From: Marinifilaceae bacterium
GTDB lineage: Bacteria > Bacteroidota > Bacteroidia > Bacteroidales > Marinifilaceae
Assembly (NCBI GenBank): GCA_016936255.1
Contig: JAFGYE010000037.1
Location: 1-64,000, forward strand
Direction: 5' to 3'
DNA: 64,000 nucleotides
A program made the translations under genes and the position numbers. The notes beneath the pieces were generated by a model. That model saw nothing but the letters and a program-made list of their open reading frames with translations, was not told the DNA's origin and did no database searches. Shown here one piece after another: positions 1 through 64,000 of this stretch (its first letter is position 1; each line of letters begins with the position of its first letter).

Positions 1-82
1 AAAAAAGCCCACAACTCCCACCACCAAAAGGATTCACACGATTTAACGCAACTTTAATTTTTTGCCCGATTGGTAATACCCC
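1..82. other. Unassigned sequence at the left edge, next to a truncated regulator gene
   Basis: No gene can be recognised here. On the minus strand this stretch lies immediately after the premature stop of the truncated receiver gene, where the rest of a NarL-type regulator would be expected. None of the frames continues a receiver fold, so the sequence looks foreign to the regulator gene. It could be the end of an inserted element, but no terminal repeat can be proved because the window stops here. Confidence 0.3.
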
Positions 83-229
83 TTATATAATTTCCAATAA
101 ATTCAAAAACTCCTTACCATCTTCGGCTTCAGCAATAACATTAATGCCTTCCATATCTTCCAGAAGAAAACGCAGGCCCTTCCTAAATATTTTGTGATCA
201 TCAACAATGATAATTTTTTGCTCTTCCAT
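83..229 (-). pseudogene. Truncated response regulator (receiver N-terminus only)
   Basis: This short minus-strand reading frame encodes 48 residues that align with the first third of the intact regulator at 2857-3501. It has the acidic pair in IIIVDDHKIFRKGLRFLL and the GKEFL segment. A TAA stop then ends it before the phosphoacceptor Asp (expected near residue 56) and before any LuxR-type HTH. The start lies about 10 bases downstream of the second sensor kinase, the position a partner regulator should occupy. I infer that it is the broken partner of that kinase. A protein this short could not be phosphorylated or bind DNA. Whether the missing part survives left of the window cannot be seen. 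Confidence 0.75.
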
Positions 230-239
230 ATCCGAAGTT

Positions 240-2768
240 TTAAAGGTTTACGGTAACAACTGCCATCATACCACCGGTTTCAGGCGTACTTTGGATATTG
301 TGTGTTCCATTTAAGGAGCGAATTCGGCTCAGAATATTGTACAAGCCCATTCCTGATGTTTCGATACTAATCTCTTGTGGATTGAAACCTTTCCCATCGT
401 CAATATAAATAAGATTTAGGGAATTATTCTCTTTTGAAAGTGTAATTTGAATGTTACTGGCCCCGGCATGTTTAATGGTATTGTTGATTAGTTCTGTAAC
501 AACTCTGTATATCACCACTTCCACCTGCTGGTTTAACCTGCCTTCCAAATTTTTCGAATCCAATGTAATGTTGATTGATTTGGATAAGTTTATTTGGTTG
601 ATAAACGAGTGAATGGCATTTACCAGTCCAAAATCGTTTAAAACATGTGGGCTTAAATTGTTTGATATTTCTTTGATATTGACCAGGGTTTCGCTTACTA
701 TTTCCCGCGAAGCCGTAATCATTTTCTCATTTCGATCGCTTAATTTTGATTTTGCAAGGGCGGAAAGATACAAGTTAATACTGGACAGCAATGGACCAAT
801 AGAATCGTGAAGATCGGTAGCAAACCTCTTTCTCTCGTTTTCTTCTGTTTCAATAACGGCGTTTAATACTTTGCGTTCTGTTTCTTGTCTAACGCTGATA
901 TCACTAATTACTGCCAAGATTAATCTGCTGTCTGACAAATCAATTAAGCTGAAGTGAATCTCAACCGGGAAAGTTGTTTTATCTTTTCTTTGCTGAACCG
1001 ATTCCAGTTTTAAAGATGGGTTTTTAGGATTTAGCTTTTGCCAGTAGGAATGCAACTGATCCAATTCGAATTTGTGATCCAAAAGAGTCACATTGGAACC
1101 AATAATTTCATCGCGTGTATACCCCAGCATGGTAGTTGCCGCCAGGTTAACATCCATAATTTGTCCATCGAAATTAAGGATGATTATTTCATCGGCGGCT
1201 TGTTCTATTAAAGATCTCCATCTCTTTTCCGAAGCTTTAATCTTTTTTTCGGCTTCTTTTCTTTGTGTGATATCAATTAAAGTTCCAACCAAATTAATGG
1301 CTTGCTTTTGCGATTCGAAATTCATAATTTTTGCTTTCGCCTTCAGCCACATCCAGGTTTTGTTCTTTGCCTGAATCCGAAATTCCACAACAAAAAGATC
1401 ACTTTGGCCACTTTCCAGTTTTTTCCTTTCCGAAAGAAATACTTTTAAGTCATCCGGGTGAATTAGTCTTTCGACAAATTCGGGCGTGTTTTGAATCAAA
1501 TCAGAATTATAGCCTAGTTTTTCCCATATATTCTTGCTGATGTAGGTCGTTTTCATGGTGAAATTGTGTTCCCAAACACCATCAGAATTGGCATCAAGCA
1601 TTCTCAACAGCCTGTTCCTGCTGCTTTTCAACTCTTTATTTTTGGCTAGTAACCGACTTTCATTTCGTTGCCGTTTAATTTTTGTATAGGTAATAATAAG
1701 CAGTAATAGAATGATAAATGTAATTAGAATGATGAGGCTAAATTTGTGTTTCGATAAAAATGAGGGAGGCTGATTAATGATTAAACTGCTTTTTGGAAGC
1801 TGTTTTGCCTCAATCCCGAACCGTTTCATTTGATTGAAATCGAATTGAAAACTATTGTATCCTTCAGTTACAATTGGAATCGAATTTACATCAACACCAT
1901 CGATAATTTTAACAGCCAGTTCAGCGGCCAATTTCCCTTGTTTAAAACCACTTGTCAGCATACCGCCAACAATTCCTTCATTAAAATAAAATTCCCATGA
2001 GCTATAAATGGGCAGCTGGGTGGCTTCGCGGATTATTTCTATGTTTTCCTGATAAGAAATATAGTTTCCCTCCTTGTCCCGGCTAAAATTAATAAGAAGA
2101 ATAATATTGGAGTCATCAAGATTTTTCACCTTCTCTACCAAATCTTTAATGGAAAGATTCTCCAGAAATACTAGTTTGACATCTGTTTTTAATTCGGGCC
2201 AAAATGAGATGATGTGATTTCGGTTGATCACAGCCGATGTGGTGATATTATCGTTGATTACAACTAAATTTTTGGCTTTTGGATGCAGTTTAAGAGCCTG
2301 CTCAATAGTTTGCTTAAAATCGATGTATTCGGTAACTCCTGTAATATTAGCCATTCCTTCAATCAAACTGTTGTCAAATTGATCGATCGAACAGAAAATG
2401 ATGGGAATGTCCTTAAAGAATTCTTTTTGATAGTCGCGGGTAAAGTAAAGAGCGTTATTGTCTGAAGCAATAACTGCAGAGTAGGGGATTTCCTGATGTT
2501 TTAGGCGGTATAATTTTACAAACTCATCAAGGTATTCTTCATCATACCTTCGTTTGGTATCCATGTACTCAAACTGAATTTCGATATTTTCGTGTTGATT
2601 CAGAACAGATAGAATTCCTTTTGTGATGTTGTCTGTCCAATTCAACCCTTGATGGTAGGAATGGAGAATCAGTACTTTTTGTCTTCGGGCTGAAACATCC
2701 AGCGAGAGAGCCAGTAAGAGAGCAAGAACTAAGAAAATGCACTTGTATATTTTGAGGTGTAATTTCAT
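240..2768 (-). CDS. Sensor histidine kinase with periplasmic substrate-binding-like domain (copy 2)
   Basis: This is an 842-residue membrane sensor kinase. A signal peptide (residues 1-27) is followed by an ABC-transporter substrate-binding-like periplasmic domain (about 30-325, beginning VLILHSYHQGLNWTDN) and a transmembrane helix near 343-365. Two PAS/PAC modules (about 385-505 and 515-630) come next, then a HisKA_3 dimerisation domain with His654 in the motif LHDSIGPLLSSI and an HATPase_c domain with DDGKGFN and GMGLYN boxes. By family it should autophosphorylate and pass phosphate to a NarL/LuxR-type regulator. It is a paralogue of the kinase at 3513-6257 but lacks that protein's roughly 70-residue coiled linker. 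It lies 88 bases after an intact regulator gene, and its own downstream regulator is truncated. The ligand is unknown. Confidence 0.93.
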   Translation of the reverse strand: MKLHLKIYKCIFLVLALLLALSLDVSARRQKVLILHSYHQGLNWTDNITKGILSVLNQHENIEIQFEYMDTKRRYDEEYLDEFVKLYRLKHQEIPYSAVIASDNNALYFTRDYQKEFFKDIPIIFCSIDQFDNSLIEGMANITGVTEYIDFKQTIEQALKLHPKAKNLVVINDNITTSAVINRNHIISFWPELKTDVKLVFLENLSIKDLVEKVKNLDDSNIILLINFSRDKEGNYISYQENIEIIREATQLPIYSSWEFYFNEGIVGGMLTSGFKQGKLAAELAVKIIDGVDVNSIPIVTEGYNSFQFDFNQMKRFGIEAKQLPKSSLIINQPPSFLSKHKFSLIILITFIILLLLIITYTKIKRQRNESRLLAKNKELKSSRNRLLRMLDANSDGVWEHNFTMKTTYISKNIWEKLGYNSDLIQNTPEFVERLIHPDDLKVFLSERKKLESGQSDLFVVEFRIQAKNKTWMWLKAKAKIMNFESQKQAINLVGTLIDITQRKEAEKKIKASEKRWRSLIEQAADEIIILNFDGQIMDVNLAATTMLGYTRDEIIGSNVTLLDHKFELDQLHSYWQKLNPKNPSLKLESVQQRKDKTTFPVEIHFSLIDLSDSRLILAVISDISVRQETERKVLNAVIETEENERKRFATDLHDSIGPLLSSINLYLSALAKSKLSDRNEKMITASREIVSETLVNIKEISNNLSPHVLNDFGLVNAIHSFINQINLSKSINITLDSKNLEGRLNQQVEVVIYRVVTELINNTIKHAGASNIQITLSKENNSLNLIYIDDGKGFNPQEISIETSGMGLYNILSRIRSLNGTHNIQSTPETGGMMAVVTVNL

Positions 2769-2856
2769 TCTAATTGGTTATTCTGCAATAAAGTATTTGT
2801 CTTCAATTAAGTACAAAATGCAAATTAATAAGTAGAATAACAAGACAGTCTGTACC

Positions 2857-3501
2857 TTACTCAATTTCAATAATTCTGTTTTTTACTGCATACATTACCA
2901 AGGAAGTTGAATTTTTACATGCCGTTTTGCTTAGTAAATTAGACCGGTGGCGGTCAACCGTTCTTTGGCTGATGAATAATTCCTCTGCAATTTCGGCATT
3001 GCTGTAGCCATCACATATCAGTTTTAAAACTTCCAATTCCCGTTGTGATAATTTTACAGTTTCGGTTCTTAATTTGTGCAGTCTTTTTTGATCCAGAATA
3101 TCAACCAAAAGTTCCTGAGAGAAGTAACTTTTTCCGGCCATTACTGCTTCCAGTGCTGAGATCAGTTCATCTGCATCCGAATTTTTAAGCAGAAAACCTT
3201 TAACCCCGGCATCTAACATTTGATCGTAGTATTCTTCTTCTCCGTGCATAGACAGAACAATTATTTTCATGTCAGGAAATTTCTCGAGAGCTTTTCGTGT
3301 GGCTTCAATTCCATTCATTTCGGGCATGTTAATGTCCATTAAGGCAATATCAATTTGAATATTATCAGCCATTTCGAGAAATTCTTTTCCGTTCGAGGCT
3401 TCCCCTACAATGTTAATATTAGGAACATTATTTAATAGAAACCGCAATCCACTTCTAAACATTTTGTGGTCATCCACAATCATTACCCTGTACTCATTCA
3501 T
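2857..3501 (-). CDS. NarL/FixJ-family response regulator
   Basis: This 214-residue two-domain regulator has an N-terminal receiver (about 4-120) with the acidic pair in MIVDDHKMF, the phosphoacceptor Asp56 in LMDINMP and a conserved Lys in GFLLKNSD. The C-terminal LuxR-type HTH (about 148-205) carries LSQRELEVLKLICDGYSNAE and the recognition segment SQRTVDRHRSNLL. It starts 11 bases after the stop of the HisKA_3 kinase at 3513-6257, so the two form one transcription unit and almost certainly a cognate pair. It may also serve the kinase at 240-2768, whose own regulator is broken. Target genes are not evident. Confidence 0.95.
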   Translation of the reverse strand: MNEYRVMIVDDHKMFRSGLRFLLNNVPNINIVGEASNGKEFLEMADNIQIDIALMDINMPEMNGIEATRKALEKFPDMKIIVLSMHGEEEYYDQMLDAGVKGFLLKNSDADELISALEAVMAGKSYFSQELLVDILDQKRLHKLRTETVKLSQRELEVLKLICDGYSNAEIAEELFISQRTVDRHRSNLLSKTACKNSTSLVMYAVKNRIIEIE

Positions 3502-3512
3502 ACTCTTTAAAA

Positions 3513-6257
3513 TTACAGATTAATCTCTACAACTGCCATCATTCCACCACGTTTTGGGTGGCTGTTTATTTTGTGCGAACCGTTTAACGATTTTATTCTG
3601 CTAAATACATTATACAAGCCCATTCCCGTTGATGTTCCGGCATTAATTTCCTTGGCATCAAAACCAATTCCGTCGTCAATATAGATAAGAGAAACTAAAT
3701 TTTCATCTCTTGACAAGTTTATTTCAATATTTGCAGCTTGTGCGTGTTTAATTGTATTGTTAATTAATTCGCTTACCACCCTAAAAATTACAACTTCAAC
3801 CTGATGGTTGATTCTCTTTTCCATATTTTCAGCAAAAAAACTAATGCTGATGGCCTGCGATAAATTGATTTTATTGGTGAAAGAACGAATGGCTTTTTCC
3901 AAGCCGAAATCGTTCAAAATATGCGGGCTCAGGTTGTTCGAAATTTCTTTGATGCTTACCAAAGCTTCATTTACTGCTTCAACAGAAGCTTTTATAATGT
4001 TCTTTTTCTCAACTTCCGATTCAAATTTATCTATGGATGAGAGATATAAGTTAATACTGGAAAGCAGCGGACCAATTGAATCATGCAAATCGGTAGCGAA
4101 TCTTTTTCGTTCACTTTCTTCTGTGTTGATTACTGCATTTAGAATTTTCCGTTCGGTTTTCTGGCGTTCACTAATATCATTTACCAGAGATAAAATCAGT
4201 TTACTATCTTCCAGTTCAATTAAGCTTAAGTGAATTTCGACAGGAAAGCTGCTGCCGTCTTTTCTTTTTTGCACCGACTCAAAAGAAAGAGAAGGGTAGG
4301 AAGCATTTAATTTTCTCCAATAAGTATGAAGTTCCGAACTGCTGTGTCTGGAATCTATTTCGCTGTAATTTAGGGTCAGAATTTCATCCGCAGAATAACC
4401 CAGCCAATTGCATGCCGCCGAATTGGCATCCAGAATATTGCCGTCAGTATTGTAAATTAGTATTCCATCGGAGGCCTGTTCAATTAAGGAACGCCATCTT
4501 TTTTCCGAGACTCTCAACTTTCGTTCTTCGCTTTTTATTGTTTCTTCGGCTTCTTTTCGTTGGGTGATATTAATTAGTGTACCAACAATGTTTAAAGGTT
4601 TTCCATTTTGGTCATAATCAAGAATTTGTCCTTTTGCTTTGAACCACATCCAGTGTTTTGTGCTTGTAAAAATTCTGAATTCGACAATAAACAACGCGCT
4701 ATAGCCCAATTTGTTTTGCCGGTGTTTTTGTTTGATGATGATTAAATCCTCCGGATGAATAATTTTACAGAGAAGATCTTTTGTGTTTGAAATCGTTACA
4801 GATTTATAGCCTAATTTATCCCATATGATCTTGCTAATATAGGTTTGATCGTTTGCGAAATTATGCTCCCAAACACCATCTGAATTTGCATCCAGCATTC
4901 GAAGAAGCCTGTCCCGGCTGCTTTTAAGTTCCAGATTTGCTTCTTCTAAATTTTCAGTACGTACTTTAACAAGTTCCAAAAGATTGTGCCGGTGATCTTC
5001 CAGCTCCTTATTTTGTTTGATAATTTGTTCGGTTTGTAATTCCAGTTTTTCGTTGGCAAACACAACTTCTTTTGTTCTGTCGGCTACCCTTCGGTCCAAT
5101 TCTTCATTTTCCTGAATCAGTTTTTTCTCATTTTGCTCCCTTTTCAATTTCGAGTACCTTAAGATAATTGCAATGATTAAACCGAATATAATTATTACAA
5201 ATAGTGATGTTTGGTATTGGGGAACAATAGGAGGCGGTTGGTTGCTGATGAAACTACCTTTGGGAAGTTGTTTAGGGAGAATTCCAAAACGTTTCATTTG
5301 TTCGAAATCGAATTTGAAATTGTTGTATCCGGAGTGAATAACCGGAATTTTATTGATCTCTTTCCCATGCAATACCTTAAGAGCAATTTTAGCAGCTAAT
5401 TCTCCTTCTTTATATCCACTTGTGAGCATCCCTCCAACAATACCCTCGTTAAAATAGAATTCCCAACTACTATAGATTGGTAATTTTGTTGCCTTTCGTA
5501 TAATTTCAATATTTTCCTGATAGGAGATAAAATTTCCTTCTTTATCGCGGCTAAAATTCAGAAGGTAAATAATGCTGTTGGGATCAAGGTTTCTCACCTG
5601 ATCAACCAGTTCATCAATGAGTAAATTCTCCAAAAAAATAAGTTCAACATCGGTATGTAAGTCAGGCCAAAAAGATTTGATATTATTTCTGTTCAAGATT
5701 GCTGATTGGGTCTGATTGTCGTTAATCACAACCAATTTTGTTGCTTTAGGATGCAAACGCAAGGCTGCTTCAATCGTTTTTCGGGAGTCAATTTCTTCGG
5801 TAACACCAGAAACTTGTTCAATTCCTTTCACTAACTGATCGGAGAATTGATTAATAGAACAAAAAATTATTGGTGTGTTTTTAAAGAAATTGGTATAGTA
5901 ATCCCTTACAAAATCCAATGCATTGTTGTCAGAAACAATGATGGCATCAAATTTATTTTTTAGGTGTTTGAGACCATAAAGATTAGCGAATTCTTTCAGA
6001 TATTCGGGATTTGAATTCCGCTTTGTGTCCATGTATTCAAACATCAGCTCAACATTGTCTTCACGACCCAAAACAGACTGTATTCCTGCACTTACATTAT
6101 CGGTCCAATTCAATCCCTGATGGTAGGAATGCAGAATAAGTACTCTTTGTTTTCTTGCAGAAGCTTGAAATGCAAAAAGGAAAATGAAGAAAATCAGAAG
6201 GAGAGTCTTCCAATAAATGTTACTTATATTACTCATATTCTGTTTATACTTCTCCAT
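3513..6257 (-). CDS. Sensor histidine kinase with periplasmic substrate-binding-like domain (copy 1)
   Basis: This 914-residue kinase has the same plan as the copy at 240-2768. A signal segment (to about residue 34) precedes a substrate-binding-like sensor domain (about 36-330, VLILHSYHQGLNWTDN) and a transmembrane helix near 345-365. A Glu/Lys/Leu-rich coiled-coil linker (about 375-465) follows, then two PAS modules, HisKA_3 with His725 in LHDSIGPLLSSI, and HATPase_c with DDGIGFD and GMGLYN. The linker is the main difference from the paralogue and accounts for the 72-residue size difference. The next gene is the intact response regulator. The substrate-binding-like input suggests sensing of a small periplasmic solute; the ligand is not predictable. 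A shorter start at Met8 (MSNISN...) is possible. Confidence 0.93.
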   Translation of the reverse strand: MEKYKQNMSNISNIYWKTLLLIFFIFLFAFQASARKQRVLILHSYHQGLNWTDNVSAGIQSVLGREDNVELMFEYMDTKRNSNPEYLKEFANLYGLKHLKNKFDAIIVSDNNALDFVRDYYTNFFKNTPIIFCSINQFSDQLVKGIEQVSGVTEEIDSRKTIEAALRLHPKATKLVVINDNQTQSAILNRNNIKSFWPDLHTDVELIFLENLLIDELVDQVRNLDPNSIIYLLNFSRDKEGNFISYQENIEIIRKATKLPIYSSWEFYFNEGIVGGMLTSGYKEGELAAKIALKVLHGKEINKIPVIHSGYNNFKFDFEQMKRFGILPKQLPKGSFISNQPPPIVPQYQTSLFVIIIFGLIIAIILRYSKLKREQNEKKLIQENEELDRRVADRTKEVVFANEKLELQTEQIIKQNKELEDHRHNLLELVKVRTENLEEANLELKSSRDRLLRMLDANSDGVWEHNFANDQTYISKIIWDKLGYKSVTISNTKDLLCKIIHPEDLIIIKQKHRQNKLGYSALFIVEFRIFTSTKHWMWFKAKGQILDYDQNGKPLNIVGTLINITQRKEAEETIKSEERKLRVSEKRWRSLIEQASDGILIYNTDGNILDANSAACNWLGYSADEILTLNYSEIDSRHSSSELHTYWRKLNASYPSLSFESVQKRKDGSSFPVEIHLSLIELEDSKLILSLVNDISERQKTERKILNAVINTEESERKRFATDLHDSIGPLLSSINLYLSSIDKFESEVEKKNIIKASVEAVNEALVSIKEISNNLSPHILNDFGLEKAIRSFTNKINLSQAISISFFAENMEKRINHQVEVVIFRVVSELINNTIKHAQAANIEINLSRDENLVSLIYIDDGIGFDAKEINAGTSTGMGLYNVFSRIKSLNGSHKINSHPKRGGMMAVVEINL

Positions 6258-6393
6258 CGTAAAATGGTTATATCAGGTCGATTCCAAAGGATGGGTAAGA
6301 TACAAAGGCTAAAGATGATATGCTATGTTGTAAAATACCCAATTTGGGCACCTTTATGGTTTCGGATTTTCAGATTTATTGCCTGAAATATAT

Positions 6394-6834
6394 CTATTTA
6401 ATGTTCTGTGTTAGAACAGCTTCTCCGTTTAGGATTTTTTTTGCAAGACTTTGTATGGTACGTTCTTTTACGAGAACAGTATAATTTTTTCGCAATTCTG
6501 AGAAATCATCATGCAAAGGGCATTTGTTTTCATAGTCGCAGCTTTTAAAACCAAAGCTACAGCTGATAAAAGATTTTTCTCCATCAATTGCTGTAATAAT
6601 TTTATAGAGTTGAAGGTCTTCATTCTCCTTATCAAAGAAAAACCCGCCATTTCTTCCTTTCAAACTTTTTATTAGATCGAAGCGGGTTAGTACCTGCAAT
6701 ATTTTTGCAGTGAAGTGTTCAGGCGATTCTATATTTTCGGCTATTTCCTTAAATCCCGGACGTTTTTCTTTCCAGTTTTGCAACTGGATATAAACCAGTG
6801 CACGAATCGCATATTCGGCAGTCTTTGAGAGCAT
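6394..6834 (-). CDS. Rrf2-family transcriptional regulator with three conserved cysteines
   Basis: This 146-residue protein begins MLSKTAEYAIRALVYI, the typical Rrf2 start, followed by a winged HTH (about 25-68) with the wing GRNGGFFF. Cys92, Cys99 and Cys105 (C-x6-C-x5-C) match the cluster-binding region of IscR/NsrR-type members, so an Fe-S cofactor responsive to oxygen, NO or iron is likely; that part is inference. It stands alone, 136 bases upstream of the sensor kinase operon in the same orientation, and could be co-transcribed with it or regulate it. No isc or suf genes are nearby. A near-palindrome of GACTT/AAGTC arms lies upstream (about 6870-6900), but the operator assignment is weak. 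Confidence 0.9.
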   Translation of the reverse strand: MLSKTAEYAIRALVYIQLQNWKEKRPGFKEIAENIESPEHFTAKILQVLTRFDLIKSLKGRNGGFFFDKENEDLQLYKIITAIDGEKSFISCSFGFKSCDYENKCPLHDDFSELRKNYTVLVKERTIQSLAKKILNGEAVLTQNIK

Positions 6835-7014
6835 AAATATTCTGAATTATTAGTACTTGTTGTATTTCGACTTGAACCGTACTTAATAATTGAAGTCAAA
6901 ATCCAGAAAAAGACAAAGGGGTCTTTTAGTCGCTAAATTAGATTAATATTTTAACAATTACAAAAGGGAGGAAATAAGGGGAATGGGATTACAGAAGGTG
7001 TTTTGAGAGGGAAC

Positions 7015-7050
7015 AAAAGAGGCAAAATCAATTTTGATTCTGCCTCTTTT
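7015..7050 (-). terminator. Hairpin, likely terminator of the M49-like peptidase gene
   Basis: A 16-bp stem (AAAAGAGGCAAAATCA with TGATTCTGCCTCTTTT, one mismatch, four-base loop) lies 55 bases past the stop of the minus-strand peptidase gene. The T run on the minus strand is only four bases. The run on the plus strand is longer, but no plus-strand gene precedes it. Confidence 0.6.
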
Positions 7051-7104
7051 TTCTATTTTTTAGCTGTAAATAGCTTCAGCACTAATTTCCTGGTTCTGAT
7101 TTAT

Positions 7105-8745
7105 TTACAGGCCCAATACTTTAGCACCTTGCTTAAACACAACATCTTTTGGAATACCGGCATTGTTTACACGATCTAAATCTTTCTGAAGATCTTCACG
7201 AATAAAGCCTCTTTCAGCAATCATTTGCTGTGCAGCTTCATAGTTTCCATCGCCCTGAACAATTAGAATTTGTTTTCCCAATTCATTCATAGCGGCTTTC
7301 ATTTTCCCAAAATCAACTTTGTAAGTTCCTGTTTCTGCATTTCTTGTAAAGGCACCTTGTTCTTCGAAGAAATAGAAACGGATCATATTTGCTTTTCCGT
7401 GAGCACTGGCAGCACCAAAACGTACCGATCGGAAAATGCCAGCCATAAAAGTAACGTAATTATCCATCAGCTTGTCAGCATCCAGTTCGCCCCACTCAGC
7501 CATTTGTGTAATCATATACAAACCAAGAATATCTGCTTTTCCTTCTTCAATAGAAGTATAAGTATCTTTTAATGCCTTACGTACGCTTTCCTGATCTTTT
7601 AAAGTGTATTTAATACCCAAACCGTGAGCCACTTCGTGAAACATCACATTTTCGAAGAAAGCATCAAAGGTTACGTTTTTACGTTGACTTTCGTCCATTA
7701 ATAAATCTGAAATAGGAACTAGAATCTTATCGAATTTAGCTTTCATTGCATTTTTCAACTGCAATTTTCTTGATCCTTTTTGAGCGTGAACACGAGGATC
7801 GTTTGGCAGGTTAATAGCAATGTTCTTGCTGCCCGCATTGCAATCGCCCGCATAGTAGATTACGTCATAAACATTCATATCCGCATTAGCATTCGCTTTT
7901 TCTGCTTTGTACTCGGCAGGAACAGGAAGTCCCTCCTGCAGGCGAGGTAGTAAAGAAGCGAATTTTGACAATTTTTCGCTCCAGACTTTGTCTTTCACCA
8001 AAATCTGACCAGAGTGCGAAGCTTTGTATCCGTAAAGGGCATCTTCGTATGTTTCGATAGGACCAACAACAAAATCGATTGTGTTGGTTTTCATATCCAT
8101 CCAAGCCAAATCAGAAGCCAGGTAATCATCTGTTAAAAGAGCTGTTGAACGCAGCTCAAGATATTTTTTCAGACCAGCATCTTCAGCTAATTCTGAGGCT
8201 TTTAGTAACAAATCAGCAGCTTTTTCAATTTGTTCCTGATACGCAATATGATAGGGAACCACTTTAAGGTCACCATTTTCGTCGCGCTCAATTTTTGTGT
8301 ACCAATCAGTTTTCAATTCATCTTCGATGGCATCAAATTCTTCTGGAGTCATGTCGCCTGGATAAAAGTTTGCACCTTTAGGTTTTGCTCCAAATCCATC
8401 AATGAAAGGAAGGTTATTGTTTAGACGATCCCAAGGGCCGTAATTTATTTTTGAATAAGCAATGGCAGCAGGATCGGTAAGCGTTCCTAAAAATTCTGCT
8501 TTGTCTCCAATTGCGTCTTTCCAGAATAACTCTTCCATAATATCAGCAGCGTCCATTAAAATTGGAAGCATTTGTTTTTCGTTTTCGGTCAGTTTACTGA
8601 TGTCTGTTGTTAGTTCAAATTCAGCGTACTGATCTACTAATTTTTGTATTGGAGAAACCTCAGCTTGTTTGGTTGGTTTTTCATTACAAGCCACAAAGCC
8701 TAAACTCAAGGCCAGCAACAATGTAATTGAAGCAATTTTTTTCAT
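7105..8745 (-). CDS. Dipeptidyl-peptidase III-like (M49 family) lipoprotein metallopeptidase
   Basis: This 546-residue protein has a lipoprotein signal (lipobox ending FVAC, Cys20), so it should be anchored to an envelope membrane. The zinc site is visible as His370-Glu371-Val-Ala-His374, followed 26 residues later by Glu400/Glu401 in EEGKAD, the M49-type third-ligand motif. Classical DPP III has a six-residue HExxGH motif. Here the motif is the five-residue HEVAH, a variant I recall from some bacterial DPP III enzymes. The predicted activity is removal of dipeptides from oligopeptide N-termini. It is divergent from a papain-fold PepC-like peptidase gene, suggesting a role in peptide use. It could also be annotated simply as a zinc-dependent hydrolase. 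Confidence 0.85.
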   Translation of the reverse strand: MKKIASITLLLALSLGFVACNEKPTKQAEVSPIQKLVDQYAEFELTTDISKLTENEKQMLPILMDAADIMEELFWKDAIGDKAEFLGTLTDPAAIAYSKINYGPWDRLNNNLPFIDGFGAKPKGANFYPGDMTPEEFDAIEDELKTDWYTKIERDENGDLKVVPYHIAYQEQIEKAADLLLKASELAEDAGLKKYLELRSTALLTDDYLASDLAWMDMKTNTIDFVVGPIETYEDALYGYKASHSGQILVKDKVWSEKLSKFASLLPRLQEGLPVPAEYKAEKANANADMNVYDVIYYAGDCNAGSKNIAINLPNDPRVHAQKGSRKLQLKNAMKAKFDKILVPISDLLMDESQRKNVTFDAFFENVMFHEVAHGLGIKYTLKDQESVRKALKDTYTSIEEGKADILGLYMITQMAEWGELDADKLMDNYVTFMAGIFRSVRFGAASAHGKANMIRFYFFEEQGAFTRNAETGTYKVDFGKMKAAMNELGKQILIVQGDGNYEAAQQMIAERGFIREDLQKDLDRVNNAGIPKDVVFKQGAKVLGL

Positions 8746-8923
8746 TTGAGTATGTAATTTAAGTTAGAAAATGTTGTTTGGTTTTGATTTGTTCAACAAT
8801 AAAATTGAAGAATTATTTTTTACATTGCAAGATCTTCTGTCAGTAATCAAAAATACGGCAAAGAATTGTTTTATCAAGATTTACCTTGCATTAATTAACT
8901 TAAACAAGCTAACAATTATAAAA

Positions 8924-10120
8924 ATGAAGAATAAATATTTAATTGCTGCCATTCTTGTATTTGGTCTGTTGCAGACATCATTGGCAAAAAAGAAGGAAGA
9001 GGAAAAGAAAAGTTATCAGTTTACCATCGAAAAACAGTTGAAGACAAGTCCGGTGAAAAATCAGTACCGTTCCGGAACTTGCTGGTCTTTTGCAAGCATT
9101 TCATTTTTGGAATCGGAAATTATTCGATTGGGAAAAGAGGAAGTGGATCTTTCGGAGATGTTTATTGTGAACCGTAACTATCATTTACGTGCCAAGGATT
9201 ATGTCCGTTTTCACGGGATGAAAAGTTTCTCTGCCGGAGCAGAAGGCTGGGATGCTTTGAACGTTGTAAAGGATTTTGGTTTGATTCCGCAGGAAGCTTA
9301 TTCAGGAAATACCTTTGATGAAACAATGCCGGTGCACGGCGAAATGGATGAGGTTTTGAAAGCCTATGTTGATGCTGTGGTGAAAAACAAGAACAAAAAA
9401 ATTACTCCGGTTTGGATGAGAGGATTTGATGGGATTCTGGATGTTTACTTAGGTGAGATACCAGAGACTTTTACGTACAATACTAAAGAATACACACCAA
9501 AGTCTTTCGCAAAGGAACAAGGCCTTAATATGGACGATTACGTAACAATTACTTCCTATACACATCATCCGTTTTACGAAAGCTTTATTTTCGAAGGACC
9601 GGATAACTGGTCGTTGGGAGAGGTGTACAATTTACCAATGGATGAAATGATGCAGGTTGTTGATAATGCCATTGAGAATGGATACAGTCTTGCCTGGGGA
9701 AGCGATGTTAGTGAAGATGGATTTGCATATCGTAAAGGTGTGGCTGTAGTTCCCGAAACCGAAGAAAAAAGCATGGATAATGCGGAAATTTCGAAATGGG
9801 AGAAAATGAGCAAGGATCAGAAAGCGGCATACGGAACAGAATATCCTGTGAAAGAAAAAGAAATAACACAAGAAATGCGTCAAATTGCGTTTGATAATTA
9901 CGAATCGACCGAAGATCATTTGATGCACATGGTAGGTATTGCGAAAGATCAGAATGGCAGCAAGTATTACCTGATTAAAAACTCTTGGGGAACCGACAAC
10001 AATCCTTACGATGGATATTTTTATGCATCGAAGGCATTTGTACAGTACAAAACCGTTGGTTTGCTATTGCATAAAGATGCGATTCCTGCCGAGATTGCCA
10101 AGAAACTGGGATTGAAATAA
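8924..10120 (+). CDS. C1-family peptidase (aminopeptidase C/bleomycin hydrolase-like)
   Basis: This is a cysteine peptidase of the papain fold, 398 residues from the chosen start. The frame opens 51 codons earlier, but only this ATG gives a good signal peptide (MKNKYLIAAILVFGLLQTSLA). The catalytic Cys is in NQYRSGTCWSFASISFLESE, the catalytic His in DHLMHMVGIAKD, and the Asn in YLIKNSWGTDN. These are the three PepC/bleomycin-hydrolase landmarks in the usual order. Cytoplasmic PepC lacks a signal peptide, so this is a secreted, probably periplasmic, form. It is divergent from an M49-like peptidase and followed by a clear terminator. The exact specificity (aminopeptidase or endopeptidase) is not determined. 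Confidence 0.92.
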   Translation: MKNKYLIAAILVFGLLQTSLAKKKEEEKKSYQFTIEKQLKTSPVKNQYRSGTCWSFASISFLESEIIRLGKEEVDLSEMFIVNRNYHLRAKDYVRFHGMKSFSAGAEGWDALNVVKDFGLIPQEAYSGNTFDETMPVHGEMDEVLKAYVDAVVKNKNKKITPVWMRGFDGILDVYLGEIPETFTYNTKEYTPKSFAKEQGLNMDDYVTITSYTHHPFYESFIFEGPDNWSLGEVYNLPMDEMMQVVDNAIENGYSLAWGSDVSEDGFAYRKGVAVVPETEEKSMDNAEISKWEKMSKDQKAAYGTEYPVKEKEITQEMRQIAFDNYESTEDHLMHMVGIAKDQNGSKYYLIKNSWGTDNNPYDGYFYASKAFVQYKTVGLLLHKDAIPAEIAKKLGLK

Positions 10121-10141
10121 AATCCAAATACTAAATGAAGT

Positions 10142-10171
10142 GGGCTTGGATGAAAATTCAAGCCCTTTTTT
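10142..10171 (+). terminator. Rho-independent terminator of the C1 peptidase gene
   Basis: The stem GGGCTTG/CAAGCCC with a ten-base loop is followed by six T, starting 21 bases after the peptidase stop codon. Confidence 0.85.
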
Positions 10172-10179
10172 ATGCAAAA

Positions 10180-10206
10180 CACCTCCTCCCACATGGGAAG
10201 GAGGTG
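10180..10206. repeat. GC-rich palindrome between convergent genes
   Basis: CACCTCCT pairs with AGGAGGTG, with an inner CCC/GGG extension and one bulged A. It is much more GC-rich than its surroundings. It could act as a weak terminator for the minus-strand SulP gene (TTTT follows on that strand), or it could be a REP-like repeated palindrome. Confidence 0.6.
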
Positions 10207-10253
10207 AAAAAAAAGCAATGGAAACGAATTTCCATTACAAATATCTTCTGAGC

Positions 10254-11906
10254 TTATCCAATTTTCGCTTTATCAGTAACAACATAGTATCTCGGATCAT
10301 CAATATCTCTCAAAATAACGGTTCTAAAGTGATCATCGGCACGTTGCAGTAAAGTAATACAGTCATCACTTAAGTGTTTCAATTTAATGGTTTTTCCGGC
10401 ATTTTCATACTTCTGAACCAAATTACTGATTGCTTCAATTCCCGAATGGTCGGTTACACGTGATTCGATAAAATCAATTTCTACCGATTCAGGATCATTT
10501 TCGACATCAAATTTGTTATTGAAAGTGGTAATGGAACCAAAAAATAAAGGACCCCAAATTTCATATATTTTAGTACCATCTTCCCGAAATGATCTTCTTG
10601 CACGGATTCTACGGGCATTTTCCCAGGAAAAAGCAAGAGCACTTACGATAACACCAACCAGTACTGCAATGGCAAGATCGAAGATAACAGTTAGGCCGGA
10701 TACAAGAATCAATACAAAGGCATCGGCTTTTGGTATTTTAAGTAATACATTAAAGGTTGACCAGGCAAATGTTCCGATAACCACCATAAACATTACTCCC
10801 ACAAGTGCAGCGATTGGCACCATTTCGATATAAGGAGAGGCAAAAAGAATAAATATCAATAAGGTAGATGCAGCAATAATACCCGATAGTCTTCCTCGTC
10901 CGCCCGATTTTACATTAATCAGCGATTGACCAATCATGGCACATCCGCCCATACCACCAAAAAATCCGGTAACGATATTGGCTGCCCCCTGAGCCATACA
11001 TTCGCGGTTTCCGTTTCCACGGCTATTGGTAATTTCGTCCAGTAAATTCAAAGTCATTAGCGACTCAATAAGACCAATGGCAGCTAAAATTACCGCATAA
11101 GGAAGAATAAAGGCAACGGTAGTCCAGTTGAAAGGAACCATTACAAACAATTGACTCTGGAAAGAAGGCAAACCACCTTTAAGACCAGTACCGCCGCCAT
11201 CTCTAATAAATGATCCAACAGTGCTGACATCAAGATTCCCAAATATTACAATGGCCGATACAGTTAAAATTGCAACAAGAGCTGCAGGTATTTTACTTGT
11301 AATCTTAGGAAGAAGATACATGATACTCATGGTGAGAATAACCAAACCAACCATCGTATATAGAACTTTATCTGCTGCCCAAAAAGTTTCACGGTTTATA
11401 TGTAGGGTGTAGTCTGAGAAAGAAATAGCATTCCAATTAATTACCTGTGGAAACATCCCTAGCTGCGACATGAAAATAACAATGGCCAAACCATTTACAA
11501 ACCCCATCATAACAGGGTGGGGAATGAGTCTGATGAATTTACCAAACTTGAAAACACCGGCTAAAAATTGAAGAACACCTGCCAGAATTATTGTTGCGAA
11601 CAAATAGTTCAAACCCATATCCTGAACAGGATTAGCCATTGCCATTCCCAGATCATTTCCTTCTTTTACAAGGCTGACTAAAACAACTGCCATGGCTCCG
11701 GTAGCTCCGGATATCATTCCCGGGCGACCACCAAAAACAGAAGTAATTAAACCAACCATAAAGGCAGCGTAAAGCCCAACTAACGGATCAACACCAGCCA
11801 CAAAGGCAAAAGCAACCGCTTCTGGTACCAACGCAAGAGCTACGGTTAATCCGGATAATATATCATCTTTTGAATTTGCTACTTTCTTTCTGAAAAAATC
11901 TACCAT
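10254..11906 (-). CDS. SulP-family inorganic anion transporter with STAS domain
   Basis: This 550-residue membrane protein begins with the SulP hallmark region ILSGLTVALALVPEAVAFAF (about 16-35). Many hydrophobic segments follow to about residue 420, and a C-terminal cytoplasmic STAS domain occupies about 430-540. Family members move sulfate, bicarbonate, chloride or dicarboxylates by H+ or Na+ coupling or exchange. The substrate cannot be read from the sequence, and no sulfate-assimilation or carbonic-anhydrase gene is beside it. It is a single-gene unit, convergent with the C1 peptidase gene. A TAGTTTTG promoter box lies about 30 bases upstream of the ATG. Confidence 0.94.
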   Translation of the reverse strand: MVDFFRKKVANSKDDILSGLTVALALVPEAVAFAFVAGVDPLVGLYAAFMVGLITSVFGGRPGMISGATGAMAVVLVSLVKEGNDLGMAMANPVQDMGLNYLFATIILAGVLQFLAGVFKFGKFIRLIPHPVMMGFVNGLAIVIFMSQLGMFPQVINWNAISFSDYTLHINRETFWAADKVLYTMVGLVILTMSIMYLLPKITSKIPAALVAILTVSAIVIFGNLDVSTVGSFIRDGGGTGLKGGLPSFQSQLFVMVPFNWTTVAFILPYAVILAAIGLIESLMTLNLLDEITNSRGNGNRECMAQGAANIVTGFFGGMGGCAMIGQSLINVKSGGRGRLSGIIAASTLLIFILFASPYIEMVPIAALVGVMFMVVIGTFAWSTFNVLLKIPKADAFVLILVSGLTVIFDLAIAVLVGVIVSALAFSWENARRIRARRSFREDGTKIYEIWGPLFFGSITTFNNKFDVENDPESVEIDFIESRVTDHSGIEAISNLVQKYENAGKTIKLKHLSDDCITLLQRADDHFRTVILRDIDDPRYYVVTDKAKIG

Positions 11907-11936
11907 ATGTTATCATCAAAATTTTGAATAAGTCGG

Positions 11937-11944
11937 CAAAACTA
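11937..11944 (-). promoter_or_regulatory. -7 box (TAGTTTTG) for the SulP gene
   Basis: This box matches the Bacteroidota -7 consensus TAnnTTTG about 30 bases before the start codon. No convincing -33 TTTG is seen, so the support is the box and its position only. Confidence 0.45.
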
Positions 11945-12249
11945 GGTTTTTAATATTTAGGAATGCTGGTACTGGGGTATAGAATTCACTTTTATTTGAG
12001 CGAAAACGATTTATGTGCTGCCTAAGATGTTTCGGGAAGCTTGATTTCGTTCTCATTTACAATTTTGCACCATTAAATTTGAAATATAAATAGACTTCTT
12101 TCCGGAGAATATTTTTTTTCATTCTCTTAAATTCCTTAAATTGAAATCAGTAATAAAAGAGGGAATGATTCTGATTGAAACTCTTATTTGCCCGGACCAG
12201 TTTTAGGGGAATGTGAAAAAGATTGATATCGATTATTAATCAGTGTGTG
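11945..12249. other. Non-coding stretch between SulP and a small ORF
   Basis: AT-rich sequence with no recognisable gene. A TAAATTTG (12074-12081) fits a plus-strand -7 box that could serve the small gene at 12250, but it lacks a matching -33 element. Nothing else stands out. Confidence 0.4.
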
Positions 12250-12516
12250 ATGAAAAGAGTAATTAAGGACTTTAAAAGCATTGGCGTTGAGTTAATTCAA
12301 CATTTGATAAAAACCTTTCCCGATGGAATTTATGAAGATGATTTGATAAGCATTACCAAACCAAATGGTGATAAAATAAATGTTGTGGAGCTGCATACTG
12401 AAGATACCATCTATTTAATTAAAATGAATCAGGAACTTCAGACCCGAATTGATTCTTTTACAGGAGATTTTGAAGGACTTGATCCCTATTCTGATGGGTA
12501 TAGAGATAATCCTTAG
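12250..12516 (+). CDS. Small hypothetical protein convergent with dxs
   Basis: I do not recognise this 88-residue protein ([16 protein letters not shown] start). It is acidic at its C-terminus ([17 protein letters not shown]), has no signal peptide or membrane segment, and looks like a small soluble alpha/beta protein. The ATG at 12250 is preferred over a TTG nine codons upstream. Its TAG stop overlaps the TAA of dxs on the other strand by four bases (TTAG), which argues that both ends are real. The codon use and the absence of a competing frame support a genuine gene. The function is unknown, and the neighbour dxs does not imply one. Confidence 0.65.
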
Positions 12517-14426
12517 TCTTCAGTTTTGGTTAAAATTGCAATTGACGATTTGATGATTCCCAATTTGTCGTATCCACATTCCCGATACAATTCCTGTTGA
12601 GTTCCTTGTTCTATCCACTTATCGGGTACACCCAAGCGTTTTACCCTGGCCCGGTAATGGTTATCATTTACAAACTCGATGACTGCAGAACCTAATCCGC
12701 CAATAATACACCCATCTTCAAGAGTGATAACCTGATCGTGTTTTCCAAGAACCTCATGCAGTAATTCGGTATCAATAGGTTTCAGATATCTCATGTCGTA
12801 ATGAGCAATCGAGTAGCCGTCTTTTTCCAGTTCTTCAATGGCATCCACAGCTTCCACGCCAATAGCTCCAATCGATAGAATTGCAAGATCTTTTCCGTCT
12901 TTTAGTTTTTGGCCTTTGCCAACAGGAAGAATCTCAAAAGGTTTTTGCCAATCAAGAATACGACCCTTACCTCGAGGGTAACGAATAGAAAAAGGACCCA
13001 TATTTTCTTGTTGGGCAGTAAACATCAAATTTCTCAACTCAATCGCATCAAGAGGAGACGCAATAGTCATATTTGGAATGCACCGGAAGAAGGCCAGGTC
13101 GTAAACGCCATGATGAGTTGCACCATCGGCACCAACAACACCGCCACGATCCAGGCAAAATACAACATTTACATTTTGCAGGGCTACATCATGAATTACC
13201 TGATCGTAAGCTCTTTGCATAAATGATGAGTAGATAGCACAAAAAGGTAATTTTCCTTTTGCCGCCAGTCCCCCAGAGAAAGTAACTGCATGCTGCTCTG
13301 CAATTCCCACATCAAATGCCCGATCAGGCATTTTTTCCATCATGATATTTAATGAACTGCCGGTTGGCATTGCAGGAGTGATTCCAACAATTTTATCATT
13401 CATTTCGGCTAGTTCAACTAAGGTATTGCCAAAAACTTCTTGAAATTTTGGTGCTTGCGGACTCTTGGATTCAGTTTGTAAAATTTCACCTGTTACTTTG
13501 TCAAACATTCCTGGTGCATGCCAGTAGGTCTGGTCTTGTTCTGCCAGTTTAAAACCCTTTCCTTTTTGCGTAATAACATGCAGAAGCTTTGGTCCGGAAA
13601 TTTTTTGCAAATCACTTAAAACTTTCACCATATGATTTACATCATGTCCATCAACAGGTCCAAAATACCTGAAGTTAAAAGCTTCAAAAATGTTACTCTG
13701 TTTTAGCAGAATGGTTTTGATTCCATGTTCTACTTTCTGAAATATTTTTTGAGTATTTGGATTTAACCGGTTTAATTTCCCTAAAAACCGCCAAACATCA
13801 TTCTTTACTTTATTATAGGTTTGAGAAGTGGTGATATCAAGCAAATAGTTATTTAAACCACCAACATTTGGGTCAATTGCCATATTGTTATCATTCAGAA
13901 TCACCAATAAGTCAGCATTGTTATTCGCAGCATTGTTCAATCCTTCAAAGGCCAAACCGGCAGTCATCGACCCATCACCAATTACGGCAACTGTTTTTCG
14001 ATCGGTCTCTCCATTTAAATGCGCGGCAGTGGCCATTCCCAATGCTGCAGAAATCGACGTCGAGGAGTGTCCAACAGTAAACGCATCGTATTCACTTTCG
14101 TTTCTGTTAGGGAAACCACTTATCCCTTTGTATTTTCTGTTGGTATGAAAAACATCTTTTCTTCCTGTAAGAATTTTATGTCCGTATGCCTGATGACCAA
14201 CATCCCAAATCAGGTTGTCGTAGGGAGTATTTAGCACATAGTGAAGGGCAACGGTAAGTTCCACCACACCCAAACTGGCACCAAAATGCCCTGGATTACA
14301 CGAAACTTCTTCAATAATTTCTTGGCGCAATTCTTCACAAACCTGAATAAGGTCGTCTTCTGATACCTTTTTCAGATCGGATGGAATATTGATTTTATCT
14401 AAAATTTTTTTTTCAGACTTGGCCAT
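12513..14426 (-). CDS. dxs: 1-deoxy-D-xylulose-5-phosphate synthase
   Basis: This 637-residue thiamin-diphosphate enzyme condenses pyruvate and glyceraldehyde 3-phosphate, the first step of the MEP isoprenoid pathway. Landmarks in order are the N-terminal substrate region [20 protein letters not shown] with [15 protein letters not shown], the ThDP/Mg motif [17 protein letters not shown]...NDNNMAI, the central [18 protein letters not shown], and the transketolase C-terminal domain ([19 protein letters not shown]). The length is normal for Dxs. It is transcribed alone, and its stop overlaps that of the small convergent gene. No other MEP genes are in the window. Confidence 0.98.
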
Positions 14427-14811
14427 GTACGAAATCCCCCTTTTTATCGTTTAACAGAATAAGAATTTGTTTATCAATCACTTTTTTAAATTGATCTTAG
14501 ATAAACAGATCATTCCGGAAGAAAAATTATGCACGAAGATAGTAATAAAAACGAAAGTATTCTTTCATTTAGTGATGACGATACCGTGTCAGATTCTTAT
14601 ATTTGTTTGTGCTTTTTTTGTAACGGATTGCATCTGTCTTTAGGTAATGTTCTGTTTTGTAGATTTTTTTTTAGTAAATAACAGATGTCAGATATAGAGT
14701 CTTAGGTGCTCCCGAAAAAAGAGAATCTGAATACTTTATAATTAGATTAGATAATAAGAATGATTAATAAGTGGTATTAGTTCGTAGTAAAGGAAATAAA
14801 TAATAATAAAC
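14427..14811. other. Divergent intergenic region between dxs and the OmpA-like gene
   Basis: This 385-base AT-rich region must hold the promoters of both flanking genes. A TATATTTG box (14598-14605) fits a plus-strand -7 element for the OmpA-like gene, about 210 bases from the ATG, but it lacks a clear -33 box. Separated GTTTATC and GATAAAC arms occur near 14466-14508. A 50-codon open frame from 14529 has poor composition and is not called. Confidence 0.4.
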
Positions 14812-15822
14812 ATGTTCAAAAAAACGAGCCCGCTGGTATTTATTTTAGTATCAGTTTTTCTATGTTTTTCTTGTGTTCCTACAAGACAATTTCAAGAGCT
14901 TCAATTTAAACAACAAAATTGTCAGGATGAATTGGAGATGGAAAAGGAAAAAAATCTTAAGCTAAGTGAGTCAAACAACGAATTGAGTGGAAAGCTTGAG
15001 GTTTTGGATGAAAAATATAAAAACATTGTTGCCGATACGATGCAAATATCGCAACGCCTTCAATCTGCACGGGAACGATTGAGCAGAATAGAAAAGAGCA
15101 ATCAGGATTTGCTTAATCAATTGGCTGGAATGCAGGCGGGAAACGAGAAAGAAACCAAAGCTTTATTAGGGCAGATTAAAAAAGCTCAGAATGAATTAAG
15201 GCTGCGTGAAGATGAAGTTCTTTCTTTGGAAAAAGAAATGGATGCCCGCAAACGAACTCTGGATGCCTTACAGGCTGAATTGAATCGGAGAGATAAGCGT
15301 TTGCAGGAATTGGAATCGGCTTTAAATAGAAAAGATGAGGCCGTTAAGGCATTAAAGCAAAAGGTGATGAATGCCCTTACCGGATTTGAAGGCAATGGTT
15401 TGTCGATCACCACTAAAAATGGAAAGGTTTATGTTTCCATGGATGAAAAGCTCCTTTTTAAGTCGGGAAGTTATCAGGTGGATCAAAGAGGAGTGGACGC
15501 ATTAGGACATTTAGCGGGTGTATTGGCCCAAAACAAAGATATTAATGTAATGATTGAAGGTCATACCGATAATGTTCCTTACAAGGGTATCGGTGAGCTA
15601 AAAGACAATTGGGATTTAAGTGTGAAAAGAGCAACATCGATTGTTAGGATACTGATTTTAAATGCTGGAATTGATGCTGAAAGACTTACCGTTGCGGGTA
15701 GAAGTAAATACGTGCCGATTGGTACTAATGCAACCGCCGAAGGTCGTAGTAAAAATCGTAGAACTGAGATCATTCTCACCCCAAAATTGGATGAGTTGTT
15801 TAAGATTCTAGAAAGTAACTAA
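14812..15822 (+). CDS. OmpA-family lipoprotein with coiled-coil stalk
   Basis: This 336-residue protein has a lipoprotein signal (Cys21 after FLCFS), a long Glu/Lys/Gln-rich coiled coil (about 28-190), and a C-terminal OmpA/MotB peptidoglycan-binding domain (about 205-330) with VMIEGHTDNVPY, WDLSVKRATSIV and GRSKNRRTEIIL. The expected role is to anchor in a membrane by lipid and bind peptidoglycan, bracing the envelope. A Pal-like role is less likely given the coiled stalk. It is a single-gene unit, with the BtpA-family gene 53 bases further on. Confidence 0.92.
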   Translation: MFKKTSPLVFILVSVFLCFSCVPTRQFQELQFKQQNCQDELEMEKEKNLKLSESNNELSGKLEVLDEKYKNIVADTMQISQRLQSARERLSRIEKSNQDLLNQLAGMQAGNEKETKALLGQIKKAQNELRLREDEVLSLEKEMDARKRTLDALQAELNRRDKRLQELESALNRKDEAVKALKQKVMNALTGFEGNGLSITTKNGKVYVSMDEKLLFKSGSYQVDQRGVDALGHLAGVLAQNKDINVMIEGHTDNVPYKGIGELKDNWDLSVKRATSIVRILILNAGIDAERLTVAGRSKYVPIGTNATAEGRSKNRRTEIILTPKLDELFKILESN

Positions 15823-15875
15823 ATAATGTTTTAATGATCTCATATCTTAATTTTGATATCTCAAATCCTTAAAAT

Positions 15876-16667
15876 ATGAAGCTTAATAAGTCGATCATCG
15901 GAATGGTGCATGTTCAGGCATTGCCTGGAACGCCGAAGAATAAATATTCCTTGGCAAAGATTTGTGAAATTGCTGTGTTAGAGGCTAAGCAATACGAGGA
16001 GGCCGGCTTGGATGCCATCATGATTGAGAACATGCACGACGTTCCGTATTTAAAAGGATCTGTTGGACCGGAAATAACCGCCTCTATGGCAGTTGTTGCA
16101 AAATCGTTACGTGATGCTGTAAAATTGCCTTTGGGAATTCAGATTCTGGCAGGAGCCAATAAAGAAGCTCTGGCCGTAGCAAAAGCTGCAAATTTTCAAT
16201 TTATCCGTGCCGAGGGTTTTGTATTTGGGCATGTTGCCGACGAGGGTTATATCGATTCTTGTGCCGGGGAGTTGATGCGGTATCGAAAAGCAATTGGAGC
16301 AGAAAATGTTCTTGTGTTTACCGATATTAAAAAGAAGCACAGCTCGCATGCCATTACTGCCGATGTGGATATTGATGAAACAGCGGAGGCTGCCGAATTT
16401 TTCCTAAGTGATGGTGTAATTGTTACAGGCTCTTCAACAGGCAGAGCTGTTTATTTGCACGAGTTAAAAAGCTTAAAGGATAAAATTCACATTCCTGTAT
16501 TAATTGGATCTGGTATTACTGCAGAGAATCTTTCGGAGTATTGGGATTATGCTTCTGCTTTTATTGTTGGTTCGCATTTTAAGAAAGATGGATATTGGGA
16601 GAATGACATTTCTGATGAGCGGTTGAAAATATTTATGCAAACAGTTAAGAAATTAAGAAACCAATAA
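15876..16667 (+). CDS. BtpA/SgcQ-family TIM-barrel protein
   Basis: This 263-residue cytoplasmic protein begins MKLNKSIIGMVHVQALPGTP, the signature start of the BtpA family. It includes GLDAIMIENMHDVPY, GIQILAGANKEALAVAKA, FTDIKKKHSSHAIT and VLIGSGITAENL, which are typical beta-strand ends of a TIM-barrel. BtpA is linked to photosystem I stability in cyanobacteria, while SgcQ-like homologues are uncharacterised and occur widely in non-phototrophs. No photosynthesis gene is present, so the function here is unknown; the fold suggests an enzyme acting on a phosphorylated compound. It ends at a strong bidirectional terminator. Confidence 0.9.
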   Translation: MKLNKSIIGMVHVQALPGTPKNKYSLAKICEIAVLEAKQYEEAGLDAIMIENMHDVPYLKGSVGPEITASMAVVAKSLRDAVKLPLGIQILAGANKEALAVAKAANFQFIRAEGFVFGHVADEGYIDSCAGELMRYRKAIGAENVLVFTDIKKKHSSHAITADVDIDETAEAAEFFLSDGVIVTGSSTGRAVYLHELKSLKDKIHIPVLIGSGITAENLSEYWDYASAFIVGSHFKKDGYWENDISDERLKIFMQTVKKLRNQ

Positions 16668-16672
16668 TTGTT

Positions 16673-16704
16673 AAAAAAAAGCTGCCTTTATGGGCAGCTT
16701 TTTT
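16673..16704. terminator. Bidirectional terminator between the BtpA-family gene and frr
   Basis: The stem GCTGCC/GGCAGC is extended by flanking A and T runs on both sides. It sits just after the plus-strand BtpA-family stop and just before the minus-strand frr stop, so it can end both transcripts. Confidence 0.88.
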
Positions 16705-16709
16705 ATTAA

Positions 16710-17273
16710 TTATATTGTCATGATATCTTTCTCTTTTTCAACCAGCAAGTCATCAATTTTTTTGCTGAACTTGTCGGTAAGCTTTTGAACAAAAGCTTCT
16801 GCATCTTTTTCGATGTCTTCAGATAAACCTTCTTTCACCAGTTTTTTTAATTCAACATTGGTATCTCTTCTGGCATTTCGGATGCTTACTTTTGCATGTT
16901 CGCATTCTGATTTAGCTTGTTTAACCAAGTCGTTTCTGCGTTCTTCGGTCAAAGGAGGTATATGAATACGGATTAATTCTCCATTATTATCCGGGTTAAA
17001 ACCCAGATTTGAATTCATAATCGCTTTTTCAATTTGTACAATCATTGGTTTTTCCCAAGGTTGGATTGCAATAGTTCTTGGATCGGGCACGCTTAGATTG
17101 GCAACCTGAGCCAATGGAGTCATGTTTCCGTAGTAATCCACCATCACACCATTCAACATGCTTGGATTTGCTCTTCCGGCACGAATTTTTACTAATTCTT
17201 TTTCAAGATGGTCAACAGCAGCTTCCATCTTTTCCTGCGTATCATCCAGATACATTTGAACTTCTTCAGTCAT
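16710..17273 (-). CDS. frr: Ribosome recycling factor
   Basis: This 187-residue protein splits post-termination ribosomes together with EF-G. Typical features are KIRAGRANPSMLNGVMVDYY, TPLAQVANLSVPDPRTIAIQ and the C-terminal helix ending in VEKEKDIMTI. The length is standard. It lies 133 bases downstream of pyrH on the same strand, the usual order in bacteria. The gap is long enough for a separate promoter, though none is obvious. Confidence 0.98.
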   Translation of the reverse strand: MTEEVQMYLDDTQEKMEAAVDHLEKELVKIRAGRANPSMLNGVMVDYYGNMTPLAQVANLSVPDPRTIAIQPWEKPMIVQIEKAIMNSNLGFNPDNNGELIRIHIPPLTEERRNDLVKQAKSECEHAKVSIRNARRDTNVELKKLVKEGLSEDIEKDAEAFVQKLTDKFSKKIDDLLVEKEKDIMTI

Positions 17274-17406
17274 CGGAGAAAGATTTTTATATGTTTTTAT
17301 TGATCAATGTATAGTGTTTACAAAAATAGCAAAAATCTATAATCAAATAAAGATAGTTCTTTTTTACTAAAACTAAAATGCATCAGTAGCAAAGAGCTAA
17401 TGGCAG

Positions 17407-18117
17407 TTAATTGTGAACTAATGTCCCAATATTTTCACCTTCAATTACTTGCTTTAAATTTCCTTTTGTATCCATATCAAAAACAATTATTGGTAAATTG
17501 TTTTCTTTACACATTGTTGTTGCCGTTAAATCCATAATTCTTAAATCTTTGTTGTAGATTTCATCGAAAGTAATGGTTTCAAATTTTACAGCGGCACTGT
17601 CTTTTTCAGGATCAGCAGTATATATGCCGTCAACACGGGTTCCTTTAAGCATTACATTCGCTTCTATTTCAATTCCACGAAGAGAAGAACCAGTATCTGT
17701 TGTAAAATACGGATTTCCTGTTCCGGCAGAGAAGATCGTAACACAACCTTCAGAAAGGTAGTCTACCGCTTTTTGTTTCGAATAGAATTCACCAATTGGC
17801 TCCATTCGAATGGCTGTTAAAACCCGTGATTTACATTGGATGGCTTCCAAAGCTGAGTTAAGGGCCAGACTATTAATTACTGTAGCCAGCATTCCCATTG
17901 AATCGCCTTTAACACGGTCGAAACCTTTAGCGGCACCGCTTAATCCACGAAAAATATTACCGCCGCCAATTACGATTCCAACTTGAACGCCAAGATCTGT
18001 TATTTCTTTAATTTGTTCGGCATAGTCACTCAATCGTTGTGAATCAATTCCATATTGTTGATCACCCATTAATGATTCGCCACTTAATTTCAGTAGTACA
18101 CGTTTGTATTTAACCAT
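17407..18117 (-). CDS. pyrH: UMP kinase
   Basis: This 236-residue amino-acid-kinase-fold enzyme phosphorylates UMP to UDP in pyrimidine nucleotide synthesis. Conserved segments are VLLKLSGESLMG, VGIVIGGGNIFRG, DSMGMLATVINSLAL, FSAGTGNPYFTTDT and KGTRVDGIYTADPEKD. It is separated from tsf by a strong terminator, so it is probably transcribed independently of the ribosomal protein cluster, with frr following. Confidence 0.98.
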   Translation of the reverse strand: MVKYKRVLLKLSGESLMGDQQYGIDSQRLSDYAEQIKEITDLGVQVGIVIGGGNIFRGLSGAAKGFDRVKGDSMGMLATVINSLALNSALEAIQCKSRVLTAIRMEPIGEFYSKQKAVDYLSEGCVTIFSAGTGNPYFTTDTGSSLRGIEIEANVMLKGTRVDGIYTADPEKDSAAVKFETITFDEIYNKDLRIMDLTATTMCKENNLPIIVFDMDTKGNLKQVIEGENIGTLVHN

Positions 18118-18163
18118 TCTTTCAGATTTTTATACCCAAAGTTGAGAAAATTCTACGATAAGA

Positions 18164-18197
18164 TAAAAAAAAAGAGTTCCGGAAAGGAACTCTTTTT
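18164..18197 (-). terminator. Terminator after tsf
   Basis: A ten-base stem AAAGAGTTCC/GGAACTCTTT with a five-base loop is followed on the minus strand by a run of nine T. It lies 20 bases after the tsf stop and separates the rplM-tsf cluster from pyrH. Confidence 0.88.
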
Positions 18198-18216
18198 ATA
18201 TGTAATAATAATTGTA

Positions 18217-19041
18217 TTAAGCATTTAATGTGAAACGCATCATTTTCGTCACAGTTAAATCTTTGTCAGATTCAGCAAGATACTGCTTAACAGTTTGCTT
18301 GTTGTTTTTAACAAAGTCCTGATTCAATAATGTTGATTCTTTAAAGAATTTAACCAATCGGCCTTCTGCAATTTTATCAAGCATAGCCTCAGGTTTTCCT
18401 TCTAAACGAGCTTTTTCTTTTGCGATTTCAAGTTCTTTTGCAACTACATCAGCATCAACATCATCCTTATCTATACTTATTGGAGCCATAGCTGCAGCTT
18501 GCATAGCAACGTCTCTAGCCATTTGCTCATCCATTGATTTGTTAAAACCAATCATAGTAGATAATTTGTTTCCTGCGTGAATATAGGCAACAGAATATTC
18601 TGCTTCCATTTTATTATAGAAACTTAAATCGATTTTCTCACCGATAACACCGGTTTGCTCAGTAACGTGTTCTTCAACTTTTCTTCCTTCAAGCTCTAAA
18701 GCTTTCAAAGCTTCAAGATCTGCAGGCATGTTTGCCAAAGCTAAATCAAGAATTTTAGTTGCAAATTCTACGAAACTCTCATTCTTAGCAACGAAGTCGG
18801 TTTCACAGTTTAGAGTGATCATTACACCACTTTTCTTATCTTCAGAAACTTTCGCTAATACAACACCTTCAGTTGCTTCTCTGTCGGCACGTTTGTTAGC
18901 AATCGCCATTCCTTTTTTACGAATAATGCTTACCGCTGCGTCAAAATCCCCTTCAGCTTCAGTAAGAGCATTTTTACAATCCATCATTCCTGCGCCAGTT
19001 GCTTTACGCAATTTGGCTACGTCTGCTGCTTTAATAGACAT
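18217..19041 (-). CDS. tsf: Elongation factor Ts
   Basis: This 274-residue guanine-nucleotide exchange factor recharges EF-Tu. The N-terminal UBA-like region reads ADVAKLRKATGAGMMDCKNA, followed by the EF-Tu contact motif NCETDFVAKNESF and the dimerisation domain. The next upstream gene is rpsB, 26 bases away, the near-universal arrangement. A strong terminator lies just downstream. Confidence 0.98.
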   Translation of the reverse strand: MSIKAADVAKLRKATGAGMMDCKNALTEAEGDFDAAVSIIRKKGMAIANKRADREATEGVVLAKVSEDKKSGVMITLNCETDFVAKNESFVEFATKILDLALANMPADLEALKALELEGRKVEEHVTEQTGVIGEKIDLSFYNKMEAEYSVAYIHAGNKLSTMIGFNKSMDEQMARDVAMQAAAMAPISIDKDDVDADVVAKELEIAKEKARLEGKPEAMLDKIAEGRLVKFFKESTLLNQDFVKNNKQTVKQYLAESDKDLTVTKMMRFTLNA

Positions 19042-19067
19042 GATATATCTAATTTTTTGTTAGTTAA

Positions 19068-19946
19068 TTATTCCTTATCATTCTTTTCTTCTTCAGTAGC
19101 TGGAGCTTCTGGAGTTGTTTCTGCAACTGGTGCTTCTGGAGCAACTTCTACAGCTGGAGCAACTTCGGCAACTGGTGCTTCATTTGCAGGAGCATCTGCT
19201 TTCTTAGCTTTTTTAGGCTTAGAAGCTTTCTTTTCAGTTGATTCAGTATCTTTTTCTACTTTTCTTTCCGATAAACCTTCTTTAATAGAAGCGGTTACAA
19301 TGTCAAGAATGATAGAAACAGAGCTGGAAGCGTCATCATTACAAGGAACTACAAAATCAATACCTTCTGGGCTTGAGTTTGTATCAACCATTGCAAAAAC
19401 AGGAATACCCAAACGGTTTGCTTCTTTAACAGCGATATATTCTTTCATTACATCAACTACAAATAGAGCTGCCGGTAATCTGGTCAGATCAACAATACTA
19501 CCTAAGTTTTTTTCCAACTTAGCTCTTTGACGAGATACTTGTAGTCTTTCTCTTTTAGATAGGTGGTTAAGAGTTCCGTCACCTTCCATTTTGTCAATGG
19601 TAGACATTTTCTTAACAGCCTTTCTGATAGTAGGGAAGTTAGTTAACATACCACCTGGCCAACGCTCAGTTACATATGGCATATTTACTGCTGCTACTTT
19701 TTCAGAAACGATTGATTTTGCTTGCTTTTTAGTAGCAACAAAAAGAATTTTTCTTCCTGATTTAGCGATTTGTTTCAATGCTGCGGCGGCATCATCCAGC
19801 TTTACAGCTGTTTTGTGCAAGTCGATAATGTGAATTCCATTGCGCTCCATGAAAATATAAGGAGCCATTTTTGGATTCCATTTTCTAGTCAAGTGACCAA
19901 AGTGGCAACCTGCTTCTAATAATTCTTCAAATGTAGTATTTGACAT
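19068..19946 (-). CDS. rpsB: 30S ribosomal protein S2 with charged C-terminal extension
   Basis: Residues 1-225 are a standard S2 (TFEELLEAGCHFGHLTRKWN at the start, RWPGGMLTNFPTIRK, VDTNSSPEGIDFVVPCNDDA). From about 228 to 292 the protein carries a low-complexity tail rich in Lys, then Ala, Pro and Glu (APVAEVAPAVEVAPEAPVAE), ending in acidic residues. Such tails occur on S2 of other Bacteroidota and are presumably disordered. The gene opens the rpsB-tsf pair, 101 bases after rpsI. Confidence 0.98.
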   Translation of the reverse strand: MSNTTFEELLEAGCHFGHLTRKWNPKMAPYIFMERNGIHIIDLHKTAVKLDDAAAALKQIAKSGRKILFVATKKQAKSIVSEKVAAVNMPYVTERWPGGMLTNFPTIRKAVKKMSTIDKMEGDGTLNHLSKRERLQVSRQRAKLEKNLGSIVDLTRLPAALFVVDVMKEYIAVKEANRLGIPVFAMVDTNSSPEGIDFVVPCNDDASSSVSIILDIVTASIKEGLSERKVEKDTESTEKKASKPKKAKKADAPANEAPVAEVAPAVEVAPEAPVAETTPEAPATEEEKNDKE

Positions 19947-20047
19947 TTTTGTTTTTTTTAATCGTTTACATTCATTTTATGGCAATTGCTAAGTAGTTCG
20001 AAAATCGAAGTCTTACCAATTTAGATACTAAACTTGCCACAAAAATT

Positions 20048-20434
20048 TTAACGCTTGCTAAATTGAAATTTCTTACGTGCTTTAGGTTGACCTGGTTTTT
20101 TACGTTCAACCTCACGAGGATCGCGAGTCATGAAACCTGCAGTTCTTAGTGCTGATTTTGATTCTGCATCAATTTTAACAAGTGCTCTGGAGATCGCCAA
20201 ACGAAGAGCTTCTGCTTGACCTGTAACTCCACCGCCATCAAGATTTACTTTGATGTCATACTTATCGGCTACCTCTAAAAGGTTTAAAGGTTGCTGAACG
20301 ATGTACTGTAGAGTTCCGGTAGTAAAGTACTCTTTAAGCTCTTTTTTGTTGATGGTAATCTGACCTTTACCTTCGCTAACGTATACACGGGCAACAGCTG
20401 CTTTTCTACGTCCAATAGCATTAATAACTTCCAT
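20048..20434 (-). CDS. rpsI: 30S ribosomal protein S9
   Basis: This 128-residue protein has the family start EVINAIGRRKAAVARVYV, the GGGVTGQAEALRLAISRAL segment, and the basic C-terminal tail KARKKFQFSKR that reaches the P-site. It starts 6 bases after the rplM stop, confirming the conserved rplM-rpsI pair. Confidence 0.98.
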   Translation of the reverse strand: MEVINAIGRRKAAVARVYVSEGKGQITINKKELKEYFTTGTLQYIVQQPLNLLEVADKYDIKVNLDGGGVTGQAEALRLAISRALVKIDAESKSALRTAGFMTRDPREVERKKPGQPKARKKFQFSKR

Positions 20435-20440
20435 ACCTAC

Positions 20441-20896
20441 TTATTTAATTGTGTTTAAATCTAATTTCTTTGGCTGCTGAGCTTCGTGTTTGTGCTCAGG
20501 ACCTACAACTACATATAGGTTTGAGTAAAGAGTTCTTCCTAAACGATTTTTTGGAAGCATACCTTTAACAGCCTTCTCAATTAATCTTTCTGGGTGTTTC
20601 GCCATAAGATCAGCTGGAGTATGAATTCTTTGTCCACCTGGGTGTCCGGTGTAAGAAAAATACTTTCTGTCTGTCATTTTGTTTCCAGTCATACGTATTT
20701 TCTCAGCATTGATAATAATCACGTTGTCTCCACAATCAACATGAGGAGTGTAATTTGGCTTATATTTACCTCTAATCAGCTTTGCTACTTTAGAGCTAAG
20801 TCTACCTAACACCTGGTCTGCTGCATCAATAACAATCCACTCTTTAGTGGCGGTTGCTTTGTTTGCAGAAACTGTTTTGTAACTTAATGTATCCAC
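20441..20896 (-). CDS. rplM: 50S ribosomal protein L13
   Basis: This 151-residue L13 contains WIVIDAADQVLGRLSSKVAK, VIIINAEKIRMTGNKM and the C-terminal KGMLPKNRLGRTLYSNL. It is the first gene of the rplM-rpsI-rpsB-tsf cluster and is preceded by a good Bacteroidota promoter about 55 bases upstream. Confidence 0.98.
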   Translation of the reverse strand: MDTLSYKTVSANKATATKEWIVIDAADQVLGRLSSKVAKLIRGKYKPNYTPHVDCGDNVIIINAEKIRMTGNKMTDRKYFSYTGHPGGQRIHTPADLMAKHPERLIEKAVKGMLPKNRLGRTLYSNLYVVVGPEHKHEAQQPKKLDLNTIK

Positions 20897-20950
20897 GTTA
20901 AAAACTTTTAATAAATAATACTTTTAATACAATTATTCCAATTTGGCTTG

Positions 20951-20982
20951 CAAAAGTACAAGAATCCTATAAATACACCAAT
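20951..20982 (-). promoter_or_regulatory. Promoter of the rplM ribosomal cluster
   Basis: On the minus strand, ATTG is followed after 20 bases by TACTTTTG, close to the Bacteroidota primary-sigma consensus TTTG/N19-20/TAnnTTTG. It lies 55 bases upstream of the rplM start. Confidence 0.7.
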
Positions 20983-21301
20983 TTTTTTAACGATTTATTG
21001 ATGAAGAACTTAACCTGATGTGGATAATCGGGTAATGTGGAGGAGTTAAGTCTGTCAAAAAATCAAATCGATATATTTCCCAATATTGAATCCTTTACTT
21101 GCTAAGGGTAGTAGAATCAAGTTGTTGGGGTGGGGAGTCTTCATAAGAAAGCCCATCGTCACAATTTCACTGCAAAAGTATGAAATAAATTTATTTTTGA
21201 AGTCTCTTTTTAGTATTTTTTTAGAAAGAAATGCAATTGGAAGATTTGATATGCAGGAACTAAGGGGTGATTGTATTTGATAATTATAAATATTGAAAGG
21301 A
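20983..21301. other. Intergenic region upstream of rplM and the DNA glycosylase gene
   Basis: No gene is supported here. Two further boxes are present: TATTTTTG on the plus strand (21192-21199), which may serve the glycosylase gene, and TACTTTTG on the minus strand (21173-21180), a possible second rplM promoter. Neither has a good -33 element. A short open frame near 21086 has no family features. Confidence 0.4.
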
Positions 21302-21826
21302 ATGAGTGTTCGATTAAAAAGAGATTTTTTTCTGAAGGATATAAATATAGTAGCCTGTCAGCTGATAGGAAAAATCATTGTTAGAAAATTTGATACAAGG
21401 AAAGAAGAGCGGTTTAGAATAACAGAAATTGAAATTTATGTGGGAGAGGAAGATCTGGCATCTCATGCATCAAAAGGGCGTACTAAAAGAACAGAGGTAA
21501 TGTATTCTTGCGGTGGGTGCGTTTATGTTTATCTAATTTACGGGATGTATTGGATGCTGAATATTGTAACCGGGAAAAAGGATCAAGCTCAGGCAATATT
21601 AATTCGTGGTGTTGAAGGAATTGATGGTCCGGGTAAAATCGGACAGCAATTGAAGTTGGATAAGAGTTTTTATGGAGAGAATCTGGAGAGCTCGAATCGA
21701 ATTTGGGTGGAAGATGATGGTACGTCGTACAATTATACCGTTCATCCCAGAATTAATGTGGAATATGCGGGTGATATATGGAAAAACAAGTTGTATCGTT
21801 ATAAAATTGAGAAAGCAAAGCTTTAA
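21302..21826 (+). CDS. DNA-3-methyladenine glycosylase (AAG/MPG family)
   Basis: This 174-residue enzyme excises alkylated purines to start base-excision repair. The active-site block is clear: EIEIYVGEEDLASHASKG has the catalytic Glu44, the intercalating Tyr46 and His55, and VYVYLIYGMYWMLNIVTG, AILIRGVEG and DGPGKIGQ follow. The ATG at 21302 is chosen over a TTG three codons upstream, since AAAGG stands just before it. It is slightly shorter than many homologues. Its stop overlaps the convergent barrel-protein gene by four bases (TTAA). Confidence 0.92.
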   Translation: MSVRLKRDFFLKDINIVACQLIGKIIVRKFDTRKEERFRITEIEIYVGEEDLASHASKGRTKRTEVMYSCGGCVYVYLIYGMYWMLNIVTGKKDQAQAILIRGVEGIDGPGKIGQQLKLDKSFYGENLESSNRIWVEDDGTSYNYTVHPRINVEYAGDIWKNKLYRYKIEKAKL

Positions 21827-22965
21827 TTCCAGCTCACTTTTTTCAGAAAGAAATCTCCATTGATTCTGAGATAGATTGCTGTGGCGTAATTCGTATTTGA
21901 ATTTATTGGATTGTGATAAAGATCTATTTTAGCTCCCAAATTGATGCCTTTACTTATCTTCCGCTCATAGAAATACTTAAATGTAACAAATTGTCTTCTG
22001 TTTTGATATAAACCGGGTTGGCTGTAGGAAATCGACTGAAATAATTGCGAACCTCTGGAGGCTATGAAATGATATGCATTCCAATATCCTAGTCTAAATT
22101 GAGAGTGTTTTGTGTTAATGCCAATCTGTGGGTAAAAGGCATGTCCTTTATTATAGAAAAATTCACGAACAGAGGAGTTGTCGCTAACGTAATATGCCAA
22201 AGCTTGAATGTTCCATGAAGTAATTTTTGAGTCCTCAATTTTTCGCGAAAAATTAAGTCCTGAAGAAAAGTTACCAATAGTTTGAACGGATTCGTCAGAT
22301 GAATCGATTTCACCACCTCTGTGTGTGAAAAGAATTTGAATAGGAATGGACAATCTGTTTTGGGAGGATGTGTTATTCAATTGGTAGCTGCTTGAAATCC
22401 CGAAAGTGAATTTTTCCTGAAAAGGATCTCCTTCTAGTATAAATTGCTCCCAATTAATCCAAGTATCAAGCTTTAGTCGTTTTGAATGATATAAGAATTG
22501 AATTCCACTTTCTGCTTTATCTGTAAAGAACTTTTCTGGCTCGAACATGGGCTCCGAAAGCATATGGTTGTTGTTTTGGTTTAAGCCTCCTAAAATTAAA
22601 TTGACTTTACTTGAGACTTGATAGTTTACAGAGAATATTGCTTGTGTTTCATTAAAGTTTGTTCGTCCTGAATATTGCTGAAACCGCACTCCAGCTTCAA
22701 TTCGAATTTTAGAAGATGGATAATAAACCAATTTTGGTGTTGCTGAGTAGCCGATCCAGGTTGCCCCATTTGCGAAAGTACCTGAGTACTCATTGTTTTT
22801 CACAAAATTAAGATTTTCAAATCGTAAAAATAATTTATTACTGTCTGCTTTTTGAAATTCTTTGTAATGTAAAAAAGGCGTATTAAAATCTTGGGCCAAT
22901 AATGAATATTGACTTGTCAACAGCCATAATAATATGATGAATACCTGTGTAAAGAGTCTAGCCAT
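21823..22965 (-). CDS. Outer-membrane beta-barrel-like protein, unknown function
   Basis: This 380-residue protein has a signal peptide (to about residue 24, ending SLLAQ). The remainder is alternating aromatic/polar strands with frequent Tyr, Phe, Asn and Ser, for example RIEAGVRFQQYSGRTNF and FRLGYWNAYHFIASRG. This pattern suggests a 16- to 18-stranded outer-membrane barrel. I do not recognise a specific family and cannot name a substrate. It is a single gene on the minus strand, convergent with the DNA glycosylase gene. The C-terminus (LKKVSWN) does not end in the usual aromatic, so barrel membership is inferred from composition only. Confidence 0.75.
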   Translation of the reverse strand: MARLFTQVFIILLWLLTSQYSLLAQDFNTPFLHYKEFQKADSNKLFLRFENLNFVKNNEYSGTFANGATWIGYSATPKLVYYPSSKIRIEAGVRFQQYSGRTNFNETQAIFSVNYQVSSKVNLILGGLNQNNNHMLSEPMFEPEKFFTDKAESGIQFLYHSKRLKLDTWINWEQFILEGDPFQEKFTFGISSSYQLNNTSSQNRLSIPIQILFTHRGGEIDSSDESVQTIGNFSSGLNFSRKIEDSKITSWNIQALAYYVSDNSSVREFFYNKGHAFYPQIGINTKHSQFRLGYWNAYHFIASRGSQLFQSISYSQPGLYQNRRQFVTFKYFYERKISKGINLGAKIDLYHNPINSNTNYATAIYLRINGDFFLKKVSWN

Positions 22966-23046
22966 ATTTTAATTTTACGGGAGCCAATGTACAATTATCT
23001 GAAGAAATATTTTAAAAGAAAGGGGTAAATAATTATTTTTTATTTA

Positions 23047-23079
23047 GAAAAAGGGTTTCTCTGATTGAAGAGAAACCCT
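23047..23079 (-). terminator. Terminator of the PspC/DUF4252 operon
   Basis: A perfect ten-base stem AGGGTTTCTC/GAGAAACCCT with an eight-base loop is followed by TTTTT on the minus strand, about 110 bases after the small PspC gene. Confidence 0.75.
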
Positions 23080-23187
23080 AATTTAATGAATGCTTTGGTT
23101 GTTTTTCGGTGAAAAGACTAAATACCTTTAGAACCAAATTTGGGATAAATATTGCATTCAAATCAGACTATATTGTTATGTGCTGTT

Positions 23188-23385
23188 TTATGCTGTTTCG
23201 TATGAAGAATCAGGCAAAACCAATGCCAGTATAAAGTATGCCAAAAGCATTAGTGGATTAAATAAAGTTAGTATCAGCCATGCCGTTCTTATAATTATTG
23301 GGTCGAGTTCCGGATTTATGTATTGAGAAATGCCTCCGCAAACACCAGCTATTTTTTTCTCTTTTGATCTTATTAAGCGTTTCAT
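23188..23385 (-). CDS. Small PspC-domain membrane protein
   Basis: This 65-residue protein is essentially one PspC domain: a basic start (MKRLIRSKEKK), the motif IAGVCGGISQYINPELDPII, and a long hydrophobic helix (about 32-58). PspC proteins take part in envelope-stress sensing in other bacteria. It is the last gene of a minus-strand group that includes a second, larger PspC protein and a PadR regulator, so all are probably part of one membrane-stress response. Confidence 0.92.
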   Translation of the reverse strand: MKRLIRSKEKKIAGVCGGISQYINPELDPIIIRTAWLILTLFNPLMLLAYFILALVLPDSSYETA

Positions 23386-23494
23386 CTGTCTATAATTTTA
23401 AATTTTTGGCATATGTAACTTACCAGGTGATGATTTCCCTGAGTGTGGGAATTTTACACACGGACGTTTCATATTTTCTAAGTTTTTAATGTTG

Positions 23495-23998
23495 TTATTC
23501 CTGATCTTCGTCTTCATCGTCAAAAGTGAAGTGGGACAAAGTTTTTAATTCGTCAACACGAAAATCACCAAAAAAGGAAACTAATGAAGTTCTGTTTTCA
23601 TTATGGTGTAAGACATGGAATTCACTGAATTTTTTTCCGTTCCCTTTTGCGAAGAAATGAACATCATCAGAATTTTTATCATCTCTGTCAGTTAATACTT
23701 CCTTATAAGAATCTCCTTTTGATAATTGTGAAGAGACAATCTTTTTGAATTTGGTTTCGTCTCCGTTTACATGTTTAAACGTTAGGAATTTGATGTTTTC
23801 ACATTCTCCGGTGATATTTTTCTCCAATTCGTCTTCATCAACATCAAAGTCGAGGTTTTTTAGGAAGCTACCGGCAAAACTAAAACTGCTAAAACCATCT
23901 AAATTTGAATATTTAGCATGTATTTGCTCACCTTTGGTTTGAGCTTGCATCAGGATTGGAAATACTATTGCGGCAATTATTACTACTAATTTCTTCAT
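23495..23998 (-). CDS. DUF4252 secreted protein
   Basis: This 167-residue protein has a signal peptide (MKKLVVIIAAIVFPILMQAQ) and the DUF4252 layout: repeated FSFAGSFLKNL, a Lys/Asp-rich middle and an acidic end (DDEDEDQE). DUF4252 proteins are common in Bacteroidota and uncharacterised. They often sit beside stress sigma factors or PspC genes; here the neighbours are two PspC genes and PadR. It is probably periplasmic. Confidence 0.85.
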   Translation of the reverse strand: MKKLVVIIAAIVFPILMQAQTKGEQIHAKYSNLDGFSSFSFAGSFLKNLDFDVDEDELEKNITGECENIKFLTFKHVNGDETKFKKIVSSQLSKGDSYKEVLTDRDDKNSDDVHFFAKGNGKKFSEFHVLHHNENRTSLVSFFGDFRVDELKTLSHFTFDDEDEDQE

Positions 23999-24079
23999 GA
24001 TATTTTATTTTTTAGTTTACCACGTTTACACCGGCAAAGCGTGTGTTGAAAAAGGAGCCGGTGTAAAGCATGGATTTAT

Positions 24080-25666
24080 TTAATATTTTAATTTGCTTAG
24101 GCCTTCTTTTTTCATGATCCACATCTTGTCAAGCATGTCGTAATCCCATGTATTATCTACATTATCAATGTCGTGAATGATTCTTCGCATCGATTTGTCC
24201 AGATAAATCACTTTTCCTTCGGGTACCTTAATTGTGATGTGCAGTTTTTGATTTCTCCATTTACTATCAGTCGGTAAGGTGAAGTATTGATTGAAAACAA
24301 TTAGTGAATCGGTTTGTGTCCATTTGTATTCAATGTTTTCAGCATTTTCGCTTGCCTGTTCATTGGATCTTCCACGTGATTTCTTTTTTAATTTAATTTC
24401 AAACTTGCCACTGTTGCTTTTCTCTATGTCAAGAGTTGGTTCTCCAACTATAATTTCTTTATCATCTTTAACGATTATTTTTATATTATCAAGGCCGATG
24501 TGTCCATCGTGCCAGTCAAAATTGATATTGTCAGTTGATTTTAAATAAAGAGTGTCTGTTTGCGTAGGCTGTATTTCAATATTTTCGGAATAACGGGTGC
24601 TGCTTTGCATGTATCCTTTTATTTGAGAAAAACTTAGGCTTACCAATAGAATAATTCCCAGTAACCAAAATGCAAGAGCTGAAAATCCTATTATTTTATT
24701 GTTGGTTTTAAAATTGAACAGAAGTTTTAATCCTGCAAAAATCAGAAGGAGTAAAGGGATCCCAATCACCACGATCACACCAATTGTGAATAAGGTGATG
24801 CTGCTTCCGTCAAGAAACATGTGTGGAAGCACTGTGCCAGGAAAATGGAAATCAGAAAATGGACCAAAAAAGCTATTTACAAAAATCATTGAGCCAATAA
24901 AGCTGATAAGGGTAACAAATCCTGCAAATACGAATCCAATGCCGAGCAAAATAATAATCACTTTAAGGATGAGTCGGAGTGCTGTTCCTGCAAAATCCAG
25001 AACTCTGTCAAAACCATCCCGAACTTGCGGTCCGTTCTTGTCCCTCATCTTTTCAAAACTTTCTTTTACCTCTTTGTATTCGTCTTTAATTGTTTCCTCT
25101 ATATTTGAGATATTTACCTTTTTTCCCTTCATTTCTAATTTTTGAGTTGTGGTAACTGCTTTGGGAACAGCAATCCATAAAATCACATAAAGGAGAAATG
25201 AAAATCCATAACCAAGGAAAAAGAAAAGGGCGAAAAGAAGACGGATTACAACTACATCAATTCCAAAGTAAGCGGCCAAACCACTGGCTACACCCCCCAG
25301 AACTCTGTGGTCAGGATCTCGGAATAATCTGCGTTTTTTCTTTTCGGAAGTTTGTTTTGTATCAGTTTCCTGATTCGACTCGTTTTCGATATTGTCTTCG
25401 TCGATAGCAAATATCTCTTCAGGTTTCCCCATTATCGATATGGTTTCTTCAATCATATCAACATTTACCACCTGATCTTTTGTGTTCAGTTTTTCTTGGA
25501 AAATTTCTGAAATTCTAGCTTCAATATCAGATATGATTTCGCGGCCTTCTTCGCTCGACCCATAGTGGGTATTGATGGTTCGTAAGTAAGCCTGTAGTTT
25601 TTCAAAAGCATCTTCATCAATATGGAAAATGCTTCCGCTTATGTTAATTGTCAATGTCTTTTTCAT
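24080..25666 (-). CDS. PspC-domain multi-pass membrane protein
   Basis: This 528-residue protein has three parts. The N-terminal cytoplasmic region (about 1-90, EGREIISDIEARISEIFQEK) resembles the alpha-helical domains found next to PspC and PadR. A PspC domain follows (about 112-172, VLGGVASGLAAYFGIDVVVI), then further membrane helices (about 230-345), and finally an extracytoplasmic beta-rich region (about 365-500). It lies 20 bases downstream of the PadR gene, a recurrent pairing in which PadR represses the membrane-protein operon. It likely senses or buffers membrane stress. Confidence 0.9.
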   Translation of the reverse strand: MKKTLTINISGSIFHIDEDAFEKLQAYLRTINTHYGSSEEGREIISDIEARISEIFQEKLNTKDQVVNVDMIEETISIMGKPEEIFAIDEDNIENESNQETDTKQTSEKKKRRLFRDPDHRVLGGVASGLAAYFGIDVVVIRLLFALFFFLGYGFSFLLYVILWIAVPKAVTTTQKLEMKGKKVNISNIEETIKDEYKEVKESFEKMRDKNGPQVRDGFDRVLDFAGTALRLILKVIIILLGIGFVFAGFVTLISFIGSMIFVNSFFGPFSDFHFPGTVLPHMFLDGSSITLFTIGVIVVIGIPLLLLIFAGLKLLFNFKTNNKIIGFSALAFWLLGIILLVSLSFSQIKGYMQSSTRYSENIEIQPTQTDTLYLKSTDNINFDWHDGHIGLDNIKIIVKDDKEIIVGEPTLDIEKSNSGKFEIKLKKKSRGRSNEQASENAENIEYKWTQTDSLIVFNQYFTLPTDSKWRNQKLHITIKVPEGKVIYLDKSMRRIIHDIDNVDNTWDYDMLDKMWIMKKEGLSKLKY

Positions 25667-25686
25667 TTGTATATCGGTTTAGGGTC

Positions 25687-26010
25687 TTACTTTTTAATTG
25701 TATTTACGGCATCAACTAAATCTTGCCAGGATTGATCCAATTCTTTAAGGAATCCACTTCCCAGTTCGGCAATTGTATAGTATTTCCGAGGTGGACCTTG
25801 AGTTGATTCCTCCCAACGATAGCTTAGTAATCCGTCGTTTTTTAATCGGGTTAGAAGTGGATATAAGGTTCCTTCCACAACAATCATTTTTGCCTCTTTT
25901 AGCTCCTTGATTATATCTGAAGCGTAAGCATCATTTCTTGATAAAATGGATAGAATACAATATTCCAGCACTCCTTTTCGCATTTGGGCTTTAGTGTTTT
26001 CGATCTTCAT
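25687..26010 (-). CDS. PadR-family transcriptional regulator
   Basis: This 107-residue protein has the PadR winged-helix pattern: AQMRKGVLEYCILSILSRND, IVVEGTLYPLLTRLKNDGLL and RWEESTQGPPRKYYTIAELG. PadR proteins repress their own operon and are released by an inducer or by membrane signals through the partner protein. It lies between a small secreted protein gene and the large PspC gene, with gaps of 12 and 20 bases, so it belongs to this operon. Confidence 0.95.
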   Translation of the reverse strand: MKIENTKAQMRKGVLEYCILSILSRNDAYASDIIKELKEAKMIVVEGTLYPLLTRLKNDGLLSYRWEESTQGPPRKYYTIAELGSGFLKELDQSWQDLVDAVNTIKK

Positions 26011-26022
26011 GGTTGGAATAAA

Positions 26023-26460
26023 TTAAATTCTTGATTTTGTATTTCCCGGATTGTTCCAGATGCTTTTGTGTATTTTCTTCTTAATTATTTTAGTTTCCTC
26101 TTTCGTTAGAACAGTGTCTTTTTCGATTAAAATCTGCTCTTTCGTTTGTGATGAAATATTTACAACATCAATGCTGTCATTATTGCCGGCTAAAATATCT
26201 TTACATACTTGTATGTTTTCTTCAAAAAAGAAAAGGCTTGAGTTGAAATAGCTTTTTTCTATAGTGACTTCTGGTTCCATATTTGGGATTTTTGATTTCC
26301 CATTCAAAATTACATCAGATACAATTTTTACAATTGGAGCGAGTATTTTTGATTGGTTCGCAGCGGTCTGAACAAACTGAGCATTGGATTCGGTTGTCCA
26401 CGAAAATAGAACAAGTAGAATCAGGCATAGTTTCCATAGTTTATTGTTTTTTTTGTTCAT
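26023..26460 (-). CDS. Hypothetical secreted protein leading the PadR/PspC operon
   Basis: This 145-residue protein starts at the ATG of MNKKNNKLWKLC; an upstream in-frame start would place 13 unlikely residues before the signal peptide. The signal peptide ends near SNAQ. The mature part has no motif I recognise and ends in basic residues (IIKKKIHKSIWNNPGNTKSRI). It is the first gene of the operon, before padR by 12 bases, and probably acts in the periplasm in the same stress response. Orthologues would be needed to say more. Confidence 0.7.
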   Translation of the reverse strand: MNKKNNKLWKLCLILLVLFSWTTESNAQFVQTAANQSKILAPIVKIVSDVILNGKSKIPNMEPEVTIEKSYFNSSLFFFEENIQVCKDILAGNNDSIDVVNISSQTKEQILIEKDTVLTKEETKIIKKKIHKSIWNNPGNTKSRI

Positions 26461-26513
26461 GGTGTTTGAATTAATATTATATACTACTGTTGCAAGCACG
26501 CAAGCTTGTTATA

Positions 26514-26546
26514 CAAATATACATACAAAAAAAGGTAATATGCAAA
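26514..26546 (-). promoter_or_regulatory. Promoter and candidate PadR operator of the PadR/PspC operon
   Basis: On the minus strand, TTTG is followed after 21 bases by TATATTTG, a fair Bacteroidota promoter about 54 bases before the first gene. The -33 box sits inside a perfect palindrome TATGC-AAA-GCATA (26540-26552), which is a plausible operator for the PadR protein encoded in the operon. The operator role is inference. Confidence 0.55.
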
Positions 26547-26676
26547 GCATAGTACTAAAAATATTTCAATTAAATACTTAAATACCTGTAGGTCAACAAT
26601 GTAAATTTAATTTAAAATTATCTTATATTTGAAGATTATAAAAAAATCAATATTAAGCAGGGGTGTTATTAAAAAA

Positions 26677-26904
26677 ATGACAAGAATAAAGCATTTTAGA
26701 GATAGGTGTATAGGTTGTGCTTATTGTGTGGGAGTAGCACCTGAATTTTGGGAGATGTGTACTGAAGATGGCAGATGTGACCTGATTGGTTCGATATGGA
26801 AGAGAGATTGTTACGAATTAGAAATTTTTAATGATGAGGTTCAGAAAAATAGGAAAGCAGCCGATATTTGTCCAGGCAAATGTATTCGGGTGGAAACCAA
26901 TTAA
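26677..26904 (+). CDS. Small ferredoxin-like 4Fe-4S protein
   Basis: This 75-residue protein begins MTRIKHFRDRCIGCAYC. Cys11, Cys14 and Cys17 with Cys65-Pro give the pattern C-x2-C-x2-C...C-P, typical of a single [4Fe-4S] ferredoxin of the Fer4_15 kind. Three more cysteines (28, 34 and one near 43) plus Cys69 raise the total to eight, so a second cluster or a disulfide cannot be excluded. The ATG is preferred over a TTG 16 codons upstream. It is a single gene followed by a terminator and has no adjacent redox partner. Its role as an electron carrier is inferred from the family. Confidence 0.85.
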   Translation: MTRIKHFRDRCIGCAYCVGVAPEFWEMCTEDGRCDLIGSIWKRDCYELEIFNDEVQKNRKAADICPGKCIRVETN

Positions 26905-26940
26905 TGGAATTAGCAGGGGAAAATGGTATTTATAATGTGA

Positions 26941-26976
26941 AAAGAGCGGTTTTCTTACTGGAAAACCGCTCTTTTT
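26941..26976. terminator. Bidirectional terminator between the ferredoxin gene and typA
   Basis: The 14-base perfect stem AAAGAGCGGTTTTC/GAAAACCGCTCTTT with a six-base loop is followed by T residues on both strands. It lies between the convergent ferredoxin and typA genes. Confidence 0.9.
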
Positions 26977-27015
26977 AAAATATTGCTCTTTTAAATTTCA
27001 GGTGAAATTCAAAGT

Positions 27016-28812
27016 TTATTTGCCTGATCTTTTACGATCGGTTTCTTTAAGAAGTATTTTTCTTAAGCGGATCGAGTTGGGAGTAACCTCAACATACTCG
27101 TCGCCTTGGATGTACTCCAATGCTTCTTCAAGTGAATGAGTGATCGGAGGTGATAATCTCACCTTATCATCAGTACCAGAAGTACGCATGTTGGTTAGTT
27201 TCTTCGTTTTAGTTACGTTAATAACCAAGTCACCGGCACGATTGTTCTCTCCAATTACCTGGCCTTCATAAATTTCTACCGTTGGGGCAACGAAAAATGT
27301 ACCTCGGTCTTGTAGTTTATTTAAAGCATAAGCAAAAGTTAATCCGGTTTCCATAGCAATCAACGATCCGTTAATACGTCCTGGAATATTCCCTTTGTGT
27401 GGCTGGTATTCCAGAAAACGATGAGAGATTACCGCTTCGCCGGCAGTAGCCGTCAACAGTTGATTTCTTAAACCAATAATACCTCTTGATGGGATATGGA
27501 ATTCAAGGTGAATACGATCAGCCTTACGTTCCATAGTCAGCATTTCTCCTTTACGCTGAGTTACGATTTCAATTGCTTTTCCTGAAACATCTTCCGGAAG
27601 ATCAATAAACAAAAATTCAACTGGCTCACATTTTTCGCCACCAATTTCTTTAATGATAACCTGTGGTTGACCAACTTGAATCTCGTATCCTTCACGACGC
27701 ATTGTTTCGATCAGTACAGACAAGTGAAGAACACCACGTCCGTATACAATATATGAGTCAGCAGAATCAGTTTTTTCAACTCTAAGAGCTAAATTCTTTT
27801 CCAACTCTTTGTTTAGTCGGTCAATTAAGTGACGGGAAGTAACGAATTTACCATCTTTTCCATAAAACGGAGAATTATTGATGGTAAATAGCATACTCAT
27901 TGTAGGCTCATCAATGGCAATTGGTTTTAGAGGTTCTGGGTTTTCGATGCTGCAAATAGAATCTCCAATATCAAAACCCTCAATACCTACTAAAGCGCAT
28001 ATTTCTCCTGAGGCAACAGATTGAACTCTTTCTTTACCCAGGCCAGTAAAGATGTGTAGTTCTTTAATTCGTTGTTTTTTGATGCTTCCATCAGGTTTAA
28101 CTAAACTAACATCCATTCCTTCACGAATCTCTCCCCGGTGAACACGTCCTACGGCAATACGTCCAACGTAAGCCGAGTAGTCAAGGGATGTGATAAGCAT
28201 TTGTGGCGTACCGTTAATGGTTTTTGGCTCAGGGATGAACTCGATTACCGCATCTAAAATTGCTGTAATATCGGTTGTTGGTTTTTGCCAGTCCTTCGAC
28301 ATCCAGCCTTGTTTGGCAGAACCATAGATAGTTGGGAAATCCAATTGCTCTTCAGTAGCCTCCAAATTAAACATCAATTCGAAAACCTGCTCCTGAACTT
28401 CTTCCGGTCTGCAGTTTGGTTTGTCAACTTTATTAACAACTACAACAGGTTTAAGACCTAGAGCTAAAGCTTTCTGCAGTACAAAACGGGTTTGAGGCAT
28501 GGTTCCTTCAAAAGCGTCTACAAGTAGTAATACTCCGTCAGCCATATTTAAAACACGCTCAACTTCTCCACCAAAATCCGAGTGACCGGGAGTGTCTATG
28601 ATATTAATCTTTACACCATTGTATTCAAGAGAAACGTTCTTCGACAAGATGGTGATCCCTCTCTCTCTTTCCAGGTCGTTATTATCAAGGATTAAATCAC
28701 CTGGGTTCTCATTTTTTCTAAAAATGTTGCTATGCATTATCATTTTGTCAACCAAAGTGGTTTTGCCGTGGTCAACGTGGGCGATAATCGCAATGTTTCT
28801 CAATTTCCTCAT
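27016..28812 (-). CDS. typA: Translational GTPase TypA/BipA
   Basis: This 598-residue EF-G-like GTPase takes part in ribosome assembly and stress adaptation. G motifs are visible: AHVDHGKTTL (G1), RERGITI (G2), DTPGHSDFGGEV (G3), NKVDKP (G4) and GSAKQGW (G5). The C-terminal part contains RGIIGLRNQLLTATAGEA and the TypA-specific tail region TSGTDDKVRLSPP. The start at MRKLRNIAIIAHVDHGK gives the normal length; the open frame runs 34 codons further upstream without homology. It ends at a strong terminator. Confidence 0.98.
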   Translation of the reverse strand: MRKLRNIAIIAHVDHGKTTLVDKMIMHSNIFRKNENPGDLILDNNDLERERGITILSKNVSLEYNGVKINIIDTPGHSDFGGEVERVLNMADGVLLLVDAFEGTMPQTRFVLQKALALGLKPVVVVNKVDKPNCRPEEVQEQVFELMFNLEATEEQLDFPTIYGSAKQGWMSKDWQKPTTDITAILDAVIEFIPEPKTINGTPQMLITSLDYSAYVGRIAVGRVHRGEIREGMDVSLVKPDGSIKKQRIKELHIFTGLGKERVQSVASGEICALVGIEGFDIGDSICSIENPEPLKPIAIDEPTMSMLFTINNSPFYGKDGKFVTSRHLIDRLNKELEKNLALRVEKTDSADSYIVYGRGVLHLSVLIETMRREGYEIQVGQPQVIIKEIGGEKCEPVEFLFIDLPEDVSGKAIEIVTQRKGEMLTMERKADRIHLEFHIPSRGIIGLRNQLLTATAGEAVISHRFLEYQPHKGNIPGRINGSLIAMETGLTFAYALNKLQDRGTFFVAPTVEIYEGQVIGENNRAGDLVINVTKTKKLTNMRTSGTDDKVRLSPPITHSLEEALEYIQGDEYVEVTPNSIRLRKILLKETDRKRSGK

Positions 28813-28977
28813 CTTGTATTTTATTAATTTGAGAAAAAATATCCGCTGAAAGCTAATGAAATGGGATACTGTGTTCTCTTTCTTTTTATTGTATTCGTCG
28901 AATTGAACATTCATCTATTCATGACACTCTTTGAAATTGTTGTGAGTGAATCGATTGCGGTGCTCAAAATGCGGCTG

Positions 28978-28985
28978 CAAAAGTA
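28978..28985 (-). promoter_or_regulatory. -7 box (TACTTTTG) for typA
   Basis: This box is identical to that of the rplM promoter and lies about 165 bases before the typA start. A clear -33 TTTG is missing. Confidence 0.45.
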
Positions 28986-29460
28986 CACTTTATTTTTGAA
29001 AATTTTCTTCTCAGGCACATTTAATTTGATTTTAGTTGTTAGTTTATTTCTTTCCTTTTTTTTAATGTTAAATTAACAGTCCGATGCATATGAAATTGTT
29101 TCTTTGTGTCGTCAATGATATTTTAGTAATTATCTAATTTAGAATAGAAATAAGTAGCAAGCGAAGTATCGCTGCAGAAACTTTACAATCCTTGTATATT
29201 CTAAACTTTAAATAATAACTTTTTTATTAAGATGTTGAAACAAGTTTTAAACTAAGGTTTTGGTTGATTTTGTAATTATGGATTTCGAAAGAAAAATATT
29301 ACCTTCCGTATCCATTTTTTGACAGACCTATTTGGTTAAAACTCTTGTTCTTTTTTTGTGTGATTGATTGAAAAACTGTCCCTGTTTCAGTATTGAAATG
29401 AACTTTTTCGATGAAACGCTAAAAAATGAAGATGAACGGTTGAAATTAGTCAGTCGATTT

Positions 29461-29492
29461 TTTGTTAAATAGTTAAAAAGCAACCATTTTTG
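29461..29492 (+). promoter_or_regulatory. Candidate promoter for the TonB receptor gene
   Basis: TTTG, a 20-base spacer and CATTTTTG match the Bacteroidota consensus with one mismatch in the -7 box. The element ends about 78 bases upstream of the chosen ATG. Confidence 0.4.
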
Positions 29493-29569
29493 TGATCCTT
29501 TTCTCCAGGAAATGTGAGATGATTTTGTGGCGACATTGCCACACAATTACTAACCTAACAAATTGTTTT

Positions 29570-32119
29570 ATGAAAAATGCTATGAGAAGTATTTTGACAA
29601 TGGCAGCAATCATGATGCTGTCCATTGCAGCTATTGCTCAAACCACCGTAAAAGGTGTAGTCGTGGATGGTAGTACCAACGAAAGTTTGCCGGGTGCTTC
29701 TATTGTTGTTGCCGGAACAACTTCCGGTACCGTTTCGGGTTTTGATGGTTCTTTTACTCTTGAATTGCCAAAAGGAGCTTCAAAACTTGTTGTAAGTTTT
29801 GTAGGATTTCTTGATAAAGAAATTGCATTAAAGGGTGCTCAGGATCTAGGAACTATTAAGTTAGAATCTGACGCTGTTGGTTTGAAAGAAGTTAGTGTTA
29901 TGGCTTCTATTGTAACAGATCGTCAAACACCAATTTCGGTATCTACTATTTCTTCGGATATAATAGAGAATAAATTGGGATCTCAGGAATTTCCTGAAAT
30001 TTTAAAGTCTACACCATCTGTATATACTTCGAAAGAAGGAGGTGGATTTGGTGATGCTTCAGTATATATTCGTGGTTTTGACTCGAATAATGTGGGAGTA
30101 TTAATTAATGGTATCCCTGTTAATGATATGGAATCAGGTAAAGTTTACTGGTCAAATTGGGCTGGATTATCAGATGTTACCCGTACTATGCAGGTTCAGC
30201 GTGGTTTGGGAGCGTCTAAATTAGGTCTTTCTTCTGTTGGAGGTACTATTAATATTCTTACTAAATCTACAGATGCTAAAAAAGGTGGAGTTGTTAGAAG
30301 CAGCATAGGAAATGATGGTATGAGAAAACAATTGATTTCTTTATCAACAGGATTGTTAGATAATGGATGGGCAGTTTCTATTTTAGGTTCTCATTCTTAT
30401 GGTAATGGATATGTTAAAGGAACAGATTATGATGCCTGGTCCTATTTTGCTAATATTTCTAAAGTGATTAATGAAAAACATACTCTGTCTTTCATGATTA
30501 CCGGTGCACCACAATGGCACAATCAGCGTGGAAACAAGCACACAATTCAGCAATATCGCGATCATAAAGATGAATTTAAATACAATTCAGATTATGGAAT
30601 GCGTGAAGGAAAAATATATGGTGGTGCTTATGGTTACAACTATTACCACAAACCTCAGGCACAATTGAACCATTATTGGACTATGGATGATAAAACATCA
30701 TTAACCACTTCATTTTATGCATCAGTAGGTTCTGGTGGCGGACGTCGTGTTTATGGAAATCAAGCTAAATTATTAGGTGTAAATTATAGTACAGGAGAAG
30801 ACTATGACGTTACTATGAGAACACCTGATGGTTTATTGGATTTCGAAGGTGTTGCCGCGATTAATGCCGCATCAACAGCTGAAGGTTCTCAAGCGGTTAT
30901 TGCTAATTCAGTAAATAATCATTCCTGGTACGGTTTGCTGTCTACATTAACACATGAATACAAGCAGTTTACTTTTACTGCAGGTTTAGATGCCCGTTAC
31001 TACAAGGGAGAGCATTACAATGAAATTCATGATTTACTTGGTGGATCATTCTTCCTTAACTCTAAAAACATAAACCGTGATGCAAATACATGGTTAAAGG
31101 CTGATGATAAGATCAATTATTATAACGATGGTGAAGCATTGTACACAGGACTTTTCGGACAAACAGAATATGTAACTGATGATTATTCAGCATTTATATC
31201 TGCAGCGGTTTCACGAAAAGCATACAGACGTACAGATTATTTCTTATATAAGCCAGGAAATCAGAAGTCAGATTGGGAGGATTTCCTGCCATGGAATGTG
31301 AAAGCTGGTTTTAATTATAAAATCAATTCTATTCACAATGTATTTGTAAATGGTGGATATGTTCAAAGAACACCATACATGTCAAATGTATTCTTGAACA
31401 ATACCAATGAAGTGAACGGGGATGTGAAGTATGAAAAAATCATTACTACAGAAATAGGTTATGGTTACACTTCACCTAATTTTACTGCAAATGTTACATT
31501 GTATCGTACCAATTGGAAAGACAGAGGTCTTGTTAAAAATTTAAGTGGTACAATTGTTAATATTTCAGGATTGAATCAACTTCACCAAGGTATCGAGGTA
31601 GAGGGAGAGTATAAGCCATCTAAGAAATTAACTGTTCGCGGAATGATATCTGTTGGCGATTGGGTTTACCAAGATGACGTAAATGCAGCTGTTTTTAATG
31701 ATAATCAAGAGAAAATAGGTGAATTTACAGCATACTTAAAAGATGTGCATGTTGGCAACTCAGCTCAATTATCAGGTTCTGCTTCTATTGATTATGAAGT
31801 TCTTCCTAAATTAAATTTAAGTGTTGATTATACCTACTATGGTAATCATTATGCTGATTTTGATGCTACCAAGAGAACTGACCTTGCAACTAGTGGTGAT
31901 TCATGGGAAATGCCAGAAGCAGGGCTTGTTGATGTAGGATTCCGTTACAAGTTCCAGATCGCAGGTTTAAATGCAAGTCTAAATACAAATGTTTACAATT
32001 TGTTTGATACTGAGTATGTTTCTAAAGCTACCGATGGTTTAACACATACAACTAACGAAGCTTTAGTGTATTACGGATTTGGAAGAACTTGGTCAACAGG
32101 TCTTAAAATTAAGTTTTAA
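29570..32119 (+). CDS. TonB-dependent outer-membrane receptor
   Basis: This 849-residue receptor starts at MKNAMRSILTMAAIMMLSIA, giving a clean signal peptide ending AIAQ. The next region (about 24-105, TTVKGVVVDGSTNESLPGAS) is a carboxypeptidase-regulatory-like domain, as is usual in Bacteroidota receptors. A plug domain follows (about 115-230, IRGFDSNNVGVLINGIPVND), then a barrel ending in the aromatic residue of STGLKIKF. It lacks a SusD partner; the next gene, 32 bases on, encodes a surface-type lipoprotein with internal repeats, probably its partner. The substrate is unknown. Plug and barrel resemble siderophore/peptide-type receptors more than the long SusC type (about 1000 residues). 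Confidence 0.93.
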   Translation: MKNAMRSILTMAAIMMLSIAAIAQTTVKGVVVDGSTNESLPGASIVVAGTTSGTVSGFDGSFTLELPKGASKLVVSFVGFLDKEIALKGAQDLGTIKLESDAVGLKEVSVMASIVTDRQTPISVSTISSDIIENKLGSQEFPEILKSTPSVYTSKEGGGFGDASVYIRGFDSNNVGVLINGIPVNDMESGKVYWSNWAGLSDVTRTMQVQRGLGASKLGLSSVGGTINILTKSTDAKKGGVVRSSIGNDGMRKQLISLSTGLLDNGWAVSILGSHSYGNGYVKGTDYDAWSYFANISKVINEKHTLSFMITGAPQWHNQRGNKHTIQQYRDHKDEFKYNSDYGMREGKIYGGAYGYNYYHKPQAQLNHYWTMDDKTSLTTSFYASVGSGGGRRVYGNQAKLLGVNYSTGEDYDVTMRTPDGLLDFEGVAAINAASTAEGSQAVIANSVNNHSWYGLLSTLTHEYKQFTFTAGLDARYYKGEHYNEIHDLLGGSFFLNSKNINRDANTWLKADDKINYYNDGEALYTGLFGQTEYVTDDYSAFISAAVSRKAYRRTDYFLYKPGNQKSDWEDFLPWNVKAGFNYKINSIHNVFVNGGYVQRTPYMSNVFLNNTNEVNGDVKYEKIITTEIGYGYTSPNFTANVTLYRTNWKDRGLVKNLSGTIVNISGLNQLHQGIEVEGEYKPSKKLTVRGMISVGDWVYQDDVNAAVFNDNQEKIGEFTAYLKDVHVGNSAQLSGSASIDYEVLPKLNLSVDYTYYGNHYADFDATKRTDLATSGDSWEMPEAGLVDVGFRYKFQIAGLNASLNTNVYNLFDTEYVSKATDGLTHTTNEALVYYGFGRTWSTGLKIKF

Positions 32120-32151
32120 TCAGACTTTTGTATAATAAAAAAAATAGAAAG

Positions 32152-33378
32152 ATGAAAAAATTATTATATATGGCTTCTTTCCTTGCTTTGGTATTCACGT
32201 CTTGTGACCCAATGGAAGATGCTTACAAAGAAGTAGACGAAGCTAATGCTGATGCTGTAGCTGATGCGAAATTTTTCTCAGATAAAGTATTGCTTGAAAC
32301 AGGATATACTTTGACTGATGCTGACTATGCATTATCCAGCAACTCTAGTGTTAGCGGTCACATGAATTTTTCGAGTTCGGCAACTGCTGCAGATAATTTA
32401 CCTGAAGTATTAACAAATATGAAGGTCTATGGTGAGGCCGGTTCTGAATATACCATAAATTATAATTTTTACAGAGGTAGTTTGTCTTATGTTGGAGAAT
32501 ACCTTGATTACCTTGAGGTATTGGCAGCTATAGATTCTTATACTCTAACTACAGCAGATTATGATAGTATGGGAACTGCAACTGGGGAGCCTGGTAAATA
32601 CAATAATTTTGATGCTACAGTAAAAGCTTCTGATTATTTACCTAACTTTTTATTGGCTAAATATCCTGATGCTGCTGATGGTTATGAGCTAGCTGTAACT
32701 TACAAATATTACAATGGTTCATCAACTTCTATGGTTACTGAATTTTGGGCTTTTGATGGTTCTGTTTGGACTAAATCTGATAAAGTTGCTCCGGCTATTC
32801 CAGGTGATGTAATGATTTATGAACTGACTACCGAAGATTACGATGCAATGGGAACAGGTTCTAATCAACCTGGCAAATACAATAACTTTTCAAGTTCAAT
32901 TGTGCCTGCTGATTATTTACCAAATTTCCTTAGTTTCAAATTTCCTTTTGCTTTAGAAGGAAATAAAATTACACCAGTTTACAAATATTATGCCGGTGGT
33001 GGTGTGACTGAAACGAAAGCTGTAGAATATACTTTAACCGATGGTGTGTGGGTTGCTTATCAAAGTACTGTTGAAGCATCTTCATTGGTTGCTTTTAAAG
33101 ACAAAACATGGTTGTTTGTTCCTCCAATCAAATTTGTGGAGTCGGATAAAACGCCAACTGTGACTTTCACATTGGTTTATGAAGATTATGCTTTTGTTGG
33201 TAACAGTCAGTATGGTAACTTCGATGAAGAAGAAGCGGTTGTTCTTGAAAAAATAGCTAAGATTATTAAAAATAATTATGAAGTTGCTGTAGGTCAGGTT
33301 TATTCTGTTACTTATAAATATTATAGTGGTAGTGTAAATGAAAAAACAGTGATACTTGAAGCTGTTGAGGATATTTAG
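32152..33378 (+). CDS. Lipoprotein with four internal repeats, partner of the TonB receptor
   Basis: This 408-residue protein starts at MKKLLYMASFLALVFTSC (lipobox Cys18). Four repeat units begin at about residues 52, 130, 223 and 339, each opening with a Y/F-x-L-x(2)-x-DY pattern (YTLTTADYDSMG, YELTTEDYDAMG). Units two and three share PGKYNNF, DYLPNFL and YKYY-G; the others are more diverged. I do not recognise a named family. Its place 32 bases after a TonB receptor suggests a surface-exposed ligand-binding lipoprotein in the same operon, like SusD but not homologous by eye. A terminator follows. Confidence 0.85.
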   Translation: MKKLLYMASFLALVFTSCDPMEDAYKEVDEANADAVADAKFFSDKVLLETGYTLTDADYALSSNSSVSGHMNFSSSATAADNLPEVLTNMKVYGEAGSEYTINYNFYRGSLSYVGEYLDYLEVLAAIDSYTLTTADYDSMGTATGEPGKYNNFDATVKASDYLPNFLLAKYPDAADGYELAVTYKYYNGSSTSMVTEFWAFDGSVWTKSDKVAPAIPGDVMIYELTTEDYDAMGTGSNQPGKYNNFSSSIVPADYLPNFLSFKFPFALEGNKITPVYKYYAGGGVTETKAVEYTLTDGVWVAYQSTVEASSLVAFKDKTWLFVPPIKFVESDKTPTVTFTLVYEDYAFVGNSQYGNFDEEEAVVLEKIAKIIKNNYEVAVGQVYSVTYKYYSGSVNEKTVILEAVEDI

Positions 33379-33397
33379 TAGAAAAGAATATTGTAGA

Positions 33398-33430
33398 AAG
33401 CCCGAATCCTTATGGATTCGGGCTTTTTTT
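33398..33430 (+). terminator. Terminator of the TonB receptor/lipoprotein operon
   Basis: A perfect 12-base stem AAGCCCGAATCC/GGATTCGGGCTT with a four-base loop is followed by a T run, 20 bases after the lipoprotein stop. Confidence 0.92.
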
Positions 33431-33672
33431 GTTTTAACAGTTTTGATTTGCAGATATATTTGAGGATTAACTTTGATATCCGTGTTGTAAATTGATTGTT
33501 TTGGCTGTGTTTCAGCTTTATATAGATGGTTTTATGATGGAAGCCCTACTGTTCAGTTATCATTAAAAATTGTTAAAATCTTTCTTAGCTTAGGGATTAT
33601 CAGTCTTTTTCTTAATGCAAAATGGCTTTTTATGTTGTGACGTGTCGATTAGAAAAAGAGATAATATATGAA
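33431..33672. other. Non-coding spacer between convergent terminators
   Basis: AT-rich sequence between the two terminators of convergent units. No gene or structured RNA is evident. Confidence 0.5.
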
Positions 33673-33711
33673 GTAAAAAAAATGGCTGCATCCGAAAAGG
33701 AAACAGCCATT
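33673..33711 (-). terminator. Terminator of the endonuclease gene
   Basis: AATGGCTG pairs with CAGCCATT, with extra internal pairing, followed by eight T on the minus strand and about 20 bases after the endonuclease stop. Confidence 0.75.
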
Positions 33712-33732
33712 TATATTTGTTTACATGAAGTT

Positions 33733-35472
33733 TTAGCGCTTCATTAATTTCTTAGTTGTTCTTTGCCCATCTGATGAAATAAAGGTCACAAAATACATTC
33801 CTTTTGGCAATTTACTAATCGAGATTCGTGTATCAGGTGATTTTATTTCCATGATATTTCGCCCGGTTAAGTTCGAGATATACATCGATTCCACATCCTT
33901 CATGTTAGTCAGTCGAATTTCGTTCACAGCAGGGTTAGGGTAAAAAGATGGAATTCCATCAGTATATACGTCATCAATTCCGGTAGGATTTTCTGTAGTA
34001 AAAGACCAGTCTGTAGGGGTGCTAATGCCAGCAAAAGCTATATCCTGAGCACTTACAAATGCATTATTATCAATGTTAATGTAGTATTCGGTTCCTGTTT
34101 CCAGATCATCTGATAAATCAATACTAACTTGTGTGCCGTTATAGGTTACCAAAGCGTCGGAAGCTGCAATTGCTGTTTCACTTCCATTGGTAAGGATGCG
34201 AATTGAACCATTTCCAGCTTGTACCTCTTTATCAAATGTAATTTTTAAATTGGTGCTTATTGGAATATTTTCACTCTTATCAGCCGGTGTGAATTCGGTA
34301 ATTACAGGAGGGGTGTAGGTTGCTGTGAAATTCCATATCGTTTTGTCTGAAATCCCATCAAAAGCATTCGAGGAAGCATCGGTTACTACGCCGTTATCAA
34401 TAACGACATAGTATCTAACTCCTTCTTCGTATTTGGCTTCGGAGTTTATTAATAGCTGATTGCCTGAATAAGTTAATCTGGCACTTGGAATTGTTAGTGT
34501 TTCAAAAGTTGTTTCGTCATTGTATCTTTTGATGGTAACACTGCCTGTTCCTTCTTTTATATCTTCGTTGAATTTGATAATAAGATTTGCGGTTAAAGAA
34601 ACACCAATAGAATTATTGACAGGAGATAATTCAGTGATAGCAGGACTCTCGGTATCGGGTGGCCAGATTTCGTCAGCCCATTCGGGATAATCAATAAAAG
34701 GATTTCTGTTGCCCTGAATCGTATAAACCTTTTCGTTTCTTGCTTTTTCGGCTTCGTCAACCGGATCCTGTGTATTCCAGACTAATAAGGTGGATAGTTT
34801 ACCAAAGAAAGGAGCTGAGTAATTAACCATACTGTAGGTCATGTCGTTGGTCATTTCCAAATCAGGATCACCATTTTCGCCTTCGTAACAAACTGCCATG
34901 TACAATATCATTCTGGCAATATCGCCTTTTACAGCATCGCGTGGTTCCCATGAGTCTCCATCAAACTTGCATTCTGCAGCTTCGGAATGAACCGTTCCGC
35001 CATTGTCAAAAAACTTATTGCTTCGATCAGTATTTACACTTTGGTCGCAGGCCCTAAGGTGGTGAATGTCGGTTCCAGCCCCACGCTCCGTTCCAAAATC
35101 GCCATGCGATTTAGCCCAGATGTGTTCTCTGTTCCATGAATCAGGATCATTACTTACTCCATCATCTTGTCTTGTTTTCACTTCACTTCTTCCAGTATAA
35201 ATTAGAAGAATATTGTCTGTATTAGTTGGATCTTCATCCGTTATTTTAAGAGCTTCCCAAACATTGTATTGGTCACCGGCATCCTTAGTTGTGTAAGGCA
35301 GTTCAATATGATTTCTAATAATCGAATGCAATGCAGTCTTCAATTCATCACCTGTTTTTCCGGCAGCATTTTGGTAGTATTCTTCAATAGAGGTCTGAGC
35401 TGTTGCCGAAAGTGCAAATGCAACAAAAACAGAGAGGAAAAATAAAATTTTTACGTGTAGAGTTCTTATCAT
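33733..35472 (-). CDS. Secreted endonuclease I with Ig-like domains and type IX sorting tail
   Basis: This 579-residue protein has a signal peptide (to about residue 26, ATAQ). An EndA/NucM-type endonuclease I domain (about 27-270) carries WNREHIWAKSHG, GTDIHHLRACDQSVN, GDIARMILYMA and the end block RNEKVYTIQGNRNPFIDYPE. Two Ig-like (Big_5/SbsA-type) modules follow (about 275-382 and 385-490), then a type IX secretion Por tail (about 505-579, FYPNPAVNEIRLTN ... KLPKGMYFVTF). It should be exported to the surface or medium and degrade DNA or RNA. It faces the TonB receptor operon convergently. Confidence 0.93.
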   Translation of the reverse strand: MIRTLHVKILFFLSVFVAFALSATAQTSIEEYYQNAAGKTGDELKTALHSIIRNHIELPYTTKDAGDQYNVWEALKITDEDPTNTDNILLIYTGRSEVKTRQDDGVSNDPDSWNREHIWAKSHGDFGTERGAGTDIHHLRACDQSVNTDRSNKFFDNGGTVHSEAAECKFDGDSWEPRDAVKGDIARMILYMAVCYEGENGDPDLEMTNDMTYSMVNYSAPFFGKLSTLLVWNTQDPVDEAEKARNEKVYTIQGNRNPFIDYPEWADEIWPPDTESPAITELSPVNNSIGVSLTANLIIKFNEDIKEGTGSVTIKRYNDETTFETLTIPSARLTYSGNQLLINSEAKYEEGVRYYVVIDNGVVTDASSNAFDGISDKTIWNFTATYTPPVITEFTPADKSENIPISTNLKITFDKEVQAGNGSIRILTNGSETAIAASDALVTYNGTQVSIDLSDDLETGTEYYINIDNNAFVSAQDIAFAGISTPTDWSFTTENPTGIDDVYTDGIPSFYPNPAVNEIRLTNMKDVESMYISNLTGRNIMEIKSPDTRISISKLPKGMYFVTFISSDGQRTTKKLMKR

Positions 35473-35644
35473 ATAATATGCCTTAACATGTTATTAATTT
35501 GGTTGAGTAGCATAAAATGGTTGAGTGGTTTTTACTGTACGAATAAATCAGCAAAAAGTGACTCTATTTGTTGATTTACTTCGCCTGCAAATTATAAAAT
35601 ATAATGCAGAAGACCTTAATTAATCTCAATAGTTTTGATGAAAA

Positions 35645-35673
35645 AGACAAAAAAATCCCACCGGAGTGGGATT
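35645..35673 (-). terminator. Terminator of the POT-like transporter gene
   Basis: The stem AATCCCAC/GTGGGATT with a four-base loop is followed by T residues on the minus strand, about 45 bases after the transporter stop. Confidence 0.8.
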
Positions 35674-35715
35674 GCGTATTTTAGAATCTCTTTTAATAGA
35701 GTTCTTACTTGTAGT

Positions 35716-37158
35716 TTATTGCGCTTTTTTGTTCAGTAGTAATCTATCGTAAAAATAGAGAGCAGTAACTGAGAAAAATCCGATGGCTAGTATCACATAC
35801 CAAATATTAGAAGGGTTATAGGTATTCCAAAGATACTGAGTGAGCTGGTTTTGATCCATTCCCATAAGTTCACCGGCTTTGTTGAAATAATCAGTTGCAC
35901 TAAAATCCTTGGATATTTCAGGAATTTGCAGTCCTCTTGCAGTAACTTCGCGAATCATTAAAGTTACTTTGTCGGACATGCTTCCATAAATATTTCCAGA
36001 GATAACACCACCTATTGTACTACCTGCAAATACGGGTAAAAATGAGCATCCCATATAAAGTCCAACTTTATCCTTAGGAGCTATTCGCCCAATGTATTCG
36101 GTAATTTTTGGAGAACTGGCCATTTCCCCAACCGAGAAGATGAAGATTGCAAGAATTACAAAAAGAACGTTTTGTGTTAGCAGGGTGAGTCCCATTCCAA
36201 TTGTACAGATAAGAATTCCGCCCATCATTGCCTGCAGAGGTTTCCATCTCATTACAATTGTAGAGATGATTATTTGGAAGATAATAATAAACATGGCATC
36301 GAAATTCGTGATGAATTCTGCGTCCATTTGACCGTTAGTTCCATAAGTTTCGGTTACCGCAGGCATAAAGCTTTCGAAAAAGTGATAGACGCTTGAAGTG
36401 TCTACCCATTGGGCAATAAATACTGGCAACGTGAAGAATAATTGATAGTACATACTCCAAAATGCAGCAACCAAAAGAAGGAAAATTACAAACTTAACAT
36501 CGCTGAGGGCTTTGCCAATATTGCTGAATACAGTAGCGATTGCGGCTCCAATGGATTCATTTTTAACTTCACGCTCCGGCTCCTTGTAAAATAATATCAG
36601 AATAAAATTGATTAAAATGATACCGGCAGATATGTAAAAAACGGTTGTGTATCCACTGTCTTTGTAAGCAAGAGTAACTAATGGTCCAATAAATGCACCA
36701 ATATTAACCATCATATAAAAAATTCCAAAGCCAATCGATGAGGTTTCTTCGTTGGTAGTTTTTGCAACCGTCGCTGAAATAATAGGTTTAAAAAGTGCGG
36801 CACCTAATGCTAAATAAAGGTACATGGCAAATACTCCGGCAAATGTGTCAAAAAGAGGAAGTGCTATAAATGCAGTGCTGTAAATAACAAATGAAATAGC
36901 TAAAACCAGCTTGTATCCGTATTTGTCGGCTATTGCACCTGTAATTACAGGAAGGAAATACAGAATTCCTGTTCCCACTCCCATAATCGTTCCTTTTTCT
37001 GCCTGAGATAAACCTAGTGCGCCGATGTCAGTTGATCCGGTAAGGTAATTTGCAAAAAGCATGAAAAAACCATACCAGGCCCATCTTTCGAATAGTTCTA
37101 TGGTGTTTGCAACCCAGAAGGTTTTTGGAAATTTTTTAAAGATACTTGTTGAGCTCAT
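35716..37158 (-). CDS. MFS transporter of the POT/PTR (proton-coupled peptide) type
   Basis: This 480-residue membrane protein shows the POT-family start motif ELFERWAWYGFFMLFANYLT (helix 1) and the second POT region ALGAALFKPIISATVAKT in place of the usual FKPNIS motif. About twelve to fourteen hydrophobic helices can be counted, with a long periplasmic or loop region around 245-285. Family members import di- and tripeptides or nitrate with protons. The divergence from the exact POT motifs leaves the substrate open. It lies 26 bases downstream of a PAP2 phosphatase gene on the same strand and may be co-transcribed with it. Confidence 0.85.
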   Translation of the reverse strand: MSSTSIFKKFPKTFWVANTIELFERWAWYGFFMLFANYLTGSTDIGALGLSQAEKGTIMGVGTGILYFLPVITGAIADKYGYKLVLAISFVIYSTAFIALPLFDTFAGVFAMYLYLALGAALFKPIISATVAKTTNEETSSIGFGIFYMMVNIGAFIGPLVTLAYKDSGYTTVFYISAGIILINFILILFYKEPEREVKNESIGAAIATVFSNIGKALSDVKFVIFLLLVAAFWSMYYQLFFTLPVFIAQWVDTSSVYHFFESFMPAVTETYGTNGQMDAEFITNFDAMFIIIFQIIISTIVMRWKPLQAMMGGILICTIGMGLTLLTQNVLFVILAIFIFSVGEMASSPKITEYIGRIAPKDKVGLYMGCSFLPVFAGSTIGGVISGNIYGSMSDKVTLMIREVTARGLQIPEISKDFSATDYFNKAGELMGMDQNQLTQYLWNTYNPSNIWYVILAIGFFSVTALYFYDRLLLNKKAQ

Positions 37159-37184
37159 GATGCTGATTTTGGGGTGTAGTTAGT

Positions 37185-37928
37185 TTAAAATTTTATAACA
37201 ATTCCGTTTCCATCGAAAATGACAGATTGGTTTTTTCTTTTGTGAAAATAGAGGCCTGCAAAATAGCCAATTCCTCCTCCCAAAACAACATCGGAAAACC
37301 AATGCCTGTTTCGGGACATTCTGGCAAAGCTCACAGATGCTGGAATCACGTAGATCCACTTGCTGTATTCTTCGGCAAAAGGAGTGAATACTGCCCAGGA
37401 TACAAAAGCGTGTCCGGAAGGGAATGATTTTGTTTCGTTGCTGGTTCCTCCAAAAGCATTAAAATGCATATTTCCTCTGTTTAAGGATGGTCTGGAGCGA
37501 CCGGCTATTATTTTTGTGCCTTCGGTTAAGATTGCGGCAGTGATTAAAGCTTTTCCTGAGTTGAGCGCAGTAGTTGAAAGCCTTTCATCCTTAATTGCTG
37601 TGCCAATAAGCCAGGTCGCAAATGTGGCAGGAGCAATGTATTTCTTCTCACCAAATTCATTAAAGATATTGGTGTAGGAATCTAAAAAGGAATTTTGATT
37701 TAATTTTAAGCGCTTGTTCGCCCATTCGTCGAGTAGAAATGAGGTGCCTAATAGTCCGCCAAACACCAACAGATTTTCTTTATTAAAAACCTTTTTGCCT
37801 AATCCAGGATTTAGCCGGGTTTTATGAAATGTAATTGTTGTATCAATTTTTACCTGAGTATATCCATGAGTTGGGATACTAGAAAGTATGATCAAACAAA
37901 GAAATAGCGATAACGAATAGTGTTTCAA
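37185..37928 (-). CDS. PAP2-family membrane-associated phosphatase
   Basis: This 247-residue protein has a signal-like N-terminus (MKHYSLSLFLCLIILSSIPT). The three PAP2 active-site blocks are present: KIIAGRSRPSLNRG, SFPSGHAFVSWAVF and MSRNRHWFSDVVLG (catalytic His pair and Arg). It probably dephosphorylates a lipid phosphate such as undecaprenyl-pyrophosphate or phosphatidic acid on the periplasmic side. The substrate is not known. It leads the transporter gene by 26 bases. Confidence 0.92.
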   Translation of the reverse strand: MKHYSLSLFLCLIILSSIPTHGYTQVKIDTTITFHKTRLNPGLGKKVFNKENLLVFGGLLGTSFLLDEWANKRLKLNQNSFLDSYTNIFNEFGEKKYIAPATFATWLIGTAIKDERLSTTALNSGKALITAAILTEGTKIIAGRSRPSLNRGNMHFNAFGGTSNETKSFPSGHAFVSWAVFTPFAEEYSKWIYVIPASVSFARMSRNRHWFSDVVLGGGIGYFAGLYFHKRKNQSVIFDGNGIVIKF

Positions 37929-37993
37929 GGTCTGGAATTTTTCAATTCCAACAAAAATAGAAGAAAATTTTGGATCGGGGGTACTTAAAAATG

Positions 37994-38023
37994 AAAAAAG
38001 CCACCTACAATGGATGGCTTTTT
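37994..38023 (-). terminator. Terminator after the decayed tRNA-Asn (duplicate of the array terminator)
   Basis: The hairpin AAGCCATCC...GGTGGCTT with six T on the minus strand is nearly identical to the hairpin behind the intact tRNA-Asn array at 38450-38478, differing mainly in the loop. It shows that the tRNA 3' half and its terminator were copied together. Confidence 0.8.
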
Positions 38024-38024
38024 G

Positions 38025-38080
38025 CTCCCTCTCTGGGACTTGAACCTATCCCGACTCGTCGGGACTGATTAACAGTCAGG
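38025..38080 (-). pseudogene. Decayed tRNA-Asn (3' half only)
   Basis: On the minus strand this segment retains the tRNA-Asn anticodon arm (CTGACTGTTAATCAG, anticodon GTT), most of the T arm (TAGGTTCAAGTCC) and the acceptor 3' strand (AGAGGGAG). The whole 5' half (acceptor 5' strand and D arm) is missing, and a 15-base palindromic insert (CCCGAC-GA-GTCGGG) separates the anticodon arm from the T arm. It cannot fold as a tRNA. The stop codon of the GIY-YIG gene falls in its anticodon loop. Confidence 0.88.
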
Positions 38081-38383
38081 TGTTGATGATGATGATGATA
38101 TTGTTAGAAGATCACAAAACAGTTGTTGGCCTACCTCTGGATCCAGTAATTGTTCAAGATATTTTCGGCTTTTCATTTTCTTGATTTTTTGTTCAATTTT
38201 TAAAGCAAGAGTTTTGTTGTTGCCAACTTTAAATGCTTTTTTAAGAATCCATGGTCTGTGTTTAGAGGTATAACTTGTTCGTATAGGGTTGTTATGCATG
38301 AAAATCCGCTTGGAAACATCTTCGGTACATCCTAGATAGTATTTGTCTGATGAAGGAGAGTATAAAATATATATGAAATACAT
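38069..38383 (-). CDS. GIY-YIG nuclease-family protein ending inside a tRNA remnant
   Basis: This 104-residue single-domain protein contains the motif pair YFIYILYS (residues 2-9) and KYYLG (14-18), the catalytic Arg26 in DVSKRIFMHN and the catalytic Glu64 in ALKIEQKI. It matches the small stand-alone (UPF0213/YhbQ-like) group, whose targets are largely unknown. Its last residues come from an ATC/TCA microsatellite (SSSSS), and the codons ACA CCT GAC TGT TAA are the anticodon arm of a decayed tRNA-Asn. The gene thus sits between an intact tRNA-Asn array and a duplicate of the tRNA 3' half, as expected of a small cassette inserted at a tRNA gene. Whether it is mobile or active is unproved. Confidence 0.88.
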   Translation of the reverse strand: MYFIYILYSPSSDKYYLGCTEDVSKRIFMHNNPIRTSYTSKHRPWILKKAFKVGNNKTLALKIEQKIKKMKSRKYLEQLLDPEVGQQLFCDLLTISSSSSTPDC

Positions 38384-38449
38384 ATAACTAAATTAGGGAA
38401 ATTTTTGGATCAAGTCGAAAAGTTGTGGGAAAGAAAAGTTAAGGATACG

Positions 38450-38478
38450 AAAAAAGCCACCCAAATGGATGGCTTTTT
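38450..38478 (-). terminator. Terminator of the tRNA-Asn array
   Basis: On the minus strand the hairpin AAAAGCCATCC/GGGTGGCTTTT with a short ATTT loop and a T run starts directly after the last tRNA-Asn. Confidence 0.85.
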
Positions 38479-38479
38479 G

Positions 38480-38553
38480 CTCCCTCTCTAGGACTTGAAC
38501 CTAGGACCCTCTGATTAACAGTCAGATGCTCTAACCAACTGAGCTAAGAAGGA
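38480..38553 (-). tRNA. tRNA-Asn (GTT), copy 1 (last in the array)
   Basis: This 74-base cloverleaf on the minus strand has acceptor stem TCCTTCT/AGAGGGA, D arm GCTC...GAGC, anticodon stem-loop TCTGA-CTGTTAA-TCAGA with anticodon GTT, T arm CTAGG-TTCAAGT-CCTAG and discriminator G. CCA is not encoded. It is identical to the other two copies. Confidence 0.97.
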
Positions 38554-38601
38554 ATACTCTGCTAAACTTATTTTAAAAGCATTTAGCCTGCTTTTTTTTT
38601 G

Positions 38602-38675
38602 CTCCCTCTCTAGGACTTGAACCTAGGACCCTCTGATTAACAGTCAGATGCTCTAACCAACTGAGCTAAGAAGGA
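38602..38675 (-). tRNA. tRNA-Asn (GTT), copy 2 (middle)
   Basis: Identical in sequence and structure to the copies on either side. The 48-base spacer to copy 1 and the 47-base spacer to copy 3 are also nearly the same, containing AAAGCA-GGCTAAA-TGCTTT, a small hairpin that may guide processing. Confidence 0.97.
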
Positions 38676-38722
38676 ATACTTTGCTAAAATTGTTTTGAAA
38701 GCATTTAGCCTGCTTTTTTTTG

Positions 38723-38796
38723 CTCCCTCTCTAGGACTTGAACCTAGGACCCTCTGATTAACAGTCAGATGCTCTAACCAACTGAGCTAAGAAGGA
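38723..38796 (-). tRNA. tRNA-Asn (GTT), copy 3 (first in the array)
   Basis: Identical tRNA-Asn, the most promoter-proximal copy on the minus strand. The three copies form a tandem array with a period of about 121-122 bases and are transcribed from the promoter at 38862-38893. Confidence 0.97.
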
Positions 38797-38861
38797 GTAT
38801 AACTCCAAAACTTTCTTCTGAGTTGCACGAATGACGTACATTCTAGAGGAAAATTGCGATG

Positions 38862-38893
38862 CAAAACTAATAGGATTTGTTCAATAATACAAC
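38862..38893 (-). promoter_or_regulatory. Promoter of the tRNA-Asn array
   Basis: On the minus strand GTTG, a 20-base spacer and TAGTTTTG agree with the Bacteroidota consensus. The -7 box lies about 65 bases before the first tRNA. Confidence 0.65.
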
Positions 38894-39106
38894 ATCTTCT
38901 GGAATATTTTTTCAAAAAAATGATTTTTTTCATCTGAATTCAATTTGTTGTTATCTAGACGCAATGGCTATATGATTGTTTTTCAATGATTGAGTTTTGT
39001 GAGATGAGTTGGTTTGGAAAGAAAATTATTTGATCAAAAACTGAATTTGACAATAAGGAGTAATAAAAAAACAGTTTTTGAAAAAGCCAGAAGCGAAATT
39101 TTATTG
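38894..39106. other. Intergenic region between the tRNA-Asn array promoter and kbl
   Basis: AT-rich divergent region with no gene. The kbl promoter must lie here or just downstream; only the -7 box at 39107-39114 is recognisable. Confidence 0.4.
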
Positions 39107-39114
39107 TAATTTTG
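39107..39114 (+). promoter_or_regulatory. -7 box (TAATTTTG) for kbl
   Basis: This box matches TAnnTTTG and lies 55 bases upstream of the kbl ATG. A -33 TTTG at the right spacing is not seen. Confidence 0.5.
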
Positions 39115-39168
39115 GCTTCAAATTGTGAATATTCTCAAACAATAAATACATATAAACAACAAACACTC

Positions 39169-40359
39169 ATGTACGGAAAATTCAAAGATTATTTGGCAGA
39201 GGAAATTCAGTCTATAAAAGATGCAGGCCTTTATAAAAACGAAAGAGTTATAACAACTCCGCAGGGTGCAGAAATTAAAGTAAGTACTGGCAACACAGTA
39301 TTGAATTTTTGCGCCAACAACTATTTAGGTTTGTCTTCTAATCCTCGTGTTATGGAAGGTGCTTCAAAAGCATTGAAGTCACATGGATATGGAATGTCAT
39401 CAGTTCGTTTTATTTGTGGTACAACTGATATTCACAAAGAATTGGAAGAAAAGATTGCTACTTTTTTTGGAACCGAAGATACCATATTGTATGCAGCGGC
39501 TTTTGATGCAAATGGCGGCGTTTTTGAACCATTATTCGATAAAGATGATGCAATTATCTCTGATGAGCTGAATCATGCTTCTATTATCGACGGGGTTCGC
39601 TTGTGTAAAGCTGCCAGATATCGTTACAAACACGCCGATATGGATGATTTGGAAGCTCAATTAAAAATTTCTCAGGCGCAGCGTTTTCGTATAATTGTTA
39701 CCGATGGAGTTTTTTCTATGGATGGTGACATCGCCAGATTAAATGAAATTTGTGATTTGGCAGATAAGTACAATGCATTAGTAATGGTTGATGATAGTCA
39801 TGCTTCCGGTTTTATTGGAGATACAGGAAGAGGAACTCACGAATACCATAATTGTATGGATCGTGTTGATATTATTACAAGTACATTAGGAAAAGCATTG
39901 GGTGGAGCTTTAGGAGGATTTACAACGGGTAAAGCGGAAATAATCGATATGCTGCGTCAAAGATCCCGTCCATATTTATTCTCGAATTCGCTTTCTCCTG
40001 TAATTGTAGGAGCTTCTTTAGCAGTGTTCGAAATGTTAACAGAATCTACAGAATTACGCGATAAGGTAATTTCAAATTCCAAATATTTCAGAGAAAGATT
40101 ATTGGCCGCCGGTTTTGATGTGAAACCTTCCGACTCGGCTATTAATGCTTTGATGTTGTACGATGCAGTACTATCACAACAATTTGCGGCTAAATTATTG
40201 GAAGAAGGTATTTACGTGATCGGATTTTATTATCCTGTTGTGGCAAAAGGACAGGCAAGAATAAGAATTCAACTTTCTGCGGCTCACACAAAAGAGCATT
40301 TGGATAAAGCTTTGGCAGCTTTCATAAAAATTGGAAAAGAATTAAAAGTAATTGAGTAA
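39169..40359 (+). CDS. kbl: Glycine C-acetyltransferase (2-amino-3-ketobutyrate CoA ligase)
   Basis: This 396-residue PLP enzyme converts 2-amino-3-ketobutyrate and CoA to glycine and acetyl-CoA in threonine breakdown. Family landmarks are VLNFCANNYLGLSSNPRVME, SSVRFICGTTDIHKELEEKI, VMVDDSHASGFIGDTGRGTH and the PLP lysine Lys242 in ITSTLGKALGGALGGFT. The ATG at 39169 gives the usual N-terminus MYGKFKDYLAEEI; an upstream in-frame ATG adds only 19 unrelated residues. Threonine dehydrogenase is not adjacent. Serine palmitoyltransferase-like relatives are excluded by the close fit to Kbl motifs. Confidence 0.96.
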   Translation: MYGKFKDYLAEEIQSIKDAGLYKNERVITTPQGAEIKVSTGNTVLNFCANNYLGLSSNPRVMEGASKALKSHGYGMSSVRFICGTTDIHKELEEKIATFFGTEDTILYAAAFDANGGVFEPLFDKDDAIISDELNHASIIDGVRLCKAARYRYKHADMDDLEAQLKISQAQRFRIIVTDGVFSMDGDIARLNEICDLADKYNALVMVDDSHASGFIGDTGRGTHEYHNCMDRVDIITSTLGKALGGALGGFTTGKAEIIDMLRQRSRPYLFSNSLSPVIVGASLAVFEMLTESTELRDKVISNSKYFRERLLAAGFDVKPSDSAINALMLYDAVLSQQFAAKLLEEGIYVIGFYYPVVAKGQARIRIQLSAAHTKEHLDKALAAFIKIGKELKVIE

Positions 40360-40378
40360 ATTCAATTTAAGATATAGG

Positions 40379-40409
40379 AAATGGGAGCCAATTCGGTTCC
40401 CATTTTTTT
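40379..40409 (+). terminator. Terminator of kbl
   Basis: The stem ATGGGAGCC/GGTTCCCAT with a five-base loop and a T run, 20 bases after the kbl stop. Confidence 0.88.
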
Positions 40410-40446
40410 GTATTTTAGTGGCTGATAAATTTTAAAAATAGAATCG

Positions 40447-41106
40447 ATGAGGTTTAAATCTACTATATTTTTCCTGTTGGCAATTGGTATTTGTTCCGCT
40501 GGGAAAGCTCAATACTACAAAGAAAAGGAATTGTTAGTCGGGGCTTCAGTAGGCTATCAGTATCCTTTGGGTGATTTTGGAGATCAAGCAAAAGGAGGAC
40601 CAGCATTTAGGGTAACCGGTCAGATGATGCTGAATAAAAAAATAGGCGTGGGTGCCGAGATTGCTTACAGTATATTAGGACAGGATAATTTTTGGAATGG
40701 TAATCATTTTGGAAATTACGATGTGAATTACAATATTGCATCGGCCCAGTTTAAAGGGTCTTATTTTTTTGATAGTTGGGATCGGGATTTTCGACCGTAC
40801 ACATCGCTTGCTTTTGGTTATTTCCATTATCAAAACAGCATTAGCTTTGTTTCGACATCGGTTGGGAGCTTAAATCAGAAGAGAACAATTAAAGAAAATA
40901 AAGTTGGCTTAACACCAATTATTGGCTTTTTGTATCATCTTTCCGAGGATTGGAGTTTTGATGTAAATTTGAGATACACTTATATTCCGGATTTCCCGGA
41001 AACTGTAACTGCAAAAGATGAAAATGGAGATCCGTATCAATATTTTCTTGGATTTGATAAGGTTTCTCTTCCCGAATTATCTATCGGATTGTTTTACCAT
41101 TTTTAA
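40447..41106 (+). CDS. Small outer-membrane beta-barrel protein
   Basis: This 219-residue protein has a signal peptide ending GKAQ and eight or so amphipathic strands (LLVGASVGYQYPLGDFG, IGVGAEIAYSIL, WSFDVNLRYTYI). It ends in the aromatic LSIGLFYHF, the C-terminal signal for Bam-mediated insertion. It resembles the OmpW/opacity-like porin superfamily, but no function can be assigned. Its TAA stop overlaps that of the convergent kinase gene by four bases (TTAA). Confidence 0.88.
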   Translation: MRFKSTIFFLLAIGICSAGKAQYYKEKELLVGASVGYQYPLGDFGDQAKGGPAFRVTGQMMLNKKIGVGAEIAYSILGQDNFWNGNHFGNYDVNYNIASAQFKGSYFFDSWDRDFRPYTSLAFGYFHYQNSISFVSTSVGSLNQKRTIKENKVGLTPIIGFLYHLSEDWSFDVNLRYTYIPDFPETVTAKDENGDPYQYFLGFDKVSLPELSIGLFYHF

Positions 41107-41717
41107 AACAATCCGTGAATTTGAGCCTCTACCTTATCCATAATGCTGTTTAAATCTTCCGGATTATCCAGGAAATCAATATTGTCAGCATCAACAATTA
41201 ATAGCTTGCCGCGATTGTAATTCTGAATCCATGTTTCGTATCTGGCATTCAGGTTTTTTAAGTAATCCAGACGGATGGTTTCTTCGTAATTGCGGCCTCT
41301 TTTCTGAATTTGATTGACCAATGTAGGAACAGACGATCGCAAATAGATTAGCAAATCAGGAGCTTGAACCATAGATCCCATTAATTCGAACAGGTTGTTG
41401 TAATTTTTAAAATCGCGTTGCGACATCAAACCCATATCAAATAAATTCGGAGCAAAAATCATGGCATCTTCATAAATGGTACGATCCTGAATTACATTTT
41501 TTCCCGCCTTACGGATTTCCATAATTTGGTTGAACCGACTTTTTAGAAAGTAAATTTGAAGATTGAACGACCATCGTTTCATGTCATCGTAAAAATCATT
41601 TAAATAGGGGTTCTCGTCAACGTCCTCGTAATGAGCCTCCCATCCATATTGTTTTGCAAGCAGTTCGGTAAGGGTAGTTTTACCAGAGCCAATGTTTCCA
41701 GCTATTGCGATATGCAT
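41103..41717 (-). CDS. Deoxynucleoside kinase (tandem copy A)
   Basis: This 204-residue dNK-family enzyme phosphorylates a deoxynucleoside for salvage. It has a P-loop GNIGSGKTT (residues 7-15), the region EDVDENPYLNDFYDDMKRWS, the DRTIYEDA motif and the lid region RGRNYEETIRLDYL. It is a close paralogue of the next gene, with the same length after start correction and similar motifs. Paired dNKs in other bacteria (dAK/dGK) form heterodimers with different base preference; the same may hold here. It is in the minus-strand group GH3, hypothetical, dNK, dNK. Confidence 0.95.
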   Translation of the reverse strand: MHIAIAGNIGSGKTTLTELLAKQYGWEAHYEDVDENPYLNDFYDDMKRWSFNLQIYFLKSRFNQIMEIRKAGKNVIQDRTIYEDAMIFAPNLFDMGLMSQRDFKNYNNLFELMGSMVQAPDLLIYLRSSVPTLVNQIQKRGRNYEETIRLDYLKNLNARYETWIQNYNRGKLLIVDADNIDFLDNPEDLNSIMDKVEAQIHGLF

Positions 41718-41812
41718 AATTTGAAAGAATTATCAGTTTTGAATTATAAATTCGGAATTGGATTTACAAGCCAGACAGTCTTAACTCGTAATTATCAATT
41801 CACAACTCCTTT
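41718..41812. repeat. Degenerate AT-rich filler between the two kinase genes
   Basis: Ninety-five bases with drifting repeats of AATTAT, GAATT and AATTC words and no gene. A similar drift (TTAATTATTAATTTTTAAC and relatives) occurs before the acylphosphatase gene. It may be a decayed repeat. Confidence 0.4.
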
Positions 41813-42427
41813 TTAAAAGAGTCCGTTTAGCTGAGCATCAATTTTGTTGATTACTTCACTTAAGTCTTTAGGGCTTTTCAGAAAATTAATGTTATCCACA
41901 TCAATAATCAGTAGTTTGCCATTTGCATACCCCGATATCCATGCCTCATAGCGCTCATTCAAACGTTTCAGATAGTCTAAGCGAATGGTTTCCTCGTAAT
42001 CGCGGCCACGTTCCTGAATATGACTTACCAGCGTTGGAATACTTGCGCGTAAGTAAATAAGCAGGTCTGGCGGTTGAATTAATGAACTCATGATGTTAAA
42101 AAGAGACAGATAGTTGTCAAAATCTCTTCTGGGCATTAAACTCATCGATTCCAGATTAGGAGCAAAAATATAGGCATCCTCGTAGATGGTTCTGTCCTGA
42201 ATGATGTCTTTGCCGGATTTGCGTAAGGACAAAACCTGGTTGAAACGACTATTTAAAAAATGAATCTGAAGAGCGAATGACCATCGTTTCATATCTTCGT
42301 AAAAATCATTTAAATATGGATTTTCATCAACATCTTCGAAATGAGCTTCCCATCCGTAGTGTTTAGCTAATAATCCGGCTAGTGTAGTTTTACCAGCTCC
42401 AATATTTCCGGCAACAGCAATGTGCAT
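41813..42427 (-). CDS. Deoxynucleoside kinase (tandem copy B)
   Basis: This 204-residue paralogue of the preceding kinase starts at MHIAVAGNIGAGKTTLAG (Met at 42427; ten extra codons upstream are dropped). It keeps the P-loop GNIGAGKTT, EDVDENPYLNDFYEDMKRWS, DRTIYEDA and RGRDYEETIRLDYL. The two proteins differ mainly in the residues around the substrate pocket and surface, so their base specificities may differ. The two copies clearly arose by tandem duplication. Confidence 0.95.
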   Translation of the reverse strand: MHIAVAGNIGAGKTTLAGLLAKHYGWEAHFEDVDENPYLNDFYEDMKRWSFALQIHFLNSRFNQVLSLRKSGKDIIQDRTIYEDAYIFAPNLESMSLMPRRDFDNYLSLFNIMSSLIQPPDLLIYLRASIPTLVSHIQERGRDYEETIRLDYLKRLNERYEAWISGYANGKLLIIDVDNINFLKSPKDLSEVINKIDAQLNGLF

Positions 42428-42525
42428 ATTTATGTTTACTTTGTGTGAAAAAGGCAACTAAAATTAAGAATATTTTTCAGGAATTCAATTGGAAAAAACA
42501 CCAACAAATTGCAGGTTATTTTTAA

Positions 42526-43296
42526 TCAGAGTGTTAGTACTTTAATTGATATTGACTTTTTATTGGAGACATACAAATTGTTGCTTTGGATGGTAAGCTG
42601 AGCATCTTTTGAATCTTTTAAATTGAAAATTAATTTGTCTTCTTTAGCCATTGGCTGAAAGGAATAAATGCCTGATTCCGTTGTGTATAGAAGTGTGTTT
42701 TTGGATATTTGGAAATTTTTGATTCCCGGCAGTGAAATTTTTCTCTTGAATTGGCCGTTTCGATCTAAATTCAGAATTCCCATTTCCGGATAAAGGAAGT
42801 ACAAATCGTTGTTGTATTCCAGCATTTTATCAGGAATACAATTCTGATAAAAAGTGTTCATTAAGATGCTTTGATTTATTATTTTACCATTCTCTGAAAT
42901 ATGAATTGCCTGATTGTCATCTGAATTATAAATCCAAAAGCCACCATTTGCAGAGGAGCAAACCAATTCGGTTTCGTTATCCGAAAATGCAAATAAATCA
43001 ATTTCGCTGCCAATTTCTGCAAGATTACGGTCCAGAAATAATATTTGATTAAAATCATCGTAGAAAACCAGTATTCGAAGTGGGTTCGATACATCAATAT
43101 GGCGGATAGAACCCAGCATGGAATTAGAAAAAACGGCCAATTTCTCTCCCTTTGAATTGAATTCAATTAGTTCACACTTATTCACAGCAAATATATTGCC
43201 GAGGTAATCCACGGAAATAAAATCATGGATCTGATTGATCTGAACATTATTTTGTGCAGGAAACACAAGAATGAGCCAAAGAAGGAATTGCAGCAT
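42526..43296 (-). CDS. Hypothetical protein, possible beta-propeller, with signal peptide
   Basis: I do not recognise this 256-residue protein. It has a hydrophobic N-terminus (MLQFLLWLILVFPAQ), probably a signal peptide, and then repeated strands of similar length (FISVDYLGNIFAVNKCELIEFN, LVCSSANGGFWIYNSDDN, NDLYFLYPEMGILNLDRNG). This is the pattern of a small beta-propeller or repeated beta-sandwich. It starts 6 bases after the GH3-family gene and precedes the kinase pair, so it is in the same unit. No catalytic residues can be pointed out. Confidence 0.7.
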   Translation of the reverse strand: MLQFLLWLILVFPAQNNVQINQIHDFISVDYLGNIFAVNKCELIEFNSKGEKLAVFSNSMLGSIRHIDVSNPLRILVFYDDFNQILFLDRNLAEIGSEIDLFAFSDNETELVCSSANGGFWIYNSDDNQAIHISENGKIINQSILMNTFYQNCIPDKMLEYNNDLYFLYPEMGILNLDRNGQFKRKISLPGIKNFQISKNTLLYTTESGIYSFQPMAKEDKLIFNLKDSKDAQLTIQSNNLYVSNKKSISIKVLTL

Positions 43297-43302
43297 AAAC
43301 GA

Positions 43303-44814
43303 TTAGTTGTTTTTTTGTAGTAGTTCCTCAATTAAATCACGGTTATTTGAAAGCCGGGGCACTTTATTTTGTCCCCCCAATTTCCCTTTTTCTTTTAGCC
43401 ACTGATAAAACAAACCCGGTTTAGCAATGGTGATGTGTGGTTTCTCAAGGGTGATGTTTTTGTATCTTTTCGCCTCATAATCAGAGTTTACACTCATTAG
43501 TGCATTGTCTAATATAAAGTTGAATTCATCAATATTTTCAGGCATTTTTTCGAACTCAATCAACCATTGGTGAGCTCCTTTTTGATCCGATGCCATAAAC
43601 ACAGGAGCGGCTGTATATTCTTTAATGATCGAATTGGTTTTGGCACAGGCCGTTTGAATTGCCTTTTCAGCATTGTCAATAATTAATTCTTCGCCAAAGG
43701 CATTAATGAATAGTTTGGTTCTGCCCGAAATCTTAAATTTAAAAGGGTCTTTTGATGTAAACCGAATGGTATCACCAATTTGATAACGCCACAATCCTCC
43801 ATTGGTTGTAATAACGATTGCATAGTTTGTGTGAAGTTTTACCTCTTCTAAACTGATGGCTTCGGGCTGATCGTCAGCAAAATATTCAATCGGAATAAAT
43901 TCATAATAAATACCGTAATCCAACATCAAAAGCATGGAATCATCCAACGGATTATCCTGAATTCCGAAAAAACCTTCGGAGGCATTATAAGTCTCCAGAT
44001 AGTTCATGTTTTTAGATGGTAACAACTTTTTAAATTGCTCCCGGTATGGAGTGAAGCTAACACCACCATGAACAAAAAGCTCAAGATTAGGCCATATTTC
44101 GTGAATATTACTTTTGCCTGAAGCGTTTAAAATATATTTTAACAGAACCAGGAACCAGGATGGAACACCAGACAAACTGGTTACATTTTCATTCAATGTT
44201 GCTTCTGTCATCCTATTCAGTTTTTCTTCCCATTCATCCATTAATACAATAGATGTATCGGGTGTTCTAATAAAATCAGCCCAAAAAGGGAGGTTTTGAA
44301 TTATAATAGCTGATAAATCACCATAGTAGGAATCATTTTTGATGTTGTTAATCTGGTGACTTCCCCCAAGTGTTAATCCTTTCCCTTTAAAAATTCCAGT
44401 TTCGGGGAAAAGGGAAGTATAGATGGCTAAAATGTCTTTCCCTCCCCGAAAGTGACAGTCTTCGAGAGCTTCTTTACTTACTGGAATAAATTTACTTTTT
44501 GAATTGGTTGTGCCTGATGATTTGGCAAACCATTTTATTTCGGAAGGCCAAAAAATATTTTGCTCACCATTCCTAAGTCTGTTAATGTAAGGTTCAATAT
44601 CTTCATAGGTTTGAACCGGCAATCTATCTTTAAATTCAGAAAGTGTGCGAATACTTTTAAAGTCATACTTTTTTCCCCATTCAGTATTCGAAGCTTGTTC
44701 GATTAATTGCGTAAGGGTTTCTTTCTGAGTTTCAATCGGATGATTTTTAAAAAAATCGATCTGAGAGAGTCTTTTCGTATTCAGCCAACTAACAAGAGAG
44801 TTTATTAAAGCCAT
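43303..44814 (-). CDS. GH3-family acyl-adenylate/acyl-amide synthetase-like protein
   Basis: This 503-residue protein matches the GH3 superfamily known from plant hormone-amide synthetases and found in many Bacteroidota with unknown function. It contains the ATP-binding P-loop-like SSGTTNSKSKFIPVS (about 97-111), the YNASEGFFGIQ block, the YEFIPIEYF region, and RYQIGDTIRFTS followed by ISGRTKLFINAFGEEL. By family it should adenylate a carboxylic acid and couple it to an amine. The bacterial substrate is unknown. It heads the unit GH3, hypothetical, dNK, dNK. Confidence 0.9.
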   Translation of the reverse strand: MALINSLVSWLNTKRLSQIDFFKNHPIETQKETLTQLIEQASNTEWGKKYDFKSIRTLSEFKDRLPVQTYEDIEPYINRLRNGEQNIFWPSEIKWFAKSSGTTNSKSKFIPVSKEALEDCHFRGGKDILAIYTSLFPETGIFKGKGLTLGGSHQINNIKNDSYYGDLSAIIIQNLPFWADFIRTPDTSIVLMDEWEEKLNRMTEATLNENVTSLSGVPSWFLVLLKYILNASGKSNIHEIWPNLELFVHGGVSFTPYREQFKKLLPSKNMNYLETYNASEGFFGIQDNPLDDSMLLMLDYGIYYEFIPIEYFADDQPEAISLEEVKLHTNYAIVITTNGGLWRYQIGDTIRFTSKDPFKFKISGRTKLFINAFGEELIIDNAEKAIQTACAKTNSIIKEYTAAPVFMASDQKGAHQWLIEFEKMPENIDEFNFILDNALMSVNSDYEAKRYKNITLEKPHITIAKPGLFYQWLKEKGKLGGQNKVPRLSNNRDLIEELLQKNN

Positions 44815-44908
44815 ATTTGAATAGTTTACTGATTTAAATATAAAGAAATTTTAATTGAGGTCTTGTTTCTTATCTAAATATTATGCTCAGGTTATGTTGG
44901 TTTTTACT

Positions 44909-44916
44909 TATATTTG
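44909..44916 (+). promoter_or_regulatory. -7 box (TATATTTG) for the cvpA-like gene
   Basis: TATATTTG lies 32 bases upstream of the chosen ATG. A -33 element is not clear. Confidence 0.5.
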
Positions 44917-44948
44917 GTGATCATTGTCAAATTAGAAACGCATTACAA

Positions 44949-45491
44949 ATGAATATTATTGATATATTGATAGGTATTCCATTGCTTTGGGTAATGGTTA
45001 AAGGTTTTAAGAATGGTTTCATCTTTGAGATTGCTACCTTGATTGCTTTAGTATTAGGGATCTATGGTGCCATTCATTTCTCCGATTTTACGGCGCAATT
45101 CATAAGGGATCGTTTTAATTACGACTCCGAATATATGGGATACATTTCATTTGGAATCACATTTATTGTCATTGTAATTATTGTTCATATCATTGGCAAG
45201 CTTCTCAATTCACTTGTTGAAGCTGTTGCTTTAGGGATGTTTAACCGAATTTTGGGAATGGTATTTGGTTTAATGAAGGGGATTATTATAATCGGTATTA
45301 TTGTCTATTTTGTTGATTATTTAGATCGGAAATTTGAATTTATTTCAGATGAAAAAAAGGATGAAAGCTACTTATATAGTCCAATGACAACTGTTTCGGA
45401 AAAGATGTTTGAATTGTTTAATTCAGATTTTAGTGATACGAAAGAAAAGATTAAGGAAAAAGTGAAAAAAGAACTCCCTCTTGAAGTCTAA
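44949..45491 (+). CDS. CvpA-family membrane protein
   Basis: This 180-residue membrane protein starts at MNIIDILIGIPLLWVMVKGF (an upstream ATG adds 22 unlikely residues). Four hydrophobic segments (about 4-20, 27-45, 65-85 and 100-120) and the CvpA pattern FKNGFIFEIATLIALVLGIY are visible. The C-terminal third is cytoplasmic and basic. CvpA is linked to colicin V production and envelope robustness. The next gene overlaps its stop by one base (TAATG), so the two are co-transcribed. Confidence 0.9.
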   Translation: MNIIDILIGIPLLWVMVKGFKNGFIFEIATLIALVLGIYGAIHFSDFTAQFIRDRFNYDSEYMGYISFGITFIVIVIIVHIIGKLLNSLVEAVALGMFNRILGMVFGLMKGIIIIGIIVYFVDYLDRKFEFISDEKKDESYLYSPMTTVSEKMFELFNSDFSDTKEKIKEKVKKELPLEV

Positions 45492-46519
45492 TGAAAGAAA
45501 TAATTAAGAAGTACATTCAAAAACTTCCCAAAAGGAAAGTTTTTCATTTTGAGGGGTTTTGTGCCAATTGTGAACATCCGGTTAATGGAAGTTTTTGTTC
45601 CAATTGTGGTCAGTCGGTAAAAGATTTTCACAGACCTTTTTTTAGTGTCTTGTCCGAATCGCTTGGTGATGCTCTATCGCTTGATAATAAATTTCTTCAT
45701 ACGATAGTCCCGCTATTTGTTCGTCCGGGTTATCTTACCAAAGAATTTATGAAAGGAAAAAGAGCCAGATATACGCCACCTTTTCGACTGTATCTATTTC
45801 TTACTTTTTTTGCATTTTTACTGCTTTCCCACAACCACATGCCCGAAACCCAGGCAGAAAAAAACTTTACTTTTACAACAGGGGAAGGAAAAGATGTTGA
45901 TGTGTTATCCTATTTCGAGGATATGGTTGATGAAAATAAAAACCAGATAGATAGCTTGGAGTCAGATTCTTTGACCAATTCAGAACTAAAAAAAGGATTG
46001 TTTAACTTAAATATTAGTCAGGATACTGCACAAACGGCGCAATCAATTACTTTTGGCGGAAAGGGAGGGAAGAATAACAAGTTCGGAAATTCTGATATAA
46101 AACGTGTGATTGACATGTGGAAGTTAAATCCGACCTTGATGATGGATAATGTCTATAAAAAATTATCACAAACCTTGCTGATTATACTTCCGGTATTTGC
46201 TTTGTTTTTGGCACTGTTTTACATCCGCAGGAAGCATTATTTGTTAGAACATTTATTAATATCACTTAATTTTCATTCTTTTATTTTTGTGATTGTGATT
46301 GTTAGTGAGCTGTTGATAATGACCAAATTAGAATTTGTTCATCAGTTTGCTTTTTATTTGTATTTATTGATTCCCGTACAGCTTTTTCTGGCCTTGAAAT
46401 TTTATTATCGGCAATCATGGATAAAAACAATTGTGAAATTCTTTATGCTTTCTTTTATCTATAATATTTTACTAATATCGGGGATTTTATACAGTTTGAT
46501 TTCGCTGGTTGTTGAATAG
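45491..46519 (+). CDS. DUF3667 membrane protein with zinc-ribbon
   Basis: This 342-residue protein begins with a zinc-ribbon (Cys24, Cys27, Cys36 and Cys39, FCANCEHPVNGSFCSNCGQ) and then the DUF3667 core LDNKFLHTIVPLFVRPGYLT and GKRARYTPPFRLYLFLTFFA. Membrane helices lie near 95-115 and in the C-terminal third (about 215-340). The function of DUF3667 is unknown. It is translationally coupled to the CvpA-like gene. Confidence 0.92.
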   Translation: MKEIIKKYIQKLPKRKVFHFEGFCANCEHPVNGSFCSNCGQSVKDFHRPFFSVLSESLGDALSLDNKFLHTIVPLFVRPGYLTKEFMKGKRARYTPPFRLYLFLTFFAFLLLSHNHMPETQAEKNFTFTTGEGKDVDVLSYFEDMVDENKNQIDSLESDSLTNSELKKGLFNLNISQDTAQTAQSITFGGKGGKNNKFGNSDIKRVIDMWKLNPTLMMDNVYKKLSQTLLIILPVFALFLALFYIRRKHYLLEHLLISLNFHSFIFVIVIVSELLIMTKLEFVHQFAFYLYLLIPVQLFLALKFYYRQSWIKTIVKFFMLSFIYNILLISGILYSLISLVVE

Positions 46520-46553
46520 AAAAAATTACAGCATAATAAAATGGTAAAATTCT

Positions 46554-46561
46554 TATCTTTG
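46554..46561 (+). promoter_or_regulatory. -7 box (TATCTTTG) for tyrS
   Basis: TATCTTTG fits the -7 consensus and lies 58 bases before the tyrS start. The -33 element is weak. Confidence 0.45.
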
Positions 46562-46619
46562 CCATTCAAATAGAAAAATTGATAATTAGATTCCTATCAG
46601 GAAATTAAATACAGAACAA

Positions 46620-47912
46620 ATGAATTTTATTGAGGAACTCCAGTGGCGGGGCATGATTCACGATATGATGCCTGGAATAGAAGAACAACTTGCAAAAGAA
46701 CTAACATCAGCTTATGTAGGAATTGATCCTACGGCAGATTCACTGCACATCGGACACCTTGTTGGTGTAATGATGTTAAAACATTTTCAGGTATCAGGGC
46801 ACAAGCCAATTGTATTGGTAGGTGGAGCAACCGGCATGATCGGAGATCCTTCAGGGAAATCTCAGGAAAGAAATCTACTGGATGAAAAAACTCTTCGTCA
46901 CAATCAGGAATGTTTGCGTGCGCAGCTTTCCAAGTTCATGGATTTTGATTCAGATGCCGCAAATGCTGCCGAAATGGTGAACAATTACGATTGGATGAAG
47001 GACTTTACCTTTCTTGATTTTATTCGTGATATTGGCAAACACCTTACTGTGAACTATATGATGAGTAAGGATTCTGTAAAGAAAAGATTAAGTGCTGATT
47101 CTAAATCAGGAATGTCTTTTACCGAATTTACTTACCAATTAGTGCAGGGAACCGACTTTTTGGAACTTTACCGAACTAAGAACTGCAAATTGCAAATGGG
47201 TGGTTCCGATCAGTGGGGAAACATTACTACCGGAACAGAATTAATTCGCCGAAAAGAAAGTGGTACTGCTTTTGCGATAACTTGTCCGCTGATTACTAAA
47301 GCAGATGGTGGAAAGTTCGGAAAAACAGAATCAGGAAATATTTGGTTAGATCCTAAACGTACTTCGCCTTATAAATTCTACCAGTTTTGGTTGAACACCT
47401 CTGATGAAGATGCCGCGAAATACCTTAAAATATTCACACTTCTTCCGAAAGAAGAAATTTTTGCTCTGATAGAAGAACATCAGGAAGCTCCTCATATGAG
47501 AAAATTGCAGCAGAGGTTGGCTAAAGAGGTAACTATCATGATTCACTCCGAAGAAGATTACAATACAGCAGTTGAAGCATCTCAAATTTTATTTGGAAAA
47601 GCCACAGCTGATGTTTTGAAAAAATTGGATGAAGAGACATTCTTATCAGTTTTTGAAGGAGTACCTCAATTTTCTGTTAGTAAGTCTGAATTTGACAATG
47701 GTATCGATATTTTGGAATTATTAGCTGTAAAAACCGATGTATTTCCATCGAAAGGAGAATTAAGAAGACTTTTTAAAGGCAATGCAATCAGTATTAATAA
47801 GGAAAAAGTTGATAATCCGGAGATGCTGATTACAAATGAGCATTTAATTGCAGATAAATATTTTTTGGTTCAAAAGGGGAAAAAGAATTATTTCCTTGTA
47901 GTTGCTTGTTAG
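46620..47912 (+). CDS. tyrS: Tyrosyl-tRNA synthetase
   Basis: This 430-residue class I synthetase has HIGH at residues 43-46 (LHIGHL) and the KFGKT form of the KMSKS loop (residues 232-236). The tyrosine pocket region [14 protein letters not shown] and [17 protein letters not shown] are conserved. The C-terminal S4-like tRNA-binding domain (about 365-430) includes [16 protein letters not shown]. It is the TyrRS-Z or standard bacterial length. It stands as an independent transcription unit. Confidence 0.98.
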
Positions 47913-47973
47913 TTTGCTAGCTATCAACTATTTTTATTAGATGAAACTAAATCACAAACTAAAATCAGATTAT

Positions 47974-48423
47974 ATGAAATTCTTAAAGTATGCCCTTATC
48001 GTTCTTTTCTCAATAGGTATGATGAGCTGCGGCGGTAGCGGTGGTGGCGATGACAAAGAAGATACAGTTGCTCCTACAGTTACAATTGCTAGTCCAACAA
48101 CAAGTACAATAGTTACAGCTGGTGCAAATTTAAGTGTCAATTTTACTGCCACGGATAATGTTGCATTAGCATCTTATACTGTAACGGTATCGTATACTGG
48201 AGTTAAGTCTGTAAAAACTGTTGAAGAGTTTAGTTTTAATAGTCTTTCGGATACTGATGCCGCTGGAAATGCAGTACCTGCTATTTCCGGAGTGTCAAAA
48301 GTAATTAGCTTTAATATTGCAACTCCTGATAATGCTATGCCCGGAGCTTATAAGTTTTCTGTAACAGTTAAAGATACTGCTGGAAAATCAGTTTCAAAAG
48401 ATATCGCTTTCGAAATACAATAA
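47974..48423 (+). CDS. DUF4625-family lipoprotein
   Basis: This 149-residue protein has a lipobox (Cys19 after GMMS) followed by a Gly-rich linker and a DUF4625 beta-sandwich (about 30-149) with DTVAPTVTIASPTTST, FTATDNVALASYTVTV and an AYKFSVTVKDTAGK C-terminal strand. This fold is common in Bacteroidota surface lipoproteins. The ATG at 47974 is chosen because it places the lipobox correctly; an ATG 11 codons upstream is less likely. The function is unknown. Confidence 0.85.
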   Translation: MKFLKYALIVLFSIGMMSCGGSGGGDDKEDTVAPTVTIASPTTSTIVTAGANLSVNFTATDNVALASYTVTVSYTGVKSVKTVEEFSFNSLSDTDAAGNAVPAISGVSKVISFNIATPDNAMPGAYKFSVTVKDTAGKSVSKDIAFEIQ

Positions 48424-48441
48424 GGAAATCTTATTTAAATT

Positions 48442-48471
48442 AAAAAGGATCGGCTAATGCCGATCCTTTTT
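48442..48471. terminator. Bidirectional terminator between the DUF4625 gene and the SpoIIE-type phosphatase gene
   Basis: A perfect 13-base stem AAAAAGGATCGGC/GCCGATCCTTTTT with a four-base loop. Its 3' end overlaps the stop codon of the minus-strand phosphatase gene by two bases. Confidence 0.9.
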
Positions 48472-49699
48472 ACATTTGTGTTGTTTTGAACTCAATGCCG
48501 AACAATGAGATATCGTCTATTACGGCTTTATTCTTTTTTCCAATATCAATGTGATGTATCAGATCTGTAAAGGTATTTGAAATATTTTTTTGTGTTGCGA
48601 ACATTTTGGTTAAGAACTGAACGCCTACTTCCATTTGATCATCTCTTTCCAGTTCTATTAATCCATCAGTATAGCAAAGTAGCTTTGAGTGCTCATTGAT
48701 TGTAATTTCTCCAATTGATATGGCTGGGATTTCATCGAGCATACCCAAACCAATGCATCCTTTTTTTAGTAAGGTAGTTTCTCCATTTTCAAAATTGTAA
48801 AGAAGTGGAGGGTGATGGCTTGCATTCACATATTTTAGCTTTCTGGTAGTGTAATTGTAAATTCCAATAAAGAAAGTCAGAAATTTCTCACTGCTTGAAT
48901 TGTCGCACACTTTTTGGTTCAATTGAATCATGAGTTCATCCAGTGGTGTTTCGGGCCGGAAAAGCGCCCGCAATGTGGCTTGAAAATTAGACATGATTAG
49001 GGCTGCCGGGATTCCTTTTCCTGAAACATCGCCAATGCAAAATCCCAATTCCTGATCGTTAAAGTTGATAAAATCATAATAATCGCCGCCAATTTCAAAG
49101 TGTGGCTGATAATATCCGCAGGTAGAAATATATTGATTTTGCGGTAAAGAGCTTTGATTGGGAATTAGAAGGCTTTGGATTTTTGAAGCCAATTCCATTT
49201 CCTTCTTAAAAGCTTCCTGAATCAATAATTGTTTGTACAGGCGTTTGTTCTCCATTGCCACAATAATAATATTGGAAATGGTTTGTATGAAGCTAAGGTG
49301 TTTGATTGCCGGGCTCATTCCTTCCATTTCTTCATCAATATCACCAATTAGGATGTATGCAAGAACCGAATTTTTGTGGATAACCGGAATAATAAAATCA
49401 AAAGACCAGAATACTTCGGGTAAATCACGCGATATATAGGTGATTTCAGAAATACTGCTTAAGTGTTTTCCAATTTTGATCTTATCAATGCATTCTTTTG
49501 AAATGCCGGATATCAATAATTTTTCCCAGTGGGAACTAAATTTATAAACCGCAATTTTCCCAATCTTGAGATCTTCAAATAAAATATGTTTATACTGTTG
49601 TAAAAGCTCGTCAATTGATAAGTTTTCATTAATCGCCTGAGTAATTTTAAGGATTAAGTTGAGCTTAAATTTGCTGTTAACAGATTGTTGCTTGATCAC
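48470..49699 (-). CDS. SpoIIE/RsbU-type serine phosphatase with GAF-like sensor domain
   Basis: This 409-residue cytoplasmic protein has an N-terminal GAF-like region (about 15-155) and a helical linker (MELASKIQSLLIPNQSSLPQ). A PP2C/SpoIIE domain follows (about 190-409) with GGDYYDFINFND, CIGDVSGKGIPAALIMSN, CYTDGLIEL and DDISLFGIEF, which supply the metal-binding aspartates. Such enzymes dephosphorylate anti-sigma antagonists or act in partner switching. No STAS or anti-sigma gene is nearby, so the target is unknown. Confidence 0.92.
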   Translation of the reverse strand: MIKQQSVNSKFKLNLILKITQAINENLSIDELLQQYKHILFEDLKIGKIAVYKFSSHWEKLLISGISKECIDKIKIGKHLSSISEITYISRDLPEVFWSFDFIIPVIHKNSVLAYILIGDIDEEMEGMSPAIKHLSFIQTISNIIIVAMENKRLYKQLLIQEAFKKEMELASKIQSLLIPNQSSLPQNQYISTCGYYQPHFEIGGDYYDFINFNDQELGFCIGDVSGKGIPAALIMSNFQATLRALFRPETPLDELMIQLNQKVCDNSSSEKFLTFFIGIYNYTTRKLKYVNASHHPPLLYNFENGETTLLKKGCIGLGMLDEIPAISIGEITINEHSKLLCYTDGLIELERDDQMEVGVQFLTKMFATQKNISNTFTDLIHHIDIGKKNKAVIDDISLFGIEFKTTQM

Positions 49700-49762
49700 A
49701 ATAGGGGGATTTATGTTTCATGCTAATTTAGGAAATATCAAATCATTAGCCAATCGAAAATT

Positions 49763-49798
49763 TGAAAAAAAAAAAGGATTCCATAAAGAATCCTTTTT
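49763..49798 (-). terminator. Terminator of efp
   Basis: The stem AAAAGGATTC/GAATCCTTTT with a six-base loop is followed on the minus strand by a run of about twelve T, some 20 bases after the efp stop. Confidence 0.9.
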
Positions 49799-49818
49799 TG
49801 ATGATGAGTTTATAAAAA

Positions 49819-50388
49819 CTATGCTTTTACTCGCTCTGAATAAGAGTGGTCGCGTGTGTCAATTTTAATTAAATCGCCTGTGTTGATAAATAAAGGTACC
49901 ATTATGGTCGCACCGCTTTCAACAGTTGCAGCTTTCAAGGATGAGGTAGATGAACTATCTCCCCGCAAACCTGGTTCGGTATATGTAACCTCCATCACAA
50001 CGTGAGCAGGAAGATCAACATACAATGGCGTTTCTGTGTCAGCATGGAAAACGGCTTCCACCATTTCACCTTCTTTTAAAAGGTCAGCTGCGTTAAACAA
50101 TTCTTCAGGTAAAACAATTTGCTCGTATGTTTCTGTATGCATCAAATTATATCCCATATCATCTTTGTAAAGGAATTGATGAGGGCGTCTTTCAATACGG
50201 GCTATGTCAATTTTAACACCAGAGTTAAACGTATTGTCAATAACCTTACCTGTTTTAACATTTTTAAGTTTTGTTCTAACAAAGGCAGGACCTTTACCTG
50301 GTTTTACGTGTTGGAATTGAACAATGGTATATAAATCTCCTTTATAGTGGATACACATTCCATTTTTAAAATCTGTAGTAGATGCCAT
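49819..50388 (-). CDS. efp: Elongation factor P
   Basis: This 189-residue protein relieves ribosome stalling at polyproline. The KOW-like N-terminal domain ends in the loop [10 protein letters not shown], whose Lys32 sits where EF-P is modified or activated in other bacteria. The central and C-terminal OB domains follow, with the conserved end [20 protein letters not shown]. Nearby modification genes (epmA, epmB, earP) are not in the window, so the modification state is unknown. It has its own terminator. Confidence 0.98.
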
Positions 50389-50454
50389 GATATAATATTA
50401 AATTTTAATAATCATTTCTAAGAAAAGAAAAGTTTCGTTTTCTTTTGAGTTTTG

Positions 50455-50462
50455 CAAAAATA
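50455..50462 (-). promoter_or_regulatory. -7 box (TATTTTTG) for efp
   Basis: On the minus strand TATTTTTG lies about 65 bases before the efp start; a -33 TTTG is not clear. Confidence 0.45.
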
Positions 50463-50533
50463 GGGTAAACAATTAATATTCTGAAATATTATGAGGCTTT
50501 GTTTGAAATAGATACCTCGGAAATGGCAAAAAA

Positions 50534-51301
50534 TTAGTCGTTATCCAAGAGTGAGTCATAGGAGAAATCCGAAAAATTCATCAAATCGCAACGCAATGAA
50601 CCAATAAAAAGATCGAATTGTACGCGGACCGGAATTCGATTTGTATCGGCAGATATCCAGATAGTCATATCATCTTCATCTTTAAATGCTCTGCCTGTTG
50701 CTACAATTGGGATGAACTTATAACAGTTTACATCTCCAATTTTGCTGTTAATTGTTTCATATCCCATGAATCTGAATTGAAGAAGAAACAATTCATCAGA
50801 GAAGTGAGTTTGAATCTTGACTACTTCTCCAATTTTTAGGTTTGAATTGAAATAATTGGCTCTTGCAAAGTAAAAAGCCGACAATATATCATGTATTCCT
50901 TCGGGTACTTTATGAATTCCGGAACGTGAGGAATTTACCTCATTCTTTTCCCGATCAAAAACTATTTCAGTATACCTTTTGTAATTTCCTTCGCGAATAT
51001 CCCGGATTGCTCTTTCTGGCAATAGGGTTGCAGGATTAATAAAACTCTCGTAAGTATCTTTCACTTTATACAGCGAATTGAATAATCCGACAGTTTTCCC
51101 AGTTAGAGTTGCATGATACAAATCTTTGCCATCTATGTTTTCACTTCTGATTTTCAGGTTTGCTTTTCCTCCCCGAATAATTCCATAATGTATAACATAT
51201 CTTAGATTTTCTCCTTTTTTGGTATCCTTAATAGGAAAATCGGCCAATAAAAGTGTGTGGCTTAGAAAAATTAGAAGGATGCTCAGAGATAATTTATGCA
51301 T
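50534..51301 (-). CDS. DUF3108 periplasmic protein
   Basis: This 255-residue protein has a signal peptide (MHKLSLSILLIFLSHTLLLA) and the DUF3108 pattern: GENLRYVIHYGIIRGGKANL, ATLTGKTVGLFNSLYKVKDTYES, PERAIRDIREGNYKRYTEIV and ISADTNRIPVRVQFDL. DUF3108 proteins are predicted periplasmic barrels of unknown function. It follows tsaB by 18 bases on the minus strand, so they are likely co-transcribed. Confidence 0.88.
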   Translation of the reverse strand: MHKLSLSILLIFLSHTLLLADFPIKDTKKGENLRYVIHYGIIRGGKANLKIRSENIDGKDLYHATLTGKTVGLFNSLYKVKDTYESFINPATLLPERAIRDIREGNYKRYTEIVFDREKNEVNSSRSGIHKVPEGIHDILSAFYFARANYFNSNLKIGEVVKIQTHFSDELFLLQFRFMGYETINSKIGDVNCYKFIPIVATGRAFKDEDDMTIWISADTNRIPVRVQFDLFIGSLRCDLMNFSDFSYDSLLDND

Positions 51302-51319
51302 ATGAATTATTGTTGATTC

Positions 51320-52033
51320 TTAATTAAAGATATTCTTTTTAGAAGTAGTAGCAACAAAATCTTTCAGATAAAAGGGCTCAAAATAGGCTACATCTTCAAA
51401 TTCTTGATTTTGGAATTTTATTTCAGCCAGTTCTATCATTCCTACTGCTGATGGTGTTACGTTGTCAAGAAAGATGCCATTTTTACTTTTGATTACTTCT
51501 TTGCACTTGGAAGAACCATCACCAAAGAAAATAATTTCTCTTTCCGAAAGGACTTTTGAGTAGGAGCTTTCATCGATAATATCAGCAGAAATATCTCCAA
51601 CCAATTCATTTTTACAATTGAAAAAGGCAGTGTAAACTTCCATTCTTCTTGCATCGATCATTGGACAGTAATAGGCTTCCTGTGGATTGGTTAATTGATT
51701 GATAACATCCTTATTTTCCAACAATGGCTTTGTCATTGCCTGCAAAGTGTTTATTGAGATTAGCGGCAGGTTGGCTCCATAACAAATTCCTTTGGCTGTT
51801 GATACACCAATACGTAAGCCGGTATATGATCCTGGTCCCATGCTAATAACAACACCGTCTAAATTGCTTGTAGTTAAATTATTTTCCTTTAAAATGTTTT
51901 GAATAAAAACCGTTAAGTGAGTTGCGTGTTTCATTCCTTCTTTCGTCTCTTTAAGAGCCAGTAAAACTCCATCTTTTCCCAATGCAACAGAACAAACCGC
52001 TGTAGATGTCTCTATATGTAATAGTAATGCCAT
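51320..52033 (-). CDS. tsaB: tRNA threonylcarbamoyladenosine biosynthesis protein TsaB
   Basis: This 237-residue ASKHA-fold protein partners TsaD and TsaE in making t6A37 in ANN-decoding tRNAs. It starts MALLLHIETSTAVCSVALGK, with SMGPGSYTGLRIGVSTAKGI and PMIDARRMEVYTAFF conserved. The start at 52033 is chosen because the 32 codons upstream are unrelated to the family. It leads DUF3108 by 18 bases. tRNA-Asn in this window is a likely t6A substrate class. Confidence 0.95.
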   Translation of the reverse strand: MALLLHIETSTAVCSVALGKDGVLLALKETKEGMKHATHLTVFIQNILKENNLTTSNLDGVVISMGPGSYTGLRIGVSTAKGICYGANLPLISINTLQAMTKPLLENKDVINQLTNPQEAYYCPMIDARRMEVYTAFFNCKNELVGDISADIIDESSYSKVLSEREIIFFGDGSSKCKEVIKSKNGIFLDNVTPSAVGMIELAEIKFQNQEFEDVAYFEPFYLKDFVATTSKKNIFN

Positions 52034-52205
52034 TTGATAAAATTTAAAATCAATGCAAAATAAAGGATAAAATACTAATTGTGAACGATAACAGTTCAAA
52101 TATATGACCAGTGTACTATCCAAATTCATTAAAATAGGAAAATAATGTGCTTTTTAAGCGTAGTTCTATTACTAAGACAAATAATTAGAAGGAAACACTT
52201 ACCGG

Positions 52206-52241
52206 CTAAAAAAAACTCCCAACCGAAATGGGCTGAGAGTT
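52206..52241 (-). terminator. Terminator of the export operon
   Basis: An 11-base stem AACTCCCAACC/GGCTGAGAGTT (two G-T pairs) with a six-base loop is followed by T residues on the minus strand, about 20 bases after the TolC-family gene. Confidence 0.85.
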
Positions 52242-52261
52242 TTTTTGAATTTGAAACTTGA

Positions 52262-53623
52262 TTATAAACTTATTTCGATACCATTATAGAAGTCAAGAAT
52301 TTTGGTGCGGAATATGTATTCGTATTTCGCTTGCAGTAAATCTGATTTAGATTTAAAAAGATTGTTTTTTTCTTGATTGTAATCTACAGAATTAACTAAA
52401 CCGAGGTTGAATTTTTCTTCAGTATAACGGAAGGCTTCTTCGGTTGATGAAACTGCTGTTTCACTGGAGAAAAACTTTTTCATAGCCGCCTTGGCATTGG
52501 CATGAGCCTGTTGAATATCTTTTCGAAGAGCATTTTTAGAGTTTTCCATATTCAATTTGGAACGGTCGATATTTACTTTTGCGTTGCTAATGTTTCGATT
52601 AACACTACCTCCGTTAAAAATTGGGATACTTAAGTTGAAACCAAAACTCTTTGATTCAAATAATCTTAACTGATCGTTCAATTTCATTTCTTTTCTGATA
52701 ATTATAGGACTTCCATCTGCAGCAATGCCATATTCTGGTTGATTTCTGCGATAACCGGAATTCCATGATCCCGACATAGATAAAGTTGGAGTACGCTGAC
52801 CTTTGGCAATAATTAAACCTTTTTCAGAACTTTCCAAACGGTATTGCGCTGCTTTCATTTCCGGACGAAATGTTAATGCATTGATAAAAACTGATTCCGG
52901 ATCAGCCATAGATTTGGTTGCATTTAAAACAGGGAGTTCAGGTGTTTGGATATCAAAACCTTTTGAGTCTTCCAGGTCCAATAGCTGAGCCAGATCAAGC
53001 AAAGCGATATCAAGAGCATTTTGTGCGTTAACAACAGCAAGATCTTCGCGTGCAGCCTGTGCTTTTTGTTCCATTAAAGTTCCTTTTGGCAGAGTTCCTG
53101 CTTCTACCAAAACTTCTGTTCTTTTAATCTGAAGCTCAGTAACTTTTAATTGTTCGTGTGCAACCTGAAGAAGTTCTTTTTTAAATAAAATATCCAAATA
53201 GTAAGATGTGATATTTAGTGCTAAATCTTCTTTTGCTTTTTCAACATCCTGCAAATTAGCTTTAAGATCCAATTCGTTTTGTTTAACTGAATTCCATTTT
53301 TGAAAACCACTGAATAGAGTAACTCTGGATGAAAGACCAAGAGAACCTGTTTGACTGTTTTCGTTTACGTACGTATTTTCAGCACTTAGAGAACGTCCAT
53401 AGTTGAAGTTGTATCCGGTATTACCATTTAAATTTGGTAAAAGATCCAATTTAGATTGCCTGGTATTGTTTGCCTGAACGTCAGCATCCAGTTTTTGTAA
53501 CTTAAGGTTGATGTTGTGTTCCTTTGCATGTGTTATGCATTTTTCCAGATTCCATAATTCCTGAGCATAAATACCAGAAAAGGAAAAGGCAAAAACAAGG
53601 ACGAGTAATAATATTTTTTTCAT
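52262..53623 (-). CDS. TolC-family outer-membrane efflux protein
   Basis: This 453-residue protein has a signal peptide (ending IYAQ) and two OEP-type repeats of long helices (about 25-230 and 245-450), with repeated KLQKLDADVQANNTRQSKLD-type heptads and strands such as LNGNTGYNFNYGRSLS. It should form the trimeric outer-membrane channel of the tripartite exporter encoded upstream. It is the last gene of the operon. Confidence 0.95.
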   Translation of the reverse strand: MKKILLLVLVFAFSFSGIYAQELWNLEKCITHAKEHNINLKLQKLDADVQANNTRQSKLDLLPNLNGNTGYNFNYGRSLSAENTYVNENSQTGSLGLSSRVTLFSGFQKWNSVKQNELDLKANLQDVEKAKEDLALNITSYYLDILFKKELLQVAHEQLKVTELQIKRTEVLVEAGTLPKGTLMEQKAQAAREDLAVVNAQNALDIALLDLAQLLDLEDSKGFDIQTPELPVLNATKSMADPESVFINALTFRPEMKAAQYRLESSEKGLIIAKGQRTPTLSMSGSWNSGYRRNQPEYGIAADGSPIIIRKEMKLNDQLRLFESKSFGFNLSIPIFNGGSVNRNISNAKVNIDRSKLNMENSKNALRKDIQQAHANAKAAMKKFFSSETAVSSTEEAFRYTEEKFNLGLVNSVDYNQEKNNLFKSKSDLLQAKYEYIFRTKILDFYNGIEISL

Positions 53624-53732
53624 GTGTGTATGTATTTTTTTTGATCCGATAAAACTAGTTCTTCCGTCATTAATTTATTAATGATAAATTAAAGATGCTT
53701 ATTTAATTTTCCTACCGCAATGAAAACTCTTT

Positions 53733-54851
53733 CTAGTCTTTCTTCTCTTTTATTTCTTCAATTTTTTTCTTCTTTTCTCCTTTAAGCTTATCATCTTTTG
53801 TAAGGCCTTCTAAAACTTCAATATTGATACCATCCGAAAGACCAGTTTTAATAAACCTTTTTTCGAATTTTTGCTCAGAAGTTTCTATCTCTACAAACGT
53901 TGAATCATTTTTAAACTCTAAAAGACTTTCGTTTACAGCCAATACTTTTTCTCTTTTATCAAGAACAATTTCAGCATTAGCACTGTATCCCGAGCGAATA
54001 AAGAAATCTTTTTTAAGTTTAACAGAAGCTTTTATTTCGAATTGAATGGCACCATTCTCTTCCACACCTTTTGGAGAGATATATTCCAGATGAGCGTCAA
54101 ATTTCACATCCTCAATTGCTCCAATGGTTAACTCAAGGTTCATTCCCTGAACAATTTTTCCAACTTCAGTTTCATCAACCTTACCTTGAAAAATCATTTC
54201 GCCCATGTCGGCAACAATGGCAACCGTGGTTCCATCATTAAAAGTATTGCTCTGAATTACTGAATTTCCTTCTTTTACCGGAATATCCAGTATCATTCCT
54301 TCAATTGTTGAACGAATAATGGTATTCGTAGCTTTTGCAGAACTTTTGGTTACACCTTCTTTAATCAACTGCAAATTATCTTTTGCTGATTGTAACTCTT
54401 CTTCAGAATTTCGGAAAGACAATTGAGTTTTCTGGAAATCAGATTCTGAAATTACTTTTTTGTCATACAAAGCTTTGTCCCGCTGATAGTTAATTTCTTT
54501 ATCCTCGTAATTGATTTGTGCTATTTTTACTCTCGATTCAGCACTATTCAAATTAATCATATCAGGAATGATCTTTATTTTAGCAATAGGATCGCCTTTT
54601 TTAAGCATATCACCAGCCTCAACATATAAAGTTTCAATAATTCCGGAAACTCCCTGAGGTTTAATTGCGATTTCTTTTCTTGGAACAACAGATCCTGTTG
54701 CAACCGTCTTTTTAATAATATCTGTTATTTCAGGTGATTTTGTGTTGTAAACCACAGGTTTATCTTGCGATTTTTGATACAGGAATACAATTGTTCCTAC
54801 AAAAAGGAAGATAAAAAATACAACCAATACAATTCTAAAAACTTTTTTCAT
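53733..54851 (-). CDS. Membrane fusion protein (HlyD/MacA-like periplasmic adaptor)
   Basis: This 372-residue protein has an N-terminal membrane helix (about 5-25), a lipoyl-like half-motif (VVPRKEIAIKPQGVSGIIET), a coiled-coil hairpin (about 95-170, NSAESRVKIAQINYEDKEIN) and a beta-barrel domain. It bridges the inner-membrane ABC permeases and the TolC channel. Gaps of 35 bases to the permease gene and 109 to tolC support one operon. The highly charged C-terminus (GEKKKKIEEIKEKKD) is unusual but not disabling. Confidence 0.95.
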   Translation of the reverse strand: MKKVFRIVLVVFFIFLFVGTIVFLYQKSQDKPVVYNTKSPEITDIIKKTVATGSVVPRKEIAIKPQGVSGIIETLYVEAGDMLKKGDPIAKIKIIPDMINLNSAESRVKIAQINYEDKEINYQRDKALYDKKVISESDFQKTQLSFRNSEEELQSAKDNLQLIKEGVTKSSAKATNTIIRSTIEGMILDIPVKEGNSVIQSNTFNDGTTVAIVADMGEMIFQGKVDETEVGKIVQGMNLELTIGAIEDVKFDAHLEYISPKGVEENGAIQFEIKASVKLKKDFFIRSGYSANAEIVLDKREKVLAVNESLLEFKNDSTFVEIETSEQKFEKRFIKTGLSDGINIEVLEGLTKDDKLKGEKKKKIEEIKEKKD

Positions 54852-54886
54852 GACTAGTATTATTTTCGGATTATGAACTATTTTTT

Positions 54887-56137
54887 TTATTCGTATCTCA
54901 ATGCATCTACGGGTTTAATTCTGATGGCTCTTTGTGCTGGAAGCAGTCCAGCTAAAACACCAAATAAAACCAAAACACCGAGTGCTATAAATGCAACATT
55001 TATATCAACATAAGGGTTTAAAATTTGAGGGTTCGGATCACCTTCGGTCATTTTACCGATTCCTTCGACAATTAAAACACCTAAAACCAGTCCCCAGAAT
55101 CCCGCAAAGGTGGTTAAGAAAACGGCTTCATTTATGATTTGACCAACAACTTCACGAGGACGGGCACCGATGGCACGTTTAATGCCTAATTCTTTGGTTC
55201 TTTCTTTTACAACCACGTGCATAATATTACTAACTCCAATAATACCGGTTAGAAGAACTCCAAAGCCTATCACCCAAAATAAGAATCCAATGCTGTTAAA
55301 AAGACCAAAAATCTTGTTGAACATTTTCGCGATATTAAAATTACCAATGGCTTGCCTGTCATCAGGATGAATGGAATGCCTTCTGGCCAGAATTTCAAAT
55401 ATCTTATTTTCCAAATCGGCAACTGATTCTCCAACCTTAGCTGTTGCTAAAAATACATGGAATTTGTCCCCTTGGTTATACAATTGCTGCAGGGTAGTAA
55501 ATGGCATTTGAAGAACGTCATCGCGCATTCCCATATTTCGGCTTAATGGTTTAATTGTGCCAATTATTCTAAAATAGATTCCATTTACTTTAAGGTACTG
55601 ACCAATTGGATCTTCATCTTTTTCGAACATTAGTTCCTGAACTCTTGGTCCAATGGTAATTACTTTTCGAAATTCTTTCAGATCATTCTGATTGATAAAA
55701 CGACCGGCAATAACTTCAACCGGATTTACATTGTTCATTTCCGGTGAAGTCCCCTTGATTCTGAAATTTCCTTTTTTGTCTTCCCGAAATGTATTGTTGG
55801 TGGCATTTCCACTCCATCCATTTATATCAGGAGCAATGTCTTGCAGCTCAGGGATCGATCTTTTAAGTACCTCTAAATCATCATTGGTAAATTGATACGA
55901 TCTGTTTCGTGGCAGACCTTTGTAGGCTTTTGTGGTTTTTTCCACCCAAAAAACCGTTGAGTTTGTTGCGAAATTACCCAATGAGGATTGTATATTATTT
56001 TGAAAACCTCTTCCAATACCCAGTAAGGTTACCAGAATTAAGATTCCAAACATCACTCCGAGACCGGTAAGTATGGTTCGTAGTTTATTCTTTTTAAGTG
56101 CTGCAGTAATTTCCTGCCATTTATCCAAATCGAACAT
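54887..56137 (-). CDS. ABC transporter permease (FtsX/MacB type), copy 2
   Basis: This 416-residue permease begins MFDLDKWQEITAALKKNKLR and has the MacB layout: helix 1 (about 21-43), a large periplasmic MacB_PCD domain (about 50-270), then three C-terminal helices in the FtsX domain (about 285-405). The motif VVKERTKELGIKRAIGARP is present. It is a diverged paralogue of the next permease and lies 27 bases after it. Unlike MacB, it has no fused ATPase. Confidence 0.95.
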   Translation of the reverse strand: MFDLDKWQEITAALKKNKLRTILTGLGVMFGILILVTLLGIGRGFQNNIQSSLGNFATNSTVFWVEKTTKAYKGLPRNRSYQFTNDDLEVLKRSIPELQDIAPDINGWSGNATNNTFREDKKGNFRIKGTSPEMNNVNPVEVIAGRFINQNDLKEFRKVITIGPRVQELMFEKDEDPIGQYLKVNGIYFRIIGTIKPLSRNMGMRDDVLQMPFTTLQQLYNQGDKFHVFLATAKVGESVADLENKIFEILARRHSIHPDDRQAIGNFNIAKMFNKIFGLFNSIGFLFWVIGFGVLLTGIIGVSNIMHVVVKERTKELGIKRAIGARPREVVGQIINEAVFLTTFAGFWGLVLGVLIVEGIGKMTEGDPNPQILNPYVDINVAFIALGVLVLFGVLAGLLPAQRAIRIKPVDALRYE

Positions 56138-56164
56138 TAGCTGATCGTTTATTAGTCTGGTTTA

Positions 56165-57418
56165 TTATTCGTCTCTTAAAGCTTCAATGGGTCTGATTGC
56201 AGCGGCTTTTCTTGCCGGGAAAAAACCCGCAAGAGCACCGGTTACAACCAAAACAATGGTTGCACCTATAGCTATTCCTAAATCAACCTGTGGATTTAAA
56301 AAGTAAATTGCTGCAGGTGGGTATATTTTGTTGATAAGATCAAATTTGGTGATTACTTCGAGTAAGCCTACCCCGGCAATTAGTCCGACATATCCCGAGG
56401 ATGCTGTTATAAATATTGCCTCCATTAGTATCAGTCCAACTACAGAGCTTGGTGAAGCACCGATTGCTTTTCTAATTCCTATTTCTTTAGTTCTCTCCTT
56501 AACAACAATCATCATAATGTTGAAAACCCCAATTACACCTAATATAATAGTGAAAATTCCAATAATCCAGACAAACATCTCAATAGCCTTAAAAAGTCCT
56601 GTAAATGTTTGTGAGTTTTCAATGTTGTTCTGTATCCATAAAGCATTTTTATCTTCAGGGCTAAATCCGTGTCGTTTAGCCATTTGGTAAGTAATAAATT
56701 GCTCAACTTTTTTACTCTCATCTACAGAAATATCGTTTAGTGTAAAAGATATTCTTTGAAGGTGATCGTTGTTGTTAAAAATATTTTGAGCAACAGTAAT
56801 CGGGATGTAAATTTCTCTGGAATTATCATCGAAACTTGGCTGATTAAAAACACCAACTACCTTAAATTTGATGTTGTTGATATTAATTAATTTATTGATT
56901 GCCGTTTCTTTAGGGAAGAGAACCTCCTTAACAACATCTTGAATGGCAACAACTTTTCGGTTTTCTTTAATATCCTTTTCATTTAAAAAACGCCCTTCAA
57001 GGATCTCGAAATTTTTAATCTCTTTATAAGTTTCATGTACAGGAGACACATTAAAATTTCCGAAATTATTTTTATAAGATATTATTTCAGCTCCTGGAAT
57101 GTATGACATTGCAGAAATGACATCCAGCTTGTCGATAGATTTTTTAAATCCAAGATAGTCTTCATTAACCATCTGAATTCGCTTTCCTTCGGGAGTTCCT
57201 TTGAATGCTTTGGTTGTTCTGCCACCATATATCTGCATGCTGTTGGTTGCATCTTGTGCAAAGACAGAAGTCATTCCATTTCTAAGACCTCGTCCTGCAC
57301 CCAAAAGAAAAATCAACATGAAAATTCCTGTTGCCACCGAAAAACCGGTTAGAACGGTTCTGGTTTTATTTTTACTAATGGTACTAAATATTTCTTGCCA
57401 TTTATCTCTGTCGAACAT
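56165..57418 (-). CDS. ABC transporter permease (FtsX/MacB type), copy 1
   Basis: This 417-residue permease (MFDRDKWQEIFSTISKNKTR) has the same topology as its neighbour: helix 1, a periplasmic domain of about 220 residues and three C-terminal helices, with VVKERTKEIGIRKAIGASPS in the FtsX domain. Two different permeases plus one ATPase suggest a heterodimeric inner-membrane unit. It lies 36 bases after the ATPase gene. Confidence 0.95.
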   Translation of the reverse strand: MFDRDKWQEIFSTISKNKTRTVLTGFSVATGIFMLIFLLGAGRGLRNGMTSVFAQDATNSMQIYGGRTTKAFKGTPEGKRIQMVNEDYLGFKKSIDKLDVISAMSYIPGAEIISYKNNFGNFNVSPVHETYKEIKNFEILEGRFLNEKDIKENRKVVAIQDVVKEVLFPKETAINKLININNIKFKVVGVFNQPSFDDNSREIYIPITVAQNIFNNNDHLQRISFTLNDISVDESKKVEQFITYQMAKRHGFSPEDKNALWIQNNIENSQTFTGLFKAIEMFVWIIGIFTIILGVIGVFNIMMIVVKERTKEIGIRKAIGASPSSVVGLILMEAIFITASSGYVGLIAGVGLLEVITKFDLINKIYPPAAIYFLNPQVDLGIAIGATIVLVVTGALAGFFPARKAAAIRPIEALRDE

Positions 57419-57454
57419 AGCTTTATTCTAGGCTTTTAGGTTTAGATAGTGTGG

Positions 57455-58171
57455 TTAATCTTGAGGAATTCTAATAGTTTCCATACTATTGATCTTATTG
57501 TTCTCAATAATAGATTCTATTCGGCCGTCTTTAAGGTTAATAATCCGATCCGTCATATGGGCTATATCATTTTCGTGCGTAACGATAATAACTGTGATAC
57601 CGGATTGATTAATTTCTTTTAAAAGATCCATAACTTCTATTGATGTAGCAGAATCTAATGCACCGGTAGGTTCATCTGCTAAAATAATTTTTGGTTTGGT
57701 GATCATCGACCGGGCTATTGCAACTCTTTGTTTTTGACCACCAGAAAGCTCATTTGGCATGTGCTCAGCCCAATCTTTCAGTCCCATTTTATCCAGATAC
57801 TCCAAGGCTATTTTATTTCTCTTTTTTCTTGCAACCTTTTGGTAATACAATGGAAGGGCAACATTTTCCATGGCATTTTTAAAAGAAATCAGATTAAAAG
57901 ACTGGAAGACAAAACCGAGTAGATTATTTCGAAGCTTAGCGGCTTTTGTTTCGCTCATGGCTTTTATTTCCTGCTGATTAAGAGTGTAAACTCCTTCATC
58001 ATGATTATCCAAAAGACCAAGTATATTAAGAAGTGTAGATTTACCTGATCCTGAGGATCCCATTATGGAAACTAATTCGCCTTCTTTTATGTGCAAATCA
58101 ATTCCCTTTAAAACGTGAAGTTTGTTAGTACCGGTAATATACGATTTGTGAATGTTTTGTAGTCGAATCAT
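57455..58171 (-). CDS. ABC transporter ATP-binding protein (LolD/MacB-type exporter)
   Basis: This 238-residue ATPase starts MIRLQNIHKSYITGTNKLHV. It has Walker A GSSGSGKS (residues 38-45), the Q-loop in FVFQSFNL, the signature LSGGQKQRVAIARS, Walker B IILADEPTGALD and the H-loop IIVTHEND. Twelve upstream codons in frame are dropped as unlikely. It energises the two FtsX-type permeases downstream. It is the first gene of the five-gene export operon. Confidence 0.97.
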   Translation of the reverse strand: MIRLQNIHKSYITGTNKLHVLKGIDLHIKEGELVSIMGSSGSGKSTLLNILGLLDNHDEGVYTLNQQEIKAMSETKAAKLRNNLLGFVFQSFNLISFKNAMENVALPLYYQKVARKKRNKIALEYLDKMGLKDWAEHMPNELSGGQKQRVAIARSMITKPKIILADEPTGALDSATSIEVMDLLKEINQSGITVIIVTHENDIAHMTDRIINLKDGRIESIIENNKINSMETIRIPQD

Positions 58172-58235
58172 AATAGCTGTTGGTATTAAAAATAAATCTG
58201 TATACAATATTAATGTTATTACATTTTATTGCAAA

Positions 58236-58269
58236 CAAAATTAGACAAACATGTTTACCTATCGACAAA
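58236..58269 (-). promoter_or_regulatory. Candidate promoter of the export operon
   Basis: On the minus strand TTTG, a 22-base spacer and TAATTTTG resemble the Bacteroidota consensus with a slightly long spacer. The -7 box lies about 65 bases before the ATPase gene. Confidence 0.45.
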
Positions 58270-58454
58270 CCAGCAATTATAACTGATATTGTCTTGTTTC
58301 AATCAATAAGATAACCAAAGAAAATATTCACCCCAAATTATTGTTGGTTTATCAATTGATGTGCCATAGGGTTAATTGTGTTGATAGTTAGTGTTTTGTG
58401 TGTATTTTGGTTTGTGAAGTTTCGTATAAGTGTGTCCACTTATATTACATTGAG

Positions 58455-58470
58455 TGTACGATAATGTACA
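58455..58470. promoter_or_regulatory. Palindrome TGTAC-N6-GTACA, candidate operator
   Basis: This is a perfect 5+5-base inverted repeat with a six-base centre. The right half of a related word, GTGTACGTTA, recurs 45 bases downstream. No regulator gene is adjacent, so the protein that binds is unknown. Confidence 0.45.
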
Positions 58471-58590
58471 ATAATTTAGGCATTATGTGAGTAATTTTGT
58501 GTACGTTATCTTAATAAATGTGAATAAATACTAAGGGATAAGAGCAAAGCCAAATATTAGTGTAATTTTAGGTTCTATAAATGAAAAAAA

Positions 58591-59937
58591 ATGAAGTGGA
58601 ATAGCTTACTATCAGCAAAACGGTTTGGTCAGGAAGACCAATTTTCTTCTGTTCAGCAGAAAGATGTCAGATCTCAATTTCAGCGCGATTATGATCGATT
58701 GATATTTTCATCCCCTTTTCGTCGCTTACAGAATAAAACACAGGTATTTCCGTTACCTGGAAGTATTTTTGTACACAACCGTTTAACTCACAGCCTTGAG
58801 GTTTCCAGCGTAGGACGATCACTGGGGAATGCACTTGCCGACAAGCTTATTCAGCTTGATTTGGTTGATGAATCTCATTTAATTAAAGAAATTGGGAGTA
58901 TTGTTGCCGGAGCGTGTTTGGCTCATGATTTGGGCAATCCACCATTTGGGCACTCGGGAGAGAAGGCATTATCTCATTTCTTTTCGGATGGGAAAGGGAA
59001 AAAATTGCATGATAGATTTACTCAGAATGAGTGGCATGATTTGATCAACTTTGAAGGAAATGCAAATGCTTTACGATTGTTAACCCATGCATTTCACGGA
59101 AGACGAAAGGGTGGTTTTGCATTAACTTATTCGAGTATTGCATCTATTGTTAAATATCCCTGGGAAAGTAATAAGATTGAGGTAGTAAAGAAAAAAAAAT
59201 ATGGTTTTTTTCAAGCTGAAAAGGCAGATTACCTTGTGATTGCCCAAGAGCTGGGGATTCCTGAATTGTCATCAGGAATATTTGCCCGTTTCCCATTGGT
59301 TTACTTGGTTGAGGCTGCTGATGATATTTGCTATCAAATTATGGATATTGAAGATGCTCATAAGCTGAAGATACTAAGCACCGAAGAAACAAAGGATTTG
59401 TTGTTGAGTTTTTATCATCCGGACAAGGACAAAACTATTCTGAACCGAATTGATGAAACTTGTAAGGAGGTTACCGATATTAATGAGCAAATTGCATACA
59501 TACGGGCAGGAGTTATTGGGAAATTAATTTCGGAATGTGTAGGTGTGTTTGTTGATCATTATGAATTAATAATGGAAGGTAAATTTCAATCAAGTCTAAT
59601 TAAAGAGATCAATGAAATTTCGTTGTTTGCCTATAAAAAATGCACTCAGGTTGCTGTTTCACGAATCTATCGTCATCGTTCGGTTGTGGAAATAGAGTTG
59701 GCCGGTTACAAAATTTTAGGAACTTTGCTCGATGAGTTTGTTACTGCCGTTTTGGAACCCGAAAATTTTTATTCCAGGAACTTGTTGTCATTAATTCCTG
59801 AGCAGTATAATTTGAACGGCGAATCAGACTACGGGAAAATTATGTCTGTTCTTGATTTTATTTCAGGAATGACTGATGTTTTTGCTTTGGATTTGTACAG
59901 AATCATTAAAGGAATAGAACTGCCGGGGATTAATTAA
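58591..59937 (+). CDS. dgt: Deoxyguanosinetriphosphate triphosphohydrolase (dGTPase) family
   Basis: This 448-residue HD-domain enzyme removes triphosphate from dGTP or other dNTPs. His67 (LTHSLEVSS), the His112-Asp113 pair (CLAHDLGNPPFGHSGEKAL) and a later Asp in VEAADDICYQIMDIED form the HD metal site. The N-terminal FSSPFRRLQNKTQVFPL is typical of Dgt. Substrate range among dNTPs cannot be decided. It is transcribed alone, divergent from the export operon. Confidence 0.95.
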   Translation: MKWNSLLSAKRFGQEDQFSSVQQKDVRSQFQRDYDRLIFSSPFRRLQNKTQVFPLPGSIFVHNRLTHSLEVSSVGRSLGNALADKLIQLDLVDESHLIKEIGSIVAGACLAHDLGNPPFGHSGEKALSHFFSDGKGKKLHDRFTQNEWHDLINFEGNANALRLLTHAFHGRRKGGFALTYSSIASIVKYPWESNKIEVVKKKKYGFFQAEKADYLVIAQELGIPELSSGIFARFPLVYLVEAADDICYQIMDIEDAHKLKILSTEETKDLLLSFYHPDKDKTILNRIDETCKEVTDINEQIAYIRAGVIGKLISECVGVFVDHYELIMEGKFQSSLIKEINEISLFAYKKCTQVAVSRIYRHRSVVEIELAGYKILGTLLDEFVTAVLEPENFYSRNLLSLIPEQYNLNGESDYGKIMSVLDFISGMTDVFALDLYRIIKGIELPGIN

Positions 59938-59983
59938 TTTGATTGCGAAATTGGAATTTTAAAGTTGACTTTAAATGTATCAA

Positions 59984-60508
59984 ATGAGAAAAATATATTC
60001 TTTACTTGTGTTGCTGATTCTTGTAGTACCTGCTGTATACGCACAAAACGATTGGGTAAGATCAGGATCGGAAAAATCAAAGATTAGTTTTGAATTGCCC
60101 GAAAATCCGATTATTCAGGATAAGGAGCTGAATGGAATAAAAATAGAGGTTTTTAGTTATAAAGATGCGGCAACGGTTTTTGGTGTTGTAGCTTCCGATT
60201 TTTCAGAGGTAGGTTTGGATTTTACCTATTCTGATCCTACGGAATATTATCAGGAAATGAAAGAGGGGAGTTTGGTAACCGGAAATGCGATTTTAATTTC
60301 GGAAAACTCAGTAGCGTATCAAAAAATGTTAGGGAAAGAAATTGTTTATACCCAATTGGTTGGTGAACATGAGTATACTTACTACAAACGATTTTTCTTT
60401 CGGGGGAAGTTCATTTATCAGATTGCTATTGGCGGGCCTTCAAGAATGAAGCAGTTTTTAGTTGATAAAAAGAATCTCTTTTTTGATACCCTGGAGTTTA
60501 AAGATTAG
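59984..60508 (+). CDS. Hypothetical secreted protein
   Basis: This 174-residue protein (start MRKIYSLLVLLILVVPAVYA; an ATG three codons earlier is equally possible) has a signal peptide and a compact alpha/beta body with no motif I can name (WVRSGSEKSKISFELPENPI, YYKRFFFRGKFIYQIAIGGP). The beta-rich pattern suggests a small periplasmic or outer-membrane-associated protein. It follows dgt by 46 bases. Confidence 0.7.
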   Translation: MRKIYSLLVLLILVVPAVYAQNDWVRSGSEKSKISFELPENPIIQDKELNGIKIEVFSYKDAATVFGVVASDFSEVGLDFTYSDPTEYYQEMKEGSLVTGNAILISENSVAYQKMLGKEIVYTQLVGEHEYTYYKRFFFRGKFIYQIAIGGPSRMKQFLVDKKNLFFDTLEFKD

Positions 60509-60669
60509 TAAAACAAACCCGATTGTAATTTTACACTACGTAAGTGTGAACTGAAAATACGTTATTAGAAACTCATATTACGTAATTATTAAATTGCCCT
60601 GAATCGTCTTGATTTTGTCCTTTAATCCTCTTAATTTTATGTTGTCAGAAAAATGATAATACTTGGATT
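60509..60669. other. Intergenic region with an inverted repeat
   Basis: AT-rich sequence downstream of the hypothetical gene. An inverted repeat ACACT-ACGTA-AGTGT (60534-60548) and further ACGTAA words (about 60590) stand out. There is no clear terminator or promoter. Confidence 0.35.
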
Positions 60670-60822
60670 ATGAAGATTTTAAGAATGATTAAAGAGTTGT
60701 TTTCTTTCTCAAGAGATGAGGATTTTGTTGTGGTTGATTTAACTACAAAAATGATTCAGTCGATGAATACTAAAGACTGGGGCAGATTGCAGAATAAGAA
60801 GAATTATATGGTGATAAAATAG
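60670..60822 (+). CDS. Possible 50-residue hypothetical protein
   Basis: An ATG-started frame encodes 50 residues (MKILRMIKELFSFSRDEDFV, continuing with VVDLTTKMIQSMN and ending KNYMVIK). Its composition is protein-like: basic N-terminus, mixed centre and no low complexity. No homologue is known to me, and no strong promoter or terminator surrounds it. It may be a genuine small gene. Confidence 0.4.
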   Translation: MKILRMIKELFSFSRDEDFVVVDLTTKMIQSMNTKDWGRLQNKKNYMVIK

Positions 60823-61084
60823 CCGTATAATCCTATTCTCATTTATGATAATTAAAATCTTCGGCTTGTTATTTATTCTGCAAGATTTTAAAAGGGAATT
60901 TCTTGCCCTTCACTTGTAAATAATTCCGGTTTTAACCGTTTTTTTTTATTCGTAATCGTTTTGTTTCGGAAGCAGTCCCGGTTTTAAGACAAAACTATTG
61001 GGATTGACTTTTAGAAATAATTGTGTCAGATTGCCAAACTCACTTCGCTCCTTCGCAATGACATTTTATGAGGAATGAAAAAAA
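60823..61084. other. Intergenic region with a repeat element
   Basis: No gene is supported here. The region contains the 40-base imperfect palindrome at 61024-61063 near its end; the rest is AT-rich without features. Confidence 0.4.
61024..61063. repeat. 40-base imperfect palindrome, likely dispersed intergenic repeat
   Basis: It runs from TGTCA to TGACA with ATTGC and GCAAT arms inside and a GC-richer centre (ACTCACTTCGCTCCTTCGC). It resembles the cattgcgaggagcgaag-type repeats that I recall from many bacterial genomes, and it lies in an intergenic gap. It can fold into a hairpin on either strand. Confidence 0.55.
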
Positions 61085-61963
61085 CTACAATCCCCTCATC
61101 CACTCCGGTCTCAACTGCGCGTTGGCCGGATCGTTCAAAACACCATTGATACGATTCAGCATTTCTTGTTTGTCGCGGGGGAAGTTTCCGCGCAGAATCA
61201 AATAATTGGAAGCATGATCGCTTCGAAAAATAGACTTGCTTAATTCCAGGTTCCCGATAAAGACTTTCATTTCGGCAATTAGCTCAACAGTATTGAGAGG
61301 AATAAATTCACCATCGAATTTTTTCATGAAGTGTTCTTCTCCGTAAGGGTAACTAAGAACAAGGGTAGATAGAAATTCAGGCTGAATTTTGTTCACGACT
61401 TTGGCCGAGTTAAGGGCATGTTGCCGAGAATACTTTTTACCACCCAAACCATTTAGTATCATCACCGAAAGTTTAATGCCTGCTTTTCGGGCACGCTGCA
61501 GAGCATGACTCGTGCTTTCAAAATTTTCACCTTTATCAATTGCCTTCAAAAGCTCATCATCTCCCGATTCGATGCCTACGTAAAGTAGTTTCAGCCCTTT
61601 TTCAGCCAAAATCTGCAGCTCGTGATCGGTTTTGGCTTCGATATCTTTAGGTATGGCATAGGCCGACACCCGATTTAAGCGGGGAAACGTATTTGCAAGC
61701 TTGTCCAATAACCTGCTCATTTTATCGAATGAGAGAACCATGGCATTACCATCGGCCAAAAAAACTTTGCGGACATCATTGGCGTGATCCGATAAGGAAT
61801 CAATTTCGGCGAACACTTCTTCTTCCTGGCGAAGTTTGAATTGTTTGCTGCTGTACATTTCGCAAAAGGCACATTTGTTCCAGGCACATCCTAAGCTAAC
61901 CTGTAAAATTAGCGAGTAAGCCTCACTTGGTGGCCGAAATAATGGTTCGTGATAATTGATCAT
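61085..61963 (-). CDS. Radical SAM protein, unknown substrate
   Basis: This 292-residue protein has the cluster motif Cys26-x4-Cys31-x2-Cys34 (LGCAWNKCAFCEMY), which is a spacing variant (C-x4-C-x2-C) of the usual CxxxCxxC. It carries the radical SAM core (KVFLADGNAMVL, LLYVGIESGDDELLKAIDKG, IKLSVMILNGLGGKKYSRQH). The substrate is unknown. It is a single gene on the minus strand. Confidence 0.92.
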   Translation of the reverse strand: MINYHEPLFRPPSEAYSLILQVSLGCAWNKCAFCEMYSSKQFKLRQEEEVFAEIDSLSDHANDVRKVFLADGNAMVLSFDKMSRLLDKLANTFPRLNRVSAYAIPKDIEAKTDHELQILAEKGLKLLYVGIESGDDELLKAIDKGENFESTSHALQRARKAGIKLSVMILNGLGGKKYSRQHALNSAKVVNKIQPEFLSTLVLSYPYGEEHFMKKFDGEFIPLNTVELIAEMKVFIGNLELSKSIFRSDHASNYLILRGNFPRDKQEMLNRINGVLNDPANAQLRPEWMRGL

Positions 61964-62199
61964 GTGGCAAAAGTAGAAAAAGAAGTTTCAAGTATCAAGT
62001 TCCAAGTGTCGAGGAAGAAGTAACAAGGTTTAAGGATAAAGTAAAAGGGATCAAGTAGAAATATCAAGCAAGACTTAAAATTTTAGAATGAAATTCTCCC
62101 TTTTTACTGGAGATGATAGACCGACGAGTGTTTTAATTATTAATTTTTAACTCTTAATTCAGCATTTAAAATTCTATCTTGCATTAAAATCGCAGCAAA
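61964..62199. repeat. Degenerate repeats upstream of the acylphosphatase gene
   Basis: Between about 61980 and 62090 the words caag, tcaagt and aagta recur in drifting copies (AGTTTCAAGTATCAAGTTCC). A later AT-rich block (TTAATTATTAATTTTTAACTC) resembles the filler between the two kinase genes. It looks like slipped or decayed repeats, with no gene. Confidence 0.5.
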
Positions 62200-62472
62200 A
62201 TGGAAGGGAAGTCTGTAAGCATAAAAGTGTCGGGTAGGGTACAGAATGTTGGATTTCGGTATCATGCCAAGGAGGCAGCAAAGCGTTTTGGAGTTAGGGG
62301 CTTTGTGAGAAATCAGCCGGATGGTACGGTTTATGCGGAAGTTGTCGGAACAAATTTGGGCGTTGAATTGTTTTGTGAGTGGTGTAGAAAGGGACCTGAT
62401 TGGGCTAAAGTGAAGGATGTTTTTATTTGCAGTTTACCGGATCAGGATTTTACGGATTTTGTCATAAAATAA
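62200..62472 (+). CDS. acyP: Acylphosphatase
   Basis: This 90-residue enzyme hydrolyses acyl phosphates. The active-site Arg20 is in VSGRVQNVGFRYHA, and Asn38 is in RGFVRNQPDG. The length is the standard 90 or so residues. It stands alone upstream of a tRNA-Gln gene on the opposite strand. Confidence 0.96.
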   Translation: MEGKSVSIKVSGRVQNVGFRYHAKEAAKRFGVRGFVRNQPDGTVYAEVVGTNLGVELFCEWCRKGPDWAKVKDVFICSLPDQDFTDFVIK

Positions 62473-62500
62473 AAAAAGCTTCTGATAAAATCAGAAGCTT
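62471..62500 (-). terminator. Terminator of tRNA-Gln copy 1
   Basis: An 11-base stem AAGCTTCTGAT/ATCAGAAGCTT with a three-base loop is followed on the minus strand by seven T, just after the tRNA 3' end. It may also end the acylphosphatase transcript. Confidence 0.88.
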
Positions 62501-62503
62501 GTG

Positions 62504-62574
62504 TTGACCCGTAAGGACTCGAACCTTAAATGCCTGGACCAAAACCAGGTGTGTTACCATTACACCACGGGTCA
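62504..62574 (-). tRNA. tRNA-Gln (TTG), copy 1
   Basis: This 71-base cloverleaf on the minus strand has acceptor stem TGACCCG/CGGGTCA, anticodon stem-loop CCTGG-TTTTGGT-CCAGG (anticodon TTG, Gln) and T arm TAAGG-TTCGAGT-CCTTA. CCA is not encoded. It is identical to the copy at 63156-63226. Confidence 0.96.
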
Positions 62575-62607
62575 ATTCCCGTTCAGTCATTTCTGACTAA
62601 GACGTTG

Positions 62608-62637
62608 CAAATATAATAGAAATATTTGTTAGCCAAA
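62608..62637 (-). promoter_or_regulatory. Promoter of tRNA-Gln copy 1
   Basis: On the minus strand TTTG, an 18-base spacer and TATATTTG lie about 35 bases upstream of the tRNA. Confidence 0.6.
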
Positions 62638-62685
62638 ACCAAAAATTGCAAAAATATTGCAGGCTTTTATTCGTTGTTGTTGTTA

Positions 62686-62693
62686 TATATTTG
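62686..62693 (+). promoter_or_regulatory. -7 box (TATATTTG) for the small gene at 62731
   Basis: TATATTTG lies 38 bases before the ATG; the -33 element is not clear. Confidence 0.45.
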
Positions 62694-62730
62694 TAATTAT
62701 TCTGATTGTCAATTTGAAAGGGTAGAAAAA

Positions 62731-63114
62731 ATGGAGCAAAAAAAAATAGAATCTTTAACAGGAAAGTGGCTTTACGAGGAAGATTATGGCTATGGAAGGG
62801 CAAAAGGAGAGCTTTTATTGACTCAAAACGGGAAAAAATTGAGTGGTAAAATCATTTTTTCTGAAAATGCAGAAGATGAAGAGACTTTCATGATTCAAGA
62901 AAAATTGGAAGGAGAGATAAATTTGAACAGAATTCAACTAAAAGCAATCGACTATGATGTTATTCATTCCGATTTTGATATTCGTTACGAATTGGATTCC
63001 TGGGATGGCATGTTGATTAATGAGACGACAATTGAAGGAGATAGTTTAGATGACCAGGGAATTTCAGGAAGCTTTAAGTTTGAGAGGGTTGTTGAAAATA
63101 AACATAAGGGCTAA
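62731..63114 (+). CDS. Small hypothetical protein between two tRNA-Gln genes
   Basis: I do not recognise this 127-residue protein. From Met at 62731 it reads MEQKKIESLTGKWLYEEDYG, and it has a beta-rich body (GELLLTQNGKKLSGKIIFSE, DIRYELDSWDGMLINETTIE, GISGSFKFERVV), the pattern of a small lipocalin-like or calycin barrel. No signal peptide is convincing; an upstream ATG in frame would add 35 residues but with odd composition. It is flanked on both sides by identical tRNA-Gln genes and ends at a palindromic terminator. Confidence 0.7.
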   Translation: MEQKKIESLTGKWLYEEDYGYGRAKGELLLTQNGKKLSGKIIFSENAEDEETFMIQEKLEGEINLNRIQLKAIDYDVIHSDFDIRYELDSWDGMLINETTIEGDSLDDQGISGSFKFERVVENKHKG

Positions 63115-63120
63115 AATAAA

Positions 63121-63151
63121 AAAAAGCTTCGAAATATTTCGAAGCTTTTTT
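63121..63151. terminator. Bidirectional terminator between the small gene and tRNA-Gln copy 2
   Basis: A perfect palindrome AAAAAGCTTCGAAATA/TATTTCGAAGCTTTTT follows the small gene and sits at the 3' end of tRNA-Gln copy 2 on the minus strand. Confidence 0.88.
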
Positions 63152-63155
63152 ATTG

Positions 63156-63226
63156 TTGACCCGTAAGGACTCGAACCTTAAATGCCTGGACCAAAACCAG
63201 GTGTGTTACCATTACACCACGGGTCA
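63156..63226 (-). tRNA. tRNA-Gln (TTG), copy 2
   Basis: Identical to the copy at 62504-62574 over all 71 bases; the flanking sequence is not shared. The promoter at 63258-63287 serves it. Two separate single-gene units suggest an old, independent duplication of the tRNA alone. Confidence 0.96.
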
Positions 63227-63257
63227 ATCATAATCGTCCTTTTTGCAAAGAACTCTG

Positions 63258-63287
63258 CAAATGTAATACTTTTTTTATTTGCTCAAA
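63258..63287 (-). promoter_or_regulatory. Promoter of tRNA-Gln copy 2
   Basis: On the minus strand TTTG, an 18-base spacer and TACATTTG lie about 32 bases upstream of the tRNA. Confidence 0.6.
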
Positions 63288-63397
63288 CAAAAAGTGTAAA
63301 ATTTTCAAACAGAATTCGGGGGAACTATTAAAATTGACTATTTTCGTTCAAAATATTATCCTGCATATCGAATATAATAAACAAAAATACACACAAG

Positions 63398-64000
63398 ATG
63401 AGATCTAATTACAATGTGGTTAACAATGTATTAGGCTGGATGGCTTTTGTCATTGCTGCATTTACCTACTTGTTTACAATGGAGCCTACAGCCAGTTTGT
63501 GGGATTGTGGAGAATTTATTACCACCGCCTACGGATTAGAGGTTGGTCATCCGCCGGGAGCACCTTTGTTCATGATTATGGCGCGTTTTTTCTCTCTTTT
63601 TGCTCCCAGTCCTGCTCAGGCAGCCTTATTGGTAAATTCTATGTCGGCCTTGGCATCGGCTTTCACTATTCTGTTTTTGTTTTGGACAATTACACATCTT
63701 GCTAAAAAGTTGGTGGTAACCGATGGCGAAATCTCGAAAGGAAATTTAATTGCCGTAATGGGAACCGGAATGGTTGGAGCGCTTGCTTACACTTTTTCTG
63801 ATACATTTTGGTTTTCGGCTGTTGAAGGAGAAGTATATGCTTTGTCATCATTGTTTACGGCGGTTGTTTTTTGGGCAATTCTGAAATGGGAAAATGTCGC
63901 CGATGAGAAGTATGCAAACCGATGGATTATTTTAATTGCATATTTAATGGGCTTGTCGATCGGGGTTCACCTGCTGAATCTTTTGGCTATTCCTGCTATT
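63398..64000 (+). CDS. DUF2723 membrane protein (partial, runs off the window)
   Basis: The first 201 codons encode MRSNYNVVNNVLGWMAFVIA and continue with YLFTMEPTASLWDCGEFITT and GLEVGHPPGAPLFMIMARFF, the DUF2723 signature. Several membrane helices follow. DUF2723 proteins are predicted GT-C-like glycosyl- or mannosyltransferases of the inner membrane, with the conserved WDCGEF block in the first loop. The 3' end is beyond the window, so length and C-terminal domains are unknown. Confidence 0.92.
   Translation, partial: MRSNYNVVNNVLGWMAFVIAAFTYLFTMEPTASLWDCGEFITTAYGLEVGHPPGAPLFMIMARFFSLFAPSPAQAALLVNSMSALASAFTILFLFWTITHLAKKLVVTDGEISKGNLIAVMGTGMVGALAYTFSDTFWFSAVEGEVYALSSLFTAVVFWAILKWENVADEKYANRWIILIAYLMGLSIGVHLLNLLAIPAI

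Follow-up and report, generated by a model that had tools for sequence, protein, structure and literature searches.

Mobile elements of the integrase type that enter tRNA genes rebuild the tRNA with an element-borne 3′ part and leave a partial copy at their far end. In fungal mitochondria, mobile ORFs (mORFs) have been described in atp6, atp9, cox2 and nad3 of Glomus and in atp6 of Allomyces, and the passages concerned portray a free-standing endonuclease ORF (of the GIY-YIG type in atp9) that carries the 3′ part of its target gene, the hybrid gene being transcribed and the native 3′ part displaced downstream (PMC3630166). SegB of the T-even phages is presented, in the corresponding passages, as a free-standing GIY-YIG homing endonuclease whose gene adjoins tRNA genes; it cuts within tRNA genes and is reported as often tRNA-associated in phages (PMC2988022, PMC13096335), and it is reported to drive tandem amplification of the tRNA-segB segment (PMC13096335).

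Here we analyze a locus in a 64,000-nt stretch of DNA from a Marinifilaceae bacterium (hereafter the window), in which a small GIY-YIG gene has an intact tRNA-Asn gene on one side and a partial copy of that tRNA on the other. From comparison of sequences, this locus looks like one case of a phylum-wide family of apparent miniature mobile elements, and we consider it probable that the unit is a mobile cassette that behaves like a homing endonuclease and has tRNA genes as its special target. It resembles integrase-type tRNA elements in its seemingly element-borne tRNA 3′ part and its far-end partial copy, and differs from them in that a Pfam scan of seven neighbouring window proteins found no integrase, in forming arrays with a repeat period of 0.3-0.4 kb, in having a mirror class and in bearing a palindrome. 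As in mORFs, a nuclease ORF is joined to what appears to be a carried 3′ part while the native part is displaced; mORFs, as far as those passages go, occupy protein genes of mitochondria, whereas the cassettes described here occupy tRNA genes of bacterial chromosomes, include a mirror class that would carry 5′ parts and have a palindrome in the displaced copy (PMC3630166). Like SegB, with which the comparison is by description only, they consist of a GIY-YIG gene adjoining a tRNA and can form tandem arrays, whereas SegB belongs to phage tRNA clusters and the passages on it mention neither an element-borne tRNA copy nor a palindrome (PMC2988022, PMC13096335). Short dispersed palindromes tied to the gene of a small DNA-processing enzyme are a feature shared with the REP/RAYT pair, and a word search of the REP/RAYT paper returned neither TCCCGA nor GIY-YIG (PMC3733652). 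Unlike REP sequences, the palindrome here sits inside tRNA copies, and it was found near 1 of 20 RAYT genes. Among the matches listed in a search of open-access titles and abstract openings, with subscription papers and preprints outside its scope, none described these cassettes.

Results

The window locus holds, on one strand and in this order, three intact tRNA-Asn genes, a terminator, a GIY-YIG ORF, a partial tRNA-Asn copy and a second terminator (Table 1). A preliminary description of this DNA had placed the GIY-YIG gene between an intact tRNA-Asn and a partial copy, and ARAGORN, Pfam and a repeat search bear this out at the same place; it had overlooked the two upstream intact tRNA-Asn genes, the palindrome and the phylum-wide recurrence of the arrangement. 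The ORF is the only one between the tRNA and its copy, and its GIY-YIG domain (PF01541) scores 45.1 bits against a cut-off of 22.6, which places the protein in the superfamily. The partial copy and its terminator span 37994-38082, with the terminator near-identical to the proximal one, and their similarity to the tRNA and its flank scores 103, against 20-24 for the best of 50 shuffles and 23 for the best of 100. Also in agreement with the preliminary description, the partial copy has CTGTTAA as its anticodon loop, with the TAA stop of the ORF (38069-38071) inside it, and the TCA microsatellite is present as a (TGA)n run, which is shorter in the G005 homologue (L034) and thus probably reflects ordinary slippage. 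The idea that the second tRNA copy is merely decayed had to be given up: its variable loop has been specifically swapped for a perfect palindrome. The pattern CCCGAN{3,12}TCGGG, expected 0.09 times in the window, occurs twice, once here and once at 33401, the latter being a longer CCCGA...TCGGG inverted repeat (33401-33422).

Table 1. Positions of the features of the tRNA-Asn/GIY-YIG locus in the window
Feature	Position	Strand	Basis
Intact tRNA-Asn(GTT), third of array	38722..38796	-	ARAGORN
Intact tRNA-Asn(GTT), second of array	38601..38675	-	ARAGORN
Intact tRNA-Asn(GTT) adjoining the cassette	38479..38553	-	ARAGORN
Proximal terminator-like hairpin (AAAAAGCCACCCA / TGGATGGCTTTTT)	38450..38478	-	inverted repeat I4
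GIY-YIG nuclease ORF, 104 aa	38069..38383	-	ORF call, Pfam, dN/dS, AlphaFold
(TGA)n microsatellite, 3′ end of the ORF	38084..38098	.	read from sequence
tRNA-Asn remnant, anticodon-arm part (CACCTGACTGTTAATCAG)	38065..38082	-	sequence, tRNA placement
Palindrome TCCCGA-CGAG-TCGGGA (TCCCGACGAGTCGGGA) in place of tRNA positions 44-50 (variable loop)	38049..38064	.	
tRNA-Asn remnant, T-arm and acceptor 3′ part	38024..38048	-	repeat D2
Distal terminator, continuous with native flank	37994..38023	-	identity to empty-site relative G002 (L126)

A reading of the locus as a defence system was rejected, PADLOC having given weak matches for only one of three proteins. Elsewhere in the window, two adjacent deoxynucleoside kinase paralogues lie on the minus strand at 41103-42457. 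A search of the organism's own genome returned the window gene and two other GIY-YIG matches, both free of tRNA genes in 1.5 kb on either side; one of them (L001, a 600-aa frame) presumably represents UvrC. The lack of other copies of the gene in its genome, which the preliminary description had named as part of what would favour an old, fixed duplication, thus holds here, but it is outweighed by the copies present in many other genomes.

The locus was next traced in relatives through the neighbouring aminotransferase gene, which we take to be KBL-like. Among 30 loci fetched, 11 had the tRNA-Asn array, and the ORF was present in six of them (G000, G001, G004, G005, G011 and G016) and absent from five (G002, G003, G007, G013 and G015), so that the empty site envisaged in the preliminary description does exist. 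From the T-arm on, the window sequence 3′ of the palindrome is identical to empty G002 (L126) at 178 of 198 positions, to empty G007 at 173/199 and to empty G003 at 163/195, while the proximal copy, beside the intact tRNA, matches only 54 native bases of these three (L126-L128). Host sequence resumes directly beyond the window palindrome. Against the distant empty sites the distal copy does not win, with 96/127 identities for the distal and 53/60 for the proximal copy in G013, and 50/58 and 65/76, respectively, in G015. The empty sites could also be losses through recombination between repeats, which counts against the mobile-cassette reading.

Two of these relatives carry altered tRNA sequences of their own. 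In G013 (L133), palindrome-like tRNA scraps lie between tRNA-Asn genes at a site where the ORF is absent, likely the relic of a lost cassette. In G005 (L129), the palindrome is present in the variable loop of two tRNA-Asn genes (3305-3388 and 3434-3517), in one of them with a base changed. Both are called as tRNAs of 84 nt, and they may be working tRNA genes that the remnant has converted.

The direction of insertion could be addressed at a tRNA-Ala locus in a densely sampled genus (g50, which we take to be Flavobacterium), where a search of 120 genomes located the neighbour gene in 113 and the 30 closest of these loci were read. Ten of the 30 were filled (counting L108, in which the ORF is split in two) and 20 were empty, filled and empty loci being interspersed. 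Presence and absence at a fixed site, a trait of homing endonucleases, is therefore seen at both the Asn and the Ala locus. At six of nine scorable filled loci, the terminator by the intact tRNA is of the cassette type and the terminator past the remnant is of the native (empty-site) type; the cassette thus appears to bring a tRNA 3′ part with its terminator and to displace the native part. This is the trait of mORFs, with the carried 3′ part by the ORF and the native part beyond, tested at the Ala locus only. Both terminators are of the cassette type in L101 and L114, the two are alike in L095, and L108 was not scorable; the first three (3/9) would be equally explained by local duplication.

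The preliminary description had proposed that insertion duplicated the tRNA 3′ half. The partial copy is real, but the gene-side 3′ part is better explained as cassette-borne and the displaced part as native, as judged at the one testable locus. A plain long target-site duplication as the general rule, suggested by L095, was unsupported after the terminator comparison, although it is still compatible with L095, L101 and L114. For L095, whose anticodon stem differs from that of its nearest empty relatives, we also considered a recoded, resistant tRNA, and discarded the idea because each of the two stem types is found at filled as well as at empty loci.

To place the locus in the phylum, relatives were fetched by protein similarity alone. 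A profile built from 28 sequences matches, at E 1e-12, in 223 of the 392 Bacteroidota genomes sampled. Association with tRNA genes was scored within Bacteroidota at 88 loci from 87 of these 223 genomes, taken from the top of the similarity ranking and not at random (G385 gave two loci, L089 and L233; G000 was left out; L070 was replaced by L234, at the same place), and the 84 loci with at least 300 bp of upstream sequence were informative. At 72 of the 84 loci an intact upstream tRNA is present on the same strand, either no more than 600 bp away or reached across an array of GIY-YIG genes, against none of 84 on the opposite strand (binomial p 5e-152 for the upstream association, assuming 60 tRNAs per 4 Mb). 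The upstream isotypes at the 72 loci are Gly (14), Asp (13), Asn (13), Ala (9), Val (8), Met (7), Phe (2) and Pro (2), with one locus each for Thr, Ser, Arg and Lys. Past the ORF, a tRNA copy scores above the maximum of 200 shuffles at 67/72 loci.

Eight of the other 12 informative loci have a same-strand tRNA downstream, within 600 bp. In L232 the tRNA is 610 bp downstream, beyond further GIY-YIG units, in L221 it lies about 1.5 kb upstream of a GIY-YIG array, and L083 and L188 show, by eye, only a palindrome-marked tRNA remnant. A mirror class has the order palindrome-marked tRNA 5′ part, ORF, intact tRNA; among the 10 such loci tested, the upstream copy is above the shuffle maximum in eight (L175, L202, L223, L226, L229, L233, L062 and L051) and not above shuffles in L177 and L227. 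Across loci the ORF measures 79-118 aa, and a stop codon interrupts the match in 4/88 focal ORFs. Tandem arrays reach seven near-identical units of 378-381 bp in L221 (G284; first spacing 351), five identical ORFs at 315 bp in L234 (G352), and three units each in L232 (323 bp) and L020 (354 bp). One query found no match in phages or plasmids, and two queries found none in viral contigs; this lack of a vehicle counts against the mobile-cassette reading.

The nucleases were then compared in a tree of 172 proteins (81 columns, SH-aLRT support), in which many forks are weak. Mapped on this tree (150 rows, 13 labels), tRNA isotype requires 37 changes against a shuffled mean of 103, as for lineage-specific targets; one label, Phe(aaa) at L022, is a palindrome-marked copy misread by ARAGORN. 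On 124 rows, isotype takes 31 changes and host family 43, so that the nuclease lineages follow the isotype of the tRNA more closely than the family of the host. An Asn clade of 25 rows (22 Asn, 3 unassigned; SH-aLRT 99) has, by record titles, hosts in Bacteroidales, Chitinophagaceae, Flavobacteriaceae, Cyclobacteriaceae and Flammeovirgaceae, and a Met clade of 10 rows (support 98) spans four host families. A Gly clade of 16 rows (support 99) is confined to one host family, which counts against the mobile-cassette reading.

These results bear on the alternative that the tRNAs were duplicated in tandem long ago, that the gene between the copies is a mere passenger and that nothing at these loci is mobile now. 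The window-type gene is common to several genera of one family, tRNA arrays are common at these loci, and the like terminators of L095, L101 and L114 would suit such a history. It is nevertheless improbable, given an association that spans 13 isotype labels, target-specific gene clades and many host families, the interspersed filled and empty loci, and the cassette-type and native terminators told apart at 6/9 loci. The minimal tRNA-targeting cassette put forward in the preliminary description, in contrast, gains support from the empty sites, from the tRNA link of most sampled genes and from related nucleases at the same isotype, and appears to hold on these comparisons.

The ORFs are under purifying selection, with dN/dS of 0.04-0.28 in pairs with usable dS (for several Ala pairs dS was saturated, so that no ratio was obtained) and 0.09-0.28 for the window ORF against the four homologues tested (G005, G011, G016 and OB13). 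In the 28 sequences, G18, R26, H30, E64 and K68 are invariant, and Y5 and Y16 are kept in at least 90%; Tyr, Arg and Glu are the conserved catalytic positions of GIY-YIG nucleases. The AlphaFold model of the window protein has a mean pLDDT of 90.9, and its nearest Foldseek matches among solved structures, none of which reached E 0.001, are UPF0213, HIGLE and the branched-DNA nuclease Slx1, with I-TevI lower. The model and the lengths of the ORFs leave room for the nuclease fold and C-terminal helices only, with no DNA-binding domain beyond them. Homing endonucleases have a separate DNA-recognition domain, as in I-TevI, and because it is absent here we call the protein homing-endonuclease-like and not a member of that group.

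Selection and an Slx1-like fold would equally befit a domesticated host gene, whose enzyme resolves DNA structures at tRNA genes and whose tRNA-like palindromic tail serves as an mRNA processing or termination signal; in 39/74 loci the tRNA-copy alignment indeed starts ahead of the ORF stop. We give this explanation little credence, as the gene is patchy (223/392 genomes at E 1e-12) and missing in close relatives, and as the palindromic copy lies upstream of the ORF in the mirror class.

The palindrome itself recurs with the ORF. It is found near the ORF stop in 66 of 85 cases, a count that includes terminator-like hairpins (at least L072, L090, L187 and L193) and misses mirror-class and imperfect palindromes, against 4/85 and 10/83 in control windows, the 10/83 probably consisting in part of real ORF-less copies. 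Its position relative to the tRNA could be assigned for 129 of 193 distinct genes (64 unplaced; some placements, e.g. L068, L104, L111 and L193, look like terminators), and in most placed cases a short CCG...CGG palindrome has taken the place of one tRNA arm or loop. In tRNA-Ala it typically stands in place of the whole anticodon arm (28-44), and in Arg, Lys and most Val copies in the same region; in tRNA-Asn it is found at 26-35, at 44-50 or in the T-loop, in Asp mostly at 51-58, in several Gly copies at 49-56 or at about 26-33, in Phe and most Leu at T-loop bases, and in several mirror-class loci at the D-arm or neighbouring sequence. Arm variants are TCCCGA, TCCCGC, TCCGCC, TCCGTT and CTCCGA, and both strands change together, which is a description and not a covariation test because complementarity was part of the search. 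On the GIY-YIG tree, arm type (110 genes kept) takes 22 changes, against a mean of 33 and a lowest value of 29 when shuffled within host families; it thus tracks the tree beyond host family, as expected if the palindrome travels with the ORF.

Palindromes of this type are also dispersed. TCCCGAN{3,12}TCGGGA occurs 30 times in the window's genome, against once for the reversed control. In this genome the palindrome also forms the core of a family of repeats scattered over intergenic regions (L157, L158, L161, L164, L167-L171 and L174), and L164 holds two palindromes 114 bp apart. Rfam, run on 17 of 20 fetched dispersed-palindrome loci, gave one sub-threshold match only. RAYT transposases are the usual agents of such repeats, and RAYT (Y1_Tnp) genes were present in 16/16 genomes checked. 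Two RAYT loci, L244 and L246, have regularly spaced palindromes of other sequence (CCCGTGGTTTCAACCACGGG; TCCGTCCTAAAGGACGGA).

One could therefore ask whether RAYT transposases have spread the palindromes as ordinary REPs, some of which landed by chance in non-essential tRNA remnants. Genome-wide dispersal, the ubiquity of Y1_Tnp genes among the genomes checked and two RAYT loci, L252 with the strict palindrome and L247 with a looser CCCGA...TCGGG, are in line with this. It is very unlikely all the same: the strict palindrome occurs at only one of the 20 RAYT loci read (of 72 matches), genomes G050, G128 and G216 have RAYT genes and are palindrome-free, the position of the palindrome recurs per tRNA lineage, and arm type follows the GIY-YIG tree.

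A different relation between gene and palindrome is conceivable, in which the two form a two-part system like RAYT and REP: an Slx1-like nuclease would act on hairpin DNA with the palindrome as its cis site, and ORF-less marked tRNA copies and some dispersed palindromes would be non-autonomous products made in trans. Among distinct palindrome-marked tRNA copies, 39/161 (41/178 before repeat removal) have no GIY-YIG match within 130 nt, although all were counted in loci fetched for the GIY-YIG gene or its empty site and some of the 39 may adjoin decayed ORFs (e.g. L060). Intact marked ORF-less copies lie upstream of tRNA-Ala at 8/10 filled and 3/20 empty loci (Fisher p 0.001, relatedness uncorrected). 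Across 392 genomes, palindrome and GIY-YIG counts correlate (rho 0.57; control pattern -0.01), also in a family-stratified permutation (p 0.0005; control 0.26), and the median palindrome number is 13 in genomes with GIY-YIG and 3 in those without. The strict palindrome is, moreover, missing from 19/20 RAYT loci, some of which bear other repeats. Against this, linkage and shared ancestry could yield the correlation, which within single families is non-significant in 8/10 and significant only in f43 and f49 (the median is higher with GIY-YIG in 9/10); G128 has 11 GIY-YIG matches and zero TCCCGA palindromes; and, of the 22 dispersed palindromes examined in the genome of the window, 11 belong to the separate repeat family. 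We therefore regard the two-part system as a tentative proposal.

Discussion

The mobile-cassette reading suggests the following course of events. The nuclease would nick or cut its tRNA gene in one arm, and repair off a cassette-bearing template would copy in the tRNA 3′ part, the terminator, the ORF, a tRNA piece and the palindrome. The tRNA would be rebuilt with the cassette-borne 3′ part, or with a 5′ part at mirror-class loci, and the part native to the host would be pushed away; on this reading the cassette brings along part of its tRNA much as the mobile ORFs of fungal mitochondria bring along the ends of genes. The palindrome would destroy the target in the spare copy, and may in this way disarm it, so that only the working copy would keep the target. 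Tandem arrays would arise from repeated entry or unequal recombination. A point against the mobile-cassette reading is that the intact tRNA should remain a target of the nuclease.

A further possibility, which we hold only tentatively, is that these units are a new kind of element, in which a one-domain GIY-YIG nuclease with the palindrome as cis site invades tRNA genes and replaces an arm of the spare copy by its own hairpin, ORF-less units spread in trans, and part of the dispersed Bacteroidota palindromes has been seeded in this way. If true, it would be the GIY-YIG counterpart of RAYT/REP, living on tRNA genes.

Small GIY-YIG genes, presumably annotated in most cases as no more than 'GIY-YIG nuclease family protein', seem to constitute a miniature mobile element that is very common in a major phylum, judging from the share of genomes with a match and from the tRNA genes at which most of the examined copies lie. 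The cassettes could explain why some tRNA genes are incomplete or unusual and how some members of a dispersed palindrome family arose, and the predictions of their targets (which tRNA, which arm) are directly testable. Such a cassette would be a selfish nuclease of bacterial chromosomes that mends the damage it does with a fragment of an essential non-coding gene that it brings along.
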